Shown here piece after piece: positions 1 through 64,000 of a DNA stretch of 64,000 nucleotides. This DNA comes from Gammaproteobacteria bacterium. Its GTDB lineage: Bacteria > Pseudomonadota > Gammaproteobacteria > Steroidobacterales > XN24. The stretch covers positions 1 through 64,000 of the forward strand of contig JARFQW010000069.1 in NCBI GenBank assembly GCA_029287575.1, in the 5' to 3' direction. The notes under the pieces were generated by a model. That model saw only the letters and a program-made list of their open reading frames with translations, was not told the DNA's origin and made no database searches. Position 1 is the stretch's first letter. Each line of letters opens with the position of its first letter. The translations under genes and the position numbers were made by a program.

Positions 1-1
1 A

Positions 2-139
2 ATCCTCACGACCCACGGCCGCGACGCCGCGCTGATCCGTTACCTCGGGGAACTGGGGCACGATGCCGCCCCGCTGGAGACGCCGTGGGGGGGCAGGGAC
101 GGCGAGTCCGCCTCCGATGAGTCCGGGGACGCGCCATGA
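2..139 (+). CDS. Ligase-associated DNA exonuclease, C-terminal fragment
   Basis: Only the last 45 codons lie in the window; the gene enters from the left edge. The fragment contains a TTHGRDAALIRYLGELG-type end, the usual C-terminus of ligase-associated exonucleases of the metallo-beta-lactamase/beta-CASP class, followed by a short acidic tail. The catalytic metal-binding motifs would lie upstream and cannot be checked. Its TGA overlaps the ATG of the DNA ligase gene by 4 nt, so the two are translationally coupled. The identification rests mainly on the downstream operon (ligase, Lhr-type helicase, PdeM), where this exonuclease is the expected first gene. Confidence 0.72.
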   Translation: MLTTHGRDAALIRYLGELGHDAAPLETPWGGRDGESASDESGDAP

Positions 140-1725
140 GAGCCTTCTCGGAATTGTTTGCGGCGCTGGACTCGACCACATCCACGCTGGCCAAGATCGC
201 GGCGATGAAGCGCTATCTCGCGGATGCGCCGGCCGCGGATGCCGCCTGGGCCGTGCACTTCCTCTCCGGGGGACGGCTAAAACGCCTGATCGGCGCGGCT
301 CAGCTTCGCCAGTGGCTTCACGAATCCGCCGATCTGCCGCAGTGGCTCGTCGAGGAAAGCTACAGCGCGGTGGGCGATCTGGCGGAGACTGTCGCGCTGC
401 TCGTGCCTTCCGCCGACGCGCCGGGCACGGAGGCGAGCCTGGCCGAGTGGGTGGAGGGTCGCCTGCTGCCGCTGCAGGATGCCGATCCCGAAGAGCGGCG
501 CGCCCGAATCACAGCCTGGTGGCTCGAGCTGCCGCCGGACCAGGTGTTTCTGCTCACCAAGCTGATGACCGGCGCGTTTCGCGTCGGTGTTTCCCAGACC
601 CTGTTGGCACGGGCGGTGGCCGAACTGGCCGATGTGCCAAAGGCGGTCATCCTGCATCGCCTCATGGGGCACTGGCGGCCGTCGGCGGCGTCCTGGACGG
701 CCCTGCTGGATCCGGCCGGCGCCGACGAAGACCGCTCCAGGCCCTATCCGTTCTTCCTGGCGTCGCCCCTGGCCGGCGAGGCATCCGAGCTGGGTGACCC
801 GGGGGACTGGCTGGCCGAGTGGAAATGGGACGGCATCCGTGCCCAGCTCGTGGTCCGCACAGAGCCGTTTGTCTGGACCCGGGGCGAGGAACTGGTGACC
901 CGGCGATATCCCGAGGTCGCCGCTGCCGCGGCCGATCTCGAGGACGGCTGCGTGCTGGACGGCGAACTTCTGGCCTGGCGGGACGGGGTTCTGCCGTTTG
1001 CGGAACTTCAGCGCCGGATCGGCAGAAAGTCGGTGGGCAAGAAGCTGCTGGACGAGGTGCCCGTGATCTTCATGGCCTATGACCTGCTGGAGCGTGGCGG
1101 CCGCGATCTGCGCGCAGAGCCGCTGTCCGTGCGCCGCGCGGCCCTGACCGAACTCGCTGCGGCCGGGTATCCCGTGCTGCGCTGTTCGCCGGCGGTCGAT
1201 GGCGCGGGCTGGGACGAGCTCGGCGCGCGCCGCGCGGAGGCCCGGAAGCGGGGCGTGGAGGGGCTCATGCTGAAGGCATGCGGCAGTGCTTATGGCGCCG
1301 GCCGCCAGCGGGGCTCCTGGTGGAAGTGGAAGGTCGAGCCCTACACTGTCGATGCCGTCATGATCTACGCCCAGGCGGGCCACGGTCGCCGGGCCAGTCT
1401 GTTCACCGACTACACCTTTGCGGTCTGGAAGGGGGCGGATCTCGTGCCCCTGGCGAAGGCCTACTCGGGTCTCGACAACGGTGAGATACGCGAGCTGGAT
1501 CGCTGGATCCGCAAAAATACCCTCGAGCGTTTCGGTCCCGTGCGTTCGGTGAAGGCGGAACAGGTGTTCGAGCTGGCCTTCGAGGGGATCAATCACTCCG
1601 CCCGGCACAAGTCCGGCATTGCCGTGCGCTTTCCGCGAATTCTGCGCTGGCGCAGGGATCTTGCGCCGGGGGATGCCGATCGGCTGGAGGACGTTCGCGG
1701 CCTTCTGGAGGCGGGCCGTGGGTAA
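136..1725 (+). CDS. ATP-dependent DNA ligase (ligase-associated repair operon type)
   Basis: A 529-aa ATP-dependent DNA ligase. The N-terminal 200 residues are the helical DNA-binding domain. The nucleotidyltransferase domain carries motif I, EWKWDGIRAQ, with the AMP-accepting lysine at about residue 230, followed by DGELLAW and a VEGLMLK motif. The OB domain contains a WWKWK motif near residue 400. It seals nicks by ligase adenylation using ATP, unlike the housekeeping NAD-dependent LigA. No Ku gene or LigD polymerase domain is nearby, so this is not a classical NHEJ operon. It starts at an ATG overlapping the upstream stop (ATGA) and overlaps the helicase by 8 nt. Confidence 0.95.
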   Translation: MRAFSELFAALDSTTSTLAKIAAMKRYLADAPAADAAWAVHFLSGGRLKRLIGAAQLRQWLHESADLPQWLVEESYSAVGDLAETVALLVPSADAPGTEASLAEWVEGRLLPLQDADPEERRARITAWWLELPPDQVFLLTKLMTGAFRVGVSQTLLARAVAELADVPKAVILHRLMGHWRPSAASWTALLDPAGADEDRSRPYPFFLASPLAGEASELGDPGDWLAEWKWDGIRAQLVVRTEPFVWTRGEELVTRRYPEVAAAAADLEDGCVLDGELLAWRDGVLPFAELQRRIGRKSVGKKLLDEVPVIFMAYDLLERGGRDLRAEPLSVRRAALTELAAAGYPVLRCSPAVDGAGWDELGARRAEARKRGVEGLMLKACGSAYGAGRQRGSWWKWKVEPYTVDAVMIYAQAGHGRRASLFTDYTFAVWKGADLVPLAKAYSGLDNGEIRELDRWIRKNTLERFGPVRSVKAEQVFELAFEGINHSARHKSGIAVRFPRILRWRRDLAPGDADRLEDVRGLLEAGRG

Positions 1726-4159
1726 GGACAAACCTGCAAGGACGGCCGTGGAGTCCTGGTTCGCCGACCAGGGTTGGAGCGTGTTTCCGTTCCAGGCCGA
1801 GGCGTGGGACGCATACCGGGCCGGCGAGTCGGGCCTGATTCATTCGCCCACGGGCACCGGGAAATCCCTGGCGGCCTGGCTCGGACCCCTGATGGAAGGC
1901 CTCGAGGCGCCCGGCCGTGGGCTACAGGTCCTGTGGATCACGCCGCTCAAAGCGCTGGCAAGGGACACCGAGGAGAACCTGCAGGCGGCAGCCACGGCCC
2001 TGGGAAGCCCGTGGCGTGTCGAGGTGCGCACCGGAGATACCCGTCAATCGGCGCGGGCCCGCCATCTCAGGGACCCGCCGGCCGGCCTGATCACGACCCC
2101 CGAGAGCCTGTCGCTCATGCTGTCCTACCGGGACTGGCAGCGGCCGCTGGCGCGGGTTCGTGCCGTCATCGTCGACGAGTGGCACGAGCTGCTGGGCAGC
2201 AAGCGGGGCGTTCAGCTCGAGCTTTGCCTGGCGCGCCTCCGGACCCTCGCGCCCGGTCTGCGGACCTGGGGACTGTCCGCCACCCTGGGAAACCTGGAGG
2301 AGGCCAGGGACGTCTTGTTGGGGGCCGGCGCGCCTGGCCGGCTCATCGAGGGCCGGGTGCCGCGGGAGGTAAGGATACGGGCCCTGCTGCCCGAACAGAT
2401 TGAGCGATTCCCCTGGTCTGGACACCTCGGTCTCGATCTCCTTCCGCAGGTGATCGAGCGAATCGAGTCGGCGTCCAGCACGCTGTTGTTCACCAATACC
2501 CGGGCCCAGGCCGAGCTGTGGCATGAGGCCCTCATTGCCGCGCGCGGGGACTGGATGGAGACGCTCGCCCTGCATCACGGATCGGTGGACCGGCGCCTGC
2601 GCGAGCGGATCGAGAACGGCCTGAGAGAGGGCGGGCTGCGCTGCGTGGTAGCCACCTCGAGCCTCGATCTGGGCGTGGATTTCTCGCCGGTGGACCAGGT
2701 GATCCAGGTCGGCAGTCCCAAGGGCGTCGCCCGCCTCCTGCAGCGCGCCGGGCGAAGCGGGCACCGGCCGGGGCTGCCCAGCGAGGTGTTCTGCGTACCG
2801 GCCCACGCGTTCGAACTCGTGGAGATCGCGGCGGCCAGACGCGCGGCCAGGGCGGGCCGGATCGAACGCCGTGCAGCCCTTACGGGTTGTCTGGACGTGC
2901 TGGCCCAGCACCTGGTGACGCTCGCGCTCGGCGCGGGATTCCGGTCCGACGAGGCGCTCGAGGAAGCCCGCAAGACCCATGCGTTCCGCAACCTGGACGA
3001 GACCCAGTGGCAATGGGTGATGGATTTTCTCACCCGCGGCGGGCCGGCTCTGAAGGCCTATCCGCAGTTTCACAAGCTCGTTCCCGTCGACGGGCTGTTT
3101 CGGGTCACCGACCGGCGGCTGGCGCGCATGCATCGCATGTCGGTGGGCACGATCACCAGCGATGCGTCGATCACGGTGCGCTGGGCCTCCGGGGGGCGCC
3201 TGGGTAGCGTCGAGGAGAGCTTCATCGCCCGGCTGAAACCCGGTGACCGCTTTCTGTTCGCGGGCCGGGTGCTCGAACTGGTGCGGGTACGTGACATGGT
3301 GGCCTGGGTGCGGAAAGCGGTCGGCGGGGTCCGCATCGTGCCCCGCTGGCAGGGCGGGCGGATGCCGTTGTCCACCGAGCTTGCGGCCAGCGTGGTCGAA
3401 CTGCTGGGCGGCGCTGGCGGCCAGGAGGCGGAAATTGCCGCGGTCCGGGGGGTCCTCGACCTGCAGGCCCGATGGTCCAGGCTCCCGGCACCCGGAGAGC
3501 TGCTGGTCGAGAAAACGGCGACCCGGGAAGGGCACCATCTGTTCGTCTATCCGTTTGCGGGCCGTCTGGTCCACGAGGGACTGGCCACCCTGCTGGCGTG
3601 GCGAATCAGCCGGGTGCTGCCGGTCACCTTCACCCTGTCATTCAACGATTACGGGTTCGAGCTGCTGTCGCCGGAGCCGGTTCCCATGGCCTCTTCGGCG
3701 CTGGCCTCGTTCCTCGCGCCGGGAGCGCTGGCCACGGACCTGGTCGAATGCATGAATGTCTCCGAAAGCGCCCGGCGCCGTTTTCGCGACATTGCCCGGG
3801 TGGCGGGTCTGGTGTTCCAGGGTTATCCGGGCAGCGGCAAAACGACCCGGCAATTGCAGGCGTCCAGCGGTCTCATCTACGACGTGCTGGTAAAGTACGA
3901 TGCCGAGAATCTGCTTGTCTCCCAGGCGCGACGGGAAGTACTCAGCGACCAGCTCGAGTCGACCCGCCTGGCCCGGACACTCAAGGACATCGAAGGACGC
4001 GAAATCATCCTGATGGAAACCGACCGTTTGACCCCTCTGGCCTTCCCCCTCTGGGCTGAACGCCTGCAAAGCCAGGTGATCAGCTCCGAGGACTGGCGGA
4101 CCCGTGTCCGGCGCGCGGCCCGGAGGCTCGAAAGGGCCGCCGGCAGGGTGGCCGCATGA
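1718..4159 (+). CDS. Ligase-associated DEXH-box helicase (Lhr-like)
   Basis: An 813-aa superfamily 2 helicase. Walker A is SPTGTGKS (lysine about residue 49), motif II is DEWHELLGSKRG and motif III is LSATLGN. The second RecA domain has VATSSLDLGVDF and QRAGRSGHR, typical of the Lhr family, which unwinds DNA 3' to 5' using ATP. The C-terminal 400 residues form the Lhr winged-helix and beta-barrel region. I chose the GTG at 1718, which overlaps the end of the ligase gene by 8 nt and gives the usual family length; the frame is open further upstream but only inside the ligase. It probably works with the ligase, exonuclease and phosphoesterase in DNA repair. Confidence 0.93.
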   Translation: MGKDKPARTAVESWFADQGWSVFPFQAEAWDAYRAGESGLIHSPTGTGKSLAAWLGPLMEGLEAPGRGLQVLWITPLKALARDTEENLQAAATALGSPWRVEVRTGDTRQSARARHLRDPPAGLITTPESLSLMLSYRDWQRPLARVRAVIVDEWHELLGSKRGVQLELCLARLRTLAPGLRTWGLSATLGNLEEARDVLLGAGAPGRLIEGRVPREVRIRALLPEQIERFPWSGHLGLDLLPQVIERIESASSTLLFTNTRAQAELWHEALIAARGDWMETLALHHGSVDRRLRERIENGLREGGLRCVVATSSLDLGVDFSPVDQVIQVGSPKGVARLLQRAGRSGHRPGLPSEVFCVPAHAFELVEIAAARRAARAGRIERRAALTGCLDVLAQHLVTLALGAGFRSDEALEEARKTHAFRNLDETQWQWVMDFLTRGGPALKAYPQFHKLVPVDGLFRVTDRRLARMHRMSVGTITSDASITVRWASGGRLGSVEESFIARLKPGDRFLFAGRVLELVRVRDMVAWVRKAVGGVRIVPRWQGGRMPLSTELAASVVELLGGAGGQEAEIAAVRGVLDLQARWSRLPAPGELLVEKTATREGHHLFVYPFAGRLVHEGLATLLAWRISRVLPVTFTLSFNDYGFELLSPEPVPMASSALASFLAPGALATDLVECMNVSESARRRFRDIARVAGLVFQGYPGSGKTTRQLQASSGLIYDVLVKYDAENLLVSQARREVLSDQLESTRLARTLKDIEGREIILMETDRLTPLAFPLWAERLQSQVISSEDWRTRVRRAARRLERAAGRVAA

Positions 4160-4827
4160 CGCCGGTCGAGCGGGCGGGAGAGTCCCTGGGCCTGATGGCG
4201 GAACGTGCCGTATTCTGGCCGCGGCGAAAGACCCTGTTCGTTGCCGACACCCATTTCGGGAAGGACGCCCATTTCCGGCGCTCGGGCATACCGATACCCA
4301 TGGGGTCCGAGGAGGCGGACCTGGATCGCCTCGGAAGCGCCCTGGACCGCTGCGGAGCGGAACGGCTGGTCATTCTGGGCGACTTTTTTCATGCCAACCC
4401 GCATCCCGACGAGCCCTTCATGGCCGCCTTCGCGGCCTGGTGCGAGCGGCGCTCTTCGCTGCACGTGGAAGCGGTCATCGGTAATCACGATCGCCACGGC
4501 GGATGCGAGACCCTGGCGGACCGGGTGGCCTGGCGGGACGATCCAGTGATCGATCCACCCTTCGTGCTCCGACACGAACCCGAGGCCTGCGCCGACGGCT
4601 ATGTTCTGGCCGGACACGTCCATCCGGTGGTCCGCTTCCGGGGGGCCGGCGCGGATCGCTTGCGCCTGCCGGTGTTCTGGTTTGCGGGGCGGGTGGCGGT
4701 GCTGCCGTCGTTCGGGTCTTTCACCGGCGGCCACGCGATCCGGCCCGGCCCGGGAGACGGGGTCTACGCGGCCGGCCCCGACGGCGTCCTGCCGGTCTCC
4801 GGCACAGCGGAGGTGTGTCTTGCGTAG
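4156..4827 (+). CDS. pdeM: Ligase-associated DNA damage response endonuclease PdeM
   Basis: A 223-aa calcineurin-like metallophosphoesterase. Metal-binding motifs appear in order: ADTHFGKDAHFR (about residues 31-42), LGDFFHAN, GNHDRH and GHVHPVVR. The order and spacing match the PdeM family, Mn-dependent phosphodiesterases/endonucleases encoded with ligase and Lhr. Its ATG overlaps the helicase TGA (ATGA), making it the fourth gene of a tightly coupled repair operon. The role in processing damaged ends is known from the family only; nothing in the sequence shows the substrate. Confidence 0.88.
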   Translation: MTPVERAGESLGLMAERAVFWPRRKTLFVADTHFGKDAHFRRSGIPIPMGSEEADLDRLGSALDRCGAERLVILGDFFHANPHPDEPFMAAFAAWCERRSSLHVEAVIGNHDRHGGCETLADRVAWRDDPVIDPPFVLRHEPEACADGYVLAGHVHPVVRFRGAGADRLRLPVFWFAGRVAVLPSFGSFTGGHAIRPGPGDGVYAAGPDGVLPVSGTAEVCLA

Positions 4828-5869
4828 TCTTGCCCTGATCTTTCTGGTCTGCCTCTGCGCGTTCCCGAGCCACGCGCCAATGGCCGCGGAGACGCGCCAG
4901 ATCCGGGTTCTTCCCGAAGCCTTTCCGCCCGCGCAGCCGACACGCCGTTTCGAGGCGGTCAGTCCGGACGTGCACGCGGTGGGAAAACTCCAGCGCATCA
5001 TTGCCCACGACCAAGATACCCTCGTGGACATCGCCCGCCGGTTCGGCCTGGGCTTCGACGAACTTGTCGCTGCCAATCCGGACGTGGATCCGTGGTTGCC
5101 GGGAGCAGGTACGGAAATTCTTCTGCCGACCCTCTACATCCTGCCGGATGCCCCGCGCGAGGGCGTCGTTCTGAATATTGCCAGCATGCGCCTGTTCAGC
5201 TATTCCGAGCCGGACGCCGCGGGCCGGCAGACCATCGAGTCCTTCGCCGTCGGCATTGGCCGCGTGGGCTGGGCGACGCCGGTCGGAGAGTTCAGCGTCA
5301 TCCAGAAAACCGAGAACCCCGCCTGGTATCCGCCGGCATCGGTTCGCAAGGAGCACGAGGAAGCCGGCGATCCGCTGCCGGCCGTGGTCCCGGCCGGTCC
5401 TGACAATCCGCTGGGTTCCCACGCCATCCGTCTCAATCTGCCCAGCTACCTGATCCACGGTACGAACAAGCCGGCCGGTGTGGGCATGCGGGTGAGCCAT
5501 GGTTGCGTGCGCCTCTATCCGGAAGACATCGCCACCCTGTTCGGCTCCCTGGCCGTGGGCGCCAGTGTCCGAATCGTCGATCAGCCCTATCTGGCCGCCA
5601 TTCACGGTCAGCGCCTGTTGCTGGAAGTCCATGCGCCACTGGAAGACGGCAACAAGGACTGGCTGGGCGCGCTGGATCAGCTCGCCAGGCTGGCAGGCGG
5701 CGATCCCGTGGACTGGCAGCGGGTTGCGGCTGCCGGCCGTGAGCTCAGCGGTGTCCCGATACCGGTGGGAGAGAACGGGCCGACGCCGCGGCACTGGCGG
5801 ACGCTCGCCGAACAGGTGAGCAACCCGGCTCGGCTAGAGGATGCCCGTCCCGATCCCGCGGGCGGCTGA
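4820..5869 (+). CDS. LysM and YkuD domain L,D-transpeptidase
   Basis: A 349-aa exported peptidoglycan enzyme. Residues 1-23 form a signal peptide (LALIFLVCLCAF core, cleavage near MAA). A LysM-like segment follows at about residues 55-100 (IIAHDQDTLVDIARRFG). The YkuD catalytic domain ends in HGTNKPAGVGMRVSHGCVRL; the nucleophile is Cys229 of the SHGCVR motif. The family forms 3-3 crosslinks or attaches proteins to peptidoglycan in the periplasm. The start is a TTG at 4820 preceded by GCGGAGG at 4807-4813, 6 nt away. The frame is open upstream, but only this start puts the signal peptide at the N-terminus. It overlaps pdeM by 8 nt. Confidence 0.93.
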   Translation: MRSLALIFLVCLCAFPSHAPMAAETRQIRVLPEAFPPAQPTRRFEAVSPDVHAVGKLQRIIAHDQDTLVDIARRFGLGFDELVAANPDVDPWLPGAGTEILLPTLYILPDAPREGVVLNIASMRLFSYSEPDAAGRQTIESFAVGIGRVGWATPVGEFSVIQKTENPAWYPPASVRKEHEEAGDPLPAVVPAGPDNPLGSHAIRLNLPSYLIHGTNKPAGVGMRVSHGCVRLYPEDIATLFGSLAVGASVRIVDQPYLAAIHGQRLLLEVHAPLEDGNKDWLGALDQLARLAGGDPVDWQRVAAAGRELSGVPIPVGENGPTPRHWRTLAEQVSNPARLEDARPDPAGG

Positions 5870-5885
5870 CAGCGCCGACGGACCC

Positions 5886-6734
5886 ATGATGTCGGCGGCC
5901 AGGATTATTGGACTGATCGCATGCCTGGCCGCGTGCCTGGTGCCGGCCGCCGCGGCCGCTTCCGCCTGCTCGGAGGGCTGGATCTGTGTCGAGGGCGAAG
6001 AGCGTGCCGAGGGCGGGACGGTGGATCTGGTTGCGCGCAATCTCAAGCCGTGGCCGGTGACGGTGACGGTTGCCGTGGAGGGCGACAATCTCAGTGTTTC
6101 TCCGCGCCGCGAAGTTACCGCCACGCTGCAAGGCGAAGACACCCGGCCGCTGATGACCCTGGGAGCCCAGGATCCGGACCGGGGCTGGCGCTATACCTAT
6201 CGCTATGACTGGGCGGTGGGATCCATCGGCGCCCAGCACGAGGACGACTACGCCTACGCGCTGCCGTTTGCCCCGGATGCCCGCTGGCGCATTCTGCAGG
6301 GCTATGGGTCCCGGTTCAGCCATACCGGCCTGGAAACCTGGACCATCGATTTCGATATGCCCGTGGGCTCGCCGGTGCACGCGGCACGGGAAGGCATCGT
6401 AGTGCGCGTCCGCTCGGTCCACGACCAGTCCTGCTGGGAGCGGGGCTGCGGCCGGTACGCGAACTTTATCGTCGTGCTGCATGCCGACCGGACGACCGGG
6501 GAGTACTACCACCTTCGCAAGGACGGGGTGGTGGTCGAGCCCGGTGAGCGCGTGGCCCGCGGCCAGTTGATCGGCTATTCCGGAAACACCGGCCGTTCGA
6601 CCATGCCGCATCTGCATTTCGGCGTATACCGGGCGACCAGCTGGGGTCGCACCGAGTCCGTTCCGGTGAGCTTTATGACCGCCGGCGGCACCGTCCGGGG
6701 TCTGAAACCGGGACGCCGTTATCGTCACCCCTGA
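5886..6734 (+). CDS. M23 family (LytM-type) metallopeptidase
   Basis: A 282-aa exported protein with a signal peptide (residues 1-26, AAAAASA cleavage region), then an immunoglobulin-like N-terminal region and a C-terminal LytM domain. Zinc and catalytic positions are visible: the first His and Asp in the HTGLETWTIDFD stretch, YYHL, and the closing HLHFGVY. Family members cut peptide crosslinks in peptidoglycan. It lies 16 nt after the L,D-transpeptidase, so a crosslink-forming and a crosslink-cutting enzyme are probably co-transcribed. Two ATG codons (5886, 5889) are in register with the signal peptide; an earlier ATG at 5841 lies inside the previous gene and would add an unlikely leader. 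Confidence 0.92.
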   Translation: MMSAARIIGLIACLAACLVPAAAAASACSEGWICVEGEERAEGGTVDLVARNLKPWPVTVTVAVEGDNLSVSPRREVTATLQGEDTRPLMTLGAQDPDRGWRYTYRYDWAVGSIGAQHEDDYAYALPFAPDARWRILQGYGSRFSHTGLETWTIDFDMPVGSPVHAAREGIVVRVRSVHDQSCWERGCGRYANFIVVLHADRTTGEYYHLRKDGVVVEPGERVARGQLIGYSGNTGRSTMPHLHFGVYRATSWGRTESVPVSFMTAGGTVRGLKPGRRYRHP

Positions 6735-6797
6735 GGCAGACCGTCCGCGGATCACCGGCGGATAGGCCTTGCCGCCGGCCGGCCCGAAGGCGGGCGC

Positions 6798-7634
6798 CTA
6801 GGACCGCCAGGCCCGCGCGGCGATCAGTCGGTCGCGAAGGGCGTCGGGCAGCTTGCGGAGCAGGGCGAGCGCCTTGGCGTCCTTGCCCACCAGATAGCGG
6901 TTGTCCGGATTCGAACTCGTCAGCGCGTCGGCGACCACATCGGCCACTTCTTCCGCGGGAATGCCCTTCGGGTTCTCGTTGAGTTTCCGTAGTAGCTTAA
7001 TGACCGGTGCGTACAGCCTTTCGGCTTCCGATTGCTCATCCGCCTGCGCGTGAGCGGCGTCCCGCTCCCGGCCTTTTCGCCAGATTTCCGTCTGGATACT
7101 GCCGGGTTCGACGGCGCAGACATGAACATCAAAGGGCGCCAGTTCCACCCGCAGCGAGTCGGTAACCGCCTCCACGGCGAACTTCGTGGCCGCGTATCCG
7201 CTGACCCCGGGAAGGGCCACGAGCCCCGAGATGGAGCTGATATTCACGATCCGCCCGGAGGTCTCGCGCAGCGCCGGCAGCAGCGCCCGGGTCACGCCCA
7301 TCAGGCCGATGACGTTGACGTTCGTCATGGTCCGGAGTTCATCCATGGCGATGTATTCGAGGGGGCCGTTGATATAGACGCCGGCGTTGTTGACCAGGCC
7401 ATCCAGCCGGCCGCCGTTTTCCGCGCTGACCCGCCCGGCGAGGGCTTCGGTATCCGCATCGCTGGTCACATCGACGATGACCGGGCGGAGGTCGCCGGTG
7501 GCGCCGGCAAGCAGCGCCTGGCCGTCGTCTTTCGAGCGAACTCCCGCGTAGACCCGCCAGCCGTCGCTCGCCATGCGCAGCGCGCAGGCCTTGCCGATTC
7601 CGCTCGACGTTCCGGTAATGACGACTGTCTTCAT
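6798..7634 (-). CDS. SDR family oxidoreductase
   Basis: A 278-aa classical short-chain dehydrogenase. The Rossmann motif is TGTSSGIG (residues 7-14), with NNAG near residue 85, a catalytic Ser in NISSISG and the YAATK catalytic pair. The substrate cannot be told; the C-terminal extension with DNRYLVG resembles several NADP-dependent SDRs of unknown substrate. The start is the ATG at 7634: its ATGA overlaps the stop of the upstream Calx-beta gene, and GGGAGG at 7641-7646 lies 6 nt away. The ATG at 7640 would have no spacing from that site. Confidence 0.9.
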   Translation of the reverse strand: MKTVVITGTSSGIGKACALRMASDGWRVYAGVRSKDDGQALLAGATGDLRPVIVDVTSDADTEALAGRVSAENGGRLDGLVNNAGVYINGPLEYIAMDELRTMTNVNVIGLMGVTRALLPALRETSGRIVNISSISGLVALPGVSGYAATKFAVEAVTDSLRVELAPFDVHVCAVEPGSIQTEIWRKGRERDAAHAQADEQSEAERLYAPVIKLLRKLNENPKGIPAEEVADVVADALTSSNPDNRYLVGKDAKALALLRKLPDALRDRLIAARAWRS

Positions 7635-9100
7635 TCCCATCCTCCCGGCCAGCGTCTTCGGGGTCGGCGCGCATAGCGATTCATCGCGCCCAGGCCGAGA
7701 CCCAAGAAGACCAGCGCAAGAGCGGGATGCTCGACGACGGCGACCACGGGCCAGAGCATGCTGCGCACCACCGTGCGCGCGGCCGGCCGTTCGCCGATCC
7801 AGGCCGCCAGGGGTGGCGAGAATCGGTAGTAAAGGGCCACGAAGGCGCGGCCCTCGGGGCGGGTCAGCAGCACGTTGTCGCGAAAATGCCGGAGACTGGA
7901 GACCCGTGGGTGCAGCGGAGATCCCCAGGCCGCTGTCGCGATGAAGCAGTCGCAGAAGCCCTTGCAGTCGTTGTCGCTGCCGCCCCCCTTGTCGTCGTCT
8001 TCGAGGATGGTGATCTCCGCAAAGCGTCCGTCCGGGGCCACCGCCGCGGCGGATGGCTGGGGGTCCCCCACGTAAACGCGAAAGCGGCGCCGATCTTCCG
8101 TGCGCACATCGTCGTCGATGATTTCCACTTCGAACCGGGCGCGGGTTTCGCCGTCGGCGTACTGGAGCACGGCCGAGCCGGCCACGTAGTCTTCGCCACC
8201 TACCGCGTCGCCCGAATCTTCCCCGTCGATGGTCACCCAGGCAACGCTGGCGTCGCCCGTGCTGCCCCGATTGCGGTCAACAAAAAAGGCCACGCTGCCC
8301 ACGTCTTCTCTGACCTCGTCGTTGCCGTCCACGGTAATCGTGAATTCGCCGGGCTGCCCCGGTTCCGCGTCGTCGATGACCACGTCGACGCCCAGGCCCT
8401 CGAATTCCGCCGCGTCCGGCGAGGCGTTCTCGAGAAACAGGGTCAGCAGTTCCGGGCCTTCCAGGGCATCATCGGACAAGGTGGTCAGAGTGGCTTCATC
8501 CGGATCCCTGATCTCCGGAAATTCCAGCGTGACCGAGGGGTCCTCGTAGTCCACTCCGAGGATGGCGGTCAACGGGAAGCTGAACAGGTCTGCCGTGGCC
8601 AGTCCGCTGCCGGAGCCGGCGCGTTCGAACGTAATCGCCACGCTCGAGCCTTCCTCAACCCGCAGCACCTCGGTTGCCGAAAAGCGCAGCTGGATGTCCG
8701 CGGAGTCCGGATCCTCGATCTGCAGCACAACAGTGGTGGCGGGTCCGAGGACGCCGCTGGACGGGGTGGCCAGGGAAAACGTCGCAAAACGCGTTCCGTT
8801 GGCCCCGCTTCGGGTGAGCGCGTCCACGGGGACCCGGGCGAAGCGCTCGCCCGCGGCGATATTCACCACGCCCGTGGACAGGTCCACCTCGTAGTCCGTG
8901 CCGAGCCGGGCCGTGCCGGCCAGGCCGACGCTGAGAACCGCGCTGACACTGTCGGTGTCGTCCCCGGTACGCATGACCGTCAGGAATCCGGAGTCGCCCT
9001 CGGAGAGGTTCAGGCCCCGGTCGGCGAATTCGATGACGCCGCTGGCGCCCGCCCCGGTGGCCAGCAAACAACCCGTGATCAGGAAAAGAAACCGTCGCAT
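7631..9100 (-). CDS. Exported Calx-beta domain protein with CFI-box C-terminus
   Basis: A 489-aa protein. A signal peptide (MRRFLFLITGCLLATGAGAS) is followed by at least three Calx-beta-like repeats, each ending in acidic calcium-binding stretches (IEDPDSAD, IDDAEPG, ILEDDDKGG). After a Gly/Ser/Asp linker and three closely spaced cysteines comes CFIATAAWGS, the CFI-box C-terminal domain, then an FRDN/YYRFSPPLA segment and one hydrophobic helix with an Arg-rich end. The protein is probably exported, calcium-binding and anchored at its C-terminus. The start is the ATG at 9100; the frame is open upstream but without a signal peptide. It is followed by, and overlaps, the SDR gene. Confidence 0.85.
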   Translation of the reverse strand: MRRFLFLITGCLLATGAGASGVIEFADRGLNLSEGDSGFLTVMRTGDDTDSVSAVLSVGLAGTARLGTDYEVDLSTGVVNIAAGERFARVPVDALTRSGANGTRFATFSLATPSSGVLGPATTVVLQIEDPDSADIQLRFSATEVLRVEEGSSVAITFERAGSGSGLATADLFSFPLTAILGVDYEDPSVTLEFPEIRDPDEATLTTLSDDALEGPELLTLFLENASPDAAEFEGLGVDVVIDDAEPGQPGEFTITVDGNDEVREDVGSVAFFVDRNRGSTGDASVAWVTIDGEDSGDAVGGEDYVAGSAVLQYADGETRARFEVEIIDDDVRTEDRRRFRVYVGDPQPSAAAVAPDGRFAEITILEDDDKGGGSDNDCKGFCDCFIATAAWGSPLHPRVSSLRHFRDNVLLTRPEGRAFVALYYRFSPPLAAWIGERPAARTVVRSMLWPVVAVVEHPALALVFLGLGLGAMNRYARRPRRRWPGGWE

Positions 9101-9250
9101 GACCGCGCCCGAAACCGTTGGTGTTCGGGATTCTATCGGTTTCCCGCCACCGGGGTCTGCAGGCCGGGACGGATCCGCAGCCGATACAGGGACTCCGGTC
9201 TTGTGAAGTCTGTCCTTCCACGCATCCATCCCGGGCGGTATAGGTAATTC

Positions 9251-9448
9251 ATGGGGCAGAAGTACTACGCGCGATTCAGTATCGAGGTGCCCGGCAAGGC
9301 CCATGCCACCGAGTACGACGGGGTCGTCGAGGTCAAGGGGCCCCTGGACGACGACGCGCAGGCTTCTCTTCTGGAGGCGTTGATTGCGAAGGGTCTCGAA
9401 GTGCCGTCCGCGCAGGTCCAGCTCCTGGACTGGGGACGATTGCACTGA
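9251..9448 (+). CDS. Small hypothetical protein
   Basis: A 65-aa soluble protein starting MGQKYYARFSIEVPG, with a predicted beta-rich first half and an acidic helix (LDDDAQASLLEALIAKG). I recognise no family. It is divergent from the Calx-beta gene across about 150 nt and precedes the lipid- or cell-surface-like gene at 9502. Composition and codon use match the surrounding genes, and no longer competing frame with domain content exists here. The ribosome binding site is weak (AGGT region before 9251). Confidence 0.55.
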   Translation: MGQKYYARFSIEVPGKAHATEYDGVVEVKGPLDDDAQASLLEALIAKGLEVPSAQVQLLDWGRLH

Positions 9449-9501
9449 GTGCCGGCCGCTCGTGCTAATTTAGGGACTCACCTACGGCGGACGACGCGCT
9501 C

Positions 9502-10449
9502 TTGTTTCGACGTTTCGGACTGATTCTCCTGATCTGGATGCTGATCACCGGGGGGTCTGAATTCCGGTGTTCCTTCAGCAGTGATCCAAACGATGACGAT
9601 GAACTGCCGCGGCCGCCGGAGGACGGCAACCGTGCGCCCCAGGCGTCCGACGCAGCGTACTCGGGCCCTGATGATCAGGAGATTCGCGGTCTGATGCCCG
9701 CGGTCGATCCCGACGGCGATCTGCTGAACTGGAGCGTCGTGTCGGGGCCGTCCCTTGGCAGCCTCCGGGACCTGGATTCCCGTCGCGGGACGTTTACCTA
9801 CGTGCCGCAGGCCACCGGTTCGGACAGCTTCGCATTCCGGGCGAACGACGGCCGGCTGGACTCAAATCTCGCAAACGTGCGGATTGCCGTGCTGCCGGCG
9901 GCAGTTCAGGTGCCCAGCCCGGTGGCTCAGATGGCCCCGGACCCGGTCAATGGCGGGATAGTTGCCGGTCTCGAAAACGGCCAGACGGTCGTTCTCGATT
10001 CTCGCGCGCGTGCCCACGCGTCATATCCGGGTTCCGTCAAGGCCCAAGCACCCACGCCTCCCGGAGCCCTCGCGTTGGCGGCGGAGAAAGCGGGGGCCGG
10101 ACGGATCGCGGTGTTCGGGCCATCACCGCGGCTGGCGTGGAGCGAGGACCGCGGCCGGAGCTGGCGCGCCGCGCGGGTCCCGCCCGGTGTCCGGCCCACC
10201 GGGGTGACGTGGCCGGCCAATGGCTTGCTCGTCGCGTCCGCGCAGGAGTCCGCCGGAGTACGCCTGCTGATCAGTAAAGACGGTGGCCGAAGCTGGCATC
10301 CGGGGCCCGGCTGGCCAGGAGAGGCGGGATTGTTCGTGAGTAGCGTGCCGGACGCGCGGGGAGGTCTCCTGGTGGCGCTTGCCTCCCGGGAAGGGACGAC
10401 GATCTGGCTGGCCCGCCTGCCGATCGAAGGGTTGGCGGCGTGGCAATAG
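9502..10449 (+). CDS. Exported Ig-like/BNR-repeat protein of unknown function
   Basis: A 315-aa protein with a hydrophobic N-terminus (LILLIWMLITGG), probably a signal or anchor; there is no clear lipobox. Residues 35-135 resemble a bacterial cadherin/VCBS-type Ig domain (DPDGDLLNWSVVSGPSLG, GSDSFAFRANDG). The C-terminal half has two BNR/sialidase-like blades, SEDRGRSWR and SKDGGRSWH. The start is TTG at 9502, where the hydrophobic segment begins; an ACGGCGG site lies somewhat far upstream. It overlaps the CHAD gene by 10 nt. No enzymatic motif is visible, so a surface-binding role is only inference. Confidence 0.68.
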   Translation: MFRRFGLILLIWMLITGGSEFRCSFSSDPNDDDELPRPPEDGNRAPQASDAAYSGPDDQEIRGLMPAVDPDGDLLNWSVVSGPSLGSLRDLDSRRGTFTYVPQATGSDSFAFRANDGRLDSNLANVRIAVLPAAVQVPSPVAQMAPDPVNGGIVAGLENGQTVVLDSRARAHASYPGSVKAQAPTPPGALALAAEKAGAGRIAVFGPSPRLAWSEDRGRSWRAARVPPGVRPTGVTWPANGLLVASAQESAGVRLLISKDGGRSWHPGPGWPGEAGLFVSSVPDARGGLLVALASREGTTIWLARLPIEGLAAWQ

Positions 10450-11246
10450 CGACCGCCAACGAAAAGACGGCCGCTGCCCTGGCTGCCGCGATTGATCGGC
10501 GCCTCGCCCGCTGCGCACGGCTTGCGGTGGCCGACCAGCCACCCGGTGCCGTGGTGCATGGAGTTCGCAAGGATCTCAAGCGCGTTCGGGCACAGCTGCG
10601 TCTGGCGAGCGACGCGGGCGCGAAGGCCCGGGCCCATGAGGAGGCCTGTGCCGGGATTGCCCGAAAGCTGTCCCGTCGCCGGGATGCCGACGCGGTGCTC
10701 GAGGCGCTGGACCGGCTGGCGCTCCGGGCGGACAGACGCGCCGACCGGGCCAAGATTGTTGAGGCCCGTGAGCATCTGCAATCCGATCTTGCCGCGGGTG
10801 CCGATGACACCCGTTTTGATCCACGGGAACTGCGCAAGGAACTGTTGTCCCTCCGTCGCCGCGTTGCCGCGCTGGATCTGTCGACCCTCGAAGCGGAACG
10901 GATCGCGGACGCGCTGGCGCATACCCACAGGATGGCCCGGCGGCGGGCGGCGCGTCTGCGGCGGGAATTTCGGGCGAAACGCTTCCATTCATTGCGCAAG
11001 AGCGTAAAGCGGGAACTGCACCAGCGTGAATGGCTGACCCGCCGCGTGCCCGGCAGCGGCGTCGGCCGCAAGCGCCTCAAGGAGTTGGCCACTCTCCTCG
11101 GCGAGAACCAGGACATCGCCGTGCTGAAATCATTTCTCCGCCGCGAGGATTTGCACCGGGGCCGGCTGAAGCGCCTGGTCAATGCCGAGCGGGACCGGGT
11201 TCGGGCGGAGGCGCTGCGCATCGCGGGAAGTCTGTACGCAGACTGA
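10440..11246 (+). CDS. CHAD domain-containing protein
   Basis: A 268-aa, very Arg-rich and Ala-rich all-helical protein. It shows the CHAD pattern: VHGVRKDLKRVRAQLRLA near residues 40-57 with the conserved His and basic residues, then FHSLRKSVKRELHQ and GENQDIAVL in the second half. CHAD domains bind inorganic polyphosphate and target polyphosphate granules; they are often fused to CYTH, but no CYTH domain is present here. The start is GTG at 10440, overlapping the previous gene by 10 nt. Confidence 0.85.
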   Translation: MAIATANEKTAAALAAAIDRRLARCARLAVADQPPGAVVHGVRKDLKRVRAQLRLASDAGAKARAHEEACAGIARKLSRRRDADAVLEALDRLALRADRRADRAKIVEAREHLQSDLAAGADDTRFDPRELRKELLSLRRRVAALDLSTLEAERIADALAHTHRMARRRAARLRREFRAKRFHSLRKSVKRELHQREWLTRRVPGSGVGRKRLKELATLLGENQDIAVLKSFLRREDLHRGRLKRLVNAERDRVRAEALRIAGSLYAD

Positions 11247-11335
11247 TCGACCCCGGGTCCCGGCTCCGGCGCGCCGCAAACCCACCGCTGCTAGACTGCG
11301 GCCACCAGGCGCCCGGTCGGCGCCGAGGACCGCGC

Positions 11336-12016
11336 TTGATTCCCATCCGGGACGAAAACCCGTCGTCGCGAACGCCGTATGTCAGCTGGAGTCTGATCGG
11401 CGCCTGTGTCGCCGTGTTCCTGTGGCAGATAAGCCTGCCGGGTGACCGTGCTGCCTGGGCCATCCATGTTTTCGGCCTGATCCCCGCCCTGCTGACCGGC
11501 CAGGCTACGCTGCCTCCGGGAGCAGAGGTGCTGCCGCCGGCGGCCACGGTGGTCTCGTCGATGTTCCTGCACGGCGGCTTCATGCACCTGGCGGGCAACA
11601 TGCTCTACCTGTGGATTTTTGGAGACAACATCGAGGATTCCCTCGGCCACGTCCGGTTCGCGATGTTCTACCTGCTGTGCGGCATTGCCGCCGCACTGGC
11701 CCAGGCATTGCCCGCGCCGTCTTCCCAGATTCCGATGATCGGCGCCAGCGGCGCGATTTCCGGGGTCCTTGGCGCCTACCTGCTTCGGTATCCGCACGCC
11801 CGCGTGGTCGTCGCACTACCGATCGGCTTCGTGCTGCAGATGGTGCGCCTCCCGGCTATCGCCGTGCTCGGCCTGTGGTTTTTTCTGCAGCTCATAAGCT
11901 CGCTTGTCATTGCAGGCGACGGTGGCGGCGTGGCGTTTCGTGCGCACCTGGGTGGTTTTCTGGCGGGCATGATGCTGCTTCCCGTGTTTTTGGGCGGCAC
12001 GAGGGTGCGCGCATGA
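11336..12016 (+). CDS. Rhomboid family intramembrane serine protease
   Basis: A 226-aa membrane protein with about six or seven transmembrane segments. Rhomboid signatures are present: HGGFMHLAGNMLYLWIFGDN after the first loop, the nucleophile in GASGAISG, and the catalytic His in RAHLGGFLAG. Long members of this subtype begin IPIRDENP, as here. The start is TTG at 11336 with GAGGA at 11325-11329, 6 nt upstream. The frame is open further upstream but would add an Arg/Pro-rich leader lying in the CHAD gene and the spacer. Substrates are unknown. Confidence 0.92.
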   Translation: MIPIRDENPSSRTPYVSWSLIGACVAVFLWQISLPGDRAAWAIHVFGLIPALLTGQATLPPGAEVLPPAATVVSSMFLHGGFMHLAGNMLYLWIFGDNIEDSLGHVRFAMFYLLCGIAAALAQALPAPSSQIPMIGASGAISGVLGAYLLRYPHARVVVALPIGFVLQMVRLPAIAVLGLWFFLQLISSLVIAGDGGGVAFRAHLGGFLAGMMLLPVFLGGTRVRA

Positions 12017-12138
12017 TTCGATCCAGTGGGATAACGGACCCGGGGCCCATGCGCCCGGCGTCCCTTACCGCGGGCCGGCTCGCCGGTGCGGGTGGAGTTC
12101 TGGCGGATCGTTCTTTTCTGGCGGCGGAGGGGCACTGA
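12013..12138 (+). CDS. Possible 41-aa protein coupled to rhomboid
   Basis: A 41-codon frame whose ATG overlaps the rhomboid stop (ATGA) and whose TGA overlaps the ATG of the next small frame (TGATG). The product starts MIRSSGITDPGPM and has no recognisable motif. The only support is the pair of coupling overlaps; its codon content is not strongly protein-like. Confidence 0.25.
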   Translation: MIRSSGITDPGPMRPASLTAGRLAGAGGVLADRSFLAAEGH

Positions 12139-12323
12139 TGCGGGAGTGGCTGAAACTGATGCTCGAGGAAATCCGCAGGCGGGAGTCAGAAGCGCTGGAG
12201 AGACAGCCGGCGCCGGACTCTCCGGGACGGTCCAAGAGCCCGGGTGGGGAGAAACGGCGCGACGAGACCGGAGGCGGGGACCGACAGGAGGCACCCGGCC
12301 CGGACGGCGGCGAAGGGCCGTGA
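12138..12323 (+). CDS. Small hypothetical protein, highly charged
   Basis: A 61-aa product. The first 20 residues form an amphipathic helix (MREWLKLMLEEIRRRESEAL) and the rest is a disordered Pro/Gly/Arg/Asp-rich tail. A good ribosome binding site (GGCGGAGG at 12122-12129) lies 8 nt before the ATG. It follows the rhomboid gene in the same direction and ends 26 nt before the A-tract of the minus-strand terminator at 12349. No family is recognised. A longer frame at 12086-12448 overlaps it but lacks a ribosome binding site. Confidence 0.45.
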   Translation: MREWLKLMLEEIRRRESEALERQPAPDSPGRSKSPGGEKRRDETGGGDRQEAPGPDGGEGP

Positions 12324-12348
12324 CCCAGGCACGGGAGCGGAGACGGAC

Positions 12349-12383
12349 AAAAAAAAAGGCCGCGGGTTGGGGCTCCCGCGGCC
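12349..12383 (-). terminator. Intrinsic terminator of the candidate sRNA
   Basis: On the minus strand GGCCGCGGG pairs with CCCGCGGCC (stem arms at 12375-12383 and 12358-12366, 8-nt loop), followed directly by nine T residues (12357 to 12349). On the plus strand no T-tract follows the hairpin, so it acts mainly on minus-strand transcription. Confidence 0.85.
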
Positions 12384-12515
12384 GGTCCGGTCATGCCAAG
12401 AAGGCCCTGTTCCGGTGGGGCGACGCATCCTTGCGCCTTACTGAGTGACAAAGTCATAGATCAGGCATGCGGCGGGAACTTCCCGAAACCGGGAGGGGCA
12501 CATCTCCGCCGAAAT
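12349..12515 (-). ncRNA. Candidate small RNA, about 165 nt
   Basis: A minus-strand transcription unit with all its signals visible: a sigma70 promoter (-35 at 12543-12548, -10 at 12519-12524) and an intrinsic terminator with a nine-T tract (12349-12383). No protein frame starts within it. Predicted stems include CGGCGG/CCGCCG (12506-12511 with 12470-12475) enclosing TCCCG-GTTT-CGGGA at 12481-12494; GCCTGA...TCAG...GGC at 12435-12466 with TGAC-TTT-GTCA inside; and CGC-AAGGAT-GCG near 12424-12435. It has about six GGA motifs. The loop sequence CAAGGATG (12426-12433) matches the core of the CsrA/RsmA binding consensus. A Csr/Rsm-type regulatory RNA is therefore possible but unproven. It does not resemble 6S RNA, tmRNA or RNase P as I know them. 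Confidence 0.6.
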
Positions 12516-12518
12516 GGA

Positions 12519-12548
12519 GTTATACGATTTTTCTCTGGAGAAAGTCAA
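12519..12548 (-). promoter_or_regulatory. Sigma70-type promoter of the candidate sRNA
   Basis: TTGACT (-35, 12548 to 12543) and TATAAC (-10, 12524 to 12519) are separated by 18 nt. Each matches five of six consensus bases, exceptional in this GC-rich window. The predicted transcription start lies near 12510-12515. Confidence 0.72.
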
Positions 12549-12552
12549 GCTT

Positions 12553-12574
12553 TGTATAGGTGCGAAACTGTACA
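12553..12574. promoter_or_regulatory. Inverted repeat upstream of the sRNA promoter
   Basis: TGTACAG (12574 to 12568, minus strand) and CTATACA (12559 to 12553) form a near-perfect dyad with an 8-nt spacer, just upstream of the -35 box and between the divergent sRNA and the DMT exporter gene. The position and symmetry fit an operator or activator site. The spacing differs from the GacA box (TGTAAG-N6-CTTACA). Confidence 0.4.
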
Positions 12575-12616
12575 AAATATTTACCTTCTGGCTGAAAGCC
12601 CCTGCGGCGGGGCACG

Positions 12617-13531
12617 ATGAGCCATCCATGCCACCGCCCGCGGCTGATCGACTGGGTCATGCTGCTGTGTCTGGTCGCGCTCTGGGGCAGCGCATTTCTG
12701 CTGATCGCGGTGGCGCTGGATGGCTATGCCCCGCTGACGATCAGCACGGGGCGGCTCCTCATCGGGAGCGCTGTTCTGTTTCTTATCGTGCTGCTTTCTC
12801 GCCGGCCGCTACCCAGAGACCCGGCCCTCTGGCGGCGGTTCGCGCTCATGGCCGTGCTCGGTAACGCGCTGCCGTTCTTTCTCGTGTCATGGGGGCAGCA
12901 GGGGGTGCCTTCCGGTCTTGCGGGGATTCTCATGGCGGTCATGCCGCTGGTGGTGGTGGCTCTCGCCCATTTCCTGGTCCCCGGCGAGCAGGTCACACGC
13001 CGCCGGGCGCTGGGGTTTGCCGCCGGGTTTGCCGGCATCGTCGTCCTTCTGGGTCCGGAAATCGGCGCCGCGCAGAAGACCGGCCCGGGGACCGAGGCCT
13101 CTGGGCTGATTTATCCGCTCGCCGTGCTGGGAGCGGCAGTCTGCTACGGCCTGAATGTCATAGTGGCCCGGCGAGCGCCCCGCTCGGACCCCGTCGTCGT
13201 CTCCGCCTGCGTGCTGTTCCTGGCTTTCCTGATGTCGGCGCTTGTCTGGGCTTTCCCGAGCGGGTCAGCGCCTCTCGAGCCCGGGAATCCGGCGCGCCTT
13301 GCCCTGTTTGCGCTGGGGGCATTGTGCACCGGTCTGGCTACCGTGCTGTACTACCAGATTGTCAACGCCGCAGGGGCGACCTTCCTGTCACTCATCAACT
13401 ATCTCATTCCGGTATGGGCGGTGCTGGTGGGTGCGCTGGTGCTCGGTGAGCGTCTTGCGGCTTCGGCGTTTGCCGGGCTGGCGATGATTCTGTCGGGAAT
13501 CGTTCTGTCCCAGTCCCGGCGACGGTCATGA
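12617..13531 (+). CDS. EamA/DMT family transporter
   Basis: A 304-aa inner-membrane protein with about ten hydrophobic segments in two EamA repeats; the first begins DWVMLLCLVALWGSAFLLI with the family motif WGSAF, and the second follows a linker near residue 155. DMT proteins export small metabolites such as amino acids. The substrate is not evident. Its stop overlaps the start of the flavoprotein gene (ATGA). The AT-rich spacer upstream also holds the divergent sRNA promoter, so the two may share control. Confidence 0.9.
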   Translation: MSHPCHRPRLIDWVMLLCLVALWGSAFLLIAVALDGYAPLTISTGRLLIGSAVLFLIVLLSRRPLPRDPALWRRFALMAVLGNALPFFLVSWGQQGVPSGLAGILMAVMPLVVVALAHFLVPGEQVTRRRALGFAAGFAGIVVLLGPEIGAAQKTGPGTEASGLIYPLAVLGAAVCYGLNVIVARRAPRSDPVVVSACVLFLAFLMSALVWAFPSGSAPLEPGNPARLALFALGALCTGLATVLYYQIVNAAGATFLSLINYLIPVWAVLVGALVLGERLAASAFAGLAMILSGIVLSQSRRRS

Positions 13532-14643
13532 GGGTGGTAGTTGTCGGCGGCGGCTATGCGGGCATCTCCTGCCTCATCCGGCTTCATGGCCGCTTCCGGG
13601 AATGCCAGCGGATCCTGGTGGACCCGGGTCACCTGCACATCAAGCGCACCCGTCTTCAGGAGATCGTGCGACGGCCTCTGGAAGGACTGCGGGAGCCGTT
13701 CGTGGACCTGGCGGCCCGTTTCGGGTTTCGGATGCGGCATGGCCTTGTCGATTGTCGTCCGGCAAGCCTCGCCGGCTATTCCCGGGAAGGGCGGCTGCCG
13801 CTGGGGAAACGGGGGCTGGCCTTCGATTTTCTGGTCGTGGCCACCGGATCGCCGGATCGGACCCCGCCCGGCCGCGCAGCGGACGTCATCACCGTGGCCG
13901 ACACCGCGACCCCCGCTGGCGGGAAACGGTTGCTGGCGGCAGCCGAGAAAACCCGCCGGGGCGGTCCGCCACTGGCGATCGTGGGTGCGGGAGCCACCGG
14001 GCTTCAATATCTTTTCGAGCTGCTGGAAACCGGCGTGCCCGGCCCGGGGCTGCTACTCGTCGACCGCGGCCAGCGGCTCCTGTCGGGGCAGCCGGAGGCG
14101 ATTCGCGACTATGTCGCGGGGCGACTGGCTTCCGCCGGCGTTCGGGTGCTCAGCAATACGCGGATGACGTCCTTCCGCGGGGGCGGCAGGGCGGGCAGCC
14201 TGCGGGTTGCCGGGCCGGGAGGGCGCCGGGCCCACAATGTCTCCGCGGTGATGTTCTGTCCCGGTTCGGGCGGCCGCCGGCTGCGCGCCGATCCCTACGG
14301 TCGGGTCCTGGTCGGGCGGCGGACACTGCCCAATGTTTTCTCCGCGGGCGATGCCGCTTCGTGGGCCGCGCGAGGCCAGGACGGGCGGACCGCTCAGGCT
14401 GCGGTGCGCAAGGGACGGCATGCGGCCGACAATATCCGGCGAGAGGTTCGTGGCCGGATGATGCAGGAGTTCCTGACGCCCAATCTGGGGTTCTTCCTGA
14501 GCATGGGCCCGAGGGATGCCGCGGGCTGGGTCGCCAGCCCGTCGCGGGTGGTCACGGGTCTGCCCGCCGCGGGTCTGCGGGAAGCGATCGAAACCCGCTA
14601 CGAGCTCATGCTCGAGGGAATCGACACCTTCGCCGCCTTCTGA
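13528..14643 (+). CDS. FAD-dependent pyridine nucleotide-disulphide oxidoreductase (NDH-2-like)
   Basis: A 371-aa flavoprotein. The N-terminal FAD-binding motif is VVVVGGGYAGISC (residues 3-15), the NAD(P)H-binding Rossmann motif is AIVGAGATGLQ near residue 150, and a C-terminal FAD motif is NVFSAGDAAS. The layout matches type II NADH dehydrogenases and sulfide:quinone reductase relatives. No CxxC redox pair is seen. It lacks an obvious C-terminal membrane helix, and several short truncations relative to NDH-2 (about 430 aa) make the electron acceptor uncertain. It is coupled to the DMT exporter gene by ATGA overlap. Confidence 0.82.
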   Translation: MRVVVVGGGYAGISCLIRLHGRFRECQRILVDPGHLHIKRTRLQEIVRRPLEGLREPFVDLAARFGFRMRHGLVDCRPASLAGYSREGRLPLGKRGLAFDFLVVATGSPDRTPPGRAADVITVADTATPAGGKRLLAAAEKTRRGGPPLAIVGAGATGLQYLFELLETGVPGPGLLLVDRGQRLLSGQPEAIRDYVAGRLASAGVRVLSNTRMTSFRGGGRAGSLRVAGPGGRRAHNVSAVMFCPGSGGRRLRADPYGRVLVGRRTLPNVFSAGDAASWAARGQDGRTAQAAVRKGRHAADNIRREVRGRMMQEFLTPNLGFFLSMGPRDAAGWVASPSRVVTGLPAAGLREAIETRYELMLEGIDTFAAF

Positions 14644-14670
14644 ATCGGCCGGCCAGGGGGCGGGGTCGCC

Positions 14671-14689
14671 GGCGGGAATCTATCCCGCC
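14671..14689. terminator. Hairpin between convergent genes
   Basis: GGCGGGA (14671-14677) pairs with TCCCGCC (14683-14689) around a 5-nt loop, at the junction of the convergent flavoprotein and desulfhydrase genes and overlapping the stop of the latter. There is no T-tract on either strand, so termination is only a suggestion. Confidence 0.3.
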
Positions 14690-15753
14690 TCGGGATCCAG
14701 GGGCTGGAGCGGGCGTGTGAAGTAGGAATGAAAATCCCCGGGGAGCCCGCGCCAGTCTGCTTCCAGCGCGGCCCGGGGCAGCGGCCGGGAGTTGTAGGTA
14801 TTCCAGAACAGCGCCGTCTTGCCCCGCAGCGCCGGGGCGTCCGCACGCAGGGCCGCCATGGCCTTGCCGGTGTAGGTGCCCTCGAGCTTGATGTGCTTTT
14901 CGCCGGCCGCCCAGGCGACGGCATCCATGCCCTCGGGCGTGAACCGCGCATAGCCCGGCCCGATATGGTCATGGCGGATATCGGGCTCGGTCGCGCCCAG
15001 GTGAACGCGCGGAAAACGCGGGTCCGCGGACCGGAGCAGGCTTGCGGTCGCCGCGAACAACCGATGAAACGTGGACCGGTTCGCGATGCTGTCACGGACC
15101 ACGCGAATCATCGTGATCGGGATATCCAGACCCGCGGCGCGCAGGCCCAGAGTCAGCCCGGCGGCAGTGCCCATCGTGCCCAGGGCGACATAGATGACGT
15201 CGGGCCGCGGTGCGGCTCCCCCGCGGATCTGGTCGGCGAGCTCCAGACCCGCATTGACGTAGCCGACGGTGCCGAGCGGCGATGAGCCGCCTCCCTTGAC
15301 CCGCATGGCCCCGACCCGGGCCACACGTTCCAGCAGGGTTCCGGCCCGCTCTGCGGCCGACTCGCTGGCGAAATGCCTGAGCCGGGCTCCCGCATGCTGC
15401 TGGTAGAGCAGGTTGCGCCGCGTGTAGGCGGCGTTCACCTGGGGGGTGAGCAGGGGAACGCTCTGCAGCCCCAGGGCGGTGGCGTACACCGAGGTGGCGA
15501 GGGCGTGATTGGATCCCGCGACCCCGAACGTGAACACCCGGCGACAGTTCCGGCGGACCGCATCGCCGAGCAGGAACTCCAGCTTGCGCACCTTGTTGCC
15601 GCCGTAAAGGACGCCGGTAAGGTCGTCCCGCTTCACCAGCAGGCGTGTCCGCCCGATGGCACCGGCGTCCTCGATGGGGGTCGGCAGATCGGCGAGGCTC
15701 AAGTGGGGCAACGCATCCGCCAGGGCGGGGTAATGCTCGAACAGGCTGATCAT
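14680..15753 (-). CDS. PLP-dependent D-cysteine desulfhydrase/ACC deaminase family enzyme
   Basis: A 357-aa fold-type II PLP enzyme. The cofactor lysine is in YGGNKVRKLE (about Lys54); GVAGSNHA, a GTMGTAAGL phosphate-binding loop and the C-terminal ALFWNTYNS are family features. Members release ammonia plus sulfide and pyruvate from D-cysteine, or deaminate 1-aminocyclopropane-1-carboxylate; the motifs visible do not settle which. It is the last gene of an operon with a DMT exporter and a cupin (4-nt overlap with the exporter gene). Disposal of a cysteine-like compound is a plausible joint task. Confidence 0.85.
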   Translation of the reverse strand: MISLFEHYPALADALPHLSLADLPTPIEDAGAIGRTRLLVKRDDLTGVLYGGNKVRKLEFLLGDAVRRNCRRVFTFGVAGSNHALATSVYATALGLQSVPLLTPQVNAAYTRRNLLYQQHAGARLRHFASESAAERAGTLLERVARVGAMRVKGGGSSPLGTVGYVNAGLELADQIRGGAAPRPDVIYVALGTMGTAAGLTLGLRAAGLDIPITMIRVVRDSIANRSTFHRLFAATASLLRSADPRFPRVHLGATEPDIRHDHIGPGYARFTPEGMDAVAWAAGEKHIKLEGTYTGKAMAALRADAPALRGKTALFWNTYNSRPLPRAALEADWRGLPGDFHSYFTRPLQPLDPEAG

Positions 15754-16676
15754 GGGCTCGCTCTCCGGCCGCTCAGGGCGCAGGTTGCGGATCCGGCAAC
15801 GACCATGAGGGCGCCGGTGATGGACAGGGCATTCAGACGTTCGCCGCTGTCATAGGCGGGCCAGGCCCATTCGAGGAGGCGGGCGAAGATCAGGGTCAGC
15901 AACGGCGTCAGCGCAAGCACGGCGCTCACCCGCGAGGCCTCCCAGTGGCGCAGAGCTTCTGCGAAACAGCCATAGGCGACCAGGGTGTTGAGACAGCAAT
16001 AGCCCAGCAGCCACCACTGCGCGCCGCTGAGCTCAGCGCCAAGGAGCGGTTCGGAGAATGGCAGCAGCAGGGGCACGGCGGAAATGTAGATCACCAGGAG
16101 CACTGCGTCGGAGCGCAGCGTCGAATGCAGCCGTTTCTGCGCGAGCGCATAGGCAGCCCAGACCACGGCGGCGAGCATGACGATCATGACGCCGCGCCCG
16201 TAGTCGCCCTCGACGTCCACAACCTGATCGAGGCGTTCGTTGAAGAACAGCAGCAGGCCGGCTACGAGAATTCCCAGGCCGGCCCATTGCGCGCGGCCAA
16301 ATCGCTCGCCGAAAAACACCATGCCCCCCAGCAGCAGAAACAGGGGCGCGAGCTGAATCACGATCTGCGCGGTTCCGGGCGGTACGAAGTCCAGCCCCAT
16401 CAGATAGAGCACGTAGTTTCCCAGCAGCCCCGCCACGGCCAGCGCGAGCAGCCAACGGCCCCGCCGGTCGAGAGTGTCCAGATCCAGCGACCGGCCCTTG
16501 AGTCTGAGCCATGCGCCAGCGAGCACGGCGGCGGCGAGAAACCGATACCAGGTGATCGTGATGGCATCCATGCTTTCGAGCATGGCCTTTAAGGCAATCG
16601 GCAATGTGCCCCAGGCAACCGCGGTGGTCAGGGCGAGGGCCAGCCCGACGCGGCTGCTCGTGGCAGACGCGCTCAA
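15750..16676 (-). CDS. EamA/DMT family transporter
   Basis: A 308-aa protein of about ten transmembrane helices with two EamA repeats (AWGTLPIALKAML near the start, GYCCLNTLVAYGCFAEALRHWEASRVSAV split by loops in the second). It resembles exporters such as E. coli EamA, which exports cysteine and O-acetylserine. I chose TTG at 16676: its TTGA overlaps the cupin stop and it places the first helix near the N-terminus. The GTG/ATG frame further upstream (to 16739) lies wholly within the cupin gene. Its stop overlaps the ATG of the desulfhydrase gene by 4 nt. Confidence 0.88.
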   Translation of the reverse strand: MSASATSSRVGLALALTTAVAWGTLPIALKAMLESMDAITITWYRFLAAAVLAGAWLRLKGRSLDLDTLDRRGRWLLALAVAGLLGNYVLYLMGLDFVPPGTAQIVIQLAPLFLLLGGMVFFGERFGRAQWAGLGILVAGLLLFFNERLDQVVDVEGDYGRGVMIVMLAAVVWAAYALAQKRLHSTLRSDAVLLVIYISAVPLLLPFSEPLLGAELSGAQWWLLGYCCLNTLVAYGCFAEALRHWEASRVSAVLALTPLLTLIFARLLEWAWPAYDSGERLNALSITGALMVVAGSATCALSGRRASP

Positions 16677-17071
16677 GGATCCGCCGGCGGTTCGCCCGCG
16701 TGATAGCAGCCTGGCGTGAATCGCGGAGTGCAGATGCACAGGAACACGAGATCTTCGGATCCCGTATTGTGAAATCGTTGTCGCGCGCCCGCGGGCACGA
16801 ACACGACGTCGCCCGGCGCAACCGCCCGGTCCGCGATGTCCCCGGCCTCCAGGGTGGCGCGGCCCGAGAGAATCACGAAGCGCTCGTCGACGCCCTCGAG
16901 CCAGTGAACTTCGCTGCTTTCGCCCGCCGCGAGCCGGGCGCGCGCGACGGATACGGCGGGATCCTGGCGGGTATTCCAGCTTTCGAGAATCCGCACCCGC
17001 TCCGCGGTCGGGTATTCCTGTCTTTCATCAGGCCGTACATGCACGACGGCGGTTTTCCTATTCATCGTCAC
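16673..17071 (-). CDS. Cupin domain protein
   Basis: A 132-aa single-cupin protein. The beta-barrel shows VHWLEGVDERFVILSGRATL and GDVVFVPAGARQRFHNTG, i.e. the two cupin motifs, although metal-ligand histidines are only partly conserved. It ends near TPRFTPGCYH. The role is unknown; many such proteins bind small ligands or metal ions. The start is GTG at 17071 (AGGGA 5 nt upstream) or ATG at 17065; both overlap the previous small gene. First certain member of the exporter/desulfhydrase operon. Confidence 0.85.
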   Translation of the reverse strand: MTMNRKTAVVHVRPDERQEYPTAERVRILESWNTRQDPAVSVARARLAAGESSEVHWLEGVDERFVILSGRATLEAGDIADRAVAPGDVVFVPAGARQRFHNTGSEDLVFLCICTPRFTPGCYHAGEPPADP

Positions 17072-17267
17072 GGGTTCCCTGCGGCCTCGAAACGGCCTGC
17101 GTCACCCGCCGAGCTTCGGCCATCAGAAATTCCTCGTCGACGGGGTTCAGGTCAAACCGCAGCGCCGCTTCCTCGATGGCGGCCGGGTCGTGCCGGCCTT
17201 GATCGGACAGCCAGCGCAAGGCCTCGCGCAGGGCTTCTCCACGGGGCTTGATGTTGCTGTTCTTCAA
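17058..17267 (-). CDS. Small hypothetical protein
   Basis: A 69-aa helical product (GEALREALRWLSDQGRHDPAAIEEA core) with an acidic end. I do not recognise the family with certainty; the pattern of a helix followed by FDLNPVDEEFLM resembles small conserved gammaproteobacterial proteins. The start is TTG at 17267 with a weak GAGAG site. It overlaps the cupin gene by 14 nt, suggesting it is the first gene of that operon. Confidence 0.6.
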   Translation of the reverse strand: MKNSNIKPRGEALREALRWLSDQGRHDPAAIEEAALRFDLNPVDEEFLMAEARRVTQAVSRPQGTRDDE

Positions 17268-17449
17268 AGGCTCTCAACCGGGGTACTGGCGGGTGGACTC
17301 CCTGCGGCGCATCATATCGGCGCGCGCCGCACGGGGCGAGCAGCGAGACGCTCCCGGCGCTTTGTCAAAACTTGATTATGTCTGGAGGACCGCGCCTTCG
17401 GGTTGTGGTAGCTTTACCGGATAACTACACGACAAACTCCGGAGGGAGG

Positions 17450-19057
17450 ATGGCGGACGGGCTGACCACCGGCATGCTGGTGGAAGAGATTCCCGGTGAC
17501 GAAGAAGCCATTGGGCTGAGTCCCGGAGGCATCACTGCCTTCATCGGCCCTACCGCCCGCGGACCGGTAGACCAACCCGTCCCCGTCGACAGCGTTGAAG
17601 CCTTCCACCGGACCTTCGGCCGGCAGGACGGGTCCGATCCCCTCGCGGAAACTCTCGAAGACTTTTTTGCCTGTGGCGGCGACGCGGCGCTGGTCGTCCG
17701 TGTGGTCAACGGGGCCCGGCCCTGTTCTCTCGTTCTCAGAGCCGGGAGCGCGGCGCTGATACTCCGTGCTGTCAGCCCCGGGGACCGGGAATGGCTGCGC
17801 GCATCGGTGGACTACGACCACATCGATCCCCGGGACAGCCTGCGCTTCAACCTTGTCGTGCAGAGGCTGCGTGTGCCCGGAACCGAACGCGTCGAGGAGC
17901 AGGAGATCTTCAACGGCCTGTCGGTGGATCCTTCGGCGGACCGTTACGTGGCCGATGCGCTGGCGTCTTCCGGGCTGGTGCGGGTCCGCGGCCGCGTCCC
18001 GCCGGTGCGCCCTGATGCGACGGTCGGCCAGGGGGTCATGCGCCCGGTTTCGTGGATCGAAGCGTCCCGGGATGGAAGACGGGGCCAGCCGCTGACGGAT
18101 TACGACCTGATCGGTTCCGCCCAGCATGGGGCCGGCCTGTTTGCGCTGGACCAGGCGCCCCGCCTGGATTTCCTGTGCATTCCTCCGCGCCTGGATGGCT
18201 CGGGAGCTGGGCCGGCGCTGCTTCTGGCCGCCATGCGTTATTGTCGCCAGCGTGCCGCGATGCTGGTGATCGACCCGCCGGCGGGTTGCGATTCTCCGCA
18301 ACGAATTCTCGATTACGTCGGTGATACGAATCTCGCCGGCCCCAACGCGATGATCGCGTTTCCGGGCCTGGAGCGCGCCGGCATGGACGGCATGCGGCCC
18401 AACTCGGGCGCGGTGGCCGGTGCCCTGGCCCGCCATGATCACCGCCATGGTGTCTGGGTGTCGGACGGAGAGCGCCCCGCGGTGCTCGCTACCGGGCTGC
18501 GGCCGTTTCTCTTCCTTGATGGAGAGGCCTGCCGGCGTCTCACGGCCCAGGGCATCAATGTACTGACCCGGTCCTCCGGCGGCCGCCTGGGCATTTATGG
18601 GGACACTACCCTTGCCGGGCGGGATGCGCCCGTGGCCGGCGGTCACTCCCTCTCGGAGCGCCGCCTCTACCTCAGGATTCACGACACGCTGAGCTGGGGC
18701 ACCCGCTGGGCGGTGTTTTCCAAACCGGGCCCGGCGACGTGGCGCCGGCTGACCGTGCATCTCGACGATCTGATGGGCCGGCTTTCCGGTATGGGCGCGT
18801 TCGGCCAGCAGCCCCCCGAAGAAGCGTATTTCGTGCGCTGCGACGCCCGCACCAACCGGGCGGAGGATGCCGATATCTGCTTCGTCGTGGGCTATGCCAT
18901 GCGGCCGGGCCGGCCCTATACGGTCGTGCACGTTCGCCAGTCCGTTACCGGTGCAACGGTGACCCCGATCTCCATGGACCGTTATCGGATTCTGTCCGGT
19001 GACTGGCAGGCGGGCGTCGGTCTCCGCGGCGCCGGCGGGCTCGCCAGCCATGGCTAG
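17450..19057 (+). CDS. Contractile tail sheath family protein, orphan
   Basis: A 535-aa protein with the layout of phage/R-pyocin tail sheath proteins. The N-terminus has MLVEEIPGDEEAIG, TAFIGPTARGPVDQPVPV and FFACGGDAALVVRVV (the GVYVEE and NGG...VVRV pattern). The middle matches the sheath subtilisin-like domain. The C-terminus has RRLYLRIHDTLSWGTRWAVF and PEEAYFVRCDARTNRAEDAD. The start is ATG at 17450 behind GGAGGGAGG. No tail tube, baseplate, terminase, ClpV or AAA gene is within the window, so it is not part of a visible prophage, tailocin or T6SS. It overlaps the gamma-glutamylcyclotransferase gene by 8 nt. Its role in this setting is unknown. Confidence 0.88.
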   Translation: MADGLTTGMLVEEIPGDEEAIGLSPGGITAFIGPTARGPVDQPVPVDSVEAFHRTFGRQDGSDPLAETLEDFFACGGDAALVVRVVNGARPCSLVLRAGSAALILRAVSPGDREWLRASVDYDHIDPRDSLRFNLVVQRLRVPGTERVEEQEIFNGLSVDPSADRYVADALASSGLVRVRGRVPPVRPDATVGQGVMRPVSWIEASRDGRRGQPLTDYDLIGSAQHGAGLFALDQAPRLDFLCIPPRLDGSGAGPALLLAAMRYCRQRAAMLVIDPPAGCDSPQRILDYVGDTNLAGPNAMIAFPGLERAGMDGMRPNSGAVAGALARHDHRHGVWVSDGERPAVLATGLRPFLFLDGEACRRLTAQGINVLTRSSGGRLGIYGDTTLAGRDAPVAGGHSLSERRLYLRIHDTLSWGTRWAVFSKPGPATWRRLTVHLDDLMGRLSGMGAFGQQPPEEAYFVRCDARTNRAEDADICFVVGYAMRPGRPYTVVHVRQSVTGATVTPISMDRYRILSGDWQAGVGLRGAGGLASHG

Positions 19058-19562
19058 TTCCCTGGCCTATTTCGCCTACGGGTCGAATCTGCACCCGCTG
19101 CGACTCCTGGCCCGCACGCCGTCCTGCGTTCTGCAGTGCACGGCGCACCTGGCCGCGCACGTCCTGCGTTTTCACAAACGCGGCGCCGACCGCTCCGGCA
19201 AGGCCGATGTAATTCCCGGCGGGCAAAGCGACCGGGTTCACGGGGCGGTCTATCTCATGTCACCGGCGGACAAATCCCGGCTGGACCGCATCGAGGGACT
19301 GGGAGCCGGCTACACGCACCGGGAGGTTACGGTGGAGACGCCCGCGGGGCCCATGGCCGCCTTCTGCTACCAGGCGATGGATACCCACATACAGCCCGGT
19401 CTCGCGCCCTTTGCCTGGTATCGGGAGCTGGTCCTGGCAGGGGCGCGGCATCATCGTCTTCCCAGGGATTACGTGCAAGCCATCGAACGGGTGCCCTGCG
19501 TCCCGGACCCGGATCGTGGGCGTGCCGCCCGGCATCTCGATGTGATCGATCAGACAGCCTGA
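19050..19562 (+). CDS. Gamma-glutamylcyclotransferase family protein
   Basis: A 170-aa protein with the GGCT signature FAYGSNLHP (residues 8-16), HGAVYLMSPADKSRLDRIEG with the likely catalytic acid, and a GAGYTHREV motif. The family turns gamma-glutamyl amino acids or amines into 5-oxoproline. The start is ATG at 19050, overlapping the sheath gene by 8 nt and giving the motif at its usual position. It is convergent with the 5-oxoprolinase gene, 12 nt away, whose enzyme would consume its product. Confidence 0.88.
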   Translation: MASSLAYFAYGSNLHPLRLLARTPSCVLQCTAHLAAHVLRFHKRGADRSGKADVIPGGQSDRVHGAVYLMSPADKSRLDRIEGLGAGYTHREVTVETPAGPMAAFCYQAMDTHIQPGLAPFAWYRELVLAGARHHRLPRDYVQAIERVPCVPDPDRGRAARHLDVIDQTA

Positions 19563-19574
19563 TCGGCGAAGGGC

Positions 19575-22500
19575 CTATGGCTTTCGGCCGTAGCCGCCGC
19601 CGCCGGGTGTCTCCATGATGACGCTGTCTCCGGCATCCATCCCGAACTCCCCGGTACCCGGCAGGATTTTCCCGCCGCCTTCCGGGGTCCGGTGCTGATT
19701 GCGTCCGCGAGTGCCCGGTTCACCGCCGGCCAGCCCGAACGGCGCCACCCGCCGGTGCCCGGAGAGAATGGAGACCGTCATCGGTTCGAGAAATCGGATC
19801 TCCCGCAGCACACCGTCCCCTCCGGGCCACTTCCCGGCCCCGCCCGAACCGGCACGCAGACAAAACCGCTCGAGCCGCACGGGATACCTGGCCTCGAGGA
19901 CTTCGGGGTCGGTGAGTCGCGAGTTGGTCATATGGGTGTGCACCGCATCGGCTCCGCGGAAACCGGGCCCGGCCCCGGCGCCGCCACAAAGCGTTTCATA
20001 GTACTGATAGCGGCCGTTGCCGAAGGTCAGGTTGTTCATGGTGCCCTGGGCCGCGGCGACTACGCCGAGAGCCCCGAACAGCGCATCGGTGATGCACTGG
20101 GACGTTTCGACATTGCCGGCAACGACTGCCGCCGGTGGTTCCGGATTGAGTAGACACCCCTTTGGAACACGGATGTCGACGGGCCTTAGGCAGCCGTCGT
20201 TCATCGGGATGTCGTGATCGACCAGGCACCTCAGCACATACAGCACTGCCGCGCGGCAGACCGCCAGGGGCGCGTTGAAGTTTGCCCTGTCCTGATCCGA
20301 GGTCCCGGAGAAGTCCACCACGGCCGAGCCCCGCTCAGCGTCGATGCGGATTGCGGCGCGGATGCACTGGCCCCCGTCCATCGGATACTCGAAGCTGCCG
20401 TCCGAGAGGCCCTTGAGAGCGCGGCGGACCGCTGCCTCCGCGTTGTCCTGCACGTGTCCCATGTAGGCTTCCACGACGGGCCGACCGAAGGCCTCGAGCA
20501 TCCGTTGGATTTCGCCGAGGCCCCGCTGGTTGGCCGCCAGCTGGGCCTTGGCGTCCGCGACGTTCTGGTCGGGATTCCTTGCCGGCCACCGACCGGCGGC
20601 GAGCAGTTCCCGAAAACCCGCCTCGTCGAACCGACCCGCAGCCACGAGACGAAACCCGTCGATGAGAGCGCCTTCCTCGGCGATCGATGTGGAGGCCGCC
20701 GGCATGGATCCCGGTGTGCGGCCACCGATATCCGCGTGGTGAGCCCGCGATGCGACAAAGAACAACGGCGAGGTCTCGCCACGATCGAAGTAGGGCGTGA
20801 CAATCGTCACGTCCGGCAGGTGGGTGCCGCCATGATACGGATCGTTCAGGGCAATGCTGTCGCCCGGCGCCAGCGCGTCGCCGTACCGGGCGAGCACCGC
20901 GCGCACGCTCTCGCCCATGGAGCCGAGATGAACCGGCATGTGCGGTGCGTTCGCGACCAGTCCCCCCCCGCGGTCAAATAACGCGCACGAGAAGTCCAGC
21001 CGCTCCTTGATGTTGACGGAATGGGCGGTGTTCCTTAGGACCACCCCCATCTGTTCGGCGATGTGCATGAACAGGTTGTTGAAAATTTCCAGGGTGATGG
21101 GATTGGCGCGGACGTCCCGATGCTGCAGGAGAGTGCTTTCAGCCCTTCGTTCAAGAACGAGATTGCCGAGATCGTCGATGCGCGCGTCCCAGCCCGCATC
21201 GACAAAGGTCGTCGCGCCGTCGTCCATAATCAGAGCGGGGCCGGCCGTCACCGGACCCGGGCCGAGATCCCGGCGCACAAACACCGGTGTCCGGGTCCAG
21301 GCGCCCGCGACCCAGACCCGGCGAAACGCGGCCGGAGCGGCCCCTTCCCGCGCCGGTTCGGCGCGACCCACGGCCGAGGCGATGGCCGCCGAGCCTTCCA
21401 CCTCGGCGGATTCCACAATCATCGGCTTCGCTTCGCGAAATCCATACCGCTCGGCGTGCAGGGCGGCGAACCCATCGGCCATACCGGCGGCCGGGCCGAA
21501 GGCAAGCTCCAGCGCCGTGTCACTGCCCGCATACCGGATTCGCACACGCCGTTCCAGCGAGACGGGTGCCGCATCGCCGGCCTGGGCCCGCAGATCGGAT
21601 CTGGCCTGCGACTCCAGCAGTTCGAACACCGTTTCCAGCTCGAGATTATCTGTCAGGGGCTCCTGCACCGATGCCTGCTTGAGGACCTTGATGTCTGCCA
21701 GTCCCATTCCGTAGGCGGACAGGACACCGGCGAGGGGATGCAGCAACACACGGCGCATGCCCAGGGCCTGTGCCACCGCACAGGCGTGCTGACCGCCCGC
21801 CCCGCCGAAGCAGCAAAGCGTGAAGTCCGTGACGTCATAGCCGCGCTGGGACGAAATCTCCTTGATCGCCTGGGCCATGCGGTCGACGCCGATCCGCAGA
21901 TAGCCCTCGGCCATCGACTCGATGGTCATTTCCTCGCCGGTGGCTGCGCGCACTTCCACGGCCCGAGCCTCGAAGGCCCGGACGGCAGCCTCGGGATCCG
22001 GCGGCTGATCGGCGCCGGGACCGAACACAGCGGGAAACCAGTCCGGCTGGATACGCCCCAGCACGGCGTTTGCGTCGGTGATTGCAAGCGCCGTGCCCTT
22101 TCGGTAGCAGACCGGGCCGGGGTCGGCGCCGGCTGAATCCGGACCGACGGTGAAGCGGCCGTCCGTCAGCCCAAGGAGGGAGCCCCCACCGGCGGCAACC
22201 GTGTGAATCCGCATCATGGGAGCCTGAATGCGGACGCCGGCCACTTCGTTGTCCTGGGTCCGCTCGTATTGGCCGTCGTACAGGGAAACGTCCGTGGACG
22301 TGCCGCCCATGTCGAAACCGATGAGACGTTCGTATCCGGCCGCTATTCCTGTTTGCACCATGCCCACGACGCCGCCGGCGGGCCCCGAAAGCACGCTGTC
22401 ACGGCCGCGAAACGTGCGCGCGGCGGTGAGGCCGCCGTTGCTCTGCATGAAGAACAGCGACTGTCCTTCCAGTCGGGCCTCGACGTCCGCAACGTAGCGG

Positions 22501-23174
22501 CCGAGGACCGGGGAAAGGTAAGCATCCGCGACCGTGGTATCCCCGCGCATGACCAGGCGGGGCAGCGGGCTGGTGTCATGGGACATGGAAACCTGCTCGA
22601 AGCCGGCAGCGCGGGCCAGTTCGGCCGCGCGGTTCTCGTGGTCCGCGTACCGGTAGCCGTGCATGAACACGATGGCCGCGGCGCGGTAGCCCGCGGTGTG
22701 TGCCGCGGCCAGCTCGGTGGCGAGATGGGCCTCGTCGAGGGCCCGGATGACCTCGCCGTCGACGGCAACGCGTTCGCGGGCCTCCACGACCCGCGTGTAG
22801 AGAGGCTCAGGTTTCCTGATATGCAGATCGAACAGGCGGGGCCGCTGCTGATAGCCGATGCTCAGGGCGTCCCCGAAGCCGTTCGTGATGACCAGGACCG
22901 TGGGCTCGCCCTCTCGCTCGAGAAGCGCGTTGGTCGCCACGGTCGTGCCCATGCGGACGCCCGCCACGGGCAGTTCCGTCAGCTGCTCCAGCGAGCCGAG
23001 ACCGGCGCTCAAGCGTATGCCTTCGAGCGCCGCATCGCGATATTGCTGCGGGTTCCGGGAGAGCAGTTTCAGGACCGAGAGTTCGCCGTCGGGCCGCCGG
23101 GCCACGACGTCGGTGAACGTACCGCCCCGGTCGATCCAGAAATCCCAGCCCCTGCTGACGCCGTTACCCGGCAT
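19575..23174 (-). CDS. 5-oxoprolinase (fused HyuA/HyuB-type, ATP-hydrolysing)
   Basis: A 1199-aa enzyme with both halves fused, the size of eukaryotic-type 5-oxoprolinase. The HyuA half has DRGGTFTDVVA (about residues 15-25), FDMGGTSTDVS and the FGGAGGQHA segment. The HyuB half (from about residue 690) has NIKERLDFSCALFD, HMPVHLGSMGESV, NDPYHGGTHLPD and a C-terminal GGGGYG. It hydrolyses 5-oxo-L-proline to glutamate with ATP; hydantoinase activity is the alternative. The start is ATG at 23174 with GGGAGG close upstream; an in-frame ATG at 23225 would add a leader. Facing the GGCT gene supports oxoprolinase. Confidence 0.9.
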   Translation of the reverse strand: MPGNGVSRGWDFWIDRGGTFTDVVARRPDGELSVLKLLSRNPQQYRDAALEGIRLSAGLGSLEQLTELPVAGVRMGTTVATNALLEREGEPTVLVITNGFGDALSIGYQQRPRLFDLHIRKPEPLYTRVVEARERVAVDGEVIRALDEAHLATELAAAHTAGYRAAAIVFMHGYRYADHENRAAELARAAGFEQVSMSHDTSPLPRLVMRGDTTVADAYLSPVLGRYVADVEARLEGQSLFFMQSNGGLTAARTFRGRDSVLSGPAGGVVGMVQTGIAAGYERLIGFDMGGTSTDVSLYDGQYERTQDNEVAGVRIQAPMMRIHTVAAGGGSLLGLTDGRFTVGPDSAGADPGPVCYRKGTALAITDANAVLGRIQPDWFPAVFGPGADQPPDPEAAVRAFEARAVEVRAATGEEMTIESMAEGYLRIGVDRMAQAIKEISSQRGYDVTDFTLCCFGGAGGQHACAVAQALGMRRVLLHPLAGVLSAYGMGLADIKVLKQASVQEPLTDNLELETVFELLESQARSDLRAQAGDAAPVSLERRVRIRYAGSDTALELAFGPAAGMADGFAALHAERYGFREAKPMIVESAEVEGSAAIASAVGRAEPAREGAAPAAFRRVWVAGAWTRTPVFVRRDLGPGPVTAGPALIMDDGATTFVDAGWDARIDDLGNLVLERRAESTLLQHRDVRANPITLEIFNNLFMHIAEQMGVVLRNTAHSVNIKERLDFSCALFDRGGGLVANAPHMPVHLGSMGESVRAVLARYGDALAPGDSIALNDPYHGGTHLPDVTIVTPYFDRGETSPLFFVASRAHHADIGGRTPGSMPAASTSIAEEGALIDGFRLVAAGRFDEAGFRELLAAGRWPARNPDQNVADAKAQLAANQRGLGEIQRMLEAFGRPVVEAYMGHVQDNAEAAVRRALKGLSDGSFEYPMDGGQCIRAAIRIDAERGSAVVDFSGTSDQDRANFNAPLAVCRAAVLYVLRCLVDHDIPMNDGCLRPVDIRVPKGCLLNPEPPAAVVAGNVETSQCITDALFGALGVVAAAQGTMNNLTFGNGRYQYYETLCGGAGAGPGFRGADAVHTHMTNSRLTDPEVLEARYPVRLERFCLRAGSGGAGKWPGGDGVLREIRFLEPMTVSILSGHRRVAPFGLAGGEPGTRGRNQHRTPEGGGKILPGTGEFGMDAGDSVIMETPGGGGYGRKP

Positions 23175-23326
23175 GACCTCCCTCTCCTCGCGCTGCGCGT
23201 GCCTGGCTGAGTGTTCCGGTCGCATTGTAGCGGCGGAGCGGCTGATGGTGCCTGCTACACTCCCGGCGCGGTCCGACGGACGGTTCGGGCCACGTTAACC
23301 GGCGGGTACACGGAAAGAGGTGGGGT

Positions 23327-24733
23327 TTGAGCCGATCCGAGGCCATTCTGTACACGCTGGTCAGCTACCAGGCACTGCTGCTCGCCATTGGTCTGTGGGC
23401 CAGCCGCCGCACCCGCGACCGCGAGGACTTTTTTCTCGGCGGACGGGCCCTCGGACCCTGGGTGGCAGCGATCAGCGCTTCGGCCAGTTCGTCTTCCGCC
23501 TGGACCTTGCTGAGCGTTTCCGGAATGGCCTATCTCTGGGGTCTCCCCGCGCTGTGGCTGTTTCCCGCGACACTGCTGGGTTTTCTCGTCAACTGGCTGT
23601 GGATTGCGCCGCGCCTGCAGCGCATGGCGGCCCACAGTGGCGACATCACCCTGACGGGGTTCCTGGCCGGCCCGCCCGACGCCCCCGGCCGGGAGCGAAT
23701 CCTGGTGGCCGCGTCGGCCATTGTGCTGTTTTCGTTTCTCTTCTATATCGCGGCCCAGTTCCAGGCCGCCGGGAATGCGTTCGCCAGCGCCTTCGATCTG
23801 GAGATGGGCGCCGCCGTCGCCGTGGGTGCGGCGGTGGTTCTCGTGTACACCCTGCTGGGCGGATTCTGGGCGGTGAGCGTCACGGATACGCTTCAGGGCC
23901 TGCTGATGGCGGCCACCGCGATCGTGCTTCCGGCCATCGCTCTGGCCGCCGTCGGCGGGTGGTCGGGCCTCGTGAGCGCGCTGGACATCAGTGCCGTCAA
24001 TCCAGCTCCCACACAGGGAAGCCTGCCAGCGGCGGTAGGTTTTGTGGCCGGCACCCTTGGTATCGGTCTCGGCTACCCCGGACAGCCGCACGTAGTGAAT
24101 CGTTTTATGGCGCTGCGCGACGAGCGCTCCCTGGCCCGGGCGCGGCTGATCGCCATCGGCTGGGCCGTGATTATCTACAGCGGCATGCTGCTGCTGGGGC
24201 TCTGTGCCCGCGGCCTGTTTGCGGGAGTCCTCGAACCCGAGGCGGTGTTGTTCGAAGTCGCCGACCGCCTGATCGCCCCCGTCGTCGCGGGCGTGATGAT
24301 TGCCGCCGTATTGTCGGCGATCATGTCCACGGCCGACAGCCAGCTTCTGGTGGCCGCGTCATCGGTCACCGAGGACCTGGGCCGGACCCGCGGCCGCGCA
24401 CCTTCCGGACTGGGTTCCTCGCGGGTCGTCGTGGCGCTGCTGTGTGTCCTGGCGGCGTCCCTGGCTCTTCTCGTCCCGGATACCATTTTTCGGCGGGTCC
24501 TGTTCGCCTGGCACGCGGTCGGGTCCGCCTTCGGCCCCCTGCTGGTCATGATTCTGCTGGACCGGCGCCCGTCCTCTGCCCGTGCGCTGGCCTCCATTGT
24601 GACCGGGTTCTCTCTCACGGTCGCGTTGCACTGGCTCCCGGACACGCCAGGGGACTGGGCTGAGCGTCTCGTTCCTCTCGCTGCGGCATGGTTCGTCGCG
24701 GCCGGATGGTTGACCCCCGCCGGGCGGCCCTGA
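23327..24733 (+). CDS. Sodium:solute symporter family protein (PutP-like)
   Basis: A 468-aa inner-membrane protein with about 12-13 helices of the SSS family. It carries FFLGGRALGPWVAAISASASSSSAWTLL-type helix-2 features (sodium-site residues), GYPGQPHVVNRFMA and the ADSQLLVAASSVTEDL region that typify PutP and relatives. It probably takes up proline or a related amino or organic acid with sodium. The start is TTG at 23327 behind a GAGGTGGGG stretch. Its neighbour divergently encodes 5-oxoprolinase, so oxoproline or glutamate-family uptake is a possible role, not shown. Confidence 0.88.
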   Translation: MSRSEAILYTLVSYQALLLAIGLWASRRTRDREDFFLGGRALGPWVAAISASASSSSAWTLLSVSGMAYLWGLPALWLFPATLLGFLVNWLWIAPRLQRMAAHSGDITLTGFLAGPPDAPGRERILVAASAIVLFSFLFYIAAQFQAAGNAFASAFDLEMGAAVAVGAAVVLVYTLLGGFWAVSVTDTLQGLLMAATAIVLPAIALAAVGGWSGLVSALDISAVNPAPTQGSLPAAVGFVAGTLGIGLGYPGQPHVVNRFMALRDERSLARARLIAIGWAVIIYSGMLLLGLCARGLFAGVLEPEAVLFEVADRLIAPVVAGVMIAAVLSAIMSTADSQLLVAASSVTEDLGRTRGRAPSGLGSSRVVVALLCVLAASLALLVPDTIFRRVLFAWHAVGSAFGPLLVMILLDRRPSSARALASIVTGFSLTVALHWLPDTPGDWAERLVPLAAAWFVAAGWLTPAGRP

Positions 24734-24746
24734 TACAGAGGGATCA

Positions 24747-26237
24747 GTGAACAACGATCGCCGCATTCGCCTGTTACTGGCGCTGCTCGTCATCCTGGCC
24801 CTGGTCCTTGCGGCCGGCGGAGCCCTCCGGCTGGCTGATGCGGCGTTGTCGGTCCTGGAGCGCCTGCAGGAAAACTCCGCGCTTCTGTACTACGGATTCA
24901 TCGCCCTGATGATCGCCGCCGCAATCGGTGCCGGCTGGTTGATCTGGTGGCTGCTCGCTCCGGTAAAGCGGCGCCCGAAGAAAGACCGGGAGCCGATCAC
25001 CGAGGAAACCCTGTCGGCGCGCATCGAAACCGAACGCGCCGACAGCACGGATGTGTCGGACGCCGAACGTGAGCTCAAGGAACTCGCCCGGAGGCGCGAG
25101 GCCGGCAAGCTGTTCATCGCCCTGATCGGGGAAGTCAGCACCGGCAAGAGCACGCTGATCCGGGCCCTCGTCCCCGGCGCCACGCCGGAAACATCGCCGA
25201 TTGCCGGCACCACCCGGGAGATCACCCATTACCACTGGATCAGCCCGTCGGGGGACGAACTCATCCTCACCGACGTGCCCGGCACCGGAGACGAAGGGGA
25301 TCTCGATACCGCGGCGATGGACGAGGCGCTGCGTGCGCATGTCGTGCTCTACGTTACGGACGGGGACCTCAACCGTGCCCAGTACGAGGACCTGCTTGCG
25401 CTGGCCACGGTGGGCAAGCCGATGATCATCGTGCTCAACAAGGCGGACCGTTATGCCGAAGCCGACCTGGAGGCCGTGCGCGAACGGGTCCGGGAACGGG
25501 TCGCCGGTCTCGATCAGGACCTGCCGGTACCCATGGTCGTCGCGGTCACCGGTGGTGGTCGTCGGGCGGTGGTAGAAGTCGGCGCGGACGGTGTGGAGCG
25601 GGAGGTATCCCGGGAGCGCGAACCCGCCGTCGACGATCTCAAGCAGGCGATTCAGGTTGCGGCCGGCCGCAACCCCGACGCTCTGGACACGCTGCGCGAT
25701 ACGGCCGTGTTCCAGCTGGCGGCCCGGCGCCTCGACGAGGCGGCGCTCGCCCGGCGTCGGGTGGAGTCAGCCGCCGTGGTGCGGGACTACACCAGAAAGG
25801 CCGTTGTCGCCGCACTCGCCGCGGTCAGTCCCGGTACCGACGTGCTGTTGCAGGGGTATCTGGGAACGGCCATGGTCCGCAAGCTGTGCGAGATCCACGA
25901 CGTTCCGGCGAGGGAAGTGGACATTCAGCGCTTTCTCGATTTCGCCCAGGGTTTCGTGGGCCGGGCGCTGCCGCTGATGCTGGCGGTGGCGGGCAACGCC
26001 TTGAAGGCCTTTCCCGGCGTCGGCACGGTGGCGGGCGGCCTGGTCCACGCCGTGGCCTACGGCATGATTTTCGACGCCCTCGGTAAAGGGCTTTCCCAAT
26101 CACTGGAGGAAAGCGGCGGACTGCAGCCAGCCACGGCAGCGCGTCACTTCCGGGAGAATCTCGGTGAAGATATTCGGGACCGAACGCTGGCGATGGCGAG
26201 GCTGGCCCTGGAAGCGCGGCGAGACGGCGACTCCTGA
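24747..26237 (+). CDS. Membrane-anchored GTPase with DUF697 domain
   Basis: A 496-aa protein. Two N-terminal membrane helices (about residues 9-31 and 50-72) are followed by a charged linker and a GTPase domain: G1 GEVSTGKST (Lys134), G3 DVPGTGD, G4 NKAD. The C-terminal region resembles DUF697/YcjF (FPGVGTVAGGLVHAVAYG). The start is GTG at 24747 with an AGAGGGA site. It is 13 nt after the symporter gene and overlaps the second GTPase by 74 nt. The family is dynamin- or Era-like with roles in the membrane; the function is unknown. Confidence 0.85.
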   Translation: MNNDRRIRLLLALLVILALVLAAGGALRLADAALSVLERLQENSALLYYGFIALMIAAAIGAGWLIWWLLAPVKRRPKKDREPITEETLSARIETERADSTDVSDAERELKELARRREAGKLFIALIGEVSTGKSTLIRALVPGATPETSPIAGTTREITHYHWISPSGDELILTDVPGTGDEGDLDTAAMDEALRAHVVLYVTDGDLNRAQYEDLLALATVGKPMIIVLNKADRYAEADLEAVRERVRERVAGLDQDLPVPMVVAVTGGGRRAVVEVGADGVEREVSREREPAVDDLKQAIQVAAGRNPDALDTLRDTAVFQLAARRLDEAALARRRVESAAVVRDYTRKAVVAALAAVSPGTDVLLQGYLGTAMVRKLCEIHDVPAREVDIQRFLDFAQGFVGRALPLMLAVAGNALKAFPGVGTVAGGLVHAVAYGMIFDALGKGLSQSLEESGGLQPATAARHFRENLGEDIRDRTLAMARLALEARRDGDS

Positions 26238-27525
26238 GCCCGCATCCGGGGACGACCATGTCGCCCTGGCGGCGGAAAGCCTGAGGAGCCTGCTCGAAGA
26301 CGAGCGCGTGCCGCCGCCGGTCCGCAAGGCGCTGGCCGACGACTATGCGGAACTGGCCCGGATGCTGGAGAAGCTGGAGCAGGGGCATGTCCACATTGCC
26401 GTGTTCGGCGAGGTCAGCGTCGGCAAGTCATCGCTGTTGAACGCACTGGTCGGCGAGGATCTTTTCTCGACCAGTCCGCTGCACGGCGAAACCCGCTCCA
26501 GCGCCATGGTGGCCTGGGAGGAGCAGCGCTCCGGTGGCGTGTATCTGGTGGACACCCCCGGCATTAACGAGGTCGAGGGCGAGGCCCGCGAGACCCTGGC
26601 CCGTGACGTCGCGGCGCGGTCCGATCTGCTGTTGTTCGTCGTGGACGGCGACTTGAGCGCCGCGGAGCGGACCGCTCTTGACGGACTGCTCGCGATGGGT
26701 CGTCCACTCATCGTCGTGCTCAACAAGTCCGATCGCTATACCGATGATGAACTCGCCGGCCTCCTCGAGCACATCCGGGGGTCGCTGGAGGAACGGGTGG
26801 CTCCGGAGAATATTCTGCCGGCCTCGGCGGACCCGGCGCCGAGGGTGCGTGTGATCCGCGAGGCTGATGGCAGCGAGCACGAAGAAACGGAGGAGCGCGA
26901 GCCCGACGTCGAAGCCGTCCGGCGACGTTTGTGGGAAATCCTCGACGCGGAGGGCAAGTCCCTTGCCGCCGTCAACGCAAGCCTGTTTGCCGGACAGTTC
27001 AGCGAGGAACTGGGAAGACGGGTGATCGAGGTTCGGCGCCAGGTGGCGGAGCGCCTCGTTCGAACCTACTGCATCGCCAAGGGTATTGCCGTCGCCCTGA
27101 ATCCGGTGCCCGTGGCCGACCTGTTCGCCGCCGCCATGGTGGACGCCAGCATGGTGGTCCACCTGTCGCGCCTGTACGGCATGCCGCTCAACCGCGCCGA
27201 GGCGGGTAGCCTGATTGCCACGATCGCCAAGCAGATGGTGGCGCTCATGGGCACCGTATGGGCAGTCCACTTCGTCTCATCGGCCATCAAGTTTGGCACC
27301 GGCGGCATGTCGGTCATGCTGACCGCGGGGGCCCAGGGCGCCGTGGCCTACTACGGTACCTACATCATCGGCCGGGCCGCGGAACGCTACTTTGCCCAGG
27401 GCAAGTCCTGGGGTCCGGGCGGACCGAAACTGGTGGTCGAGGAAATTCTCGAAAGCGTGGACCGGGAATCCATTCTTGCCCAGGCGCGGGACGACCTGAA
27501 GTCACGCCTGAAAGCGTCTGCCTGA
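26164..27525 (+). CDS. GTPase with DUF697 domain
   Basis: A 453-aa paralogue of the preceding GTPase without N-terminal membrane helices. G1 is GEVSVGKSS (Lys88), G3 DTPG, G4 NKSD. After a charged stretch comes DUF697: ALNPVPVADLFAAAMVDASM, then helices ending AYYGTYIIGRAAERYF. The N-terminus is Trp/Arg-rich (MKIFGTERWRWRGWPWKRG), suitable for membrane contact. The start is GTG at 26164 with GGGAGA 7 nt upstream. The 74-nt overlap with the upstream gene is large, but the ribosome binding site supports it. The pair probably works together at the membrane. Confidence 0.85.
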   Translation: MKIFGTERWRWRGWPWKRGETATPEPASGDDHVALAAESLRSLLEDERVPPPVRKALADDYAELARMLEKLEQGHVHIAVFGEVSVGKSSLLNALVGEDLFSTSPLHGETRSSAMVAWEEQRSGGVYLVDTPGINEVEGEARETLARDVAARSDLLLFVVDGDLSAAERTALDGLLAMGRPLIVVLNKSDRYTDDELAGLLEHIRGSLEERVAPENILPASADPAPRVRVIREADGSEHEETEEREPDVEAVRRRLWEILDAEGKSLAAVNASLFAGQFSEELGRRVIEVRRQVAERLVRTYCIAKGIAVALNPVPVADLFAAAMVDASMVVHLSRLYGMPLNRAEAGSLIATIAKQMVALMGTVWAVHFVSSAIKFGTGGMSVMLTAGAQGAVAYYGTYIIGRAAERYFAQGKSWGPGGPKLVVEEILESVDRESILAQARDDLKSRLKASA

Positions 27526-27534
27526 GCACCGCCA

Positions 27535-27888
27535 ATGGGGGCGGGAGACAACGAACGGATCTGGGCCGTGGTGTGCCGTATCCCGCCGGGGAGCGTCGCC
27601 ACCTACGGCCAGGTTGCCCGCGAAGCCGGTCTCGGCCGCGGCGCCCGGCAGGTGGGACGGGCCCTGGGCGCGCTCGGTGGGCGGGAGGATGTCCCCTGGC
27701 ATCGGGTGATCAATGCCCGGGGCCGGATTTCACTCCCCGAGAACAGTCCGGGCTTTCTCCGCCAGCGCGAGCGGCTCGAGGCCGAGGGCGTCGAATTTGT
27801 CGCCGGGCGGGTTTCGCTCGCGCGATTCGGCTGGCGGCCGTCCCTGGACGAACTGCTCTGGGGTCCGCCACCCGGCGAGGATGGCTGA
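27535..27888 (+). CDS. atl: Alkyltransferase-like DNA-repair protein (ATL)
   Basis: A 117-aa MGMT-family DNA-binding domain. The active site reads PWHRV, with Trp (about residue 55) where O6-methylguanine methyltransferases have Cys (PCHRV). The other elements are present: the VYRIPPG-like VCRIPPGSVATYGQVA helix-turn-helix start and VINARGRIS. ATL proteins cannot accept alkyl groups; they bind O6-alkylguanine and pass it to nucleotide excision repair. It follows the GTPase gene by 9 nt without a clear ribosome binding site. Confidence 0.9.
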   Translation: MGAGDNERIWAVVCRIPPGSVATYGQVAREAGLGRGARQVGRALGALGGREDVPWHRVINARGRISLPENSPGFLRQRERLEAEGVEFVAGRVSLARFGWRPSLDELLWGPPPGEDG

Positions 27889-27983
27889 AGCAGGCCCCAT
27901 AGCGTTGCACTACTATCCCGTGCACAACAAGCTGGCCCGTTTGCCGCGGCCAGCCACCGTGCTCCTGGAGGGGGAACTTCGGC

Positions 27984-29969
27984 ATGAGCTATTTCGTAAC
28001 CGGCGCCACGGGCTTCATCGGGGGCCATCTGATCAGTCGCTTGCTGGACCGGAAAGGCACCCTCTATGTGCTGGTGCGCCGCGAGTCGAAAAAGAAGTTC
28101 GCTGCCCATCGCCGGAAGTGGGGTCGGCGCGCCAACCGTGTGGTGCCGATCACCGGCGATCTGGCCCGCAAGAATCTGGGCGTGTCGAAAAAGAACGTCG
28201 CCAAGCTCCGGGATGCCGGGATTCGCCACTTCTTCCACCTGGCCGCCATCTACGACCTGGACGCGGATGCCGCAAGCCAGCACGCCGCCAACGTGGACGG
28301 GACCCGCAACGCGGTGTCCTTCGCGAACCAGATCGACGCCGACGTGTTTCACCACACCAGTTCGATCGCGGCGGCGGGGATGTACGACGGCATCTTCCGC
28401 GAGGACATGTTCGAGGAGGCCACCGGCCTGGATCATCCTTACTTTCGAACCAAGCATGACGCCGAAGCCGTGGTGCGCGAGGACTGTCAGGTCCCCTTCC
28501 GGATCTACCGTCCGGGGATCGTGGTGGGCGATTCTCAGACCGGTGAGATCGACAAGACCGATGGGCCCTATTACTTCTTCAAGCTCATTCAGAAGCTGCG
28601 CGATGCGCTGCCGACCTGGATTCCCCTTATCGGCATCGAGGGGGGGCGGATCAACATCGTGCCGGTGGATTACGTCGCCGACGCCATGGACCACATCGCC
28701 CATGCCCGGGGCGAGAACGGCGGCACGTTCCACCTCACCGAACCGCATCCGCGCCGGATCGGCGAGCTTCTGAACCTGTTTGCCGAGGCGGCCCACGCGC
28801 CGAAAATGTCTATGCGGGTCAACGCAAGAATGTTCGGCGTTGTCCCCGGCTACCTGTGGAAGGGCGTGTCCGGACTGCCGCCGGTCCGGCGCGTCATCGA
28901 TGTCATTCTCGCGGACCTGGGCATTCCCCGGGACATGATGAAGTTCGTCAATTACCCGACCCGCTTCGATAGTCGAGAGGCCGAGCGGGTGCTCGAGGGA
29001 TCAGGCATCGACGTCCCGGATCTGGAGACCTATGCCTGGCGGCTATGGGACTACTGGGACCGCCACCTGGACCCGGATCTGCACGTGGATCGCAGCCTGT
29101 CGGGCGCAGTCGAGGGCAAGCATGTCGTTATCACCGGAGGCTCCTCGGGCATCGGTCAGGCGACCGCGTATCGGCTGGCCGAAGCCGGCGCTCACGTCAT
29201 TCTCGTGGCCCGGGGCATGGAAGCCCTGGAGCAAACACGCGACGAGATTCTCAGCCGCAAGGGGACGGTGAGCATCTACGCCTGCGACCTCACCGACGTG
29301 GAGGCCATTGATGGGCTTGCGGGCAAGATTCTCCAAGAGCACGGTCATGTCGATATCCTGGTCAACAACGCCGGTCGCTCGATCCGCCGCAGCGTCGAGT
29401 TGTCCTACGATCGTTTTCACGACTTCACGCGGACAATCGAGCTCAACTACTACGGCGCGCTGCGCATGATGCTGAGCCTTCTGCCCGGCATGACGGAGCG
29501 ACGCAGCGGCCAGATCGTCAATATCTCGTCGATCGGCGTGCTGAGCAATGCACCGAGGTTCTCCGCCTACGTGGCCTCGAAAGCAGCGCTGGATGCATTC
29601 ACGCGCTGTGCGGCGTCCGAGTTTTCCCACAAGGGCATCTCGTTCACCACGATCAACATGCCGCTCGTGCGCACGCCCATGATTGCGCCCACCAAAATCT
29701 ACAACAACGTGCCGACGATCAGCCCGGAGGAGGCGGCCGAACTGGTGGGCGACGGGATCATCAACAAGAAAAAACGGATCGCCACGCGCCTCGGCATATT
29801 TGCGCAGATCTCGCATTTGCTGTTCCCCAAGGTCATGGAGGTGGGAATGAACACCGCATTCCAGATGTTCCCCGACTCGGCCGCCGCAAAGGGGCTCAGC
29901 GACAATCAGCGCGACGCGTCGGCCGATCAGATCGCGCTGGCTCAGGTGACCCGGGGTATCCACTGGTAG
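27984..29969 (+). CDS. Fatty acyl-CoA reductase, alcohol-forming (FarA type)
   Basis: A 661-aa protein with two SDR domains. Domain 1 (residues 1-370) is an extended SDR with TGATGFIG at residues 6-13 and catalytic Tyr153/Lys157 in YFRTK. Domain 2 (from residue 375) is a classical SDR with TGGSSGIG at 384-391, NNAGRSIRRS and Tyr529/Lys533 in YVASK. Length, domain order and motifs such as FHLAAIYD, DGPYYFFK and PLVRTPMIAPTKIY match the Marinobacter reductase that converts fatty acyl-CoA to fatty alcohol in wax-ester synthesis. No wax-ester synthase is in the window. GGAGGGGG precedes the ATG. Confidence 0.9.
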   Translation: MSYFVTGATGFIGGHLISRLLDRKGTLYVLVRRESKKKFAAHRRKWGRRANRVVPITGDLARKNLGVSKKNVAKLRDAGIRHFFHLAAIYDLDADAASQHAANVDGTRNAVSFANQIDADVFHHTSSIAAAGMYDGIFREDMFEEATGLDHPYFRTKHDAEAVVREDCQVPFRIYRPGIVVGDSQTGEIDKTDGPYYFFKLIQKLRDALPTWIPLIGIEGGRINIVPVDYVADAMDHIAHARGENGGTFHLTEPHPRRIGELLNLFAEAAHAPKMSMRVNARMFGVVPGYLWKGVSGLPPVRRVIDVILADLGIPRDMMKFVNYPTRFDSREAERVLEGSGIDVPDLETYAWRLWDYWDRHLDPDLHVDRSLSGAVEGKHVVITGGSSGIGQATAYRLAEAGAHVILVARGMEALEQTRDEILSRKGTVSIYACDLTDVEAIDGLAGKILQEHGHVDILVNNAGRSIRRSVELSYDRFHDFTRTIELNYYGALRMMLSLLPGMTERRSGQIVNISSIGVLSNAPRFSAYVASKAALDAFTRCAASEFSHKGISFTTINMPLVRTPMIAPTKIYNNVPTISPEEAAELVGDGIINKKKRIATRLGIFAQISHLLFPKVMEVGMNTAFQMFPDSAAAKGLSDNQRDASADQIALAQVTRGIHW

Positions 29970-29978
29970 GGCGCGGCC

Positions 29979-30521
29979 ATGCTTGTCTGTTTCTCACACG
30001 GCAAGGAGAGCGGCCCCTGGGGCACGAAGATCTCGGCCATGGCCGGTGTGGTGAGGGACCGGGGCCACACGGCGGAGTCGGTGGACTACCGGGGCCTGGA
30101 TGATCCCGCCGTGCGCGTGGACAGGCTCGTCGATCACTGCCGGCATTCCCCGGGTCCCGTGCTTCTCGTAGGCTCGAGCATGGGCGGCCACGTCGCGGCG
30201 GCGGCGTCCTCGAGGCTGGCCTCGGTGGTGGGTCTGTTCCTGCTTGCTCCGGCGTTTTACATGCCCGGCTACGAGCATCTGACTCCGGAGCCGGGGACCG
30301 GGCGGATCGTGGTGGTCCACGGGTGGCAAGACGACGTTGTTCCGGTGGCCAACGCGATCCGCTGGGCGAAGGAGAATCGCGCCGACCTGCATATTTTCCC
30401 GGCCGGTCATCGTCTGACGGAGCGGCTGTTCGAGATCAACCGGCTGCTCGACGGATTCCTCGCTCACGTGGAACGGGAAATCGCCCTGTCGTCCGGCCCG
30501 ACGCCCGCACCCGGAAGCTAG
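29979..30521 (+). CDS. Small alpha/beta hydrolase
   Basis: A 180-aa alpha/beta-hydrolase. The nucleophile elbow is VGSSMGGH (Ser about residue 68), with an acidic residue in HGWQDDVVP and the catalytic His in FPAGHRL. It resembles YqiA/UPF0227-like or RsbQ-like small esterases. The substrate is unknown; lying 9 nt after the acyl-CoA reductase gene hints at lipid metabolism. Its TAG shares the CTAG palindrome with the stop of the convergent SDR gene. Confidence 0.82.
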   Translation: MLVCFSHGKESGPWGTKISAMAGVVRDRGHTAESVDYRGLDDPAVRVDRLVDHCRHSPGPVLLVGSSMGGHVAAAASSRLASVVGLFLLAPAFYMPGYEHLTPEPGTGRIVVVHGWQDDVVPVANAIRWAKENRADLHIFPAGHRLTERLFEINRLLDGFLAHVEREIALSSGPTPAPGS

Positions 30522-31321
30522 CGCCGTTCGGCGATCGCCTTTTCCGCAATCCGGTCAACCGTGGTCGGGGAAATCAGCTTGAGCCAGCGCCCCAGCCGGC
30601 CCCGAGCCGAGGTGATCAGGAGCCGCCTGCGCTGCGCCGCGGCTTCGGTGATCCGTTGGGCGCACTCCTCGGCCGTCATGATGCGGTCTTCGTTCATGGG
30701 GGTCTCTTCCAGAGGATTGCCCTTGCCGTCGACCGCACGGCGGTGGATCTCGCTGACCACGAAATCCGGTGCGATCACGGTCACGCTGACCCCTGAGCCG
30801 GCCAGTTCGATCCTCAGGGAGTCGAAGAACCCGATCATCGCATGCTTGCTCGCACAATATCCGGTGCGCGCGGGCACCCCGGTGAGGCCGGCGACGCTCG
30901 CCACGGCGACGATGCGGCCGCCGGCCCGTTTCAGCCAGGGCAGGGCGTAGCGGGTGCAGTAGACGGACCCGAAATAATTCACCGCCATGAGGTCTTCCAG
31001 GAGCCCGGGCTGTTCTATGTCCTCGAAGGCAGCCCACATCGTGCGCCCTGCGTTGGCGACAAGCATGTCGACACCGCCATAGGCGTCCACCGCGGCATCC
31101 ACGAGCGCCCGGCACTGGTCCTCCTGTGTGACGTCGGTCGTCACGCCGACTGCTTCGGCGCCTAGCGCCTCACATTCGACCACCAGTTCCGCGAGGCGGG
31201 TGGCGTTGCGGGCCGCCAGCACGAGCCTCGGGCGGGACGGCGCAAGCTGTAGCGCGAGCGCCCGGCCAATGCCTTCGGATGCGCCCGTGATAATGACCAC
31301 CTGTTCGGTGAACTCGCCCAT
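30518..31321 (-). CDS. SDR family oxidoreductase
   Basis: A 267-aa classical SDR: TGASEGIG (residues 12-19), VANAG in place of NNAG, catalytic Ser in VASVAGL, YCASK. The C-terminus (RRRLLITSARGRLGRWLKLI) resembles 3-ketosphinganine reductase- or DltE-like SDRs acting at membranes. The start is ATG at 31321 with GGGAGA 6 nt upstream; the in-frame extension to 31453 has no such site and runs into the divergent methyltransferase gene. The next plus-strand gene is divergent. The substrate may be a lipid ketone, but that is inference from the neighbours. Confidence 0.85.
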   Translation of the reverse strand: MGEFTEQVVIITGASEGIGRALALQLAPSRPRLVLAARNATRLAELVVECEALGAEAVGVTTDVTQEDQCRALVDAAVDAYGGVDMLVANAGRTMWAAFEDIEQPGLLEDLMAVNYFGSVYCTRYALPWLKRAGGRIVAVASVAGLTGVPARTGYCASKHAMIGFFDSLRIELAGSGVSVTVIAPDFVVSEIHRRAVDGKGNPLEETPMNEDRIMTAEECAQRITEAAAQRRRLLITSARGRLGRWLKLISPTTVDRIAEKAIAERR

Positions 31322-31447
31322 TGACCGTCTCCCGAAGCTCCGTACCGGCGGCGAGCGTAGCACGCCCGGCGGCTCCCGGAGTTGCGCGAGCCACGCGCGG
31401 CAGGCTATGTTCCCGCCCGCCCCGGAAACGCAACGAGCCCCCAGGTT

Positions 31448-32113
31448 ATGCAACGAACTCCCGAGCCCGAGTTGATGGATGAGCCCGAGCAGGCACGGGC
31501 CTATGCCGAGGCGGATTTCGACGAGCCCAACGAGCAGTTTGTCGAGCAGGCAATCGAATGGCTGGGCGATCTTCCCGATACGGCCGCGGTGCTCGATCTC
31601 GGATGTGGCCCGGGGGACATTACCCTGCGTCTGGCTCGCGCTCTGCCGTCAGCTCGGGTCCACGGGCTCGACGGGTCCCCGGCGATGCTGGCCATCGCGA
31701 GGAACCGCCTGGCGTCCGAGACCGACGGTCGTGTCGCCTTCATCCAGGGCCTGGTGCCGGGAGCCGAGCTGCCCCTGCAGAGCTACGACGCCATCGTCAG
31801 CAACAGTCTGTTGCATCATCTGCACCGTCCCGCCTGCTTCTGGGAAATGATTGCCGACACGGGGGCGCCCGGCGCGCCGGTGGTGGTCATGGACCTGTTC
31901 AGGCCCGCCGATGCAGAAACGGCCCGGGAACTGGTGGCCACCTATGCCGCCGACGAGCCCGAAGTGCTACGCAAGGACTTTCATGCCAGCCTGCTCGCCG
32001 CCTTCGAGCCGGCCGAGGTCCTGGACCAGCTCGCTGCCTGTCGCCTGGAGGGGTTCGCGGTGGATGCGGTCAGCGATCGCCATATGCTGATTCGCGGGCA
32101 CCTGCCCCGGTAG
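31448..32113 (+). CDS. Class I SAM-dependent methyltransferase
   Basis: A 221-aa methyltransferase. Motif I is VLDLGCGPGDIT (about residues 49-60), followed by GLDGSPAML (motif II acidic residue), YDAIVSNSLLHHL and DLFRP. The target is unknown. The start is ATG at 31448 with a modest AGG site; the frame extends upstream without a better site. The last 44 nt overlap the end of otsA on the opposite strand. Confidence 0.82.
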   Translation: MQRTPEPELMDEPEQARAYAEADFDEPNEQFVEQAIEWLGDLPDTAAVLDLGCGPGDITLRLARALPSARVHGLDGSPAMLAIARNRLASETDGRVAFIQGLVPGAELPLQSYDAIVSNSLLHHLHRPACFWEMIADTGAPGAPVVVMDLFRPADAETARELVATYAADEPEVLRKDFHASLLAAFEPAEVLDQLAACRLEGFAVDAVSDRHMLIRGHLPR

Positions 32114-33494
32114 CCTGCCGGCTGTTCTCCAGTGCTTCGACAAAGCGCTGCCGCCAGACATTGATATCGTTCTTGCGCAGCACCGCCAGCATGTCCGTAT
32201 GCCGCTCCACGCGTTCTTCTCTTGCCATGCTGGCGGCGGTCTGCAGGCCCTCGGCGACACCCCTGCCGTCGTAAGGATTGACCATCACGGCGCTGGTCAG
32301 CTCCCGCGCCGCGCCGGCCAGCTGGGACAGTACCAGTACGCCGGGGTCGGCCGGGTCCTGCGCCGCCACGTATTCCTTGGCCACGAGGTTCATGCCGTCG
32401 CGCAGCGGCGTGACAAAACCGATGCGGGCCAGGCGCAGGAAACCCATCAGCGTGGGTCGGGCGAAGCCGCGGTTGAGATAACGGATCGGGACCCACTCCG
32501 GCTCCGCGAACCTGCCGTTGATGTTGCCGGTGAGCTGCTCGAGTTCTTCGCGGATGTCCTGGTAGGCCCGCACACCCGCCCGTGTCGGCGGCGCAATCTG
32601 CATGTAGACCAGCTGGCCACGGGACGAAGGATAGTCCGACAACAGCTGATCGAAGGCGCGAAACCGGTCCGGCAGCCCCTTGCTGTAGTCCAGCCGGTCC
32701 ACGCCCATAATCAGCGGGCGCCCCATGAGCGCCCGCTCGAGCCGCTGCACCGAGGCGAGCCTGGCTGACTCCTGGGCTTGTTGAGCGCACTCGTCCACAT
32801 CGATGCCGATGGGGAATACGTCCACCGTCAGCCGTCGCTGGATCGCCTCGATACGGCCGCTGTCATTGCCCCGGCGGTCGCCTCCGAGGCCCGCGAATCG
32901 CAGGCACTCCAGGAAGTCCTCCCGGTCCTGCTCGGTCTGGAAGCCGATCACGTCATACATGCACAGCGACTGCAGAATCTGCCGCCAGGGCGGTAGCGCC
33001 TGCAGCACGGCAATGCCCGGGAACGGGACGTGCAGGAAGAACCCGATGGGATTCGTCACACCGGCCCTGCGGAGTTCCTCGGCAAGCGGGAAGAGATGGT
33101 AGTCGTGGACCCAGATCAGGTCGTCGGGTTCAAGCAGCGGCAGCAGCTTGCGTGCAAAGGTCGTGTTGACCCGGCGCCAGGCCTCGTACTGGGAGCGGTC
33201 GTAGCTGAAGAATCCCAGCAGATAGTGGGCCAGCGGCCACAGGGAACCGTTGGAGAAGCCGTTGTAATAGGCGTCGAAGTCGGTTTCGTTCAGTTCGATT
33301 GTGGCGAACGTGATTTTGCCCCGCCGTTTCAGCTCGGCGTCTTTGGCTTCTCCGGTGCAGGTGGTTCCGCCCCAGCCAAACCAGATACCGCCCTGCTGCT
33401 TCAGGGCGCCCATGACGCCGACGGTGAGTCCGCCGGCCGATTTCCCGGCCTTGGGCTCCGCTACTCGATTGGATACGACAACGATTCGGCTCAA
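32070..33494 (-). CDS. otsA: Trehalose-6-phosphate synthase
   Basis: A GT20 glycosyltransferase that makes trehalose 6-phosphate from UDP-glucose and glucose 6-phosphate. From TTG at 33494 the product is 474 aa, the same length as E. coli OtsA, and begins [13 protein letters not shown] like it. Other matches are [42 protein letters not shown] and [14 protein letters not shown]. The TTG overlaps the GH15 stop (TTGA); an ATG at 33509 in the same frame is the alternative, adding five residues. Trehalose is a typical osmotic and stress protectant. Confidence 0.95.
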
Positions 33495-35311
33495 AACGCT
33501 TTTTCCCATGGTTCGCTGAGACGGATGGCGGCGAGGATGATGCCGACGAGGCTGTAGGTCTGAGGGTAGTTGCCCCACAGTTCACCGGTATCGGGATTCA
33601 GATCCTCGGACAGCAGTCCCAGCCGTGTTCTGCACGACAGGATGTTTTCGAACAGCGCCCGCGCCTCGTCACGGCGGCCGACGCTTGCGAGCGCATTGAT
33701 GTACCAGAATGTACAGATATTGAAGGCGTTCTCGGGTGCGCCGAAATCGTCCTCCGCACGATAGCGGAACAGGTGATCGCCGCGCCGCAGGTTGGTCTCG
33801 ATTACTGTGAGCGTGCTCTGATAGCGTGGATCGTCCGCCGCCAGGAACCCCAGCTCCTGCATCAACAGCATGCTCGCATCCAGCTCCGGGCGGCCGAACG
33901 CTTCGGTGAAGCACTGCTGTTCGGCATTCCAGGCCTCGCGGTTGATGACTGCCCGGATACGCTCCGCCTGCTCGTGCCAGTAGCGGGCCCGATCGCTGAC
34001 TCCCATTCGGTTGGCGATACGCTCCAGTCGGTCACAGGCGGCCCAGCACATCAGGGAGGAGAACGTGTGTATGCGCCGCCTTCCCCGGTATTCCCAGAGG
34101 CCGGCATCGGGCTGATCGTGCCGTTCCACGGCGCGTTCCCCGACGGCCTCCAGGAGCCGGAACAGTTCCAGGTCCCCGCGCCGGGCGAGGCGTGAATCGA
34201 AGAACACGTGGGCTGCCGACAGGACCACGGATCCGTAGACGTCGTTTTGCACCTGTTCCCAGGCCTGATTGCCTACCCGAACCGGGCCGTCGCCCCGGTA
34301 GCCGGACAGGGAATCGATCACCCGCTCGGTGAGTTGCTGTTCGCCGGTGATCCCGTACACCGGCTGCAGGACGCCGCCGTCGCTGGCCACGGATACGTTC
34401 ACGATGTAGCGCAGGTATGCCTCCATGGTCCGGGTTGCGCCGAGGCGGTTCAACGCATTGACCGTGAAGTAGCTGTCTCTGAGCCAGCAGAACCGGTAGT
34501 CCCAGCAGCGGCCGCTGCCCGGTGCCTCGGGAATCGATGTGGTCATCGCCGCGATCACGGCGCCGGTATCCTCGAAGGTGCAGAGCTTCAGCGTGATCGC
34601 GGCGCGGATGACGGCTTCCTGCCATTGGAAGGGCACGGCCAGCCCCCGGACCCAGCGCAGCCAGTAGTCCCGGGTCATCTCGTAAAAGCGCCGCGCGGTC
34701 GTCACCACGCTGTCGCGGAGACTTTCGTCTGGTCCGAGGAGCAGAGTGACCGGCCGGTCGAGCACGAACGGCGTTTCTTCCATCACGTGGCTGAGGGCAA
34801 GATCGGTGGTCAGGCGCAGCGTCAGGTCCGGCATGATGTAACGGATGTGGTTGCTGCCGAACGAGGTCTCGGGTACCTGCTCGCCATATTGCGCGGCCGG
34901 CCTCAGGCGCGCCACGACTCGCGGGCTCCCGGCGAGAGGCTCCACGTAACGGACAATCGTGACCGGATGAAAGACCCGGTCATACTGTTCGAAGCGAGGG
35001 CAGAAATCGGTGACCTTTACGCGCCCGCCATGCCGGTCCTCGAGTATCGTTTCCAGGATGGGAGTGTTCGGGACGTAGTGCTGTTCCGATCGGACCTGAT
35101 CGAGCAGCTCGATCTCGTAGGTACCGCGCTCGGACTCCGAGGCGTCGCCGGCGAGCAGCGTGCAGAACACGGGGTCGGAGTCGAATCTCGGCAGACAGGA
35201 CCAGACGATCCTGCCGCGGTCGTCAATCAGTGCGCTGATCTGGCAATTGCCGATCACTCCCAGTTCGAGACTGGCGGCCCGGGCCGGGTCCTGACTAGCG
35301 GTCGCTACCAT
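33491..35311 (-). CDS. Glycoside hydrolase family 15 protein (glucoamylase/trehalase-like)
   Basis: A 606-aa protein with an N-terminal beta domain (VIGNCQISALIDDRGRIVW) and an (alpha/alpha)6 barrel with GH15 features: SGRCWDYRFCWLRDSYF, and WEYRGRRRIHTFSSLMCWAACDR. Proteins of this subtype usually sit beside otsA/otsB and act on trehalose or alpha-glucans. The start is ATG at 35311 with GGGAGG 6 nt upstream; an in-frame extension to 35626 exists but has no support. The upstream remnant at 35295-35408 overlaps this start by 17 nt, and the stop overlaps the otsA TTG. Confidence 0.9.
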   Translation of the reverse strand: MVATASQDPARAASLELGVIGNCQISALIDDRGRIVWSCLPRFDSDPVFCTLLAGDASESERGTYEIELLDQVRSEQHYVPNTPILETILEDRHGGRVKVTDFCPRFEQYDRVFHPVTIVRYVEPLAGSPRVVARLRPAAQYGEQVPETSFGSNHIRYIMPDLTLRLTTDLALSHVMEETPFVLDRPVTLLLGPDESLRDSVVTTARRFYEMTRDYWLRWVRGLAVPFQWQEAVIRAAITLKLCTFEDTGAVIAAMTTSIPEAPGSGRCWDYRFCWLRDSYFTVNALNRLGATRTMEAYLRYIVNVSVASDGGVLQPVYGITGEQQLTERVIDSLSGYRGDGPVRVGNQAWEQVQNDVYGSVVLSAAHVFFDSRLARRGDLELFRLLEAVGERAVERHDQPDAGLWEYRGRRRIHTFSSLMCWAACDRLERIANRMGVSDRARYWHEQAERIRAVINREAWNAEQQCFTEAFGRPELDASMLLMQELGFLAADDPRYQSTLTVIETNLRRGDHLFRYRAEDDFGAPENAFNICTFWYINALASVGRRDEARALFENILSCRTRLGLLSEDLNPDTGELWGNYPQTYSLVGIILAAIRLSEPWEKAF

Positions 35312-35408
35312 GCTCTGCCTCCCAAACGGCATCCAGCCGCTGGCCGTCGACGTCGAGAAAAAAGGCCGTCTTCCGGGTAACCGGAGGCGGCGTGTTCGAG
35401 GATGACAT
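35295..35408 (-). pseudogene. otsB: otsB (trehalose-6-phosphate phosphatase) remnant
   Basis: A 37-codon frame immediately before the GH15 gene. It begins MSSSNTPPPVTRKTAFFL and continues DVDG, the HAD motif I that opens OtsB proteins (normally LFLDVDGTL). After DVDG the usual phosphatase body is absent; the frame runs QRLDAVWEAEHGSDR to a TAG overlapping the GH15 start. An OtsB gene is expected at this position in otsB-GH15-otsA operons. The simplest reading is an internal in-frame deletion that left the translation start and the downstream ribosome binding site. It is short, so the assignment depends on context. Confidence 0.55.
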
Positions 35409-35501
35409 GCCCCCACCTTAGAGCCTGCGACCGCGGTGCGCCAGACGGCACCGGCCTGCATGGCCTCTGGTACCATGGCGTCCCCCGGGATCCTGCACAT
35501 T

Positions 35502-37985
35502 ATGAAAATCTGGCACAGCCTATACCGGGCCTTCATGGCCGTGTTCCGGCGCATCCTGTTTGTCTGGGTCCGCACGGAAACCCTCGAGCCGCAGCTTGAC
35601 CGGCTCAAGGGCCTCGGCGGGGGCAAGCCGGTCTGCTACGTGCTGGAGGTGCCTTCGGTCACCGACATGGCCGTCCTGGAGCGGGAGATTTCCGAAGCCG
35701 GACTCCGGCGCCCCCTCGAAGGTCTGGGTACGCCGCTGGACGAATGGCGCGCGGTGATATTTCTGCGCCACCAGCGCTACGGCAGAAAGCCCCACCACAG
35801 CGAGCGCCTCAGCCGGCTGGTCGAGGCGGTCCGCGACGGGGTCGTCGATGACGTTACCCTCGTTCCGGTGTCGATTTTCTGGGGCCGTTCCCCGGAGAAG
35901 GAGCAGTCGGCGTTCAAGCTGATGTTCTCCGAGGGATGGGGGCTCGTCGGCCGGATCCGCCGCCTGTTCCAGGTCATTCTCTACGGCCGCCAGACCCTCG
36001 TGCTGTTCAGCGAGCCGGTCTCGATGCGCGTGCTGACCGAGCAGGGTGACGACGCTGAGCGGATCACCCGCAAACTGGCCCGGGTGCTCAGGGTGCATTT
36101 TCGGCGTCTGCGCATGGCCACGATCGGTCCCGACCTCTCCCACCGTCGAATGATCGTCAGCGAGGTCGTCGAATCCGCATCCGTCCGCAGGGCGATCAGG
36201 CGGGAATCTGAATCCGCCGGTATCTCCCTGGCCAAGGCCGAGGAACGGGCGCGAGTCTACGCCATGGAGATTGCGGCCAATTTTTCCTATCCGGCCATCC
36301 GCTTTCTCGAACGGGTCCTGACCCGCCTCTGGGACCAGCTGTATGACGGCGTCGAGGTGAACTACATCGACGGACTCAAGGAGGTCGCGGAGGGCAACGA
36401 GATCATCTACGTGCCCTGCCATCGCAGCCATATAGACTACCTTCTTCTGTCGTTCGTGATCTTCAAGAACGGCATGGTCTGCCCGCATATTGCCGCGGGA
36501 CTGAATCTCAACATGCCGGTCGTCGGGCCCGTTCTTCGTCGCGGCGGGGCGTTTTTCATGCGCCGCAGTTTCCGGGACAAGCCGCTGTATGCGGCCGTGT
36601 TCAGCAAGTACGTGGCCCTGAACCTGGCCCGCGGCGTGCCGATCGAGTATTTCATCGAAGGCGGGCGCAGCCGTACCGGGCGGCTGCTGCAGCCCAAGCC
36701 CGGCATGCTGTCCATGACGGTGACCGGCTACCTGGCCCAGCCGACCCGGCCGGTCGTGTTCGTGCCTGTGTATTTCGGGTACGAGCGGCTGATCGAAGGG
36801 CGGACCTACGTATCGGAGCTGGAAGGCCGGCCCAAGTCCAAGGAAAGTCTCGGCGGGCTGGCGCGTGCCCTGAAGGAGCTCAAGCGGGAGTTCGGAAAGG
36901 TGCACGTGAACTTCGGCGAGCCGATCCCGCTGGATCCGGTGCTCGACGCCCATCGGCCCGGGTGGCGGGATGAGCTGATCGAGCCCGAGGTCAGGCCGAA
37001 GTGGGTCGGGCCGCTCGTGGACGATCTCGGCATACAGATCCTCACGCACATCAATGCAGCCGCTGACGTGAACCCGGTCAACCTGCTGGCCACCGTGCTG
37101 TTGTCCACGTCCCGCGCCGCGCTCGTGGAGGGTCCCCTGATCCGGCTGCTGGACCTGTATTCCCGCATTCTGGCCGAGGCGCCGTATGGGGACCGGGTGA
37201 CCGTTACGCCCCTCAGCGGCGCGGAGATCGTTCGCTACGGCGAGCGCCTCGGCATGCTCGAGCGCAAGCCCCACAAGCTGGGCGACATCATCGCACTGAA
37301 GCCGGAGGAGAACGTGATCTCCGGCTACTACCGCAATAACGTGCTGCATCTTCTCGTGCTGCCGTCCCTGGTGGCGTGTTGCTTCCTGGACCGTGCCAGC
37401 CTGTCGGTGGAGCACGTGCGGCGGCTGGTCGCGATGGTCTATCCGTTTATCCGCACGGAGCTGTATCTGTCCTGGTCGGAGGATGAGCTGGAGGGCCAGG
37501 TGCTCGACGGGGTCATCGACGTCCTGGTGCGCTGCGGGCTGTTGAAGCGGCGCAACCCCGGCGGCCGGGCCGGACTGCACCGGCCCGAGGAAACCGAGCC
37601 CGCCGCTGTGCAGCTGTCACTCCTGGCCCGAGCAGGTCTTCCGACCCTGGAGCGTTATTACATGACCGTCGCGCTGCTGATGCAGCACGGGTCGGGCGAA
37701 CTGAGCCAGACCGAGCTCGAGCAGCTGTGCCTGCTGATGGCGCAGCGCATGAGTCAGCTCCACCAGTTCAGCGCGCCGGAGTTTTTCGACAAGAACCTGT
37801 TCCGGGCATTCATTGCCCGTCTCCGCGAGCGGGACGTGATCCAGAAAAACGAGGACGGAAAACTGGTCTTCGGGGAAGCGCTGGAACGGGCGGACCGGGA
37901 CGCGCGGCTGATCCTCAACGAGCGGCTTCGGCATGACATTTTGCGGGTCATCAACCTCCATCAGGAGCCCCTCGTAACCGCCTAA
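35502..37985 (+). CDS. plsB: Glycerol-3-phosphate 1-O-acyltransferase
   Basis: An 827-aa membrane-associated acyltransferase close in length to E. coli PlsB (807). The acyltransferase block has HRSHIDYLLLSF (HX4D), GGAFFMRRSF, FIEGGRSRTGR and a VPVYFGYERLIEG substrate block. It makes lysophosphatidic acid from glycerol 3-phosphate and acyl-ACP/acyl-CoA, the first step of phospholipid synthesis. The start is ATG at 35502, where a MKIWHSLYRAFMAVFRRILF-type amphipathic start appears. In-frame codons to 35436 are less likely. Divergent from the trehalose genes. Confidence 0.95.
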   Translation: MKIWHSLYRAFMAVFRRILFVWVRTETLEPQLDRLKGLGGGKPVCYVLEVPSVTDMAVLEREISEAGLRRPLEGLGTPLDEWRAVIFLRHQRYGRKPHHSERLSRLVEAVRDGVVDDVTLVPVSIFWGRSPEKEQSAFKLMFSEGWGLVGRIRRLFQVILYGRQTLVLFSEPVSMRVLTEQGDDAERITRKLARVLRVHFRRLRMATIGPDLSHRRMIVSEVVESASVRRAIRRESESAGISLAKAEERARVYAMEIAANFSYPAIRFLERVLTRLWDQLYDGVEVNYIDGLKEVAEGNEIIYVPCHRSHIDYLLLSFVIFKNGMVCPHIAAGLNLNMPVVGPVLRRGGAFFMRRSFRDKPLYAAVFSKYVALNLARGVPIEYFIEGGRSRTGRLLQPKPGMLSMTVTGYLAQPTRPVVFVPVYFGYERLIEGRTYVSELEGRPKSKESLGGLARALKELKREFGKVHVNFGEPIPLDPVLDAHRPGWRDELIEPEVRPKWVGPLVDDLGIQILTHINAAADVNPVNLLATVLLSTSRAALVEGPLIRLLDLYSRILAEAPYGDRVTVTPLSGAEIVRYGERLGMLERKPHKLGDIIALKPEENVISGYYRNNVLHLLVLPSLVACCFLDRASLSVEHVRRLVAMVYPFIRTELYLSWSEDELEGQVLDGVIDVLVRCGLLKRRNPGGRAGLHRPEETEPAAVQLSLLARAGLPTLERYYMTVALLMQHGSGELSQTELEQLCLLMAQRMSQLHQFSAPEFFDKNLFRAFIARLRERDVIQKNEDGKLVFGEALERADRDARLILNERLRHDILRVINLHQEPLVTA

Positions 37986-38401
37986 TCTTGCTGCAATGCA
38001 ACGCGCAGCTGAGAGCCAATGGGGCCTATCGAATCCGTCTGTGGTCGACTTTGACATTTCATCGTCGCAGGGAGAACGGCGGTTGCCCGCCGCGTCCTTC
38101 GACGGGCGCCGCACGGCCTCAAAGCGCTTTATTCACCGGCCCTTGCAACGCCGCGCGGCGGGCTGTTGCGTGCCACAGACGCGATCTTTTGCGCGTCATT
38201 CCCCCGCTGGCCCCTTCCGGCAAGTGATTCGGCGAGATCTGGGAAACGGCCTTAAACCCTTGATGTTGTTTTCCGGATACGGATTCGGTACTAATTCGCA
38301 GCAGACGCAGTGGCCCACGGACGCAGCATGTGGCGGCCGGGATATAACGAGTAGTGGTGTGCACGCACCCGAATAACGAGACCTATAAGCTGGGGAGTCA
38401 G
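37986..38401 (+). other. 415-nt non-coding stretch before the DUF1302 gene
   Basis: No frame here looks like a real gene. The region is less GC-rich than its surroundings near 38250-38400. A weak promoter candidate is TTGTTT with TACTAA 17 nt later, about 38265-38300 in the stretch TTGTTTTCCGG...GGTACTAA. A TTGACA near 38051 has no matching -10. A GGGGAG ribosome binding site precedes the ATG at 38402. It may be an unusually long leader or hold regulator sites for the envelope cluster. Confidence 0.35.
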
Positions 38402-40495
38402 ATGAGAACGAATCCCTTCTCTGCCCGTTCGGGCGGGAGTCCGCTGGTGGCAGCGGCAGTCGCATCCGCCCTTGCGGTTGGCCTGGCAGCCCTTCCGCAC
38501 AATGCCGATGCCTTCGAATGGACCGCGGGCGACAACTGGACCGGCAGCTTCGATACGACGCTGAGTTACGGTGCCCGCTGGCGGGTCGAGGGACGGGACG
38601 GGCGCATCATCTCGACCAGCGCCGGCGGCCGGGGCCGCAGCGGCAACATCGACGACGGCAACCTCAACTTCGACACCGGTCTGGTGTCCAGCGCCATCAA
38701 GGCCACCTCCGAGTTCGAACTTTCGTTCAAGGAGAAATACGGCATCTTCGTGCGCGGTACCGGCTTCTACGACTTCGAAGCCAACGAGACCGAGCGCACG
38801 GACATCGACAGCTCGGTGGACGACAAGGTGGAGGGCAAATTCGATCTGCTCGACGCGTTTGCCTACGCCCGCTTCAACGTCGGCAGCATGCCCGCCCAGT
38901 TCCGTATTGGCGAACAGGTGATCAGCTGGGGCGAGAGCACGTTCATCCAGAACGGCATCAACATCATCAACCATATCGACGTCTCGAAGCTGCGTGTGCC
39001 CGGTGCGGAACTCAAGGAGGCCCTGCTGCCCCAGGACATTGCGTATTTCAGCATCGAGCCCACCCTGAACACGTCGGTGGAACTCTTTTATCAGTACGAC
39101 TGGGACGACACCGAGCCGGACGTGGCCGGGTCGTACTTCAGCAACAACGACTTCGCCGTGGACGGCGGCAAGTTCGTGATGCTGGGCTTCGGTGCCTGGT
39201 CCGACCTGGGGACCGACTTTTCCAGCCTGGGCGGCGGGTTGTACGAGGACTTCAACAAGGTACCCCGCGTCGGCGGCGGCACTCCCGATGACGGCAACCA
39301 ATATGGCGCCGCCTTCCGGGTCTATTTCGACAACCTGATGAACGGCACGGAATTCGGGTTCTACTACATCCGCTATCACAGCCGGTTGCCGCTGATCAGT
39401 GGCACCACTGGCACCCAGGCGGGGTTTGGCAACGCGGCCGGCTCGGCCACGGCCGTCGGCGGAGCGGCCCAGGCCCTCGCGGCCGGCCTGCCCTTCGACG
39501 CCGCGGTGCAGACGGCGGCCGCCCAGGCCGTGGCGACCGCCGCCGGGCTGGGCGGAACCCTCAGCCAGGAAGACGCCGTGGACCAGGCTACCATCGGCGC
39601 CAACACGTATCTCGGCAGCGGTGGCGATGCGGTCGCCAGTCTGTCGAGTTCGTTTGCCAGCTACCAGTTGGGCATTACCTCCAACTACTTCACGGAGTTT
39701 CCCGAGGACCTGGATCTTTACGGCGTTTCCTTCAACACGTTCCTCCCGGGCGGCATTGCCTGGCAGGGCGAGGTGTCACTGAAGAAGGACGCACCGCTGC
39801 AGTTCGACGACGTGGAAGTCCTGTTCGCGGCCCTGTCTCCGCTGGACAATCTGGGCGCGCAGCCCGGTTTCTGCCCGACCAACCCGCAGGCCGTCGGCCG
39901 CCTCGGCTGCTACGGTCAGCTCGGGCCCAAGGGACTGAACGAGCGCATCCAGGGCTGGGACGAGCGGGACTGGTGGCAGTTCCAGACCACGCTGACGTAT
40001 CTCAGCGGGCCGCTGCTGGGGGCCAACTCCGGCGCCTTCGTCTGGGAGGGTGGCGCGACGTACATCGACGACTTCCCGGACGGCATCAAGGGCGGGCCGA
40101 ACAACCGGGGCCTGCGCTACAACGGCGAAGGCACCTCGGTGTCCGGCAACTCCTCGCTGGCCGGCAGCCACTTCGGCGAGGTGGAGGGCGGGGATCACTT
40201 CCCGGACGAATTTTCCTGGGGTTACCAGCTCATCGCCAGGCTGGACTACAACAATCTGGTCGGTCCCTGGACGGTCTCGCCCCGGGTCGGCTGGCGGCAC
40301 GACGTCAGCGGCAACACGCCGGGACCCGGCGGCTCGTTCCTCGAGGACCGCACCGCACTGTCCCTGGGCATTCGCGGCAATTTGCAGAACAAGTGGGAGC
40401 TCGACGTGAGCTATACCCAGTTCGACGGTGCCGGCCGCTACTACACCACTAACGACCGCGACTTTATCGGCTTTACCGCGAAGTTCTCGTTCTAG
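38402..40495 (+). CDS. DUF1302 family outer-membrane protein
   Basis: A 697-aa exported protein. The signal peptide (residues 1-39, cleavage near ADA-FEW) is followed by a beta-rich protein with AWGDNW-like start, FRIGEQVISWGESTFIQNG and FPEDLDLYGVSFNTFL motifs. It ends in KFSF with terminal Phe, as BAM-assembled beta barrels do. An unusual Ala/Gly-rich insert (about residues 340-425) probably forms an exposed loop. It is the first of four genes with DUF1329, YCF48 and MMPL proteins. It is likely to be the outer-membrane part of a hydrophobic-compound transport system. Function otherwise unknown. Confidence 0.85.
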   Translation: MRTNPFSARSGGSPLVAAAVASALAVGLAALPHNADAFEWTAGDNWTGSFDTTLSYGARWRVEGRDGRIISTSAGGRGRSGNIDDGNLNFDTGLVSSAIKATSEFELSFKEKYGIFVRGTGFYDFEANETERTDIDSSVDDKVEGKFDLLDAFAYARFNVGSMPAQFRIGEQVISWGESTFIQNGINIINHIDVSKLRVPGAELKEALLPQDIAYFSIEPTLNTSVELFYQYDWDDTEPDVAGSYFSNNDFAVDGGKFVMLGFGAWSDLGTDFSSLGGGLYEDFNKVPRVGGGTPDDGNQYGAAFRVYFDNLMNGTEFGFYYIRYHSRLPLISGTTGTQAGFGNAAGSATAVGGAAQALAAGLPFDAAVQTAAAQAVATAAGLGGTLSQEDAVDQATIGANTYLGSGGDAVASLSSSFASYQLGITSNYFTEFPEDLDLYGVSFNTFLPGGIAWQGEVSLKKDAPLQFDDVEVLFAALSPLDNLGAQPGFCPTNPQAVGRLGCYGQLGPKGLNERIQGWDERDWWQFQTTLTYLSGPLLGANSGAFVWEGGATYIDDFPDGIKGGPNNRGLRYNGEGTSVSGNSSLAGSHFGEVEGGDHFPDEFSWGYQLIARLDYNNLVGPWTVSPRVGWRHDVSGNTPGPGGSFLEDRTALSLGIRGNLQNKWELDVSYTQFDGAGRYYTTNDRDFIGFTAKFSF

Positions 40496-40545
40496 GCGCC
40501 GCGCGCCGGAGAACTCGCGAACCCGTGACGAGGAGTACTGTATTC

Positions 40546-41922
40546 ATGCTCAGGAAATCGCTTTTGACCCTGGCCGGCCTGACCGCCGCCGCCGTCGGCT
40601 GGACGTCGGCCCAGGCGGAGATATCCGCTGATCAGATCGCTCGTCTGAGCTCGGAGCTGACCCCGCTCGGGGCGGTTCGTGCCGGCAACGACGCGGGCAC
40701 GATTCCCGCATGGGAGGGGGGCATCACCAGCCCCGCGGAAGCGGGATTCCCGGATTTCCGCGCCGGCGGCCATCATCCGGACCCCTTTGCCTCGGATCAG
40801 CCCCTGTACACCGTGAATGCGGCCAACATGGGTGAGTACGACGCCGTGCTGACGGACGGACACAAGGCCCTGTTGCAGGCTTATCCCGACTACTTCATGA
40901 ACGTGTACCCGACCCGCCGCAGCGCCGCCGTGCCCGAGCGGATCTACGAGGCGACCGCGCGCGTGGCGGCCACCGCGACGCTCATCGACGGCGACAACGG
41001 CGTGGTCAATTCCATCAACGGAATCCCGTTTCCGATCCCCGACAACGGCGTCCAGGCCATCTGGAATCACATCCTCCGCTATCGCGCGGACATGGCCGAA
41101 CGAACCATCGGCCAGGCCGCCGTCACCCGGGACGGCAGCTACACCCTCGTGAAGTTCACCGATAACTACCTGGGCCTCTACGGCCTCGAGGGCGTCCAGG
41201 AGTCCGATCTCGACAACGTGATCCTCTACTTCAAGCAGCGCGTCGTGGCGCCGGCCCGGCTGGCCGGAGAGCTGCTCCTGGTCCACGAAACCATGGACCA
41301 GAATAAGGAAAACCGCCGCGCCTGGATCTACAACCCGGGCCAGCGCCGGGTCCGCCGGGCGCCCAACGTGGCGTTCGACTTTCCGCGGACTGCCTCGGAC
41401 GGCACGGCGACCTCGGATCAGTTCGACATGTATAACGGCAGCCCGGAGCGCTACAACTGGACGCTGGTGGGCCGCGAGGAGCGGCTGGTTCCCTACAACT
41501 CCTACAAGCTCCACAGCAACGGCCTGAAGTACACCGACATCCTGAAGCCGCTGCACGTCAACTCGGAGCATGCGCGCTACGAGCTGCATCGCGTCTGGGT
41601 CGTCGACGCCGAGCTCAAGGAAGGCACCCGCCACATTTACAAGAAACGCCGCTTCTACATCGACGAGGACTCCTGGCAGGTGCTCGCCGTGGACTGCTAT
41701 GACAACCGCGATGAGCTCTGGCGTGTCCAGGAGGGTCATGTCATCAACTACTACGACGTGCCCACGCTGTGGACCACGCTGGAAACCACAACCGACCTCC
41801 AGTCGGGCCGGTATCTGGCGATCGGCCTGAACAACGAGGAACGCACGACCTACGATTTCAACGTGACGCTGAGCAAGGAGGATTTCAGCGTGGCTTCGCT
41901 GCGGCGGGCCGGCACTCGTTGA
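40546..41922 (+). CDS. DUF1329 family exported protein
   Basis: A 458-aa protein with a signal peptide (MLRKSLLTLAGLTAAAVGW..AQA) and the DUF1329 body: LGAVRAGNDAGTIPAWEGG, NGIPFPIPDNG, ENRRAWIYNPGQRRVRRAPN, YEPLR-like HRVWVVDAELKEG and KKRRFYIDEDSW. DUF1329 has a LolB/LolA-like fold, so it is likely to be periplasmic and to carry lipidic cargo. The start is ATG at 40546 with GAGGAG about 10 nt upstream; GTG at 40525 is less likely. Lies 50 nt after the DUF1302 gene. Confidence 0.88.
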   Translation: MLRKSLLTLAGLTAAAVGWTSAQAEISADQIARLSSELTPLGAVRAGNDAGTIPAWEGGITSPAEAGFPDFRAGGHHPDPFASDQPLYTVNAANMGEYDAVLTDGHKALLQAYPDYFMNVYPTRRSAAVPERIYEATARVAATATLIDGDNGVVNSINGIPFPIPDNGVQAIWNHILRYRADMAERTIGQAAVTRDGSYTLVKFTDNYLGLYGLEGVQESDLDNVILYFKQRVVAPARLAGELLLVHETMDQNKENRRAWIYNPGQRRVRRAPNVAFDFPRTASDGTATSDQFDMYNGSPERYNWTLVGREERLVPYNSYKLHSNGLKYTDILKPLHVNSEHARYELHRVWVVDAELKEGTRHIYKKRRFYIDEDSWQVLAVDCYDNRDELWRVQEGHVINYYDVPTLWTTLETTTDLQSGRYLAIGLNNEERTTYDFNVTLSKEDFSVASLRRAGTR

Positions 41923-41935
41923 CGCATGAGGCAAT

Positions 41936-41971
41936 GCCACAACGCCGGCGCGAGCCGGCGTTGTGGCGTTT
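41936..41971 (+). terminator. Strong hairpin after the DUF1329 gene
   Basis: GCCACAACGCCGGC pairs perfectly with GCCGGCGTTGTGGC (14 bp, GCGA loop at 41950-41953), followed by GTTT. The T-tract is weak. It may attenuate rather than end transcription, as the YCF48 and MMPL genes belong to the same cluster. Confidence 0.6.
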
Positions 41972-42006
41972 ACGAATCAAACGCTGACCTAGTGAGACCG
42001 CCGCCC

Positions 42007-43071
42007 ATGGCGTTACGACAATATTCTTGCGTGGCCACCGGCCTGTGCCTGTCGGTTGTCGCGGTGCCCGCAACCGCGGTGGAGGGCTTCGAAGCCCAGC
42101 CGGCGCAAATCGCGCCCCTCGCCGACAGCACCTTGCTCCTCGACGCCGTCCATGTGGACGGCGTTTATGTTGCGGTAGGCGATCGGGGCCATATCCTGAC
42201 CAGCAGCGATGCCGGCGAGACCTGGCAGCAGCAGGCTGTGCCGACCCGGTCCATGCTGACGGCCGTGTGGTTTCACGACCGCCAGACCGGATGGGCCGTT
42301 GGCCACGACGCCCTGGTGCTCAAGACGACCGATGGTGGCGAGACCTGGACCCCGAAGCACTACGCGCCGGACCCGGAGCAGCCGTTGTTCGATGTCTGGT
42401 TTGCCGAAGACGGCCAGCGGGGCCTGGCCGTGGGTGCGTACGGATTCCTGTTGTCCACGGCCGACGGGGGTGAAACCTGGGAGGCCAGTTCCCTGGAAGC
42501 AGACACCTGGGATCCGCAGGCCGCCGAAGCAGAGGCCGGCGGAGAGGACGATCCGGCAACCGAAGCACTCGACGAGGATGAAGGCTACGACGAGTGGGAC
42601 GACGTGGAAGGCGGCGTTCATTTGAACAAGATCAGCAGGGCCGCGGACGGCACGCTGTGGATCGGCGCCGAAGCCGGCAATCTCTATCGCTCCGATGACG
42701 GTGGCGACACCTGGCTCAAGATCCCGACACCCTACGACGGGTCATTTTTCGGCATCCTCCCGGTGGGCAGCTCCGGCGTGCTGGCTTTCGGCCTGCGCGG
42801 CAATCTGTTTTTCACCGATGACCGGGGCGCGAACTGGACCCGGCTCGAGACGCCGGAAACCGTTTCGCTCAATGATGCGCTCGAGCTTGAAGACGGCCGG
42901 ATCGTGATTGTCGGCATGGCCGGTACCTTGCTGGTCGGCAGCCCGGAGACGGGCTTCGAGCTGAGACAGCAGGAGGACCGAAAAGCGATTGTGCAGGTGC
43001 TTCCCGCGGACGGCTCGCTGCTTCTCTTCGGTGAAGCCGGAGCTGTGAAAATTCCCGTGCCGGCAGGCTGA
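42007..43071 (+). CDS. YCF48/BNR-like repeat exported protein
   Basis: A 354-aa protein with a signal peptide (residues 1-25) and repeated beta-propeller blades of the YCF48 type: SSDAGETW, TTDGGETW, TADGGETW, SDDGGDTW and DDRGANW, each followed by an aromatic beta strand. A strongly acidic insert (about residues 165-205, EAGGEDDPATEALDEDEGYD) divides the propeller. It lies 24 nt before the MMPL gene. Proteins of this type usually accompany DUF1302/DUF1329 and RND genes and may be an assembly or periplasmic adaptor factor. Confidence 0.86.
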   Translation: MALRQYSCVATGLCLSVVAVPATAVEGFEAQPAQIAPLADSTLLLDAVHVDGVYVAVGDRGHILTSSDAGETWQQQAVPTRSMLTAVWFHDRQTGWAVGHDALVLKTTDGGETWTPKHYAPDPEQPLFDVWFAEDGQRGLAVGAYGFLLSTADGGETWEASSLEADTWDPQAAEAEAGGEDDPATEALDEDEGYDEWDDVEGGVHLNKISRAADGTLWIGAEAGNLYRSDDGGDTWLKIPTPYDGSFFGILPVGSSGVLAFGLRGNLFFTDDRGANWTRLETPETVSLNDALELEDGRIVIVGMAGTLLVGSPETGFELRQQEDRKAIVQVLPADGSLLLFGEAGAVKIPVPAG

Positions 43072-43095
43072 CCCGGACTCGAACAAGGCGCCACC

Positions 43096-45438
43096 ATGAA
43101 AGATTCTCGCTTCGTCAAGGGCCTTGAGTCCCTGATTTTCGACCACAAACCCGCCGTGATCGGCGTGTTTCTTCTGGTGACGCTGTTCCTGGGATATACG
43201 GCGGCCACCCAGCTGCGTATCGACGCGGGTTTTTCGAAGCAACTGCCCCTCGAGCATGAGTACATGCAGACGTTCGTCGAGTATTTCGACGAGTTCGGCG
43301 GCGCCGACCGGGTGCTCGTGGCCCTCGTGGCGAAAGACGGGGACATGTTCGACCCCGAGTTCTTCGAAACCCTGAAACAGGCGACCGATGCGGTGTTTTT
43401 CGTCCCGGGCGTGGACCGCCCTCGGGTGACGTCGCTGTTCACGCCCAATACCCGTTACCTGGAGGTCGTCGAGGACGGGATCCAGAGCGGACCGGTAATC
43501 CCGGCGGACTTTCAGCCCGAGGCCGGGAGCCTGGAAACGGTTCGCAAGAACATTCTGAAGGCCGGGCTGGTGGGCCGTCTGGTAGCGAACGACTTTTCCG
43601 GGGCGCTGATCAGCGCAACGCTGCTGGAGGTCAATCCCGACACCCAGGAGAAACTGGACTACTTCGAAGTCGCCAGGCGATTCGAGGAAGACGTGCGCGG
43701 TGCCTTCGAAACCGACGAGATCAGCGTCCACATCATCGGCTTCGCGAAAGTGATCGGCGACGTGAAGGACGGCGCCAATCGCGTGCTGTTGTTCTTTCTC
43801 ATTGCGATCGTCATTACGACGTTGCTCGTCTACATCTACAGCCAGTCCTGGCGCATCACCTTTGTGCCGGTGATCTGCTCCCTGCTGGCGGTCATCTGGC
43901 AGCTCGGCCTGCTGCCGCTGATTGGCATCGGCATCGATCCGATGGGTCTGCTCGTGCCGTTTCTGGTCTTCGCCATCGGTGTATCTCACGGCGTGCAGAT
44001 GATCAGCTCGGTGCGTATGGAGATGTTCGACGGGGCCAGTCCGGATGAGGCGGCAAGGACCAGTTTTCGGCGCCTGCTGCTGCCCGGCGGTATTGCCCTG
44101 ATCTCCGACACGATCGGCTTTATCACGATTCTTCTCATCAAGATTCAGGTGATCCAGGAGATGGCCATCGCCGCGAGCGCGGGTGTTGCGGCCATCATTC
44201 TGACCAACCTGATTCTTCTTCCCGTGCTGCTGTCCTACATCAACCCGGCCGACGACTACGAGGAGCGCCTGAAGCGCCGCGCCGCGCAGCTCGCCCCCGT
44301 CTGGACATCCCTGACAAAGGTGAGTGAGCGTCCCACTGCCCTGGTGATCATTCTCATCGCCGTTGGCCTGCTCGGTTTCGGCTGGTGGAAGGGCAGCCAG
44401 GTGAAGATCGGCGATCTTCAGGCAGGCGTGCCGGAGCTGCGCCCGGATTCCCGGTACAACCTCGACAGCATCATGATCACGGAGAAGTTCTCCATCGGCG
44501 TGGATCTGATTCAGGTGATCGTCCAGTCCGAGCCGGATGCCTGTATTGATCACGAAAAGATGGCCGCGATCGACGAATTCGCCTGGCACATGCGCAACCA
44601 GCCGGGCGTCCAGGACGTGCTGTCCCTGCCGCAAATCGGCCGGATCGTCTGGGCCGGCTGGAACGAGGGCTATCCCAAGTGGCGCGTGCTGTCACGTGAC
44701 AGCCGCAACCTGGTCCAGTCAGTGGCGCGGATCGAGACGAGCACCGGACTGCTGAACGAGGAATGCAGCGTCATGCCGGTCATGATCTTCACCACGGATC
44801 ACAAGGCCGAGACCATCAGCGCCATCGTGCAGGAGGTCAAGGACTACCGGGATGCGCACCCCACGGAGGGGATCGAGTTTCGACTGGCCACGGGCAACGT
44901 CGGCGTGATGGCGGCAACCAACGAAGATGTGCAGGCCGCCCAGTTCCCGATCCTGCTCGGCGTGTTTTCGGCGGTGATCCTGCTTTGCTGGCTGTCGTTC
45001 AGGTCGATCAGGGCGGTGCTGGCCATCATCATTCCCCTGGGGCTGGTCTCCCTGCTGGCCTACGCCCTGATGAGTTTTCTGGGCATCGGTCTGAAGGTGA
45101 ATACCCTGCCGGTGGTGGCCCTGGGCGTCGGTATCGGCGTGGACTACGGAATCTACATCTACAGCCGCTTCAAGAGCTACCTGGACAAGGGCGAGGATAT
45201 CCAGACCGCCTTTCACGACACCCTCAAGGTGACCGGCAATGCCGTCATCTTTACCGGGATCACCCTGGGTATTGGCGTGTTTACCTGGATCTTCTCGCCG
45301 CTTCAGTTCCAGGCGGACATGGGGATTCTGCTGACGTTCATGTTCGTGGTGAACATGCTCGGGGCGATCCTGCTGCTCCCGGCCATCGCCTCCTGGCTCT
45401 TGCCGGCGGACCGGCACGGAAAGTCAGCCGATAGCTGA
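43096..45438 (+). CDS. RND superfamily transporter (MMPL family)
   Basis: A 780-aa inner-membrane permease with 12 helices in two repeats. Helix 1 is at about residues 19-37 with a large loop to about 225, helices 2-6 to 390, helix 7 about 415-435 with a second loop to 615, and helices 8-12 after that. Typical features are GGADRVLVALVAKDG, GVSHGVQMISSVRMEMFDG and GVGIGVDYGIYIYSRFK with the conserved Asp. The family moves lipids or other hydrophobic compounds using the proton gradient. It is the pump of the DUF1302/1329/YCF48 system. Confidence 0.92.
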   Translation: MKDSRFVKGLESLIFDHKPAVIGVFLLVTLFLGYTAATQLRIDAGFSKQLPLEHEYMQTFVEYFDEFGGADRVLVALVAKDGDMFDPEFFETLKQATDAVFFVPGVDRPRVTSLFTPNTRYLEVVEDGIQSGPVIPADFQPEAGSLETVRKNILKAGLVGRLVANDFSGALISATLLEVNPDTQEKLDYFEVARRFEEDVRGAFETDEISVHIIGFAKVIGDVKDGANRVLLFFLIAIVITTLLVYIYSQSWRITFVPVICSLLAVIWQLGLLPLIGIGIDPMGLLVPFLVFAIGVSHGVQMISSVRMEMFDGASPDEAARTSFRRLLLPGGIALISDTIGFITILLIKIQVIQEMAIAASAGVAAIILTNLILLPVLLSYINPADDYEERLKRRAAQLAPVWTSLTKVSERPTALVIILIAVGLLGFGWWKGSQVKIGDLQAGVPELRPDSRYNLDSIMITEKFSIGVDLIQVIVQSEPDACIDHEKMAAIDEFAWHMRNQPGVQDVLSLPQIGRIVWAGWNEGYPKWRVLSRDSRNLVQSVARIETSTGLLNEECSVMPVMIFTTDHKAETISAIVQEVKDYRDAHPTEGIEFRLATGNVGVMAATNEDVQAAQFPILLGVFSAVILLCWLSFRSIRAVLAIIIPLGLVSLLAYALMSFLGIGLKVNTLPVVALGVGIGVDYGIYIYSRFKSYLDKGEDIQTAFHDTLKVTGNAVIFTGITLGIGVFTWIFSPLQFQADMGILLTFMFVVNMLGAILLLPAIASWLLPADRHGKSADS

Positions 45439-45486
45439 TCCGGCTGCCTGGCAGGCGCTTGTGAGGGGGCGTTAGGGGAACGCGGC

Positions 45487-45702
45487 TCAGGCGTTCAGAT
45501 CGGGGATCAGCTCGCTTTCCAGACGGGTGATCTGGTCCTTGATCATGAGCTTTCGTTTTTTCAGGCGTTTCAGCATGATCTGATCCACCAGCGGATCCTC
45601 CGCCAGCCGGCCGATCACGCTGTCCAGATCCCTGTGCTGAATGCGCAGGTCCCTCAGCTTCGCCCGGTCGCGGAAGACTTCGGTGTCGACGTTGTCGCTC
45701 AT
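45487..45702 (-). CDS. YdcH family protein (DUF465)
   Basis: A 71-aa helical protein with the DUF465 core HRDLDSVIGRLAEDPLVDQ and LKKRKLMIKDQITRLE. It probably forms a short coiled coil. The function is unknown. Its ATG overlaps the stop of the PHP phosphatase gene (4 nt), so it is the last gene of the minus-strand cluster. Confidence 0.88.
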   Translation of the reverse strand: MSDNVDTEVFRDRAKLRDLRIQHRDLDSVIGRLAEDPLVDQIMLKRLKKRKLMIKDQITRLESELIPDLNA

Positions 45703-46553
45703 GTATTGCTGCTATCCGGGGACGCGCTGCCGAGATGATGCCATACGGGCCGCACTTGTGAGGGAAGCTTAGCCAAACGCCCCAGGCGCTGCCAGGCGCG
45801 TCCTGGCTCATGGAAGTCCGAACCGACGGAGCCGGCCAGGTCCCAGCCGACCGCGAGGCCCGCGAGATGCCGCACCTCGGCGGGGTCCGCCCCGGCCCGC
45901 ACAACCTCCAGTGCGCCGCCGCCGGCTTCCCGGAATTCGTTCAGCAGCGCGGCCATTCGGGTACGGGTAAGCCGGTAGCGCGCGGGGTGGGCGAGAACGG
46001 GAATGCCACCGGCTTGCGTGATCCATTCACATGCGCATTCCAGCCCGGCCCATCGGGTAGCCACGTAGGCAGGGCGGCCCTGCCCGAGCCAGCGCTTGAA
46101 GGCGGCCTGGAAGTGTTTCGCCTGTCCCTCGGCGACCAGCCACCGGGCGAAGTGGGTCCGGCCCGGCAAGCCGCCGCCGGCAAGATGGCGGGCGCCGGCC
46201 TCGGCGCCCGGAATGCCGTGCCGCGCCAGGCGGGCACCGATTTCGACGGCGCGGATGCGCCGTTGTGTCCGCAGACCGGCCAGCCCGTTCGCCAGGGAAG
46301 CCGACTCCGGGTTCACGTTCAGGCCGACCACGTGCAGGAGATGCTTGTTCCAGGTCACGGAAATCTCGACCCCCGGGATCAGGGTGAGCCGGCCACGAGC
46401 GGCCCTGCGGGCGGCATCCAGGCCATCGAGCGTGTCATGGTCGGTGAGCGCCAGCTGCGCCACACCCGCTTCGGCGGCGGCGTCCACGAGCGCCTCCGGA
46501 GCAAGCGATCCGTCGGAGGCCGTGGAATGGGTATGCAGGTCCCGGACCGTCAC
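45699..46553 (-). CDS. rnm: PHP domain phosphoesterase, RNase AM/YciV type
   Basis: A 284-aa PHP-domain protein. Metal motifs: DLHTHSTASDGS (residues 5-16), ALTDHDTLDG, IPGVEISVTW and GSDFHEP. The family includes E. coli RNase AM, which matures 5' ends of ribosomal RNA, and a 3',5'-nucleoside bisphosphate phosphatase, which removes phosphate from pAp. The start is GTG at 46553, overlapping the DUF3301 stop (GTGA). Its neighbourhood contains cysQ, another pAp phosphatase. Confidence 0.88.
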   Translation of the reverse strand: MTVRDLHTHSTASDGSLAPEALVDAAAEAGVAQLALTDHDTLDGLDAARRAARGRLTLIPGVEISVTWNKHLLHVVGLNVNPESASLANGLAGLRTQRRIRAVEIGARLARHGIPGAEAGARHLAGGGLPGRTHFARWLVAEGQAKHFQAAFKRWLGQGRPAYVATRWAGLECACEWITQAGGIPVLAHPARYRLTRTRMAALLNEFREAGGGALEVVRAGADPAEVRHLAGLAVGWDLAGSVGSDFHEPGRAWQRLGRLAKLPSQVRPVWHHLGSASPDSSNT

Positions 46554-46870
46554 GATGCCGGTCCGGAGTGCGAGGTGGCCAGACCTGAGGACTCCACGCT
46601 CCGGCCGTTCAGCACGACAAAGCCCTGCAGGCAGCGGAGGCCGTCGTCGGTATAATCAAAGACATAGTGGCGGCGCAGCGTCCATCGTCCCAGCGGGCTG
46701 CGAACCGGCCGTAAGCGCGCCAGCGCGACCGTATCGTCGAGCAGCGTAAGGCGCAGGTGCGTACACAATTCTCCGGCCGCCCGGTTGGCGGCGTCCCGTG
46801 CCCCGACCGACTCGTACCAGAACCAGACGAGGCCGAGCAGGGCACCAAGCAGCAGCATCCAGCCACCCAT
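46550..46870 (-). CDS. DUF3301 family membrane protein
   Basis: A 106-aa protein with one N-terminal transmembrane helix (LLLGALLGLVWFWYESV) and a cytosolic domain with LLDDTVALARLRPVRSPLGR and RHYVFDYTDDG, typical of DUF3301. The function is unknown. It overlaps the PHP gene by 4 nt and follows cysQ by 18 nt. Confidence 0.85.
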   Translation of the reverse strand: MGGWMLLLGALLGLVWFWYESVGARDAANRAAGELCTHLRLTLLDDTVALARLRPVRSPLGRWTLRRHYVFDYTDDGLRCLQGFVVLNGRSVESSGLATSHSGPAS

Positions 46871-46888
46871 GAGTCTTCCGCCGCTGGC

Positions 46889-47686
46889 CTAGAGATACCG
46901 GGTCCAGTCCCTGCTGCCGTCCGCGAAGGCGATGAAGAACGGATTGAGGATGTCGGCCTTGGCGTTGTAGCTCAGCGGCTCCCCCTCGATCGTAATCACG
47001 CCCCCGCCTGCCGCTTCCAGGACCGCCTGGGCTGCTGCGGTATCCCATTCGGAGGTGAGTCCGAGGCGCGGATACACGTCGGCGTCGCCCCGCGCGACCA
47101 GGCAGAATTTGAGTGAGCTGCCCATCGGCACCATCTCGTGGTCACCGAGGCGCTCGAGGTAGCCATCCAGGGACTTGCCGCGGTGGGACCGGCTGCCGAC
47201 AACCCGCACCGGGCCGTCCGCCAGGCGCGCGGCCCGGATCGGCGTTTCGTCCGCATCACCGTTCTTGGAGAACGCGCCAACCCCGTCGCAGCCGAAATAG
47301 CTTTCGCCGGTCACCGGAACATGCACGACCCCGAGTACCGCCTTGTGGCCGTCGATGAGCGCGATATTGACGGTGAACTGGCCGTTGCGGTTGATGAACT
47401 CCTTGGTCCCGTCCAGCGGGTCCACCAGCCAGTAGCGGGGCCACTGCGAGCGCGTTTCAAAGGGGATCTCGCCGGATTCCTCCGAGAGTATGGGCAGATC
47501 CGGAGTCAGCGCCTCGAGTCCGGCGATGATCGTCCGGTGGGAGGCGAGATCAGCCGCGGTCAGGGGGGAATCGTCGGCTTTCGCTTCGACGTCGAAATCG
47601 GTCTCGTAAATCCTGAGGATTTCCTGCCCGGCTTTTCTGGCGATGTCGAGCGCGGGATGCAGAAGGGATTGCAGATTGTCAGTCAT
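46889..47686 (-). CDS. cysQ: 3'(2'),5'-bisphosphate nucleotidase CysQ
   Basis: A 265-aa inositol-monophosphatase-fold enzyme. Metal and phosphate motifs: PLTAADLASH, LSEESGEIPF, WLVDPLDGTKEFI and the C-terminal SEWDTAAAQAVLEAAGG. It converts pAp to AMP, relieving inhibition from sulfate assimilation and RNA turnover. The start is ATG at 47686; the frame continues to 47770 but overlaps the divergent yrfG region without a site. Confidence 0.93.
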   Translation of the reverse strand: MTDNLQSLLHPALDIARKAGQEILRIYETDFDVEAKADDSPLTAADLASHRTIIAGLEALTPDLPILSEESGEIPFETRSQWPRYWLVDPLDGTKEFINRNGQFTVNIALIDGHKAVLGVVHVPVTGESYFGCDGVGAFSKNGDADETPIRAARLADGPVRVVGSRSHRGKSLDGYLERLGDHEMVPMGSSLKFCLVARGDADVYPRLGLTSEWDTAAAQAVLEAAGGGVITIEGEPLSYNAKADILNPFFIAFADGSRDWTRYL

Positions 47687-47745
47687 GAGGGGGCGGACTC
47701 CATTTTGTTCGTCCGGGAGGAATGTGGGCACTATGATACCCACCC

Positions 47746-48438
47746 ATGGACCTCGTCTCCCGTGAACCATTTCATTGGTCGGACTACGACACGGTGCTGT
47801 TCGATATGGACGGCACCCTGCTGGACCTGAAATTCGACAACTACTTCTGGCAGGAACTCGTTCCGGAGAAGTACGCGGAACGCCACGGTCTCTCCGGGGA
47901 GCAGGCGGTCCATGTCCTGGGTCCCCGCTTCGCCGAACGTCGGGGAACCCTCGAATGGTACTGCCTCGATTTCTGGAGCCGGGAGCTCGGCCTCGACATT
48001 CGTGCCCTGAAGCGCGAGGCAGAGGACCATATCGACTTTCTGCCGGATGTCCCGGAATTCCTGGCCGATATTCGTGAACTGGGCAAGCGCCTCGTGCTCG
48101 TGACCAATGCTCATCACGGGTCCCTGGAGGTCAAGCTGGCCAGGACGGGTCTCGATCAGTGGCTGGACGCGGTGCATACGTCCCATGACCTGGGCCTGCC
48201 GAAGGAGCACGCGGATTTCTGGGGCCGGCTGCTCACCGTGGAGCCCTTCGACCCGCAACGGACCGTTCTTGTTGACGACAGCCTGCCGGTGCTTCGTTCA
48301 GCCCACGATTTCGGTATGGCCCGGGTCATCGCCATTCGCCGCCCCGACACGACGCGGCCGCCCCGGGACATCGCCGAATTTCCGGCAATCGAGGCCGTTA
48401 CCGACCTTCACCCCCGCCGTCGGGAGCCGGAGGACTGA
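47746..48438 (+). CDS. yrfG: HAD family nucleotidase YrfG
   Basis: A 230-aa HAD-family phosphatase with a helical cap: [22 protein letters not shown] (motif I), [12 protein letters not shown] (motif II), LPKEHADFW (motif III Lys) and LVDDSLPVL (motif IV). The motif I region is nearly identical to E. coli YrfG, a GMP/IMP nucleotidase. Divergent from cysQ, 59 nt apart; in E. coli yrfG lies with nudE, and no nudE is here. The C-terminal 41 nt overlap the end of rhlB on the opposite strand. Confidence 0.9.
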
Positions 48439-49879
48439 CATCCCCGTTGCTGCGGGATGGCTTGCGTCGGCGCCGGCGGCGTTTCTTCTTTGCGCCGTCA
48501 GCCGTGCTCCCGGGGGCAGTGCCCGTCGCGGGTGCGGTCTCGGTGGCCGGAGCGGGCGCCCCGGCCCCGGCTTCGGACGGAGACCCGCCGCGGCGTTCCG
48601 GCGGCCTGCGGCCCCGGCCACCCCCGCCACCCCCGTCCCTGCGCCGGCCACCGCCAGCCCGGTCCTCCGGACGCCGGCGCCCCGCGTGCCGGGGCCGTTT
48701 CACCTCGGGGAGCATGCCGTCCTCGACGGCTCCCACCGGGATTTTCATCCCGATGTAGGCCTCGATGTCCGGAAGACCGACCGCGAAGCGCTCACACCCG
48801 AAGCTGATGGCGTCGCCGGACGCACCGGCCCGCGCCGTGCGGCCGATGCGGTGAACATAGTCCTCGGCATCCTCGGGCAGGTCGTAGTTGAAAACGTGTG
48901 ACACGCCCTCGATATGCAGCCCGCGCGAGGCGACATCGGTCCCGATCAGCACCGGCAGGTCGCCGGTCTGGAACGCCTTGAGCATGCGCAGGCGCTTGTT
49001 CTGGGGAACGTCGCCGGAGATCGCCTTGGCCTCGATGCCATTGGCGTTCAGGTAGTCCTGAAGCCGGTCGGCCTCGCGTTTCGTATTCACGAAAACCATC
49101 GTGCGGCGCGCATCCTTGCTGCGGAGCAAGCCAATAAGCAGCGGAAGCTTCTCCTCGTTGGCCGGGTAGTAGATGACCTGCCGCACCTTCTCGGCCGTGA
49201 CCTGCTCCGGCTCGATGCGGACCAGCTCGGGGTCATTCATATGCTCGTAGGCGAGCTCCAGGACCCGGTGGGAAAGCGTCGCGGAAAACAGCAGATTCAG
49301 CCGTTCCTGGGGCGGAGGCATGCGCCGGAACACAAATCGGATGTCCTTGATGAAGCCCAGATCGAACATGCGATCGGCCTCGTCGAGCACGGCCACCTGG
49401 ATACCGCGGAAACTGAACACCCGCTGCTTGTGGTAGTCGATGATGCGCCCGGGCGTGCCGATCAGGAGGTCGACTCCGTCGGCGAGCTGCCGGCGCTGCT
49501 TGTCGTAGTCGGTGCCGCCAAACGCGAGTCCGAGCTTGAATCCCGTGTGCCGGCCCAGCAGTTCGGCGTCCTTGTGAATCTGGACGGCGAGCTCCCGGGT
49601 GGGTGCGAGGATCAGGGCGCGCGGATCGTGGGTGGCGCCGCGTTCGTCTCTCGGGCGCTGCAGCAACCAGTTGAACGTGGCGATAAGAAAGGCGGCGGTC
49701 TTACCCGTGCCCGTCTGGGCCTGGCCGGCGACGTCGTGTCCGGCCAGGGCGATGGGCAGCGTTTCGGCCTGAATCGGCGTGCATTGCTCGAATCCGGCGT
49801 CCGCGATACCACGGGCCACCTCCGGCTGGAGTTCCATCGCTGCGAATGTGGCGTGGCTCAAATGGGTTTCTCCCGTCAT
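48398..49879 (-). CDS. rhlB: ATP-dependent RNA helicase RhlB
   Basis: A 493-aa DEAD-box helicase: FEQCTPIQ (Q motif), [39 protein letters not shown] and [10 protein letters not shown]. The N-terminus ([16 protein letters not shown]) aligns with the start of E. coli RhlB (421 aa), which supports ATG at 49879. The C-terminal 110 residues are disordered, Gly/Arg/Pro/Ala-rich, ending in a lysine/arginine block. RhlB unwinds RNA for RNase E. A five-codon frame (ATG at 49893) with AGAGG upstream ends in a TGA overlapping this ATG and may aid initiation. Divergent from trxA as in E. coli. Confidence 0.95.
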
Positions 49880-50148
49880 AGGGGTCTTATCATTCCTCTG
49901 GAAAACTGGTATAAGGCTTGAAAACAGAGCTGCGGGCAGGTCACAATAAGACTGCCGGTTCCGGCACATCTCCCCGCCAGAACCCTCCGCGAGAACGAGA
50001 TTCCAACAAGACCTGAGCTGCCGGCGCCGGGCCATTTTGCCCCATTACCGGCGGCGCGTCACACGCGGACCAAAAGACCCAGGCGCAAACGGTCGCTTAA
50101 TTCGTCATTTCCCTTACGGGATTCCCAAGCCTACGGAGGCCAACAACA

Positions 50149-50471
50149 GTGAGCCAGAGCATCGTCTATACCTCGGACGCCGAGTTCGACAACGATGTGC
50201 TTCAGTCAGACACGCCGGTCCTGCTCGATTTCTGGGCGGAGTGGTGCGGTCCCTGCAAAATGATCGCCCCCATACTCGACGACATTGCCGCCGAGTACGG
50301 TGGCCAGATCACGATCGCAAAACTGAACATCGACGAAAATCCGCTGACGCCGCCGAAATACGGCATCCGCGGCATTCCAACCTTGATGCTGTTCAAAAAC
50401 GGCAGCGTCGAGGCTCAGAAGGTGGGCGCGATGTCGAAATCGCAGCTCACTGAGTTCCTGGATTCTCACCT

Positions 50472-50475
<4 letters not shown>
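50149..50475 (+). CDS. trxA: Thioredoxin 1
   Basis: A 108-aa thioredoxin with [10 protein letters not shown] and the cis-proline segment RGIPTLMLF, both matching E. coli TrxA. It reduces protein disulfides in the cytoplasm. The start is GTG at 50149 behind ACGGAGG (50132-50138). Its TGA overlaps the rho GTG by 4 nt. Confidence 0.97.
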
Positions 50476-51932
<1,457 letters not shown>

Positions 51933-51959
51933 ATCCGCGCCTCGCGGGCCAGTGGCAGG

Positions 51960-51982
51960 ACGGCGCCTTCGGGCGCCGTTTT
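51960..51982 (+). terminator. Intrinsic terminator after rho
   Basis: ACGGCGCC (51960-51967), loop TTCG, GGCGCCGT (51972-51979), then TTTT overlapping the stem end. Compact UUCG tetraloop terminator 27 nt after the rho stop. Confidence 0.85.
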
Positions 51983-52059
51983 GCGTTCCGGGGCCGGCGG
52001 ATCGGGCGCGCCGCGACTAAGCTTCGGATATTCCGGCCACGGTCCGGGCAGGGCGAGTC

Positions 52060-52641
52060 ATGATGGAGACGGAAATCAGACCGGCGAGAAAGGACGACTG
52101 CGGCGCCATTGCGCGGCTCTACAGCATTTCTTCCGACGGCGTCGCCGACTACGTATGGAGCTGTATCGCCGAGCCGGGCCAGTCTCTGCTGGAGGTGGGC
52201 CGCAAGCGCTATGAGCGGGAGGAGTCCCAGTTCAGCTACAGGAATTGCCGGGTCGTGACGGCCGGAGACGACGTGGTCGGCATGCTGGTGGCGTTTCCCA
52301 TGGACGAAGGCCCGGTTGCGGCCGACCCCGATCCTGATCCTGTTCTAGCGCCGTACTCACGGCTGGAGGATCCGGGCAGTTACTACATTTGCGGCGTGGC
52401 CCTGTTGCCGGAGTACCGGGGGCAGGGCATCGGCACCCGGCTGATGGCGCTTGCCGAAGAGGAGGCGCGCGAGCGCGGCCTGCCGCGGCTGAGCCTGATC
52501 GTGTTCGAGCGCAACGAGGGCGCACTGCGCCTCTACGAGCGTCTCGGCTATGTCGAAACCGCCCGGGCGACCGTCGTGCCTCATCCGCTGATCCGCATGA
52601 GCGGAGACGCAATCCTCATGGTCCGGTCCCTCGCGCCGTAA
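52060..52641 (+). CDS. GNAT family N-acetyltransferase
   Basis: A 193-aa acetyltransferase with the acetyl-CoA-binding motif VALLPEYRGQGIGTRL (Q/RxxGxG/A) and a C-terminal NEGALRLYERLGYVETAR. The substrate is unknown. Two ATG codons (52060, 52063) are possible starts. Confidence 0.9.
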   Translation: MMETEIRPARKDDCGAIARLYSISSDGVADYVWSCIAEPGQSLLEVGRKRYEREESQFSYRNCRVVTAGDDVVGMLVAFPMDEGPVAADPDPDPVLAPYSRLEDPGSYYICGVALLPEYRGQGIGTRLMALAEEEARERGLPRLSLIVFERNEGALRLYERLGYVETARATVVPHPLIRMSGDAILMVRSLAP

Positions 52642-52780
52642 GGTCCCGGTGAAGAACGCTCCGGGCGGGAGACATTTTCGCCAGAGGCCCCCGCGAGCGC
52701 ATCTGCTAGGCTCCCGGCTGAACCCCCGGGCAGACCGACGAGTCTTCGGGGAGCGGATAGGCTCAGAGAGGAATTCGCCG

Positions 52781-53212
52781 ATGATCGTTTTCGAGGACGC
52801 CTGGGTCACCCTGGAACAGGCTGATTTTTGCTCGGTCCCCGGCTACCTGGTGATGCGGCTCAAGAGCGGTGTCGAGTCCATGGGGGATCTCGAGCCCGAG
52901 ACTGCCAGTCATGTCGGGCAGGTCCTGTCACGCGCGGCCAGGGCCCTGGAAGCAGCAGCCGGCGCGGAACGCGTCTACATCCTGACCTTTGCCGAGATCG
53001 ACCGGAGGCTGCACTTCCACTTGTTCCCCAGAACCCGCGAGATCAAGTCGGCATTTCTCGCGGCCACCGGGGGTGACCCGGCCGCCGTCAACGGCCCTTT
53101 GTTGTTCGAGTGGGCGCGGGAATCCTATCCCGCGGATCGGCCTCCACCCGGCGATCGCGATTCGGCCGGGGCGATGCTGAGGTCGGTGGCGGCCCGGCTC
53201 GCCGATGGCTAG
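52781..53212 (+). CDS. HIT-like family protein
   Basis: A 143-aa protein with HIT-like strands and LHFHLFPRT, a partial His-x-His-x motif, near residue 78. HIT enzymes cut nucleotide phosphoesters such as diadenosine tetraphosphate; the third His is missing, so activity is uncertain. The start is ATG at 52781 with AGAGAGGAA at 52765-52772; the frame extends to 52649 without a site. It overlaps the GIY-YIG gene by 8 nt. Confidence 0.72.
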   Translation: MIVFEDAWVTLEQADFCSVPGYLVMRLKSGVESMGDLEPETASHVGQVLSRAARALEAAAGAERVYILTFAEIDRRLHFHLFPRTREIKSAFLAATGGDPAAVNGPLLFEWARESYPADRPPPGDRDSAGAMLRSVAARLADG

Positions 53213-53531
53213 CGGCCGGGACAGGCCGGAGGGTGACCTCGCCCGAGCCGGAAACTCGGCCGGTCCATGGGTGGTGTACATGGTGCGCTGCGTAGACGGG
53301 TCTCTGTATACCGGCGTGGCAAAGAATCTCGCGGCCCGGGTCGAGCAACACAACCAGGGCACGGGGGCCCGCTACACCCGGAGTCGGCGCCCGGTTGAGC
53401 TCGTGTTCAGCGAACCGGCCGCGGACCGCGGGGCCGCGCTGCGCAGGGAGGCGGCGATCAAACGGCTCGACCGCAAGGAGAAGCAGGCCCTCGCCGCCGA
53501 CCGGCCCAACGCGTCACCCGTTGCGGAATAG
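53205..53531 (+). CDS. GIY-YIG nuclease family protein (UPF0213/YhbQ-like)
   Basis: A 108-aa protein with the GIY-YIG core: WVVYMVRCVDGSLYTGVAKN, RVEQHNQG and LRREAAIKRLDRKEKQ, as in YhbQ. The Tyr, Arg and Glu of the active site are present. It probably acts in DNA processing; the substrate is unknown. It overlaps the HIT gene by 8 nt. Confidence 0.88.
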   Translation: MASGRDRPEGDLARAGNSAGPWVVYMVRCVDGSLYTGVAKNLAARVEQHNQGTGARYTRSRRPVELVFSEPAADRGAALRREAAIKRLDRKEKQALAADRPNASPVAE

Positions 53532-53579
53532 CCGCGCCGTTCTGATCTCCGGGCCGGCACTTCGCCCGGTTCCGGACCT

Positions 53580-54179
53580 TCAGGTCTCGTCCTGCTCCAG
53601 GGCCAGTGCCTTGCGATAGGCGCTTCGTTCCAGGCAGCGGTCGGCATAGTCGTTCAACACCGCTGAGGGCGGGAGCATCCCGAACATGCGCAAGAATACC
53701 GCGCTGGATCCGAGCATGACGTCCGCGGCCGAGAAGTGGTCACCCAGAATCCAGGGTTTGTCGCCCAGTCCCGCCTCCCAGGTCGAGATCATGGAATCGA
53801 AGTCCCCCCATCCGTGGGCTGTCCGGTTCGGCGTCCAGTGACCGGCTTTCTCGGCCATGGCGGGTTCGACCGTGCCGGGCACGAAGCACATCCAGAACAG
53901 AAAGGGACCTCGATCCGGACTATCCACCGCCGGCGAGAATCGCCCCTCCCCGTAACGGTCGGCCAGGTACAGACAGATCGCCGCCGAATCGGCCACCCGG
54001 ATTCCGCCGTCATCCAGGGCCGGGACTTTGGCCATGGGGCTGGCGGCCCGAAATCCGGGATCCTTCCTGGCTTCCGGGTCCCGGACATCCACCGTAACGA
54101 GTTCGTAATCCGCCCCCAATTCCTCCAGAATCCAGACAATTCGGGACGATCGGGTCCGCGGACACCAGTAAAGCTTCAT
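53580..54179 (-). CDS. Glutathione S-transferase family protein
   Basis: A 199-aa GST: thioredoxin-like N-terminal domain with MKLYWCPRTRSSRIVWILEE and SPMAKVPAL, then AICLYLADRY, and an all-helical C-terminal domain with FSAADVML. It probably conjugates glutathione to, or otherwise detoxifies, small compounds. The start is ATG at 54179 with GAGGAA 7 nt upstream; ATG at 54197 is the alternative. Confidence 0.9.
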   Translation of the reverse strand: MKLYWCPRTRSSRIVWILEELGADYELVTVDVRDPEARKDPGFRAASPMAKVPALDDGGIRVADSAAICLYLADRYGEGRFSPAVDSPDRGPFLFWMCFVPGTVEPAMAEKAGHWTPNRTAHGWGDFDSMISTWEAGLGDKPWILGDHFSAADVMLGSSAVFLRMFGMLPPSAVLNDYADRCLERSAYRKALALEQDET

Positions 54180-54281
54180 GGCGGGTTCCTCGGTCATGGC
54201 GGAGGCCGCGCGCCGGATGGCCGGCGCGACGAATGGATCCGACCCACTTACTATAGAGAGCTGAAAGCAAGGGAGGCGAAA

Positions 54282-55196
54282 ATGCGAGGACGGATTGCTC
54301 TTGCCCTGGGGCTTGGAATCGGATTGGCGAGCGTCGCGGTACAGGCGCAGCCTGCGGGGTGCCTGACGGATCCGTCCGGGCGCACCCACGAGGAGGTGGC
54401 CAGCCAGCTAAACGCGAGCGCCGAAGTCGTCATGGCCGGGGCCGTGCTGAGGGTGGCACCGGTGATCGAGGACGGGGCGGAGCGGACCTTCGTGTTCATG
54501 GAGTCCCGCCGGATTTGGCGGGGTTTCGTGCCGCAATACTTCCGGTTTCCGCTGGATGGCTGTGCCGAGCTGTACCAGTCCGGCGTAAGTTATCTGCTCT
54601 TTCTGGACCGGGACCCGCGCGCGCCCAAAGGCGAGTATCGGCTTGCCTCCGGCTCCTACGCGCGTCCCTTCAAGGTGGCGGACCACGAAGACCTCGTGGA
54701 CGAACTGGGGGACCCGCAGGTTCGCTGGAAGTCCGGTCGGCGCGAAGGGCCGGACCTGGTGCCGGGCCCCGCCGACGGCTACGTTGCCCTGCCCGTTGCC
54801 GCCGGGCCGGTCGGTACCGCCGCTCCGGTGCCCGCGGCTACCGTGCCGGCCCCCGAGCTGCAGAAGAAGGTGCTGAGCGCGGACTGTCCACCCGCGCCGC
54901 GGGGTGAGCGCGGCCGCTGCGTTGAAGCGATCCCGGCCTATCCGCCGGCTGCCGCGGCAGGGTGCGTTGCCGGACGCGTGATTGCGAACGTCAACGTGGA
55001 AGCCAGCGGCGACGTGTTGTTCGTGAATGTTGTCGAAGAAGATCCCGTGGACCAGGGTTTCGCCACTCGCGCGGTGGAGGCGCTGCTACAGACCCGTTTC
55101 CAGCCGGCCATGGGAGACAAGGGGTCCGTGCCGATCGAGGTGCGCCGGGAGACGGTGATCTTCGAGCCCGCCAATTGTTCCGATGGGGGTCGATAG
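54282..55196 (+). CDS. Exported protein with TonB C-terminal domain
   Basis: A 304-aa protein with a signal peptide (LALGLGIGLASVAVQA) and GGGAGG ribosome binding site at 54271-54276. The middle is an unknown beta-rich domain (SRRIWRGFVPQYFRFPLDG) with a Pro/Ala linker. The C-terminal 85 residues resemble the TonB C-terminal domain (GCVAGRVIANVNVEASGDV, QTRFQPA, VRRETVIFEP). It lacks the usual TonB transmembrane anchor and ExbB/ExbD genes are not nearby. Possibly a periplasmic binding protein. It overlaps the META gene by 14 nt. Confidence 0.72.
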   Translation: MRGRIALALGLGIGLASVAVQAQPAGCLTDPSGRTHEEVASQLNASAEVVMAGAVLRVAPVIEDGAERTFVFMESRRIWRGFVPQYFRFPLDGCAELYQSGVSYLLFLDRDPRAPKGEYRLASGSYARPFKVADHEDLVDELGDPQVRWKSGRREGPDLVPGPADGYVALPVAAGPVGTAAPVPAATVPAPELQKKVLSADCPPAPRGERGRCVEAIPAYPPAAAAGCVAGRVIANVNVEASGDVLFVNVVEEDPVDQGFATRAVEALLQTRFQPAMGDKGSVPIEVRRETVIFEPANCSDGGR

Positions 55197-56145
55197 GACC
55201 TCCCCGCCTGGCCATCCTGGCCAGGGTCGGCCGGGCGTCGCTTCGACTCTGCTGGCCGTGCTTGTCCTTGCGGGCTGCGGCCCCGACTCGGATGGTGCTG
55301 CAATCGGGGATCCGTCCAATGGCATGTACACGGGCCTGGCGGACTTGCCGGACTCCATCCGCCTGACCGATGGACGCTGGGAAGGCGAACCCGTGGCGCC
55401 AGGTGGAGCCTCCCGGCCGTCCGTTCACATGGTCCCGTCGTTTCGTGTCAACGGTGACCTCGCCATGGATGGCGTGCCGGACACCGTCATTGCCCTGGCG
55501 GTGAACTTTGGCGGATCCGGCGAATTTCTCTATGCCGTCGTGCTCAGATCACAGGAAACAGCCTGGTCCCAGGAGGCCCTCCTTGCGCTGGGAGACCGGG
55601 TCCAGCTTCGGGGCGGCCGCATCGGGAACGGCGCGCTGTATCTGGACCTGGTGGAGGCCGGCCCCGGTGATGCGGCCTGCTGCCCGGGGGATGTGGTCAC
55701 CCGGGGCTGGCGCCCTGATGCCGACGGCACCCTGGCGCCCTTCGATCCGGGGATCCCGTCGTCGCGTCTCTCCTGGGCTACCCTCCAGGGAAGTCGCTGG
55801 GTGCTGCGCTCGTGGGGCGGGAATGATCCGGTCGACCCGGAAATGAAGCTTACCCTCGACGCGGGGCCGGGACGGGCGTCCGGCGATTCAGGATGCAACC
55901 GGTTTTCGCAATCCGTGCAGGACGGTGCGGCACCGGGTGAGATCGAATTCGGCGCGGCGGCCGGAACGCGAAAAGCATGTCCGGACCCGTTGATGACCAT
56001 CGAGCGACGTTACCTCGGCCAGCTCGCGCAGGTGAAAAAACTGGGTTTTCTGGGCGGCCGGCTGGCGCTGTCCTATCAGACCGCGGAGGGCTGGGACCAG
56101 ATGGTGTTCGAACCGTCCGGGGCCGTTGAATCCGCCGGCAACTGA
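55183..56145 (+). CDS. META domain lipoprotein
   Basis: A 320-aa lipoprotein: LVLAGC lipobox with Cys at about residue 32. The C-terminal third is a META/HslJ-like domain (LQGSRWVLRSWGG, SGDSGCNRFSQSV, KACPDPLM, ending LALSYQTAEG). The N-terminal part is unknown. Outer-membrane location is likely. It overlaps the upstream TonB-C gene by 14 nt. Confidence 0.78.
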   Translation: MGVDRTSPPGHPGQGRPGVASTLLAVLVLAGCGPDSDGAAIGDPSNGMYTGLADLPDSIRLTDGRWEGEPVAPGGASRPSVHMVPSFRVNGDLAMDGVPDTVIALAVNFGGSGEFLYAVVLRSQETAWSQEALLALGDRVQLRGGRIGNGALYLDLVEAGPGDAACCPGDVVTRGWRPDADGTLAPFDPGIPSSRLSWATLQGSRWVLRSWGGNDPVDPEMKLTLDAGPGRASGDSGCNRFSQSVQDGAAPGEIEFGAAAGTRKACPDPLMTIERRYLGQLAQVKKLGFLGGRLALSYQTAEGWDQMVFEPSGAVESAGN

Positions 56146-56245
56146 GTCCCGCGGTCGGCCAGAGGCAATGCGGGTCCAGTGGGTTTTCCCGACCTGGCCC
56201 GACCGACAGCGGCCTCGTTTCGAAGTCGCGGGGGTAAGACCGCAC

Positions 56246-56683
56246 ATGCTGCGCACGGTATTCGCTGATGTCCGCGACGGTCGGATTTCCAGGCTCGGGT
56301 TCCTGGCGGCGCTGTTGGCCCTGAGCGCGGTGGGCATGGCCATGATGCTGGGGGTGTTCTGGATCTCCGGCGCCGCCTCGGTGGCGGTGTCCCCCGGCGT
56401 GGGTACGGATCCGGCGGAGCGCGTGGTGGAAACCCTCGGCCGGCCCTGGCTCCTGGTCCTGTCGGCCATCGGCATGACGGTCTTTTTCGGTCAGGCCAAT
56501 CTCTGGGCCAAGCGCTTCCGGGACCTGGGCCAGCCCGGCTGGTGGGCGGTAATGGCCGTTATCGTGGCGGGTCTGCTTCTGGCTGACCTGGCAGGGCGGG
56601 CCGCCGCCTCCGCCGCTCATCTGGCTGTCCTGCTCGTCTTGCTTGTGGTGCCCGGCCGGGGGGAGTCCCGCGCACCGGCCTGA
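56246..56683 (+). CDS. DUF805 family membrane protein
   Basis: A 145-aa protein with about four transmembrane helices. The DUF805 signature DGRISRLGFLAALL follows the N-terminus, and LWAKRFRDLGQPGWWAV is the second conserved motif. The start is ATG at 56246; the frame is open to 56126 but without a site. Function unknown. Confidence 0.87.
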   Translation: MLRTVFADVRDGRISRLGFLAALLALSAVGMAMMLGVFWISGAASVAVSPGVGTDPAERVVETLGRPWLLVLSAIGMTVFFGQANLWAKRFRDLGQPGWWAVMAVIVAGLLLADLAGRAAASAAHLAVLLVLLVVPGRGESRAPA

Positions 56684-57079
56684 GCCCGGACCCCCGGGGT
56701 CCGGTCGGCCGGCCAGCAGCGGCGTTCTGGCAATCGTCGGATCCTGCTGCGGCCGGCGCCAGCGCAACAAAACATTCGCTGCGACCGTTTCCCCGTTCTG
56801 CTACTATCGGGAAAGTTTTCGCTGGGACGAACGTCCGACGGCGCCAAGTTATCGCTGATTACCATGTCCGGATCCTGCCTGCTCCCAGCCTGACCATCTC
56901 GCATGTCCTTCTCTTTTTCGATTCGCGTTAGACGCGGCGCGACGGCCGATTCCCGACCCCGACCCGGGAGCGGACGGCCTGTGGGCGCGTGTCTTTCGAT
57001 GAGCAACCTCGGCCGTCCATGCCTTCTGGCGTCGGGCACGGACGGTCGTGACCAATCCTGAGACGCCCGGAAGTCTGGA
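56684..57079 (+). other. Long leader region before the RRM gene
   Basis: About 396 nt without a supported gene. TGCTACTAT (extended -10, TACTAT at 56802-56807) is a candidate promoter; a -35 box is weak. If used, the RRM mRNA would have a leader of about 265 nt, a length seen for cold-shock-type RNA-binding protein genes. It includes CTTCTCTTTTTCG near 56910-56925 and other pyrimidine runs. Confidence 0.4.
56686..56704. repeat. Inverted repeat after the DUF805 gene
   Basis: CCGGACCCC and GGGGTCCGG around a single C, starting 3 nt after the DUF805 stop. No T-tract. A possible transcript 3'-end hairpin. Confidence 0.35.
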
Positions 57080-57373
57080 ATGAATATATACGTAGGCAAT
57101 CTTCCCTATCAGGTGACCGACGACGAACTGCGTCAGGTTTTCGAACAGTTCGGCGCGGTGTCTTCCGCCAGGGTCATCATGGACCGGGAAACGCAGCGCT
57201 CCAAAGGCTTCGGCTTTGTCGAAATGGACAAGGACGACGATGCCAATGCCGCCATTCAGAGCCTGAACGGGTCTGACTACAACGGCCGTCCGCTTCGAGT
57301 GAACGAGGCCCGCCCGCGGGAGGATCGTCCTCGCGGTGGCGGTGGCGGTGGCGGCGGCTGGGGTCGAGGCTAG
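57080..57373 (+). CDS. RRM-type RNA-binding protein
   Basis: A 97-aa single RNA recognition motif protein. RNP2 is IYVGNLPY (residues 3-10), RNP1 is KGFGFVEM, and a Gly-rich tail ([12 protein letters not shown]) ends it. Resembles small cyanobacterial and proteobacterial RNA-binding proteins, many of them cold-induced. The cellular target is unknown. Confidence 0.95.
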   Translation: MNIYVGNLPYQVTDDELRQVFEQFGAVSSARVIMDRETQRSKGFGFVEMDKDDDANAAIQSLNGSDYNGRPLRVNEARPREDRPRGGGGGGGGWGRG

Positions 57374-57461
57374 GCCCGACCTCTCAGGGGTTCCATTGCG
57401 GACCCCGCGCCTCCACAAGGCTGGCCAGGGGCGGCGGAGTTCCGCCTCGTATCGACGATTT

Positions 57462-57489
57462 CCGGTCGGCGCCCGCGGGCGCCGACCGG
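57462..57489. repeat. Perfect palindrome between RRM and MOSC genes
   Basis: CCGGTCGGCGCCC and GGGCGCCGACCGG around GC. About 90 nt after the RRM stop. It could terminate transcription, but no T-tract follows. Confidence 0.45.
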
Positions 57490-57536
57490 GAGACTCGTAT
57501 TGACACAGCATGTCCGACGCATCGGGGAGGTATTTC

Positions 57537-57983
57537 ATGGCCGCATTGCAGGGCATTGCATGGCGAGCCGGCAAGCGGGCGCCCATGCAGACACCGGATT
57601 CTGCCAAGGTGCTCGTGGAGTCCGGTGTGGCCGGCGACTCCCGGGGCCGGCCCGGGCCGCGCCAGGTAACCGTGCTCGCGTCCGCCGGATGGGACGCGGC
57701 TTGTGCGCAGGCCGGTGTCGAACTCCCCTGGCACACGCGCCGGGCAAACCTTCTGGTTGACGGACTGGATCTCGCGGGGACCACCGGAAAGCAGCTCCGC
57801 ATCGGTCGGCTGTGCCTGGAGGTGACGGGCGAGCTAGAGCCGTGCAGCCGAATGGATGAAGCCTGTCCGGGGCTTCGAGAAGCTCTAATCCCTCAGTGGC
57901 GAGGCGGCGTTACCTGCCGGGTTGTCGCCGCTGGCGAGATTGCCGTGGGTGATCCGGTCACCCTCGAGGAGCCGTCGGATTGA
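57537..57983 (+). CDS. MOSC domain protein
   Basis: A 148-aa protein with MOSC-type strands: RQVTVLASAGWDAA, RRANLLVDGLDLAG, RIGRLCLEVTGELEPC and GGVTCRVVAAGEIAVGD; the conserved Cys lies in GGVTCRV. MOSC domains deal with sulfur transfer from or to the molybdenum cofactor. The start is ATG at 57537 with GGGGAGG 8 nt upstream; the ATG at 57510 lacks this site. Confidence 0.85.
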   Translation: MAALQGIAWRAGKRAPMQTPDSAKVLVESGVAGDSRGRPGPRQVTVLASAGWDAACAQAGVELPWHTRRANLLVDGLDLAGTTGKQLRIGRLCLEVTGELEPCSRMDEACPGLREALIPQWRGGVTCRVVAAGEIAVGDPVTLEEPSD

Positions 57984-57989
57984 CCACAA

Positions 57990-58019
57990 ACGCCGTGGCC
58001 CCGCGGGCCGTCACGGCGT
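57990..58019. repeat. Hairpin after the MOSC gene
   Basis: ACGCCGTG (57990-57997) pairs with CACGGCGT (58012-58019), with an inner GCCC/GGGC stem. It starts 7 nt after the MOSC stop; no T-tract. Confidence 0.45.
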
Positions 58020-58163
58020 CCGTCCGCCAGAGCGGCTCTCGATCGCAGCTAACCCGAATTTGCCCCAGCGGGCGGTCGTGGCGCTGACGCGCGGGCCCAG
58101 TGGCCTGGCCCGCAGGCGACGGGCCGGGGGCTGGCTATCGGCCGTGACCGGCCGCCCGAGGCG

Positions 58164-58170
58164 AGAGAGG
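58164..58170 (+). promoter_or_regulatory. Ribosome binding site deciding a CTG start
   Basis: AGAGAGG, 7 nt before CTG at 58178. The only in-frame codons between the in-frame TGA at 58145 and GTG at 58271 that could start translation are CTG; this site makes 58178 the best. Confidence 0.6.
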
Positions 58171-58177
58171 TGACGGA

Positions 58178-58588
58178 CTGAACATCCTCGCGCTGGCTCT
58201 GGCCTTCCTGTTTCTCACCGATGCATCGGCCCTGGCTGGTCTCATCGAGTCTCATCGCTGGTCCGAACGGGTGTTGCTGATTTTCTCACCGGCCGAGGAC
58301 GATGCGCGGCTGGCGGACTTCGATACCCGCCTGCAGGCGCTGGCCTGCGACGTAGACAATCGCGACCTGGCAGTTTACCGGTTGGTCGGCTCCGGCACGG
58401 TCCCGGACAAGGACCCGCGACGGGCCTATGGAATAGACGCAGACGATTTTGTCGTGATCCTGATCGGGAAGGACGGCGGCGAAAAACACCGCGCAGAAGG
58501 ATCCGCCGATCCACAGGAAGTGCTGGGCATCATCGACGCAATGCCGATGCGTCAGGCGGAGGCTGTGGACGACCGTCCCTGCCGATAG
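58178..58588 (+). CDS. DUF4174 family exported protein, CTG start
   Basis: A 136-aa product if CTG at 58178 starts it. The N-terminus is then a signal peptide (LNILALALAFLFLTDASALA) followed by the DUF4174 body: IESHRWSERVLLIFSPAEDD, RDLAVYRLVG and the thioredoxin-like VVILIGKDGGEKHR. The first ATG/GTG/TTG in frame is GTG at 58271, which would remove the signal peptide and part of the first conserved strand. An in-frame stop at 58145 rules out a longer form. DUF4174 proteins are normally exported. Function unknown. Confidence 0.8.
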   Translation: MNILALALAFLFLTDASALAGLIESHRWSERVLLIFSPAEDDARLADFDTRLQALACDVDNRDLAVYRLVGSGTVPDKDPRRAYGIDADDFVVILIGKDGGEKHRAEGSADPQEVLGIIDAMPMRQAEAVDDRPCR

Positions 58589-58607
58589 AGCCGGTATTGA
58601 TGCGCCG

Positions 58608-59903
58608 TCAGTCGTTTCGGCCGAGCCGGGCAATCGCGCGATGGCCGATGTCCCGCCGAAAGGCCATGCCGTCCCAGCAGACGCCGGCCACGAGTTCATA
58701 GGCGGCGGCCTGCGCGGCGGCGACGTCGGGGCCGAGCGCCGTGGCGCAAAGCACGCGGCCGCCGTCGGTGACTACGGTCCCGTCCTCGAGCCGTGTGCCG
58801 GCGTGAAAAATCTTCCGGTCATCCCGGCCGGCATCGGCATCGAGACCGGCGATGGGGAGACCGGTCTCGTACTTCCCCGGATAGCCCCCGGAAGCGAGTA
58901 CCACGCCAAGGCTGGTCCGCGGGTCCCACTGCGCGGTGACCGAGTCCAGGGTGCCGTCCAGCGCGGCGAGACACAGTGTGGGCAGATCCGACCTGAGCCG
59001 CATCATGATCGGCTGCGTCTCCGGGTCGCCGAAGCGACAGTTGAATTCCAGGACTCGGGGCGTCCCGTCAGGCCCGATCATCAGGCCGGCATAGAGAAAA
59101 CCCGTGTAGGGCGTGCCGTCAGCGACGAGACCCCTGACCGTCGGCTCCATCACCTCCCGCATGATCCGATCGTGCATGGCCTCGGTCACGACGGGGGCGG
59201 GCGAGTAGGCGCCCATGCCGCCCGTGTTGGGCCCCGTATCGCCATCATCCCGGGCCTTGTGATCCTGGGAGGTGGCCAGCGGCAGGATCCGGGTCCCGCT
59301 GACGATGGCGATGAAACTGGCCTCCTCTCCGGTAAGGAACTCCTCGATCACGATTTTCCGGCCGGCCTCGCCAAATGCACCGCCGGCGAGCATATCGCGT
59401 GCGGCAGCCTCCGCGTCCTCGTTGCGGGTTGCAACAACCACGCCCTTGCCGGCCGCGAGACCGTCGGCCTTCACAACCAGCGGCGCGCCCCGGGAGCGGA
59501 TAAAGCCCAGCGCTTCCTCGAGATCCGTAAACGCGCCGTACGCGGCCGTGGGAATGCCGTGGCGCTCGAGAAACGCCTTCGTAAACGCTTTCGACCCTTC
59601 CAGTCTGGCGGCCTCGGCCCGCGGTCCGAAACACTTCAGGCCGGCGCTTTCGAAATGATCGACGACTCCGGCCACTAGCGGCGCCTCGGGTCCGACAATG
59701 GTCAGGTCAATGGCATTTCCGATGGCGAACTCGCGCAGGCGATCCAGATCGTCCGCCGAAACGGGCACATTGGTGACGCCGGGCTCCAGGCCGGTGCCGG
59801 CGTTGCCCGGGGCGACAAATACGGTATCCACCTGCGGCGACTGCGCCGCTTTCCAGGCCAGCGCGTGCTCGCGGCCGCCGTTGCCGATTACCAGGATCTT
59901 CAT
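58608..59903 (-). CDS. purD: Phosphoribosylamine--glycine ligase
   Basis: A 431-aa ATP-grasp enzyme of purine synthesis: GNGGREHALAW (residues 6-16), GPEAPLVAGV, VKADGLAAGKGV, HKARDDGDTGPNTGGMGAYSPAP and FNCRFGDPETQ. It joins glycine to phosphoribosylamine using ATP. It lies 30 nt after purH in the same operon. Length is typical. Confidence 0.97.
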   Translation of the reverse strand: MKILVIGNGGREHALAWKAAQSPQVDTVFVAPGNAGTGLEPGVTNVPVSADDLDRLREFAIGNAIDLTIVGPEAPLVAGVVDHFESAGLKCFGPRAEAARLEGSKAFTKAFLERHGIPTAAYGAFTDLEEALGFIRSRGAPLVVKADGLAAGKGVVVATRNEDAEAAARDMLAGGAFGEAGRKIVIEEFLTGEEASFIAIVSGTRILPLATSQDHKARDDGDTGPNTGGMGAYSPAPVVTEAMHDRIMREVMEPTVRGLVADGTPYTGFLYAGLMIGPDGTPRVLEFNCRFGDPETQPIMMRLRSDLPTLCLAALDGTLDSVTAQWDPRTSLGVVLASGGYPGKYETGLPIAGLDADAGRDDRKIFHAGTRLEDGTVVTDGGRVLCATALGPDVAAAQAAAYELVAGVCWDGMAFRRDIGHRAIARLGRND

Positions 59904-59933
59904 GCTCGTTTGTCTCCCCCCGGCAGCGAACGA

Positions 59934-61490
<1,557 letters not shown>

Positions 61491-61528
61491 GCCCGTAAAG
61501 ACGCTCCCTTCGCCAACCGCAGGACCGG

Positions 61529-61816
61529 TCAGTCCATGAGGCCGTACATTCTCAGCTTCTTCCGCAGAGTGCCGCGGTTGATACCGAGAACGGCGGCGGC
61601 GCGGCTCTGATTGCCGCGCGTATATTCCATGACCGCTTCAAAGAGCGGCCGTTCGACTTCGCTGATCACCATCTCGTAGAGATCGCAGGGCTTGTGCCCA
61701 TTCAGCGTTGCCAGGTACTCGTCCAGCGCGGTTCGCGCCATGCTCCCCAGCGGCATCCCGTCTGCTTTGCCCCGTTTCTCTTTCACAATGAGGCGCGTGT
61801 TTTCCTCGTCCGTCAC
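61529..61816 (-). CDS. fis: DNA-binding protein Fis
   Basis: A 95-aa protein with the Fis C-terminal helix-turn-helix [22 protein letters not shown] and [19 protein letters not shown], closely matching E. coli Fis (98 aa). It is a nucleoid-associated regulator of rRNA and other promoters. The start is GTG at 61816 with AAGGGA upstream; an in-frame TTG at 61846 would add 10 residues. It follows dusB in the usual gammaproteobacterial order. Confidence 0.95.
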
Positions 61817-61835
61817 TGTCGCAGTCCCTTGTCCG

Positions 61836-62819
61836 TCATGCTGCAAGCTCTTCTTCCGGAGCCTGACTGAAATACAGCTTCACCATATCGCTCTGAGCGC
61901 GGCAGGTTTCCGCACCCATCAGACGCCGGCGAAAGCTTTCCCCTCCCACTCGATCCTTCAGGTACCAGCCGAGGTGTTTTCGCGCAACGCGAACCCCCGT
62001 TTCTTGACCGTAAAATTCGTACAGATTCTCGAGGTGGTCGAGCATGATAGCACGGACCTCGGAAGGCTCTGGCGGCGCGAGAATGGCTCCCGTTTCCAGG
62101 TAGTGAAGGATCTCCCTGAAGACCCAGGGCCGGCCCTGAGCCGCGCGTCCGATCATGACGCCGTCGGCACCGGTCGCCGCGAGAACCGATGCCGCGGACC
62201 GGGGCCCGGTAATGTCCCCGTTGGCGTACACCGGGATGGATACGGCGGCCTTGATGGCGCGAATCGTGTCGTATTCCGCCTGGCCGCGATACATGCAGGC
62301 CCGGGTGCGGCCGTGCACGGCGAGCGCCTGAATGCCCGATGCTTCCGCGATCCTGGCGATGCGCACACCGTTCCTGCTGGCCTGGTCCCAGCCGGTACGC
62401 ATTTTCAGTGTCACCGGCACGCCCGCTGCCGCGACCGTGGCTTCAAGAATGCGTCCGACCAGCCGTTCGTCCCGAAGCAGAGCCGAGCCCGCCGCCTTGC
62501 GGCACACTTTCTTTGCGGGGCAGCCCATGTTCACATCGATGATCTGCGCGCCACGGTCGACGTTGATTGCGGCGGCCTGCGCCATCATCGCCGGATCGCC
62601 GCCCGCGATCTGTACGGTGACCGGGGCGCCTTCGCCTTCGTGATCCATGCGCCTGCGGGATTTCTCCGTTCCCCACAAGCGTGTGTCGGACGTGACCATT
62701 TCCGACGCCGCCAGGCCGGCGCCCAGACGCCGGCAGAGCTTCCGGAACGGCCGGTCGGTAACGCCTGCCATGGGGGCGAGCGACAGTCGATTGGGAAGCT
62801 CGTAGGGGCCGATTTTCAA
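61836..62819 (-). CDS. dusB: tRNA-dihydrouridine synthase B
   Basis: A 327-aa flavoprotein: LAPMAGVTDRPFR (residues 15-27), DVNMGCPAKKVCRKAAGSAL with the catalytic Cys, VTLKMRTGWD, AVHGRTRACMYRG and GADGVMIGRAAQGRPW. It reduces uridine in the D-loop of tRNA. The gene order dusB-fis is the classic one. Confidence 0.97.
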   Translation of the reverse strand: MKIGPYELPNRLSLAPMAGVTDRPFRKLCRRLGAGLAASEMVTSDTRLWGTEKSRRRMDHEGEGAPVTVQIAGGDPAMMAQAAAINVDRGAQIIDVNMGCPAKKVCRKAAGSALLRDERLVGRILEATVAAAGVPVTLKMRTGWDQASRNGVRIARIAEASGIQALAVHGRTRACMYRGQAEYDTIRAIKAAVSIPVYANGDITGPRSAASVLAATGADGVMIGRAAQGRPWVFREILHYLETGAILAPPEPSEVRAIMLDHLENLYEFYGQETGVRVARKHLGWYLKDRVGGESFRRRLMGAETCRAQSDMVKLYFSQAPEEELAA

Positions 62820-62895
62820 GACGGTGGCTCGCGTGGCGGAGGACTCATTCTAGTTGCCGCCGCGCAGCCTTCAAGACGTCGTGACGGGACTGACC

Positions 62896-64000
62896 TTATC
62901 TGCCGGGTAGATCGCCCAGACAGTAGGCTCCGTCGAGCCCGTCCGGGTAGCAGAGGTCGATTCGATAACCGTCCGCCGTCGGTCCGGGATCCACGATGGT
63001 GACGTTGCCCTGTGTCGGTATCCCGGGGGACAGGCGCTGATCCGCGTTGACGGATGCGATGTATTCGCCGGGAGCGAAGTCACGCATGGCGACCGGTTCA
63101 CCCCAGCGGTCCTCGAGAGTTACCCGGAGCATCGGCAAGGGTTGCGGCATGCGCGCGGCGTTCGTAAACCTCACTGACAGCTTGAGGGTCCCCGGATTGG
63201 CCGGATCCTGGACACCGGCCGATTCGATAATGCGAAACGATCCCAGTTCCCAGGAGGGTTCGGCGGCAATGCCGAACATGTTGTAAACGGAGTCGAGAAT
63301 GGGGCCGACCCGCGGATGGGTCAGCAGCGAGGCGTGGTTGTAGTGCACCCACTGCATGCCGAGCGCAAGGCCGAGCAAAACGGCGGCGGCCAGCCACCAG
63401 CGCGAGCGCCGTGGTTCGGGTGACTCAGGGGCTTCGAACAACGGATGCCCCGGGGCGGCGGGTTCCTTGTCCGATGACGCAGTCGCCGGGCTGACGGAGT
63501 CGCCTGTTCCGTCGGAGGGCCGGGGCGATGGCAGGGCCATGTTCCAGGCGTCATCGGCTTCCTCGTCAGAGCCGTCCGGCCGGGCCGAGGCTGCGCTCGC
63601 CGCTTCGCGGGGGCCGTCGTCCGCGAACACTTCGGCCGGGCTCACGGAGTCGACGCTCGTATCGTCTTCGGCGGCCAGCGTGATCGACTCGCCCGCCTCG
63701 CGGATCGCGGCAGCCGTCGAGTCATCCGCCTCGCCGGAATCCCAGAATTCGTTCCAGCGGTCCTTCGGAACGTCGAACTCGAGATCGCTGTCGTCGACTT
63801 CGTCCTCGACAGTCAGCTCCTGGGCCGGCGCCTCGCTTCCGGGCCGCGTGGCAAAGGGCTCCTCCGATAGCGGCCCGATCTCCCGGCCGCTATCGGCGGT
63901 GTCTGCTTCGGGCCGATCGTCGTCGATGAGGGCGGCGCTCGTGAGTTCGTCATCGGGGATCTCGTGATCCCCGTCCTCGGAAACCTCGACCTCCAGATCC
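62896..64000 (-). CDS. DUF3426 family protein, N-terminus beyond the window
   Basis: An open frame that runs off the right edge. The visible part has a long acidic Asp/Glu/Ser-rich linker, then a membrane helix (RWWLAAAVLLGLALGMQWV) and the DUF3426 domain (GIAAEPSWELGSFRIIESAG, LRVTLEDRWGEPVAMRDFAPGEY, VNADQRLSPG). Family members begin with an MJ0042-type zinc ribbon, which would lie outside. The order DUF3426-dusB-fis is common in gammaproteobacteria, usually after prmA. Function unknown. Stop codon at 62896-62898. Confidence 0.87.
   Translation of the reverse strand, partial: DLEVEVSEDGDHEIPDDELTSAALIDDDRPEADTADSGREIGPLSEEPFATRPGSEAPAQELTVEDEVDDSDLEFDVPKDRWNEFWDSGEADDSTAAAIREAGESITLAAEDDTSVDSVSPAEVFADDGPREAASAASARPDGSDEEADDAWNMALPSPRPSDGTGDSVSPATASSDKEPAAPGHPLFEAPESPEPRRSRWWLAAAVLLGLALGMQWVHYNHASLLTHPRVGPILDSVYNMFGIAAEPSWELGSFRIIESAGVQDPANPGTLKLSVRFTNAARMPQPLPMLRVTLEDRWGEPVAMRDFAPGEYIASVNADQRLSPGIPTQGNVTIVDPGPTADGYRIDLCYPDGLDGAYCLGDLPGR

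Follow-up and report, generated by a model that had tools for sequence, protein, structure and literature searches.

A candidate small RNA with its own predicted promoter and intrinsic terminator in a gammaproteobacterial intergenic spacer

We analyzed a window of 64,000 nt, comprising positions 1–64,000 of contig JARFQW010000069.1 from the draft genome of a Gammaproteobacteria bacterium (GCA_029287575.1), which is 92.8% complete. The locus under study is a 293-nt intergenic gap (12324–12616) flanked by two plus-strand genes. The first encodes a small protein of 61 amino acids (12138–12323, plus strand) that has no Pfam match; by tblastn and ORF comparison, its N-terminus (MxEWLxxMxEEIRR-like) is shared with three family genomes, while its C-terminus is variable and charged. 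The second encodes an EamA/DMT-family transporter (12617–13531, plus strand; Pfam EamA, E = 5.6e-38). The spacer interrupts a gene series that, in five family genomes, runs without a break or with overlaps from the 61-aa or rhomboid gene through the EamA transporter gene to a gene for a FAD oxidoreductase. Within this gap, on the minus strand and divergent from the transporter gene, lies a unit with a predicted transcript of approximately 164 nt (12349–12512), whose start was placed 7 nt past the -10 element and whose end corresponds to a T run.

Upstream of the predicted start, the sequence scan identified a sigma70-type promoter on the minus strand (12519–12548), consisting of TTGACT (12548–12543), an 18-nt spacer and TATAAC (12524–12519). 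It scores 10/12, and no other promoter-like site on the two strands of the 64-kb window reaches that score; when the 293-nt intergenic region is dinucleotide-shuffled, 0.6% of the resulting sequences contain a site of this quality. The near-consensus promoter described in the original prediction was therefore recovered, with the caveat that the -10 element ends in C instead of T at its highly conserved last base, which is the reason why the site is missing from the list of a stricter scan. The terminator scan likewise recovered the perfect intrinsic terminator that had been described, at 12383–12349 (minus strand), with an all-G·C stem of nine pairs, an 8-nt loop and nine T; it is the sole strict intrinsic terminator on either strand of the window. 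Promoter and terminator occur on one strand, in the right order and approximately 165 nt apart, as had been proposed, and a chance origin of such an ordered pair is unlikely. Since the terminator shares strand and order with the promoter and lies between two plus-strand genes, it probably does not belong to an adjacent protein-coding gene, and no minus-strand gene is near enough to require it.

The proposal that no protein frame starts between promoter and terminator did not hold, as ATG codons are present at 12503, 12457 and 12428, among others. The frame starting at 12503 comprises 21 codons, while those starting at 12457 and 12428 continue beyond the terminator; frames starting inside the unit in general have at most 21 codons or read through the terminator, and none of them is preceded by a well-spaced ribosome-binding site. 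A coding origin was considered because the unit and one short nucleotide match share the peptide AACL(I/V)YD, and was set aside after Pfam returned no match for the three longer translations from the unit (63, 130 and 75 aa). The 12349–12512 unit is intergenic, with its own predicted promoter and intrinsic terminator and without a good ORF, as expected of an independently transcribed bacterial sRNA.

The minimum free energy fold of the transcript contains a bulged 5' hairpin, a branched middle region closed by CAUGCC/GGCAUG, a GGCGC-AAGGAU-GCGUC hairpin (12422–12437, minus strand) and the terminator. The expectation of at least three stem-loops is borne out insofar as several are predicted, but the total folding energy does not go beyond that of shuffled sequences: it is ordinary (z = -1.31), and 21 of 200 shuffles reach an equally stable fold.

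To place the unit among known RNAs, we searched Rfam, the draft genome and related genomes. The Rfam search returned nothing at the gathering score, so that the check for a known family came out negative, and the best weak match, mmgR/suhB (RF00519; 18.3 bits, E = 0.17), falls mainly on the terminator and was rejected as far under the gathering score of 41. The description of the unit as a candidate new small RNA is accordingly supported by its promoter, its terminator, its orphan intergenic position and the absence of an Rfam family. BLAST against the draft genome yielded only the self match. Searches of 97 relatives, of 396 order-level and 369 class-level genomes, and of phages and plasmids gave no convincing nucleotide homolog, nor did they bring up another species of the same genus. 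Three short nucleotide matches were dismissed, being located in apparent coding sequence and no better than chance would produce in a search of this many genomes. A covariance model built from the single sequence gave weak matches in the family, and those displayed cover mainly the terminator hairpin. In the family genomes, the transporter gene comes directly after either the 61-aa gene or the gene for a rhomboid protein. In five of them the junction upstream of the transporter measures between -4 (overlap) and about 95 nt, the exact value varying with the choice of start codon, compared with 293 nt here. Because these junctions lack the 293-nt spacer, the unit looks like an addition specific to this lineage.

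This lack of conservation in the searched genomes, together with the ordinary folding energy and the imperfect -10 element, is what would be expected if the signals were spurious, either as noise from a divergent promoter or as a promoter and a terminator paired by chance, without any functional RNA; transcription of the unit could also be a by-product of a divergent promoter region. We consider such an origin improbable, given that the only strong promoter and the only strict terminator of the window co-occur in order at a distance of approximately 165 nt. The genomic context also bears on a cis-acting role, in which minus-strand transcription would oppose read-through from the rhomboid and 61-aa genes into the transporter gene and so uncouple the transporter from the genes preceding it. 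Several relatives retain the order rhomboid–(61-aa gene)–transporter–oxidoreductase with the genes close together or directly adjoining, the new spacer holds an AT-rich (37.5% GC) divergent promoter-like zone, and it contains no plus-strand terminator, so that antisense pairing with a read-through mRNA is plausible. However, the strong terminator ahead of the next gene would confine the antisense RNA to the spacer, and the plus-strand read-through is itself putative, leaving interference in cis with a small but real chance of being the main function.

The original prediction had further tentatively placed the unit among the Csr/Rsm-like RNAs on the basis of about six GGA motifs and of a loop, AAGGAT, regarded as the CsrA binding core. 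On the latter point, a hexaloop ANGGAX on a stem is the published form of a high-affinity CsrA site (PMC4005645), and the AAGGAU hexaloop of the 12422–12437 hairpin fits this form, making it one plausible CsrA site and the only ANGGA hairpin loop of the transcript. The count of six GGA motifs was also reproduced, but two of these are GGGA, of which one lies inside the terminator stem-loop, and only one of the six is an ANGGA. Six GGA compare with a dinucleotide-shuffle mean of 3.4 (p about 0.06), and at least six are also found in 13% of 166-nt fragments of the window; hairpins with GGA in the loop occur in 15% of window fragments. Three GGA are more than half unpaired, at 0.54–0.69. For summed GGA exposure, the unit ranks within the top 6% of window fragments and exceeds every one of 150 shuffles of its sequence; this is the strongest argument for the Csr reading, although a modest one. 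The E. coli CsrB control, treated in the same way, has 22 GGA, most of them more than 0.8 unpaired, and 7 ANGGA (counted non-overlapping). The multiple unpaired GGA/ANGGA motifs characteristic of Csr/Rsm sequestering sRNAs are thus absent from the unit.

Model searches pointed in the same direction. The CsrB covariance model had no match in seven genomes (the draft and relatives). The RsmZ model gave only sub-threshold matches elsewhere in the genomes, several of them in coding sequence, and these were rejected as homologs, since in context they are short G+C-rich hairpins or parts of coding sequence; the RsmV model gave a fragment match to the unit of 8.9 bits against a cut-off of 100. The GacA/UvrY-type upstream palindrome has the form TGTAAG-N6-CTTACA. 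It was not found upstream of the unit, even with 3 mismatches allowed, or in the draft genome at up to 1 mismatch, and one GacA-like site found elsewhere is apparently inside coding sequence. The existence of an upstream palindrome of this kind is noted in the study of RgsA, an sRNA of Pseudomonas with a single ANGGA-type motif that failed to relieve RsmA repression, from which its authors conclude that several motifs are required (PMC2375449).

CsrA itself was not found in the 92.8%-complete draft, whereas it is encoded by all six family relatives (6/6). In the relatives inspected, csrA adjoins lysC and tRNA-Ser/tRNA-Arg; the draft contains distant paralogs of lysC, and a close ortholog was not found. 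Because the neighbouring lysC is missing too, the absence of csrA is best read as an assembly gap, and the csrA region is probably missing from the assembly. We therefore dropped the absence of CsrA as evidence in either direction.

A CsrA/RsmA-sequestering RNA of the CsrB/RsmZ kind would be consistent with the high-affinity form of the hexaloop, the moderate exposure of two further GGA and the presence of CsrA in all six family relatives, but it is a very unlikely identity for this unit, which has near-background GGA, a single ANGGA loop, no GacA palindrome, no credible match to the CsrB or RsmZ models and no counterpart found in family genomes; RgsA, an sRNA with one such site, cannot sequester RsmA. 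The unit shares with RsmX/Y/Z and CsrB/C the nature of an intergenic non-coding RNA, an intrinsic terminator and an ANGGA hexaloop (one here), but differs from them in lacking multiple exposed GGA, the upstream palindrome and a covariance-model match. With RgsA (120 nt) it has in common a small intergenic RNA with a single unpaired ANGGA; RgsA, to which no sequence relation was shown, is controlled indirectly by GacA and has conserved counterparts in pseudomonads (PMC2375449). CsrA sequestration is not likely as its mode of action, because the repeated binding sites needed to trap CsrA/RsmA are missing, and for the same reason the unit has no bearing on how CsrA is controlled in this group.

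The reading that we favour, and regard as probable, is that the unit encodes a lineage-specific small regulatory RNA of approximately 164 nt, with independent transcription that begins at a sigma70 promoter of its own and ends at a strong intrinsic terminator. This reading is based on the unique promoter and terminator pair, which is oriented opposite to both flanking genes and lies in a spacer that relatives lack. RNA polymerase would start at this promoter on the minus strand and stop at the terminator, and the RNA, if expressed, may be an orphan regulator; its most likely mode would be base pairing, antisense action against plus-strand read-through from the 61-aa gene to the transporter gene, or both. 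At least seven T after the terminator hairpin are described as a feature of Hfq-binding sRNA genes (PMC5558911); the nine T found here follow this pattern, and the predicted U9 tail fits an Hfq-type sRNA. The unit has in common with Hfq-dependent base-pairing sRNAs of the SgrS and RyhB type a strong terminator that is rich in G+C and followed by seven or more T (nine here), but differs from them in that no seed, target or homolog was identified. A more specific and speculative version, which we would not expect to hold, is an sRNA gene of recent origin, specific to this lineage, that arose within a conserved, compact operon together with a divergent promoter, tuning the transporter or trans targets and possibly acting as a one-site partner of CsrA.

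Overall, the unit looks like an ordinary small-RNA candidate, previously unstudied. If expressed, it would represent an uncatalogued sRNA in a gammaproteobacterial family without an Rfam-recognised regulatory RNA in the stretches searched, as well as an example of an sRNA gene arising within a compact operon.

Directly upstream of the -35 element, an inverted repeat, TTTGTA-N14-TACAAA (12551–12576), may be an operator. No second copy exists in the window when up to 2 mismatches are allowed, or in the draft genome at up to 1 mismatch, so that an operator shared with further sites was rejected, and its function as an operator is uncertain because approximately 10% of local shuffles hold comparable inverted repeats. 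The repeat sits in the AT-rich zone common to the sRNA promoter and the divergent transporter gene.
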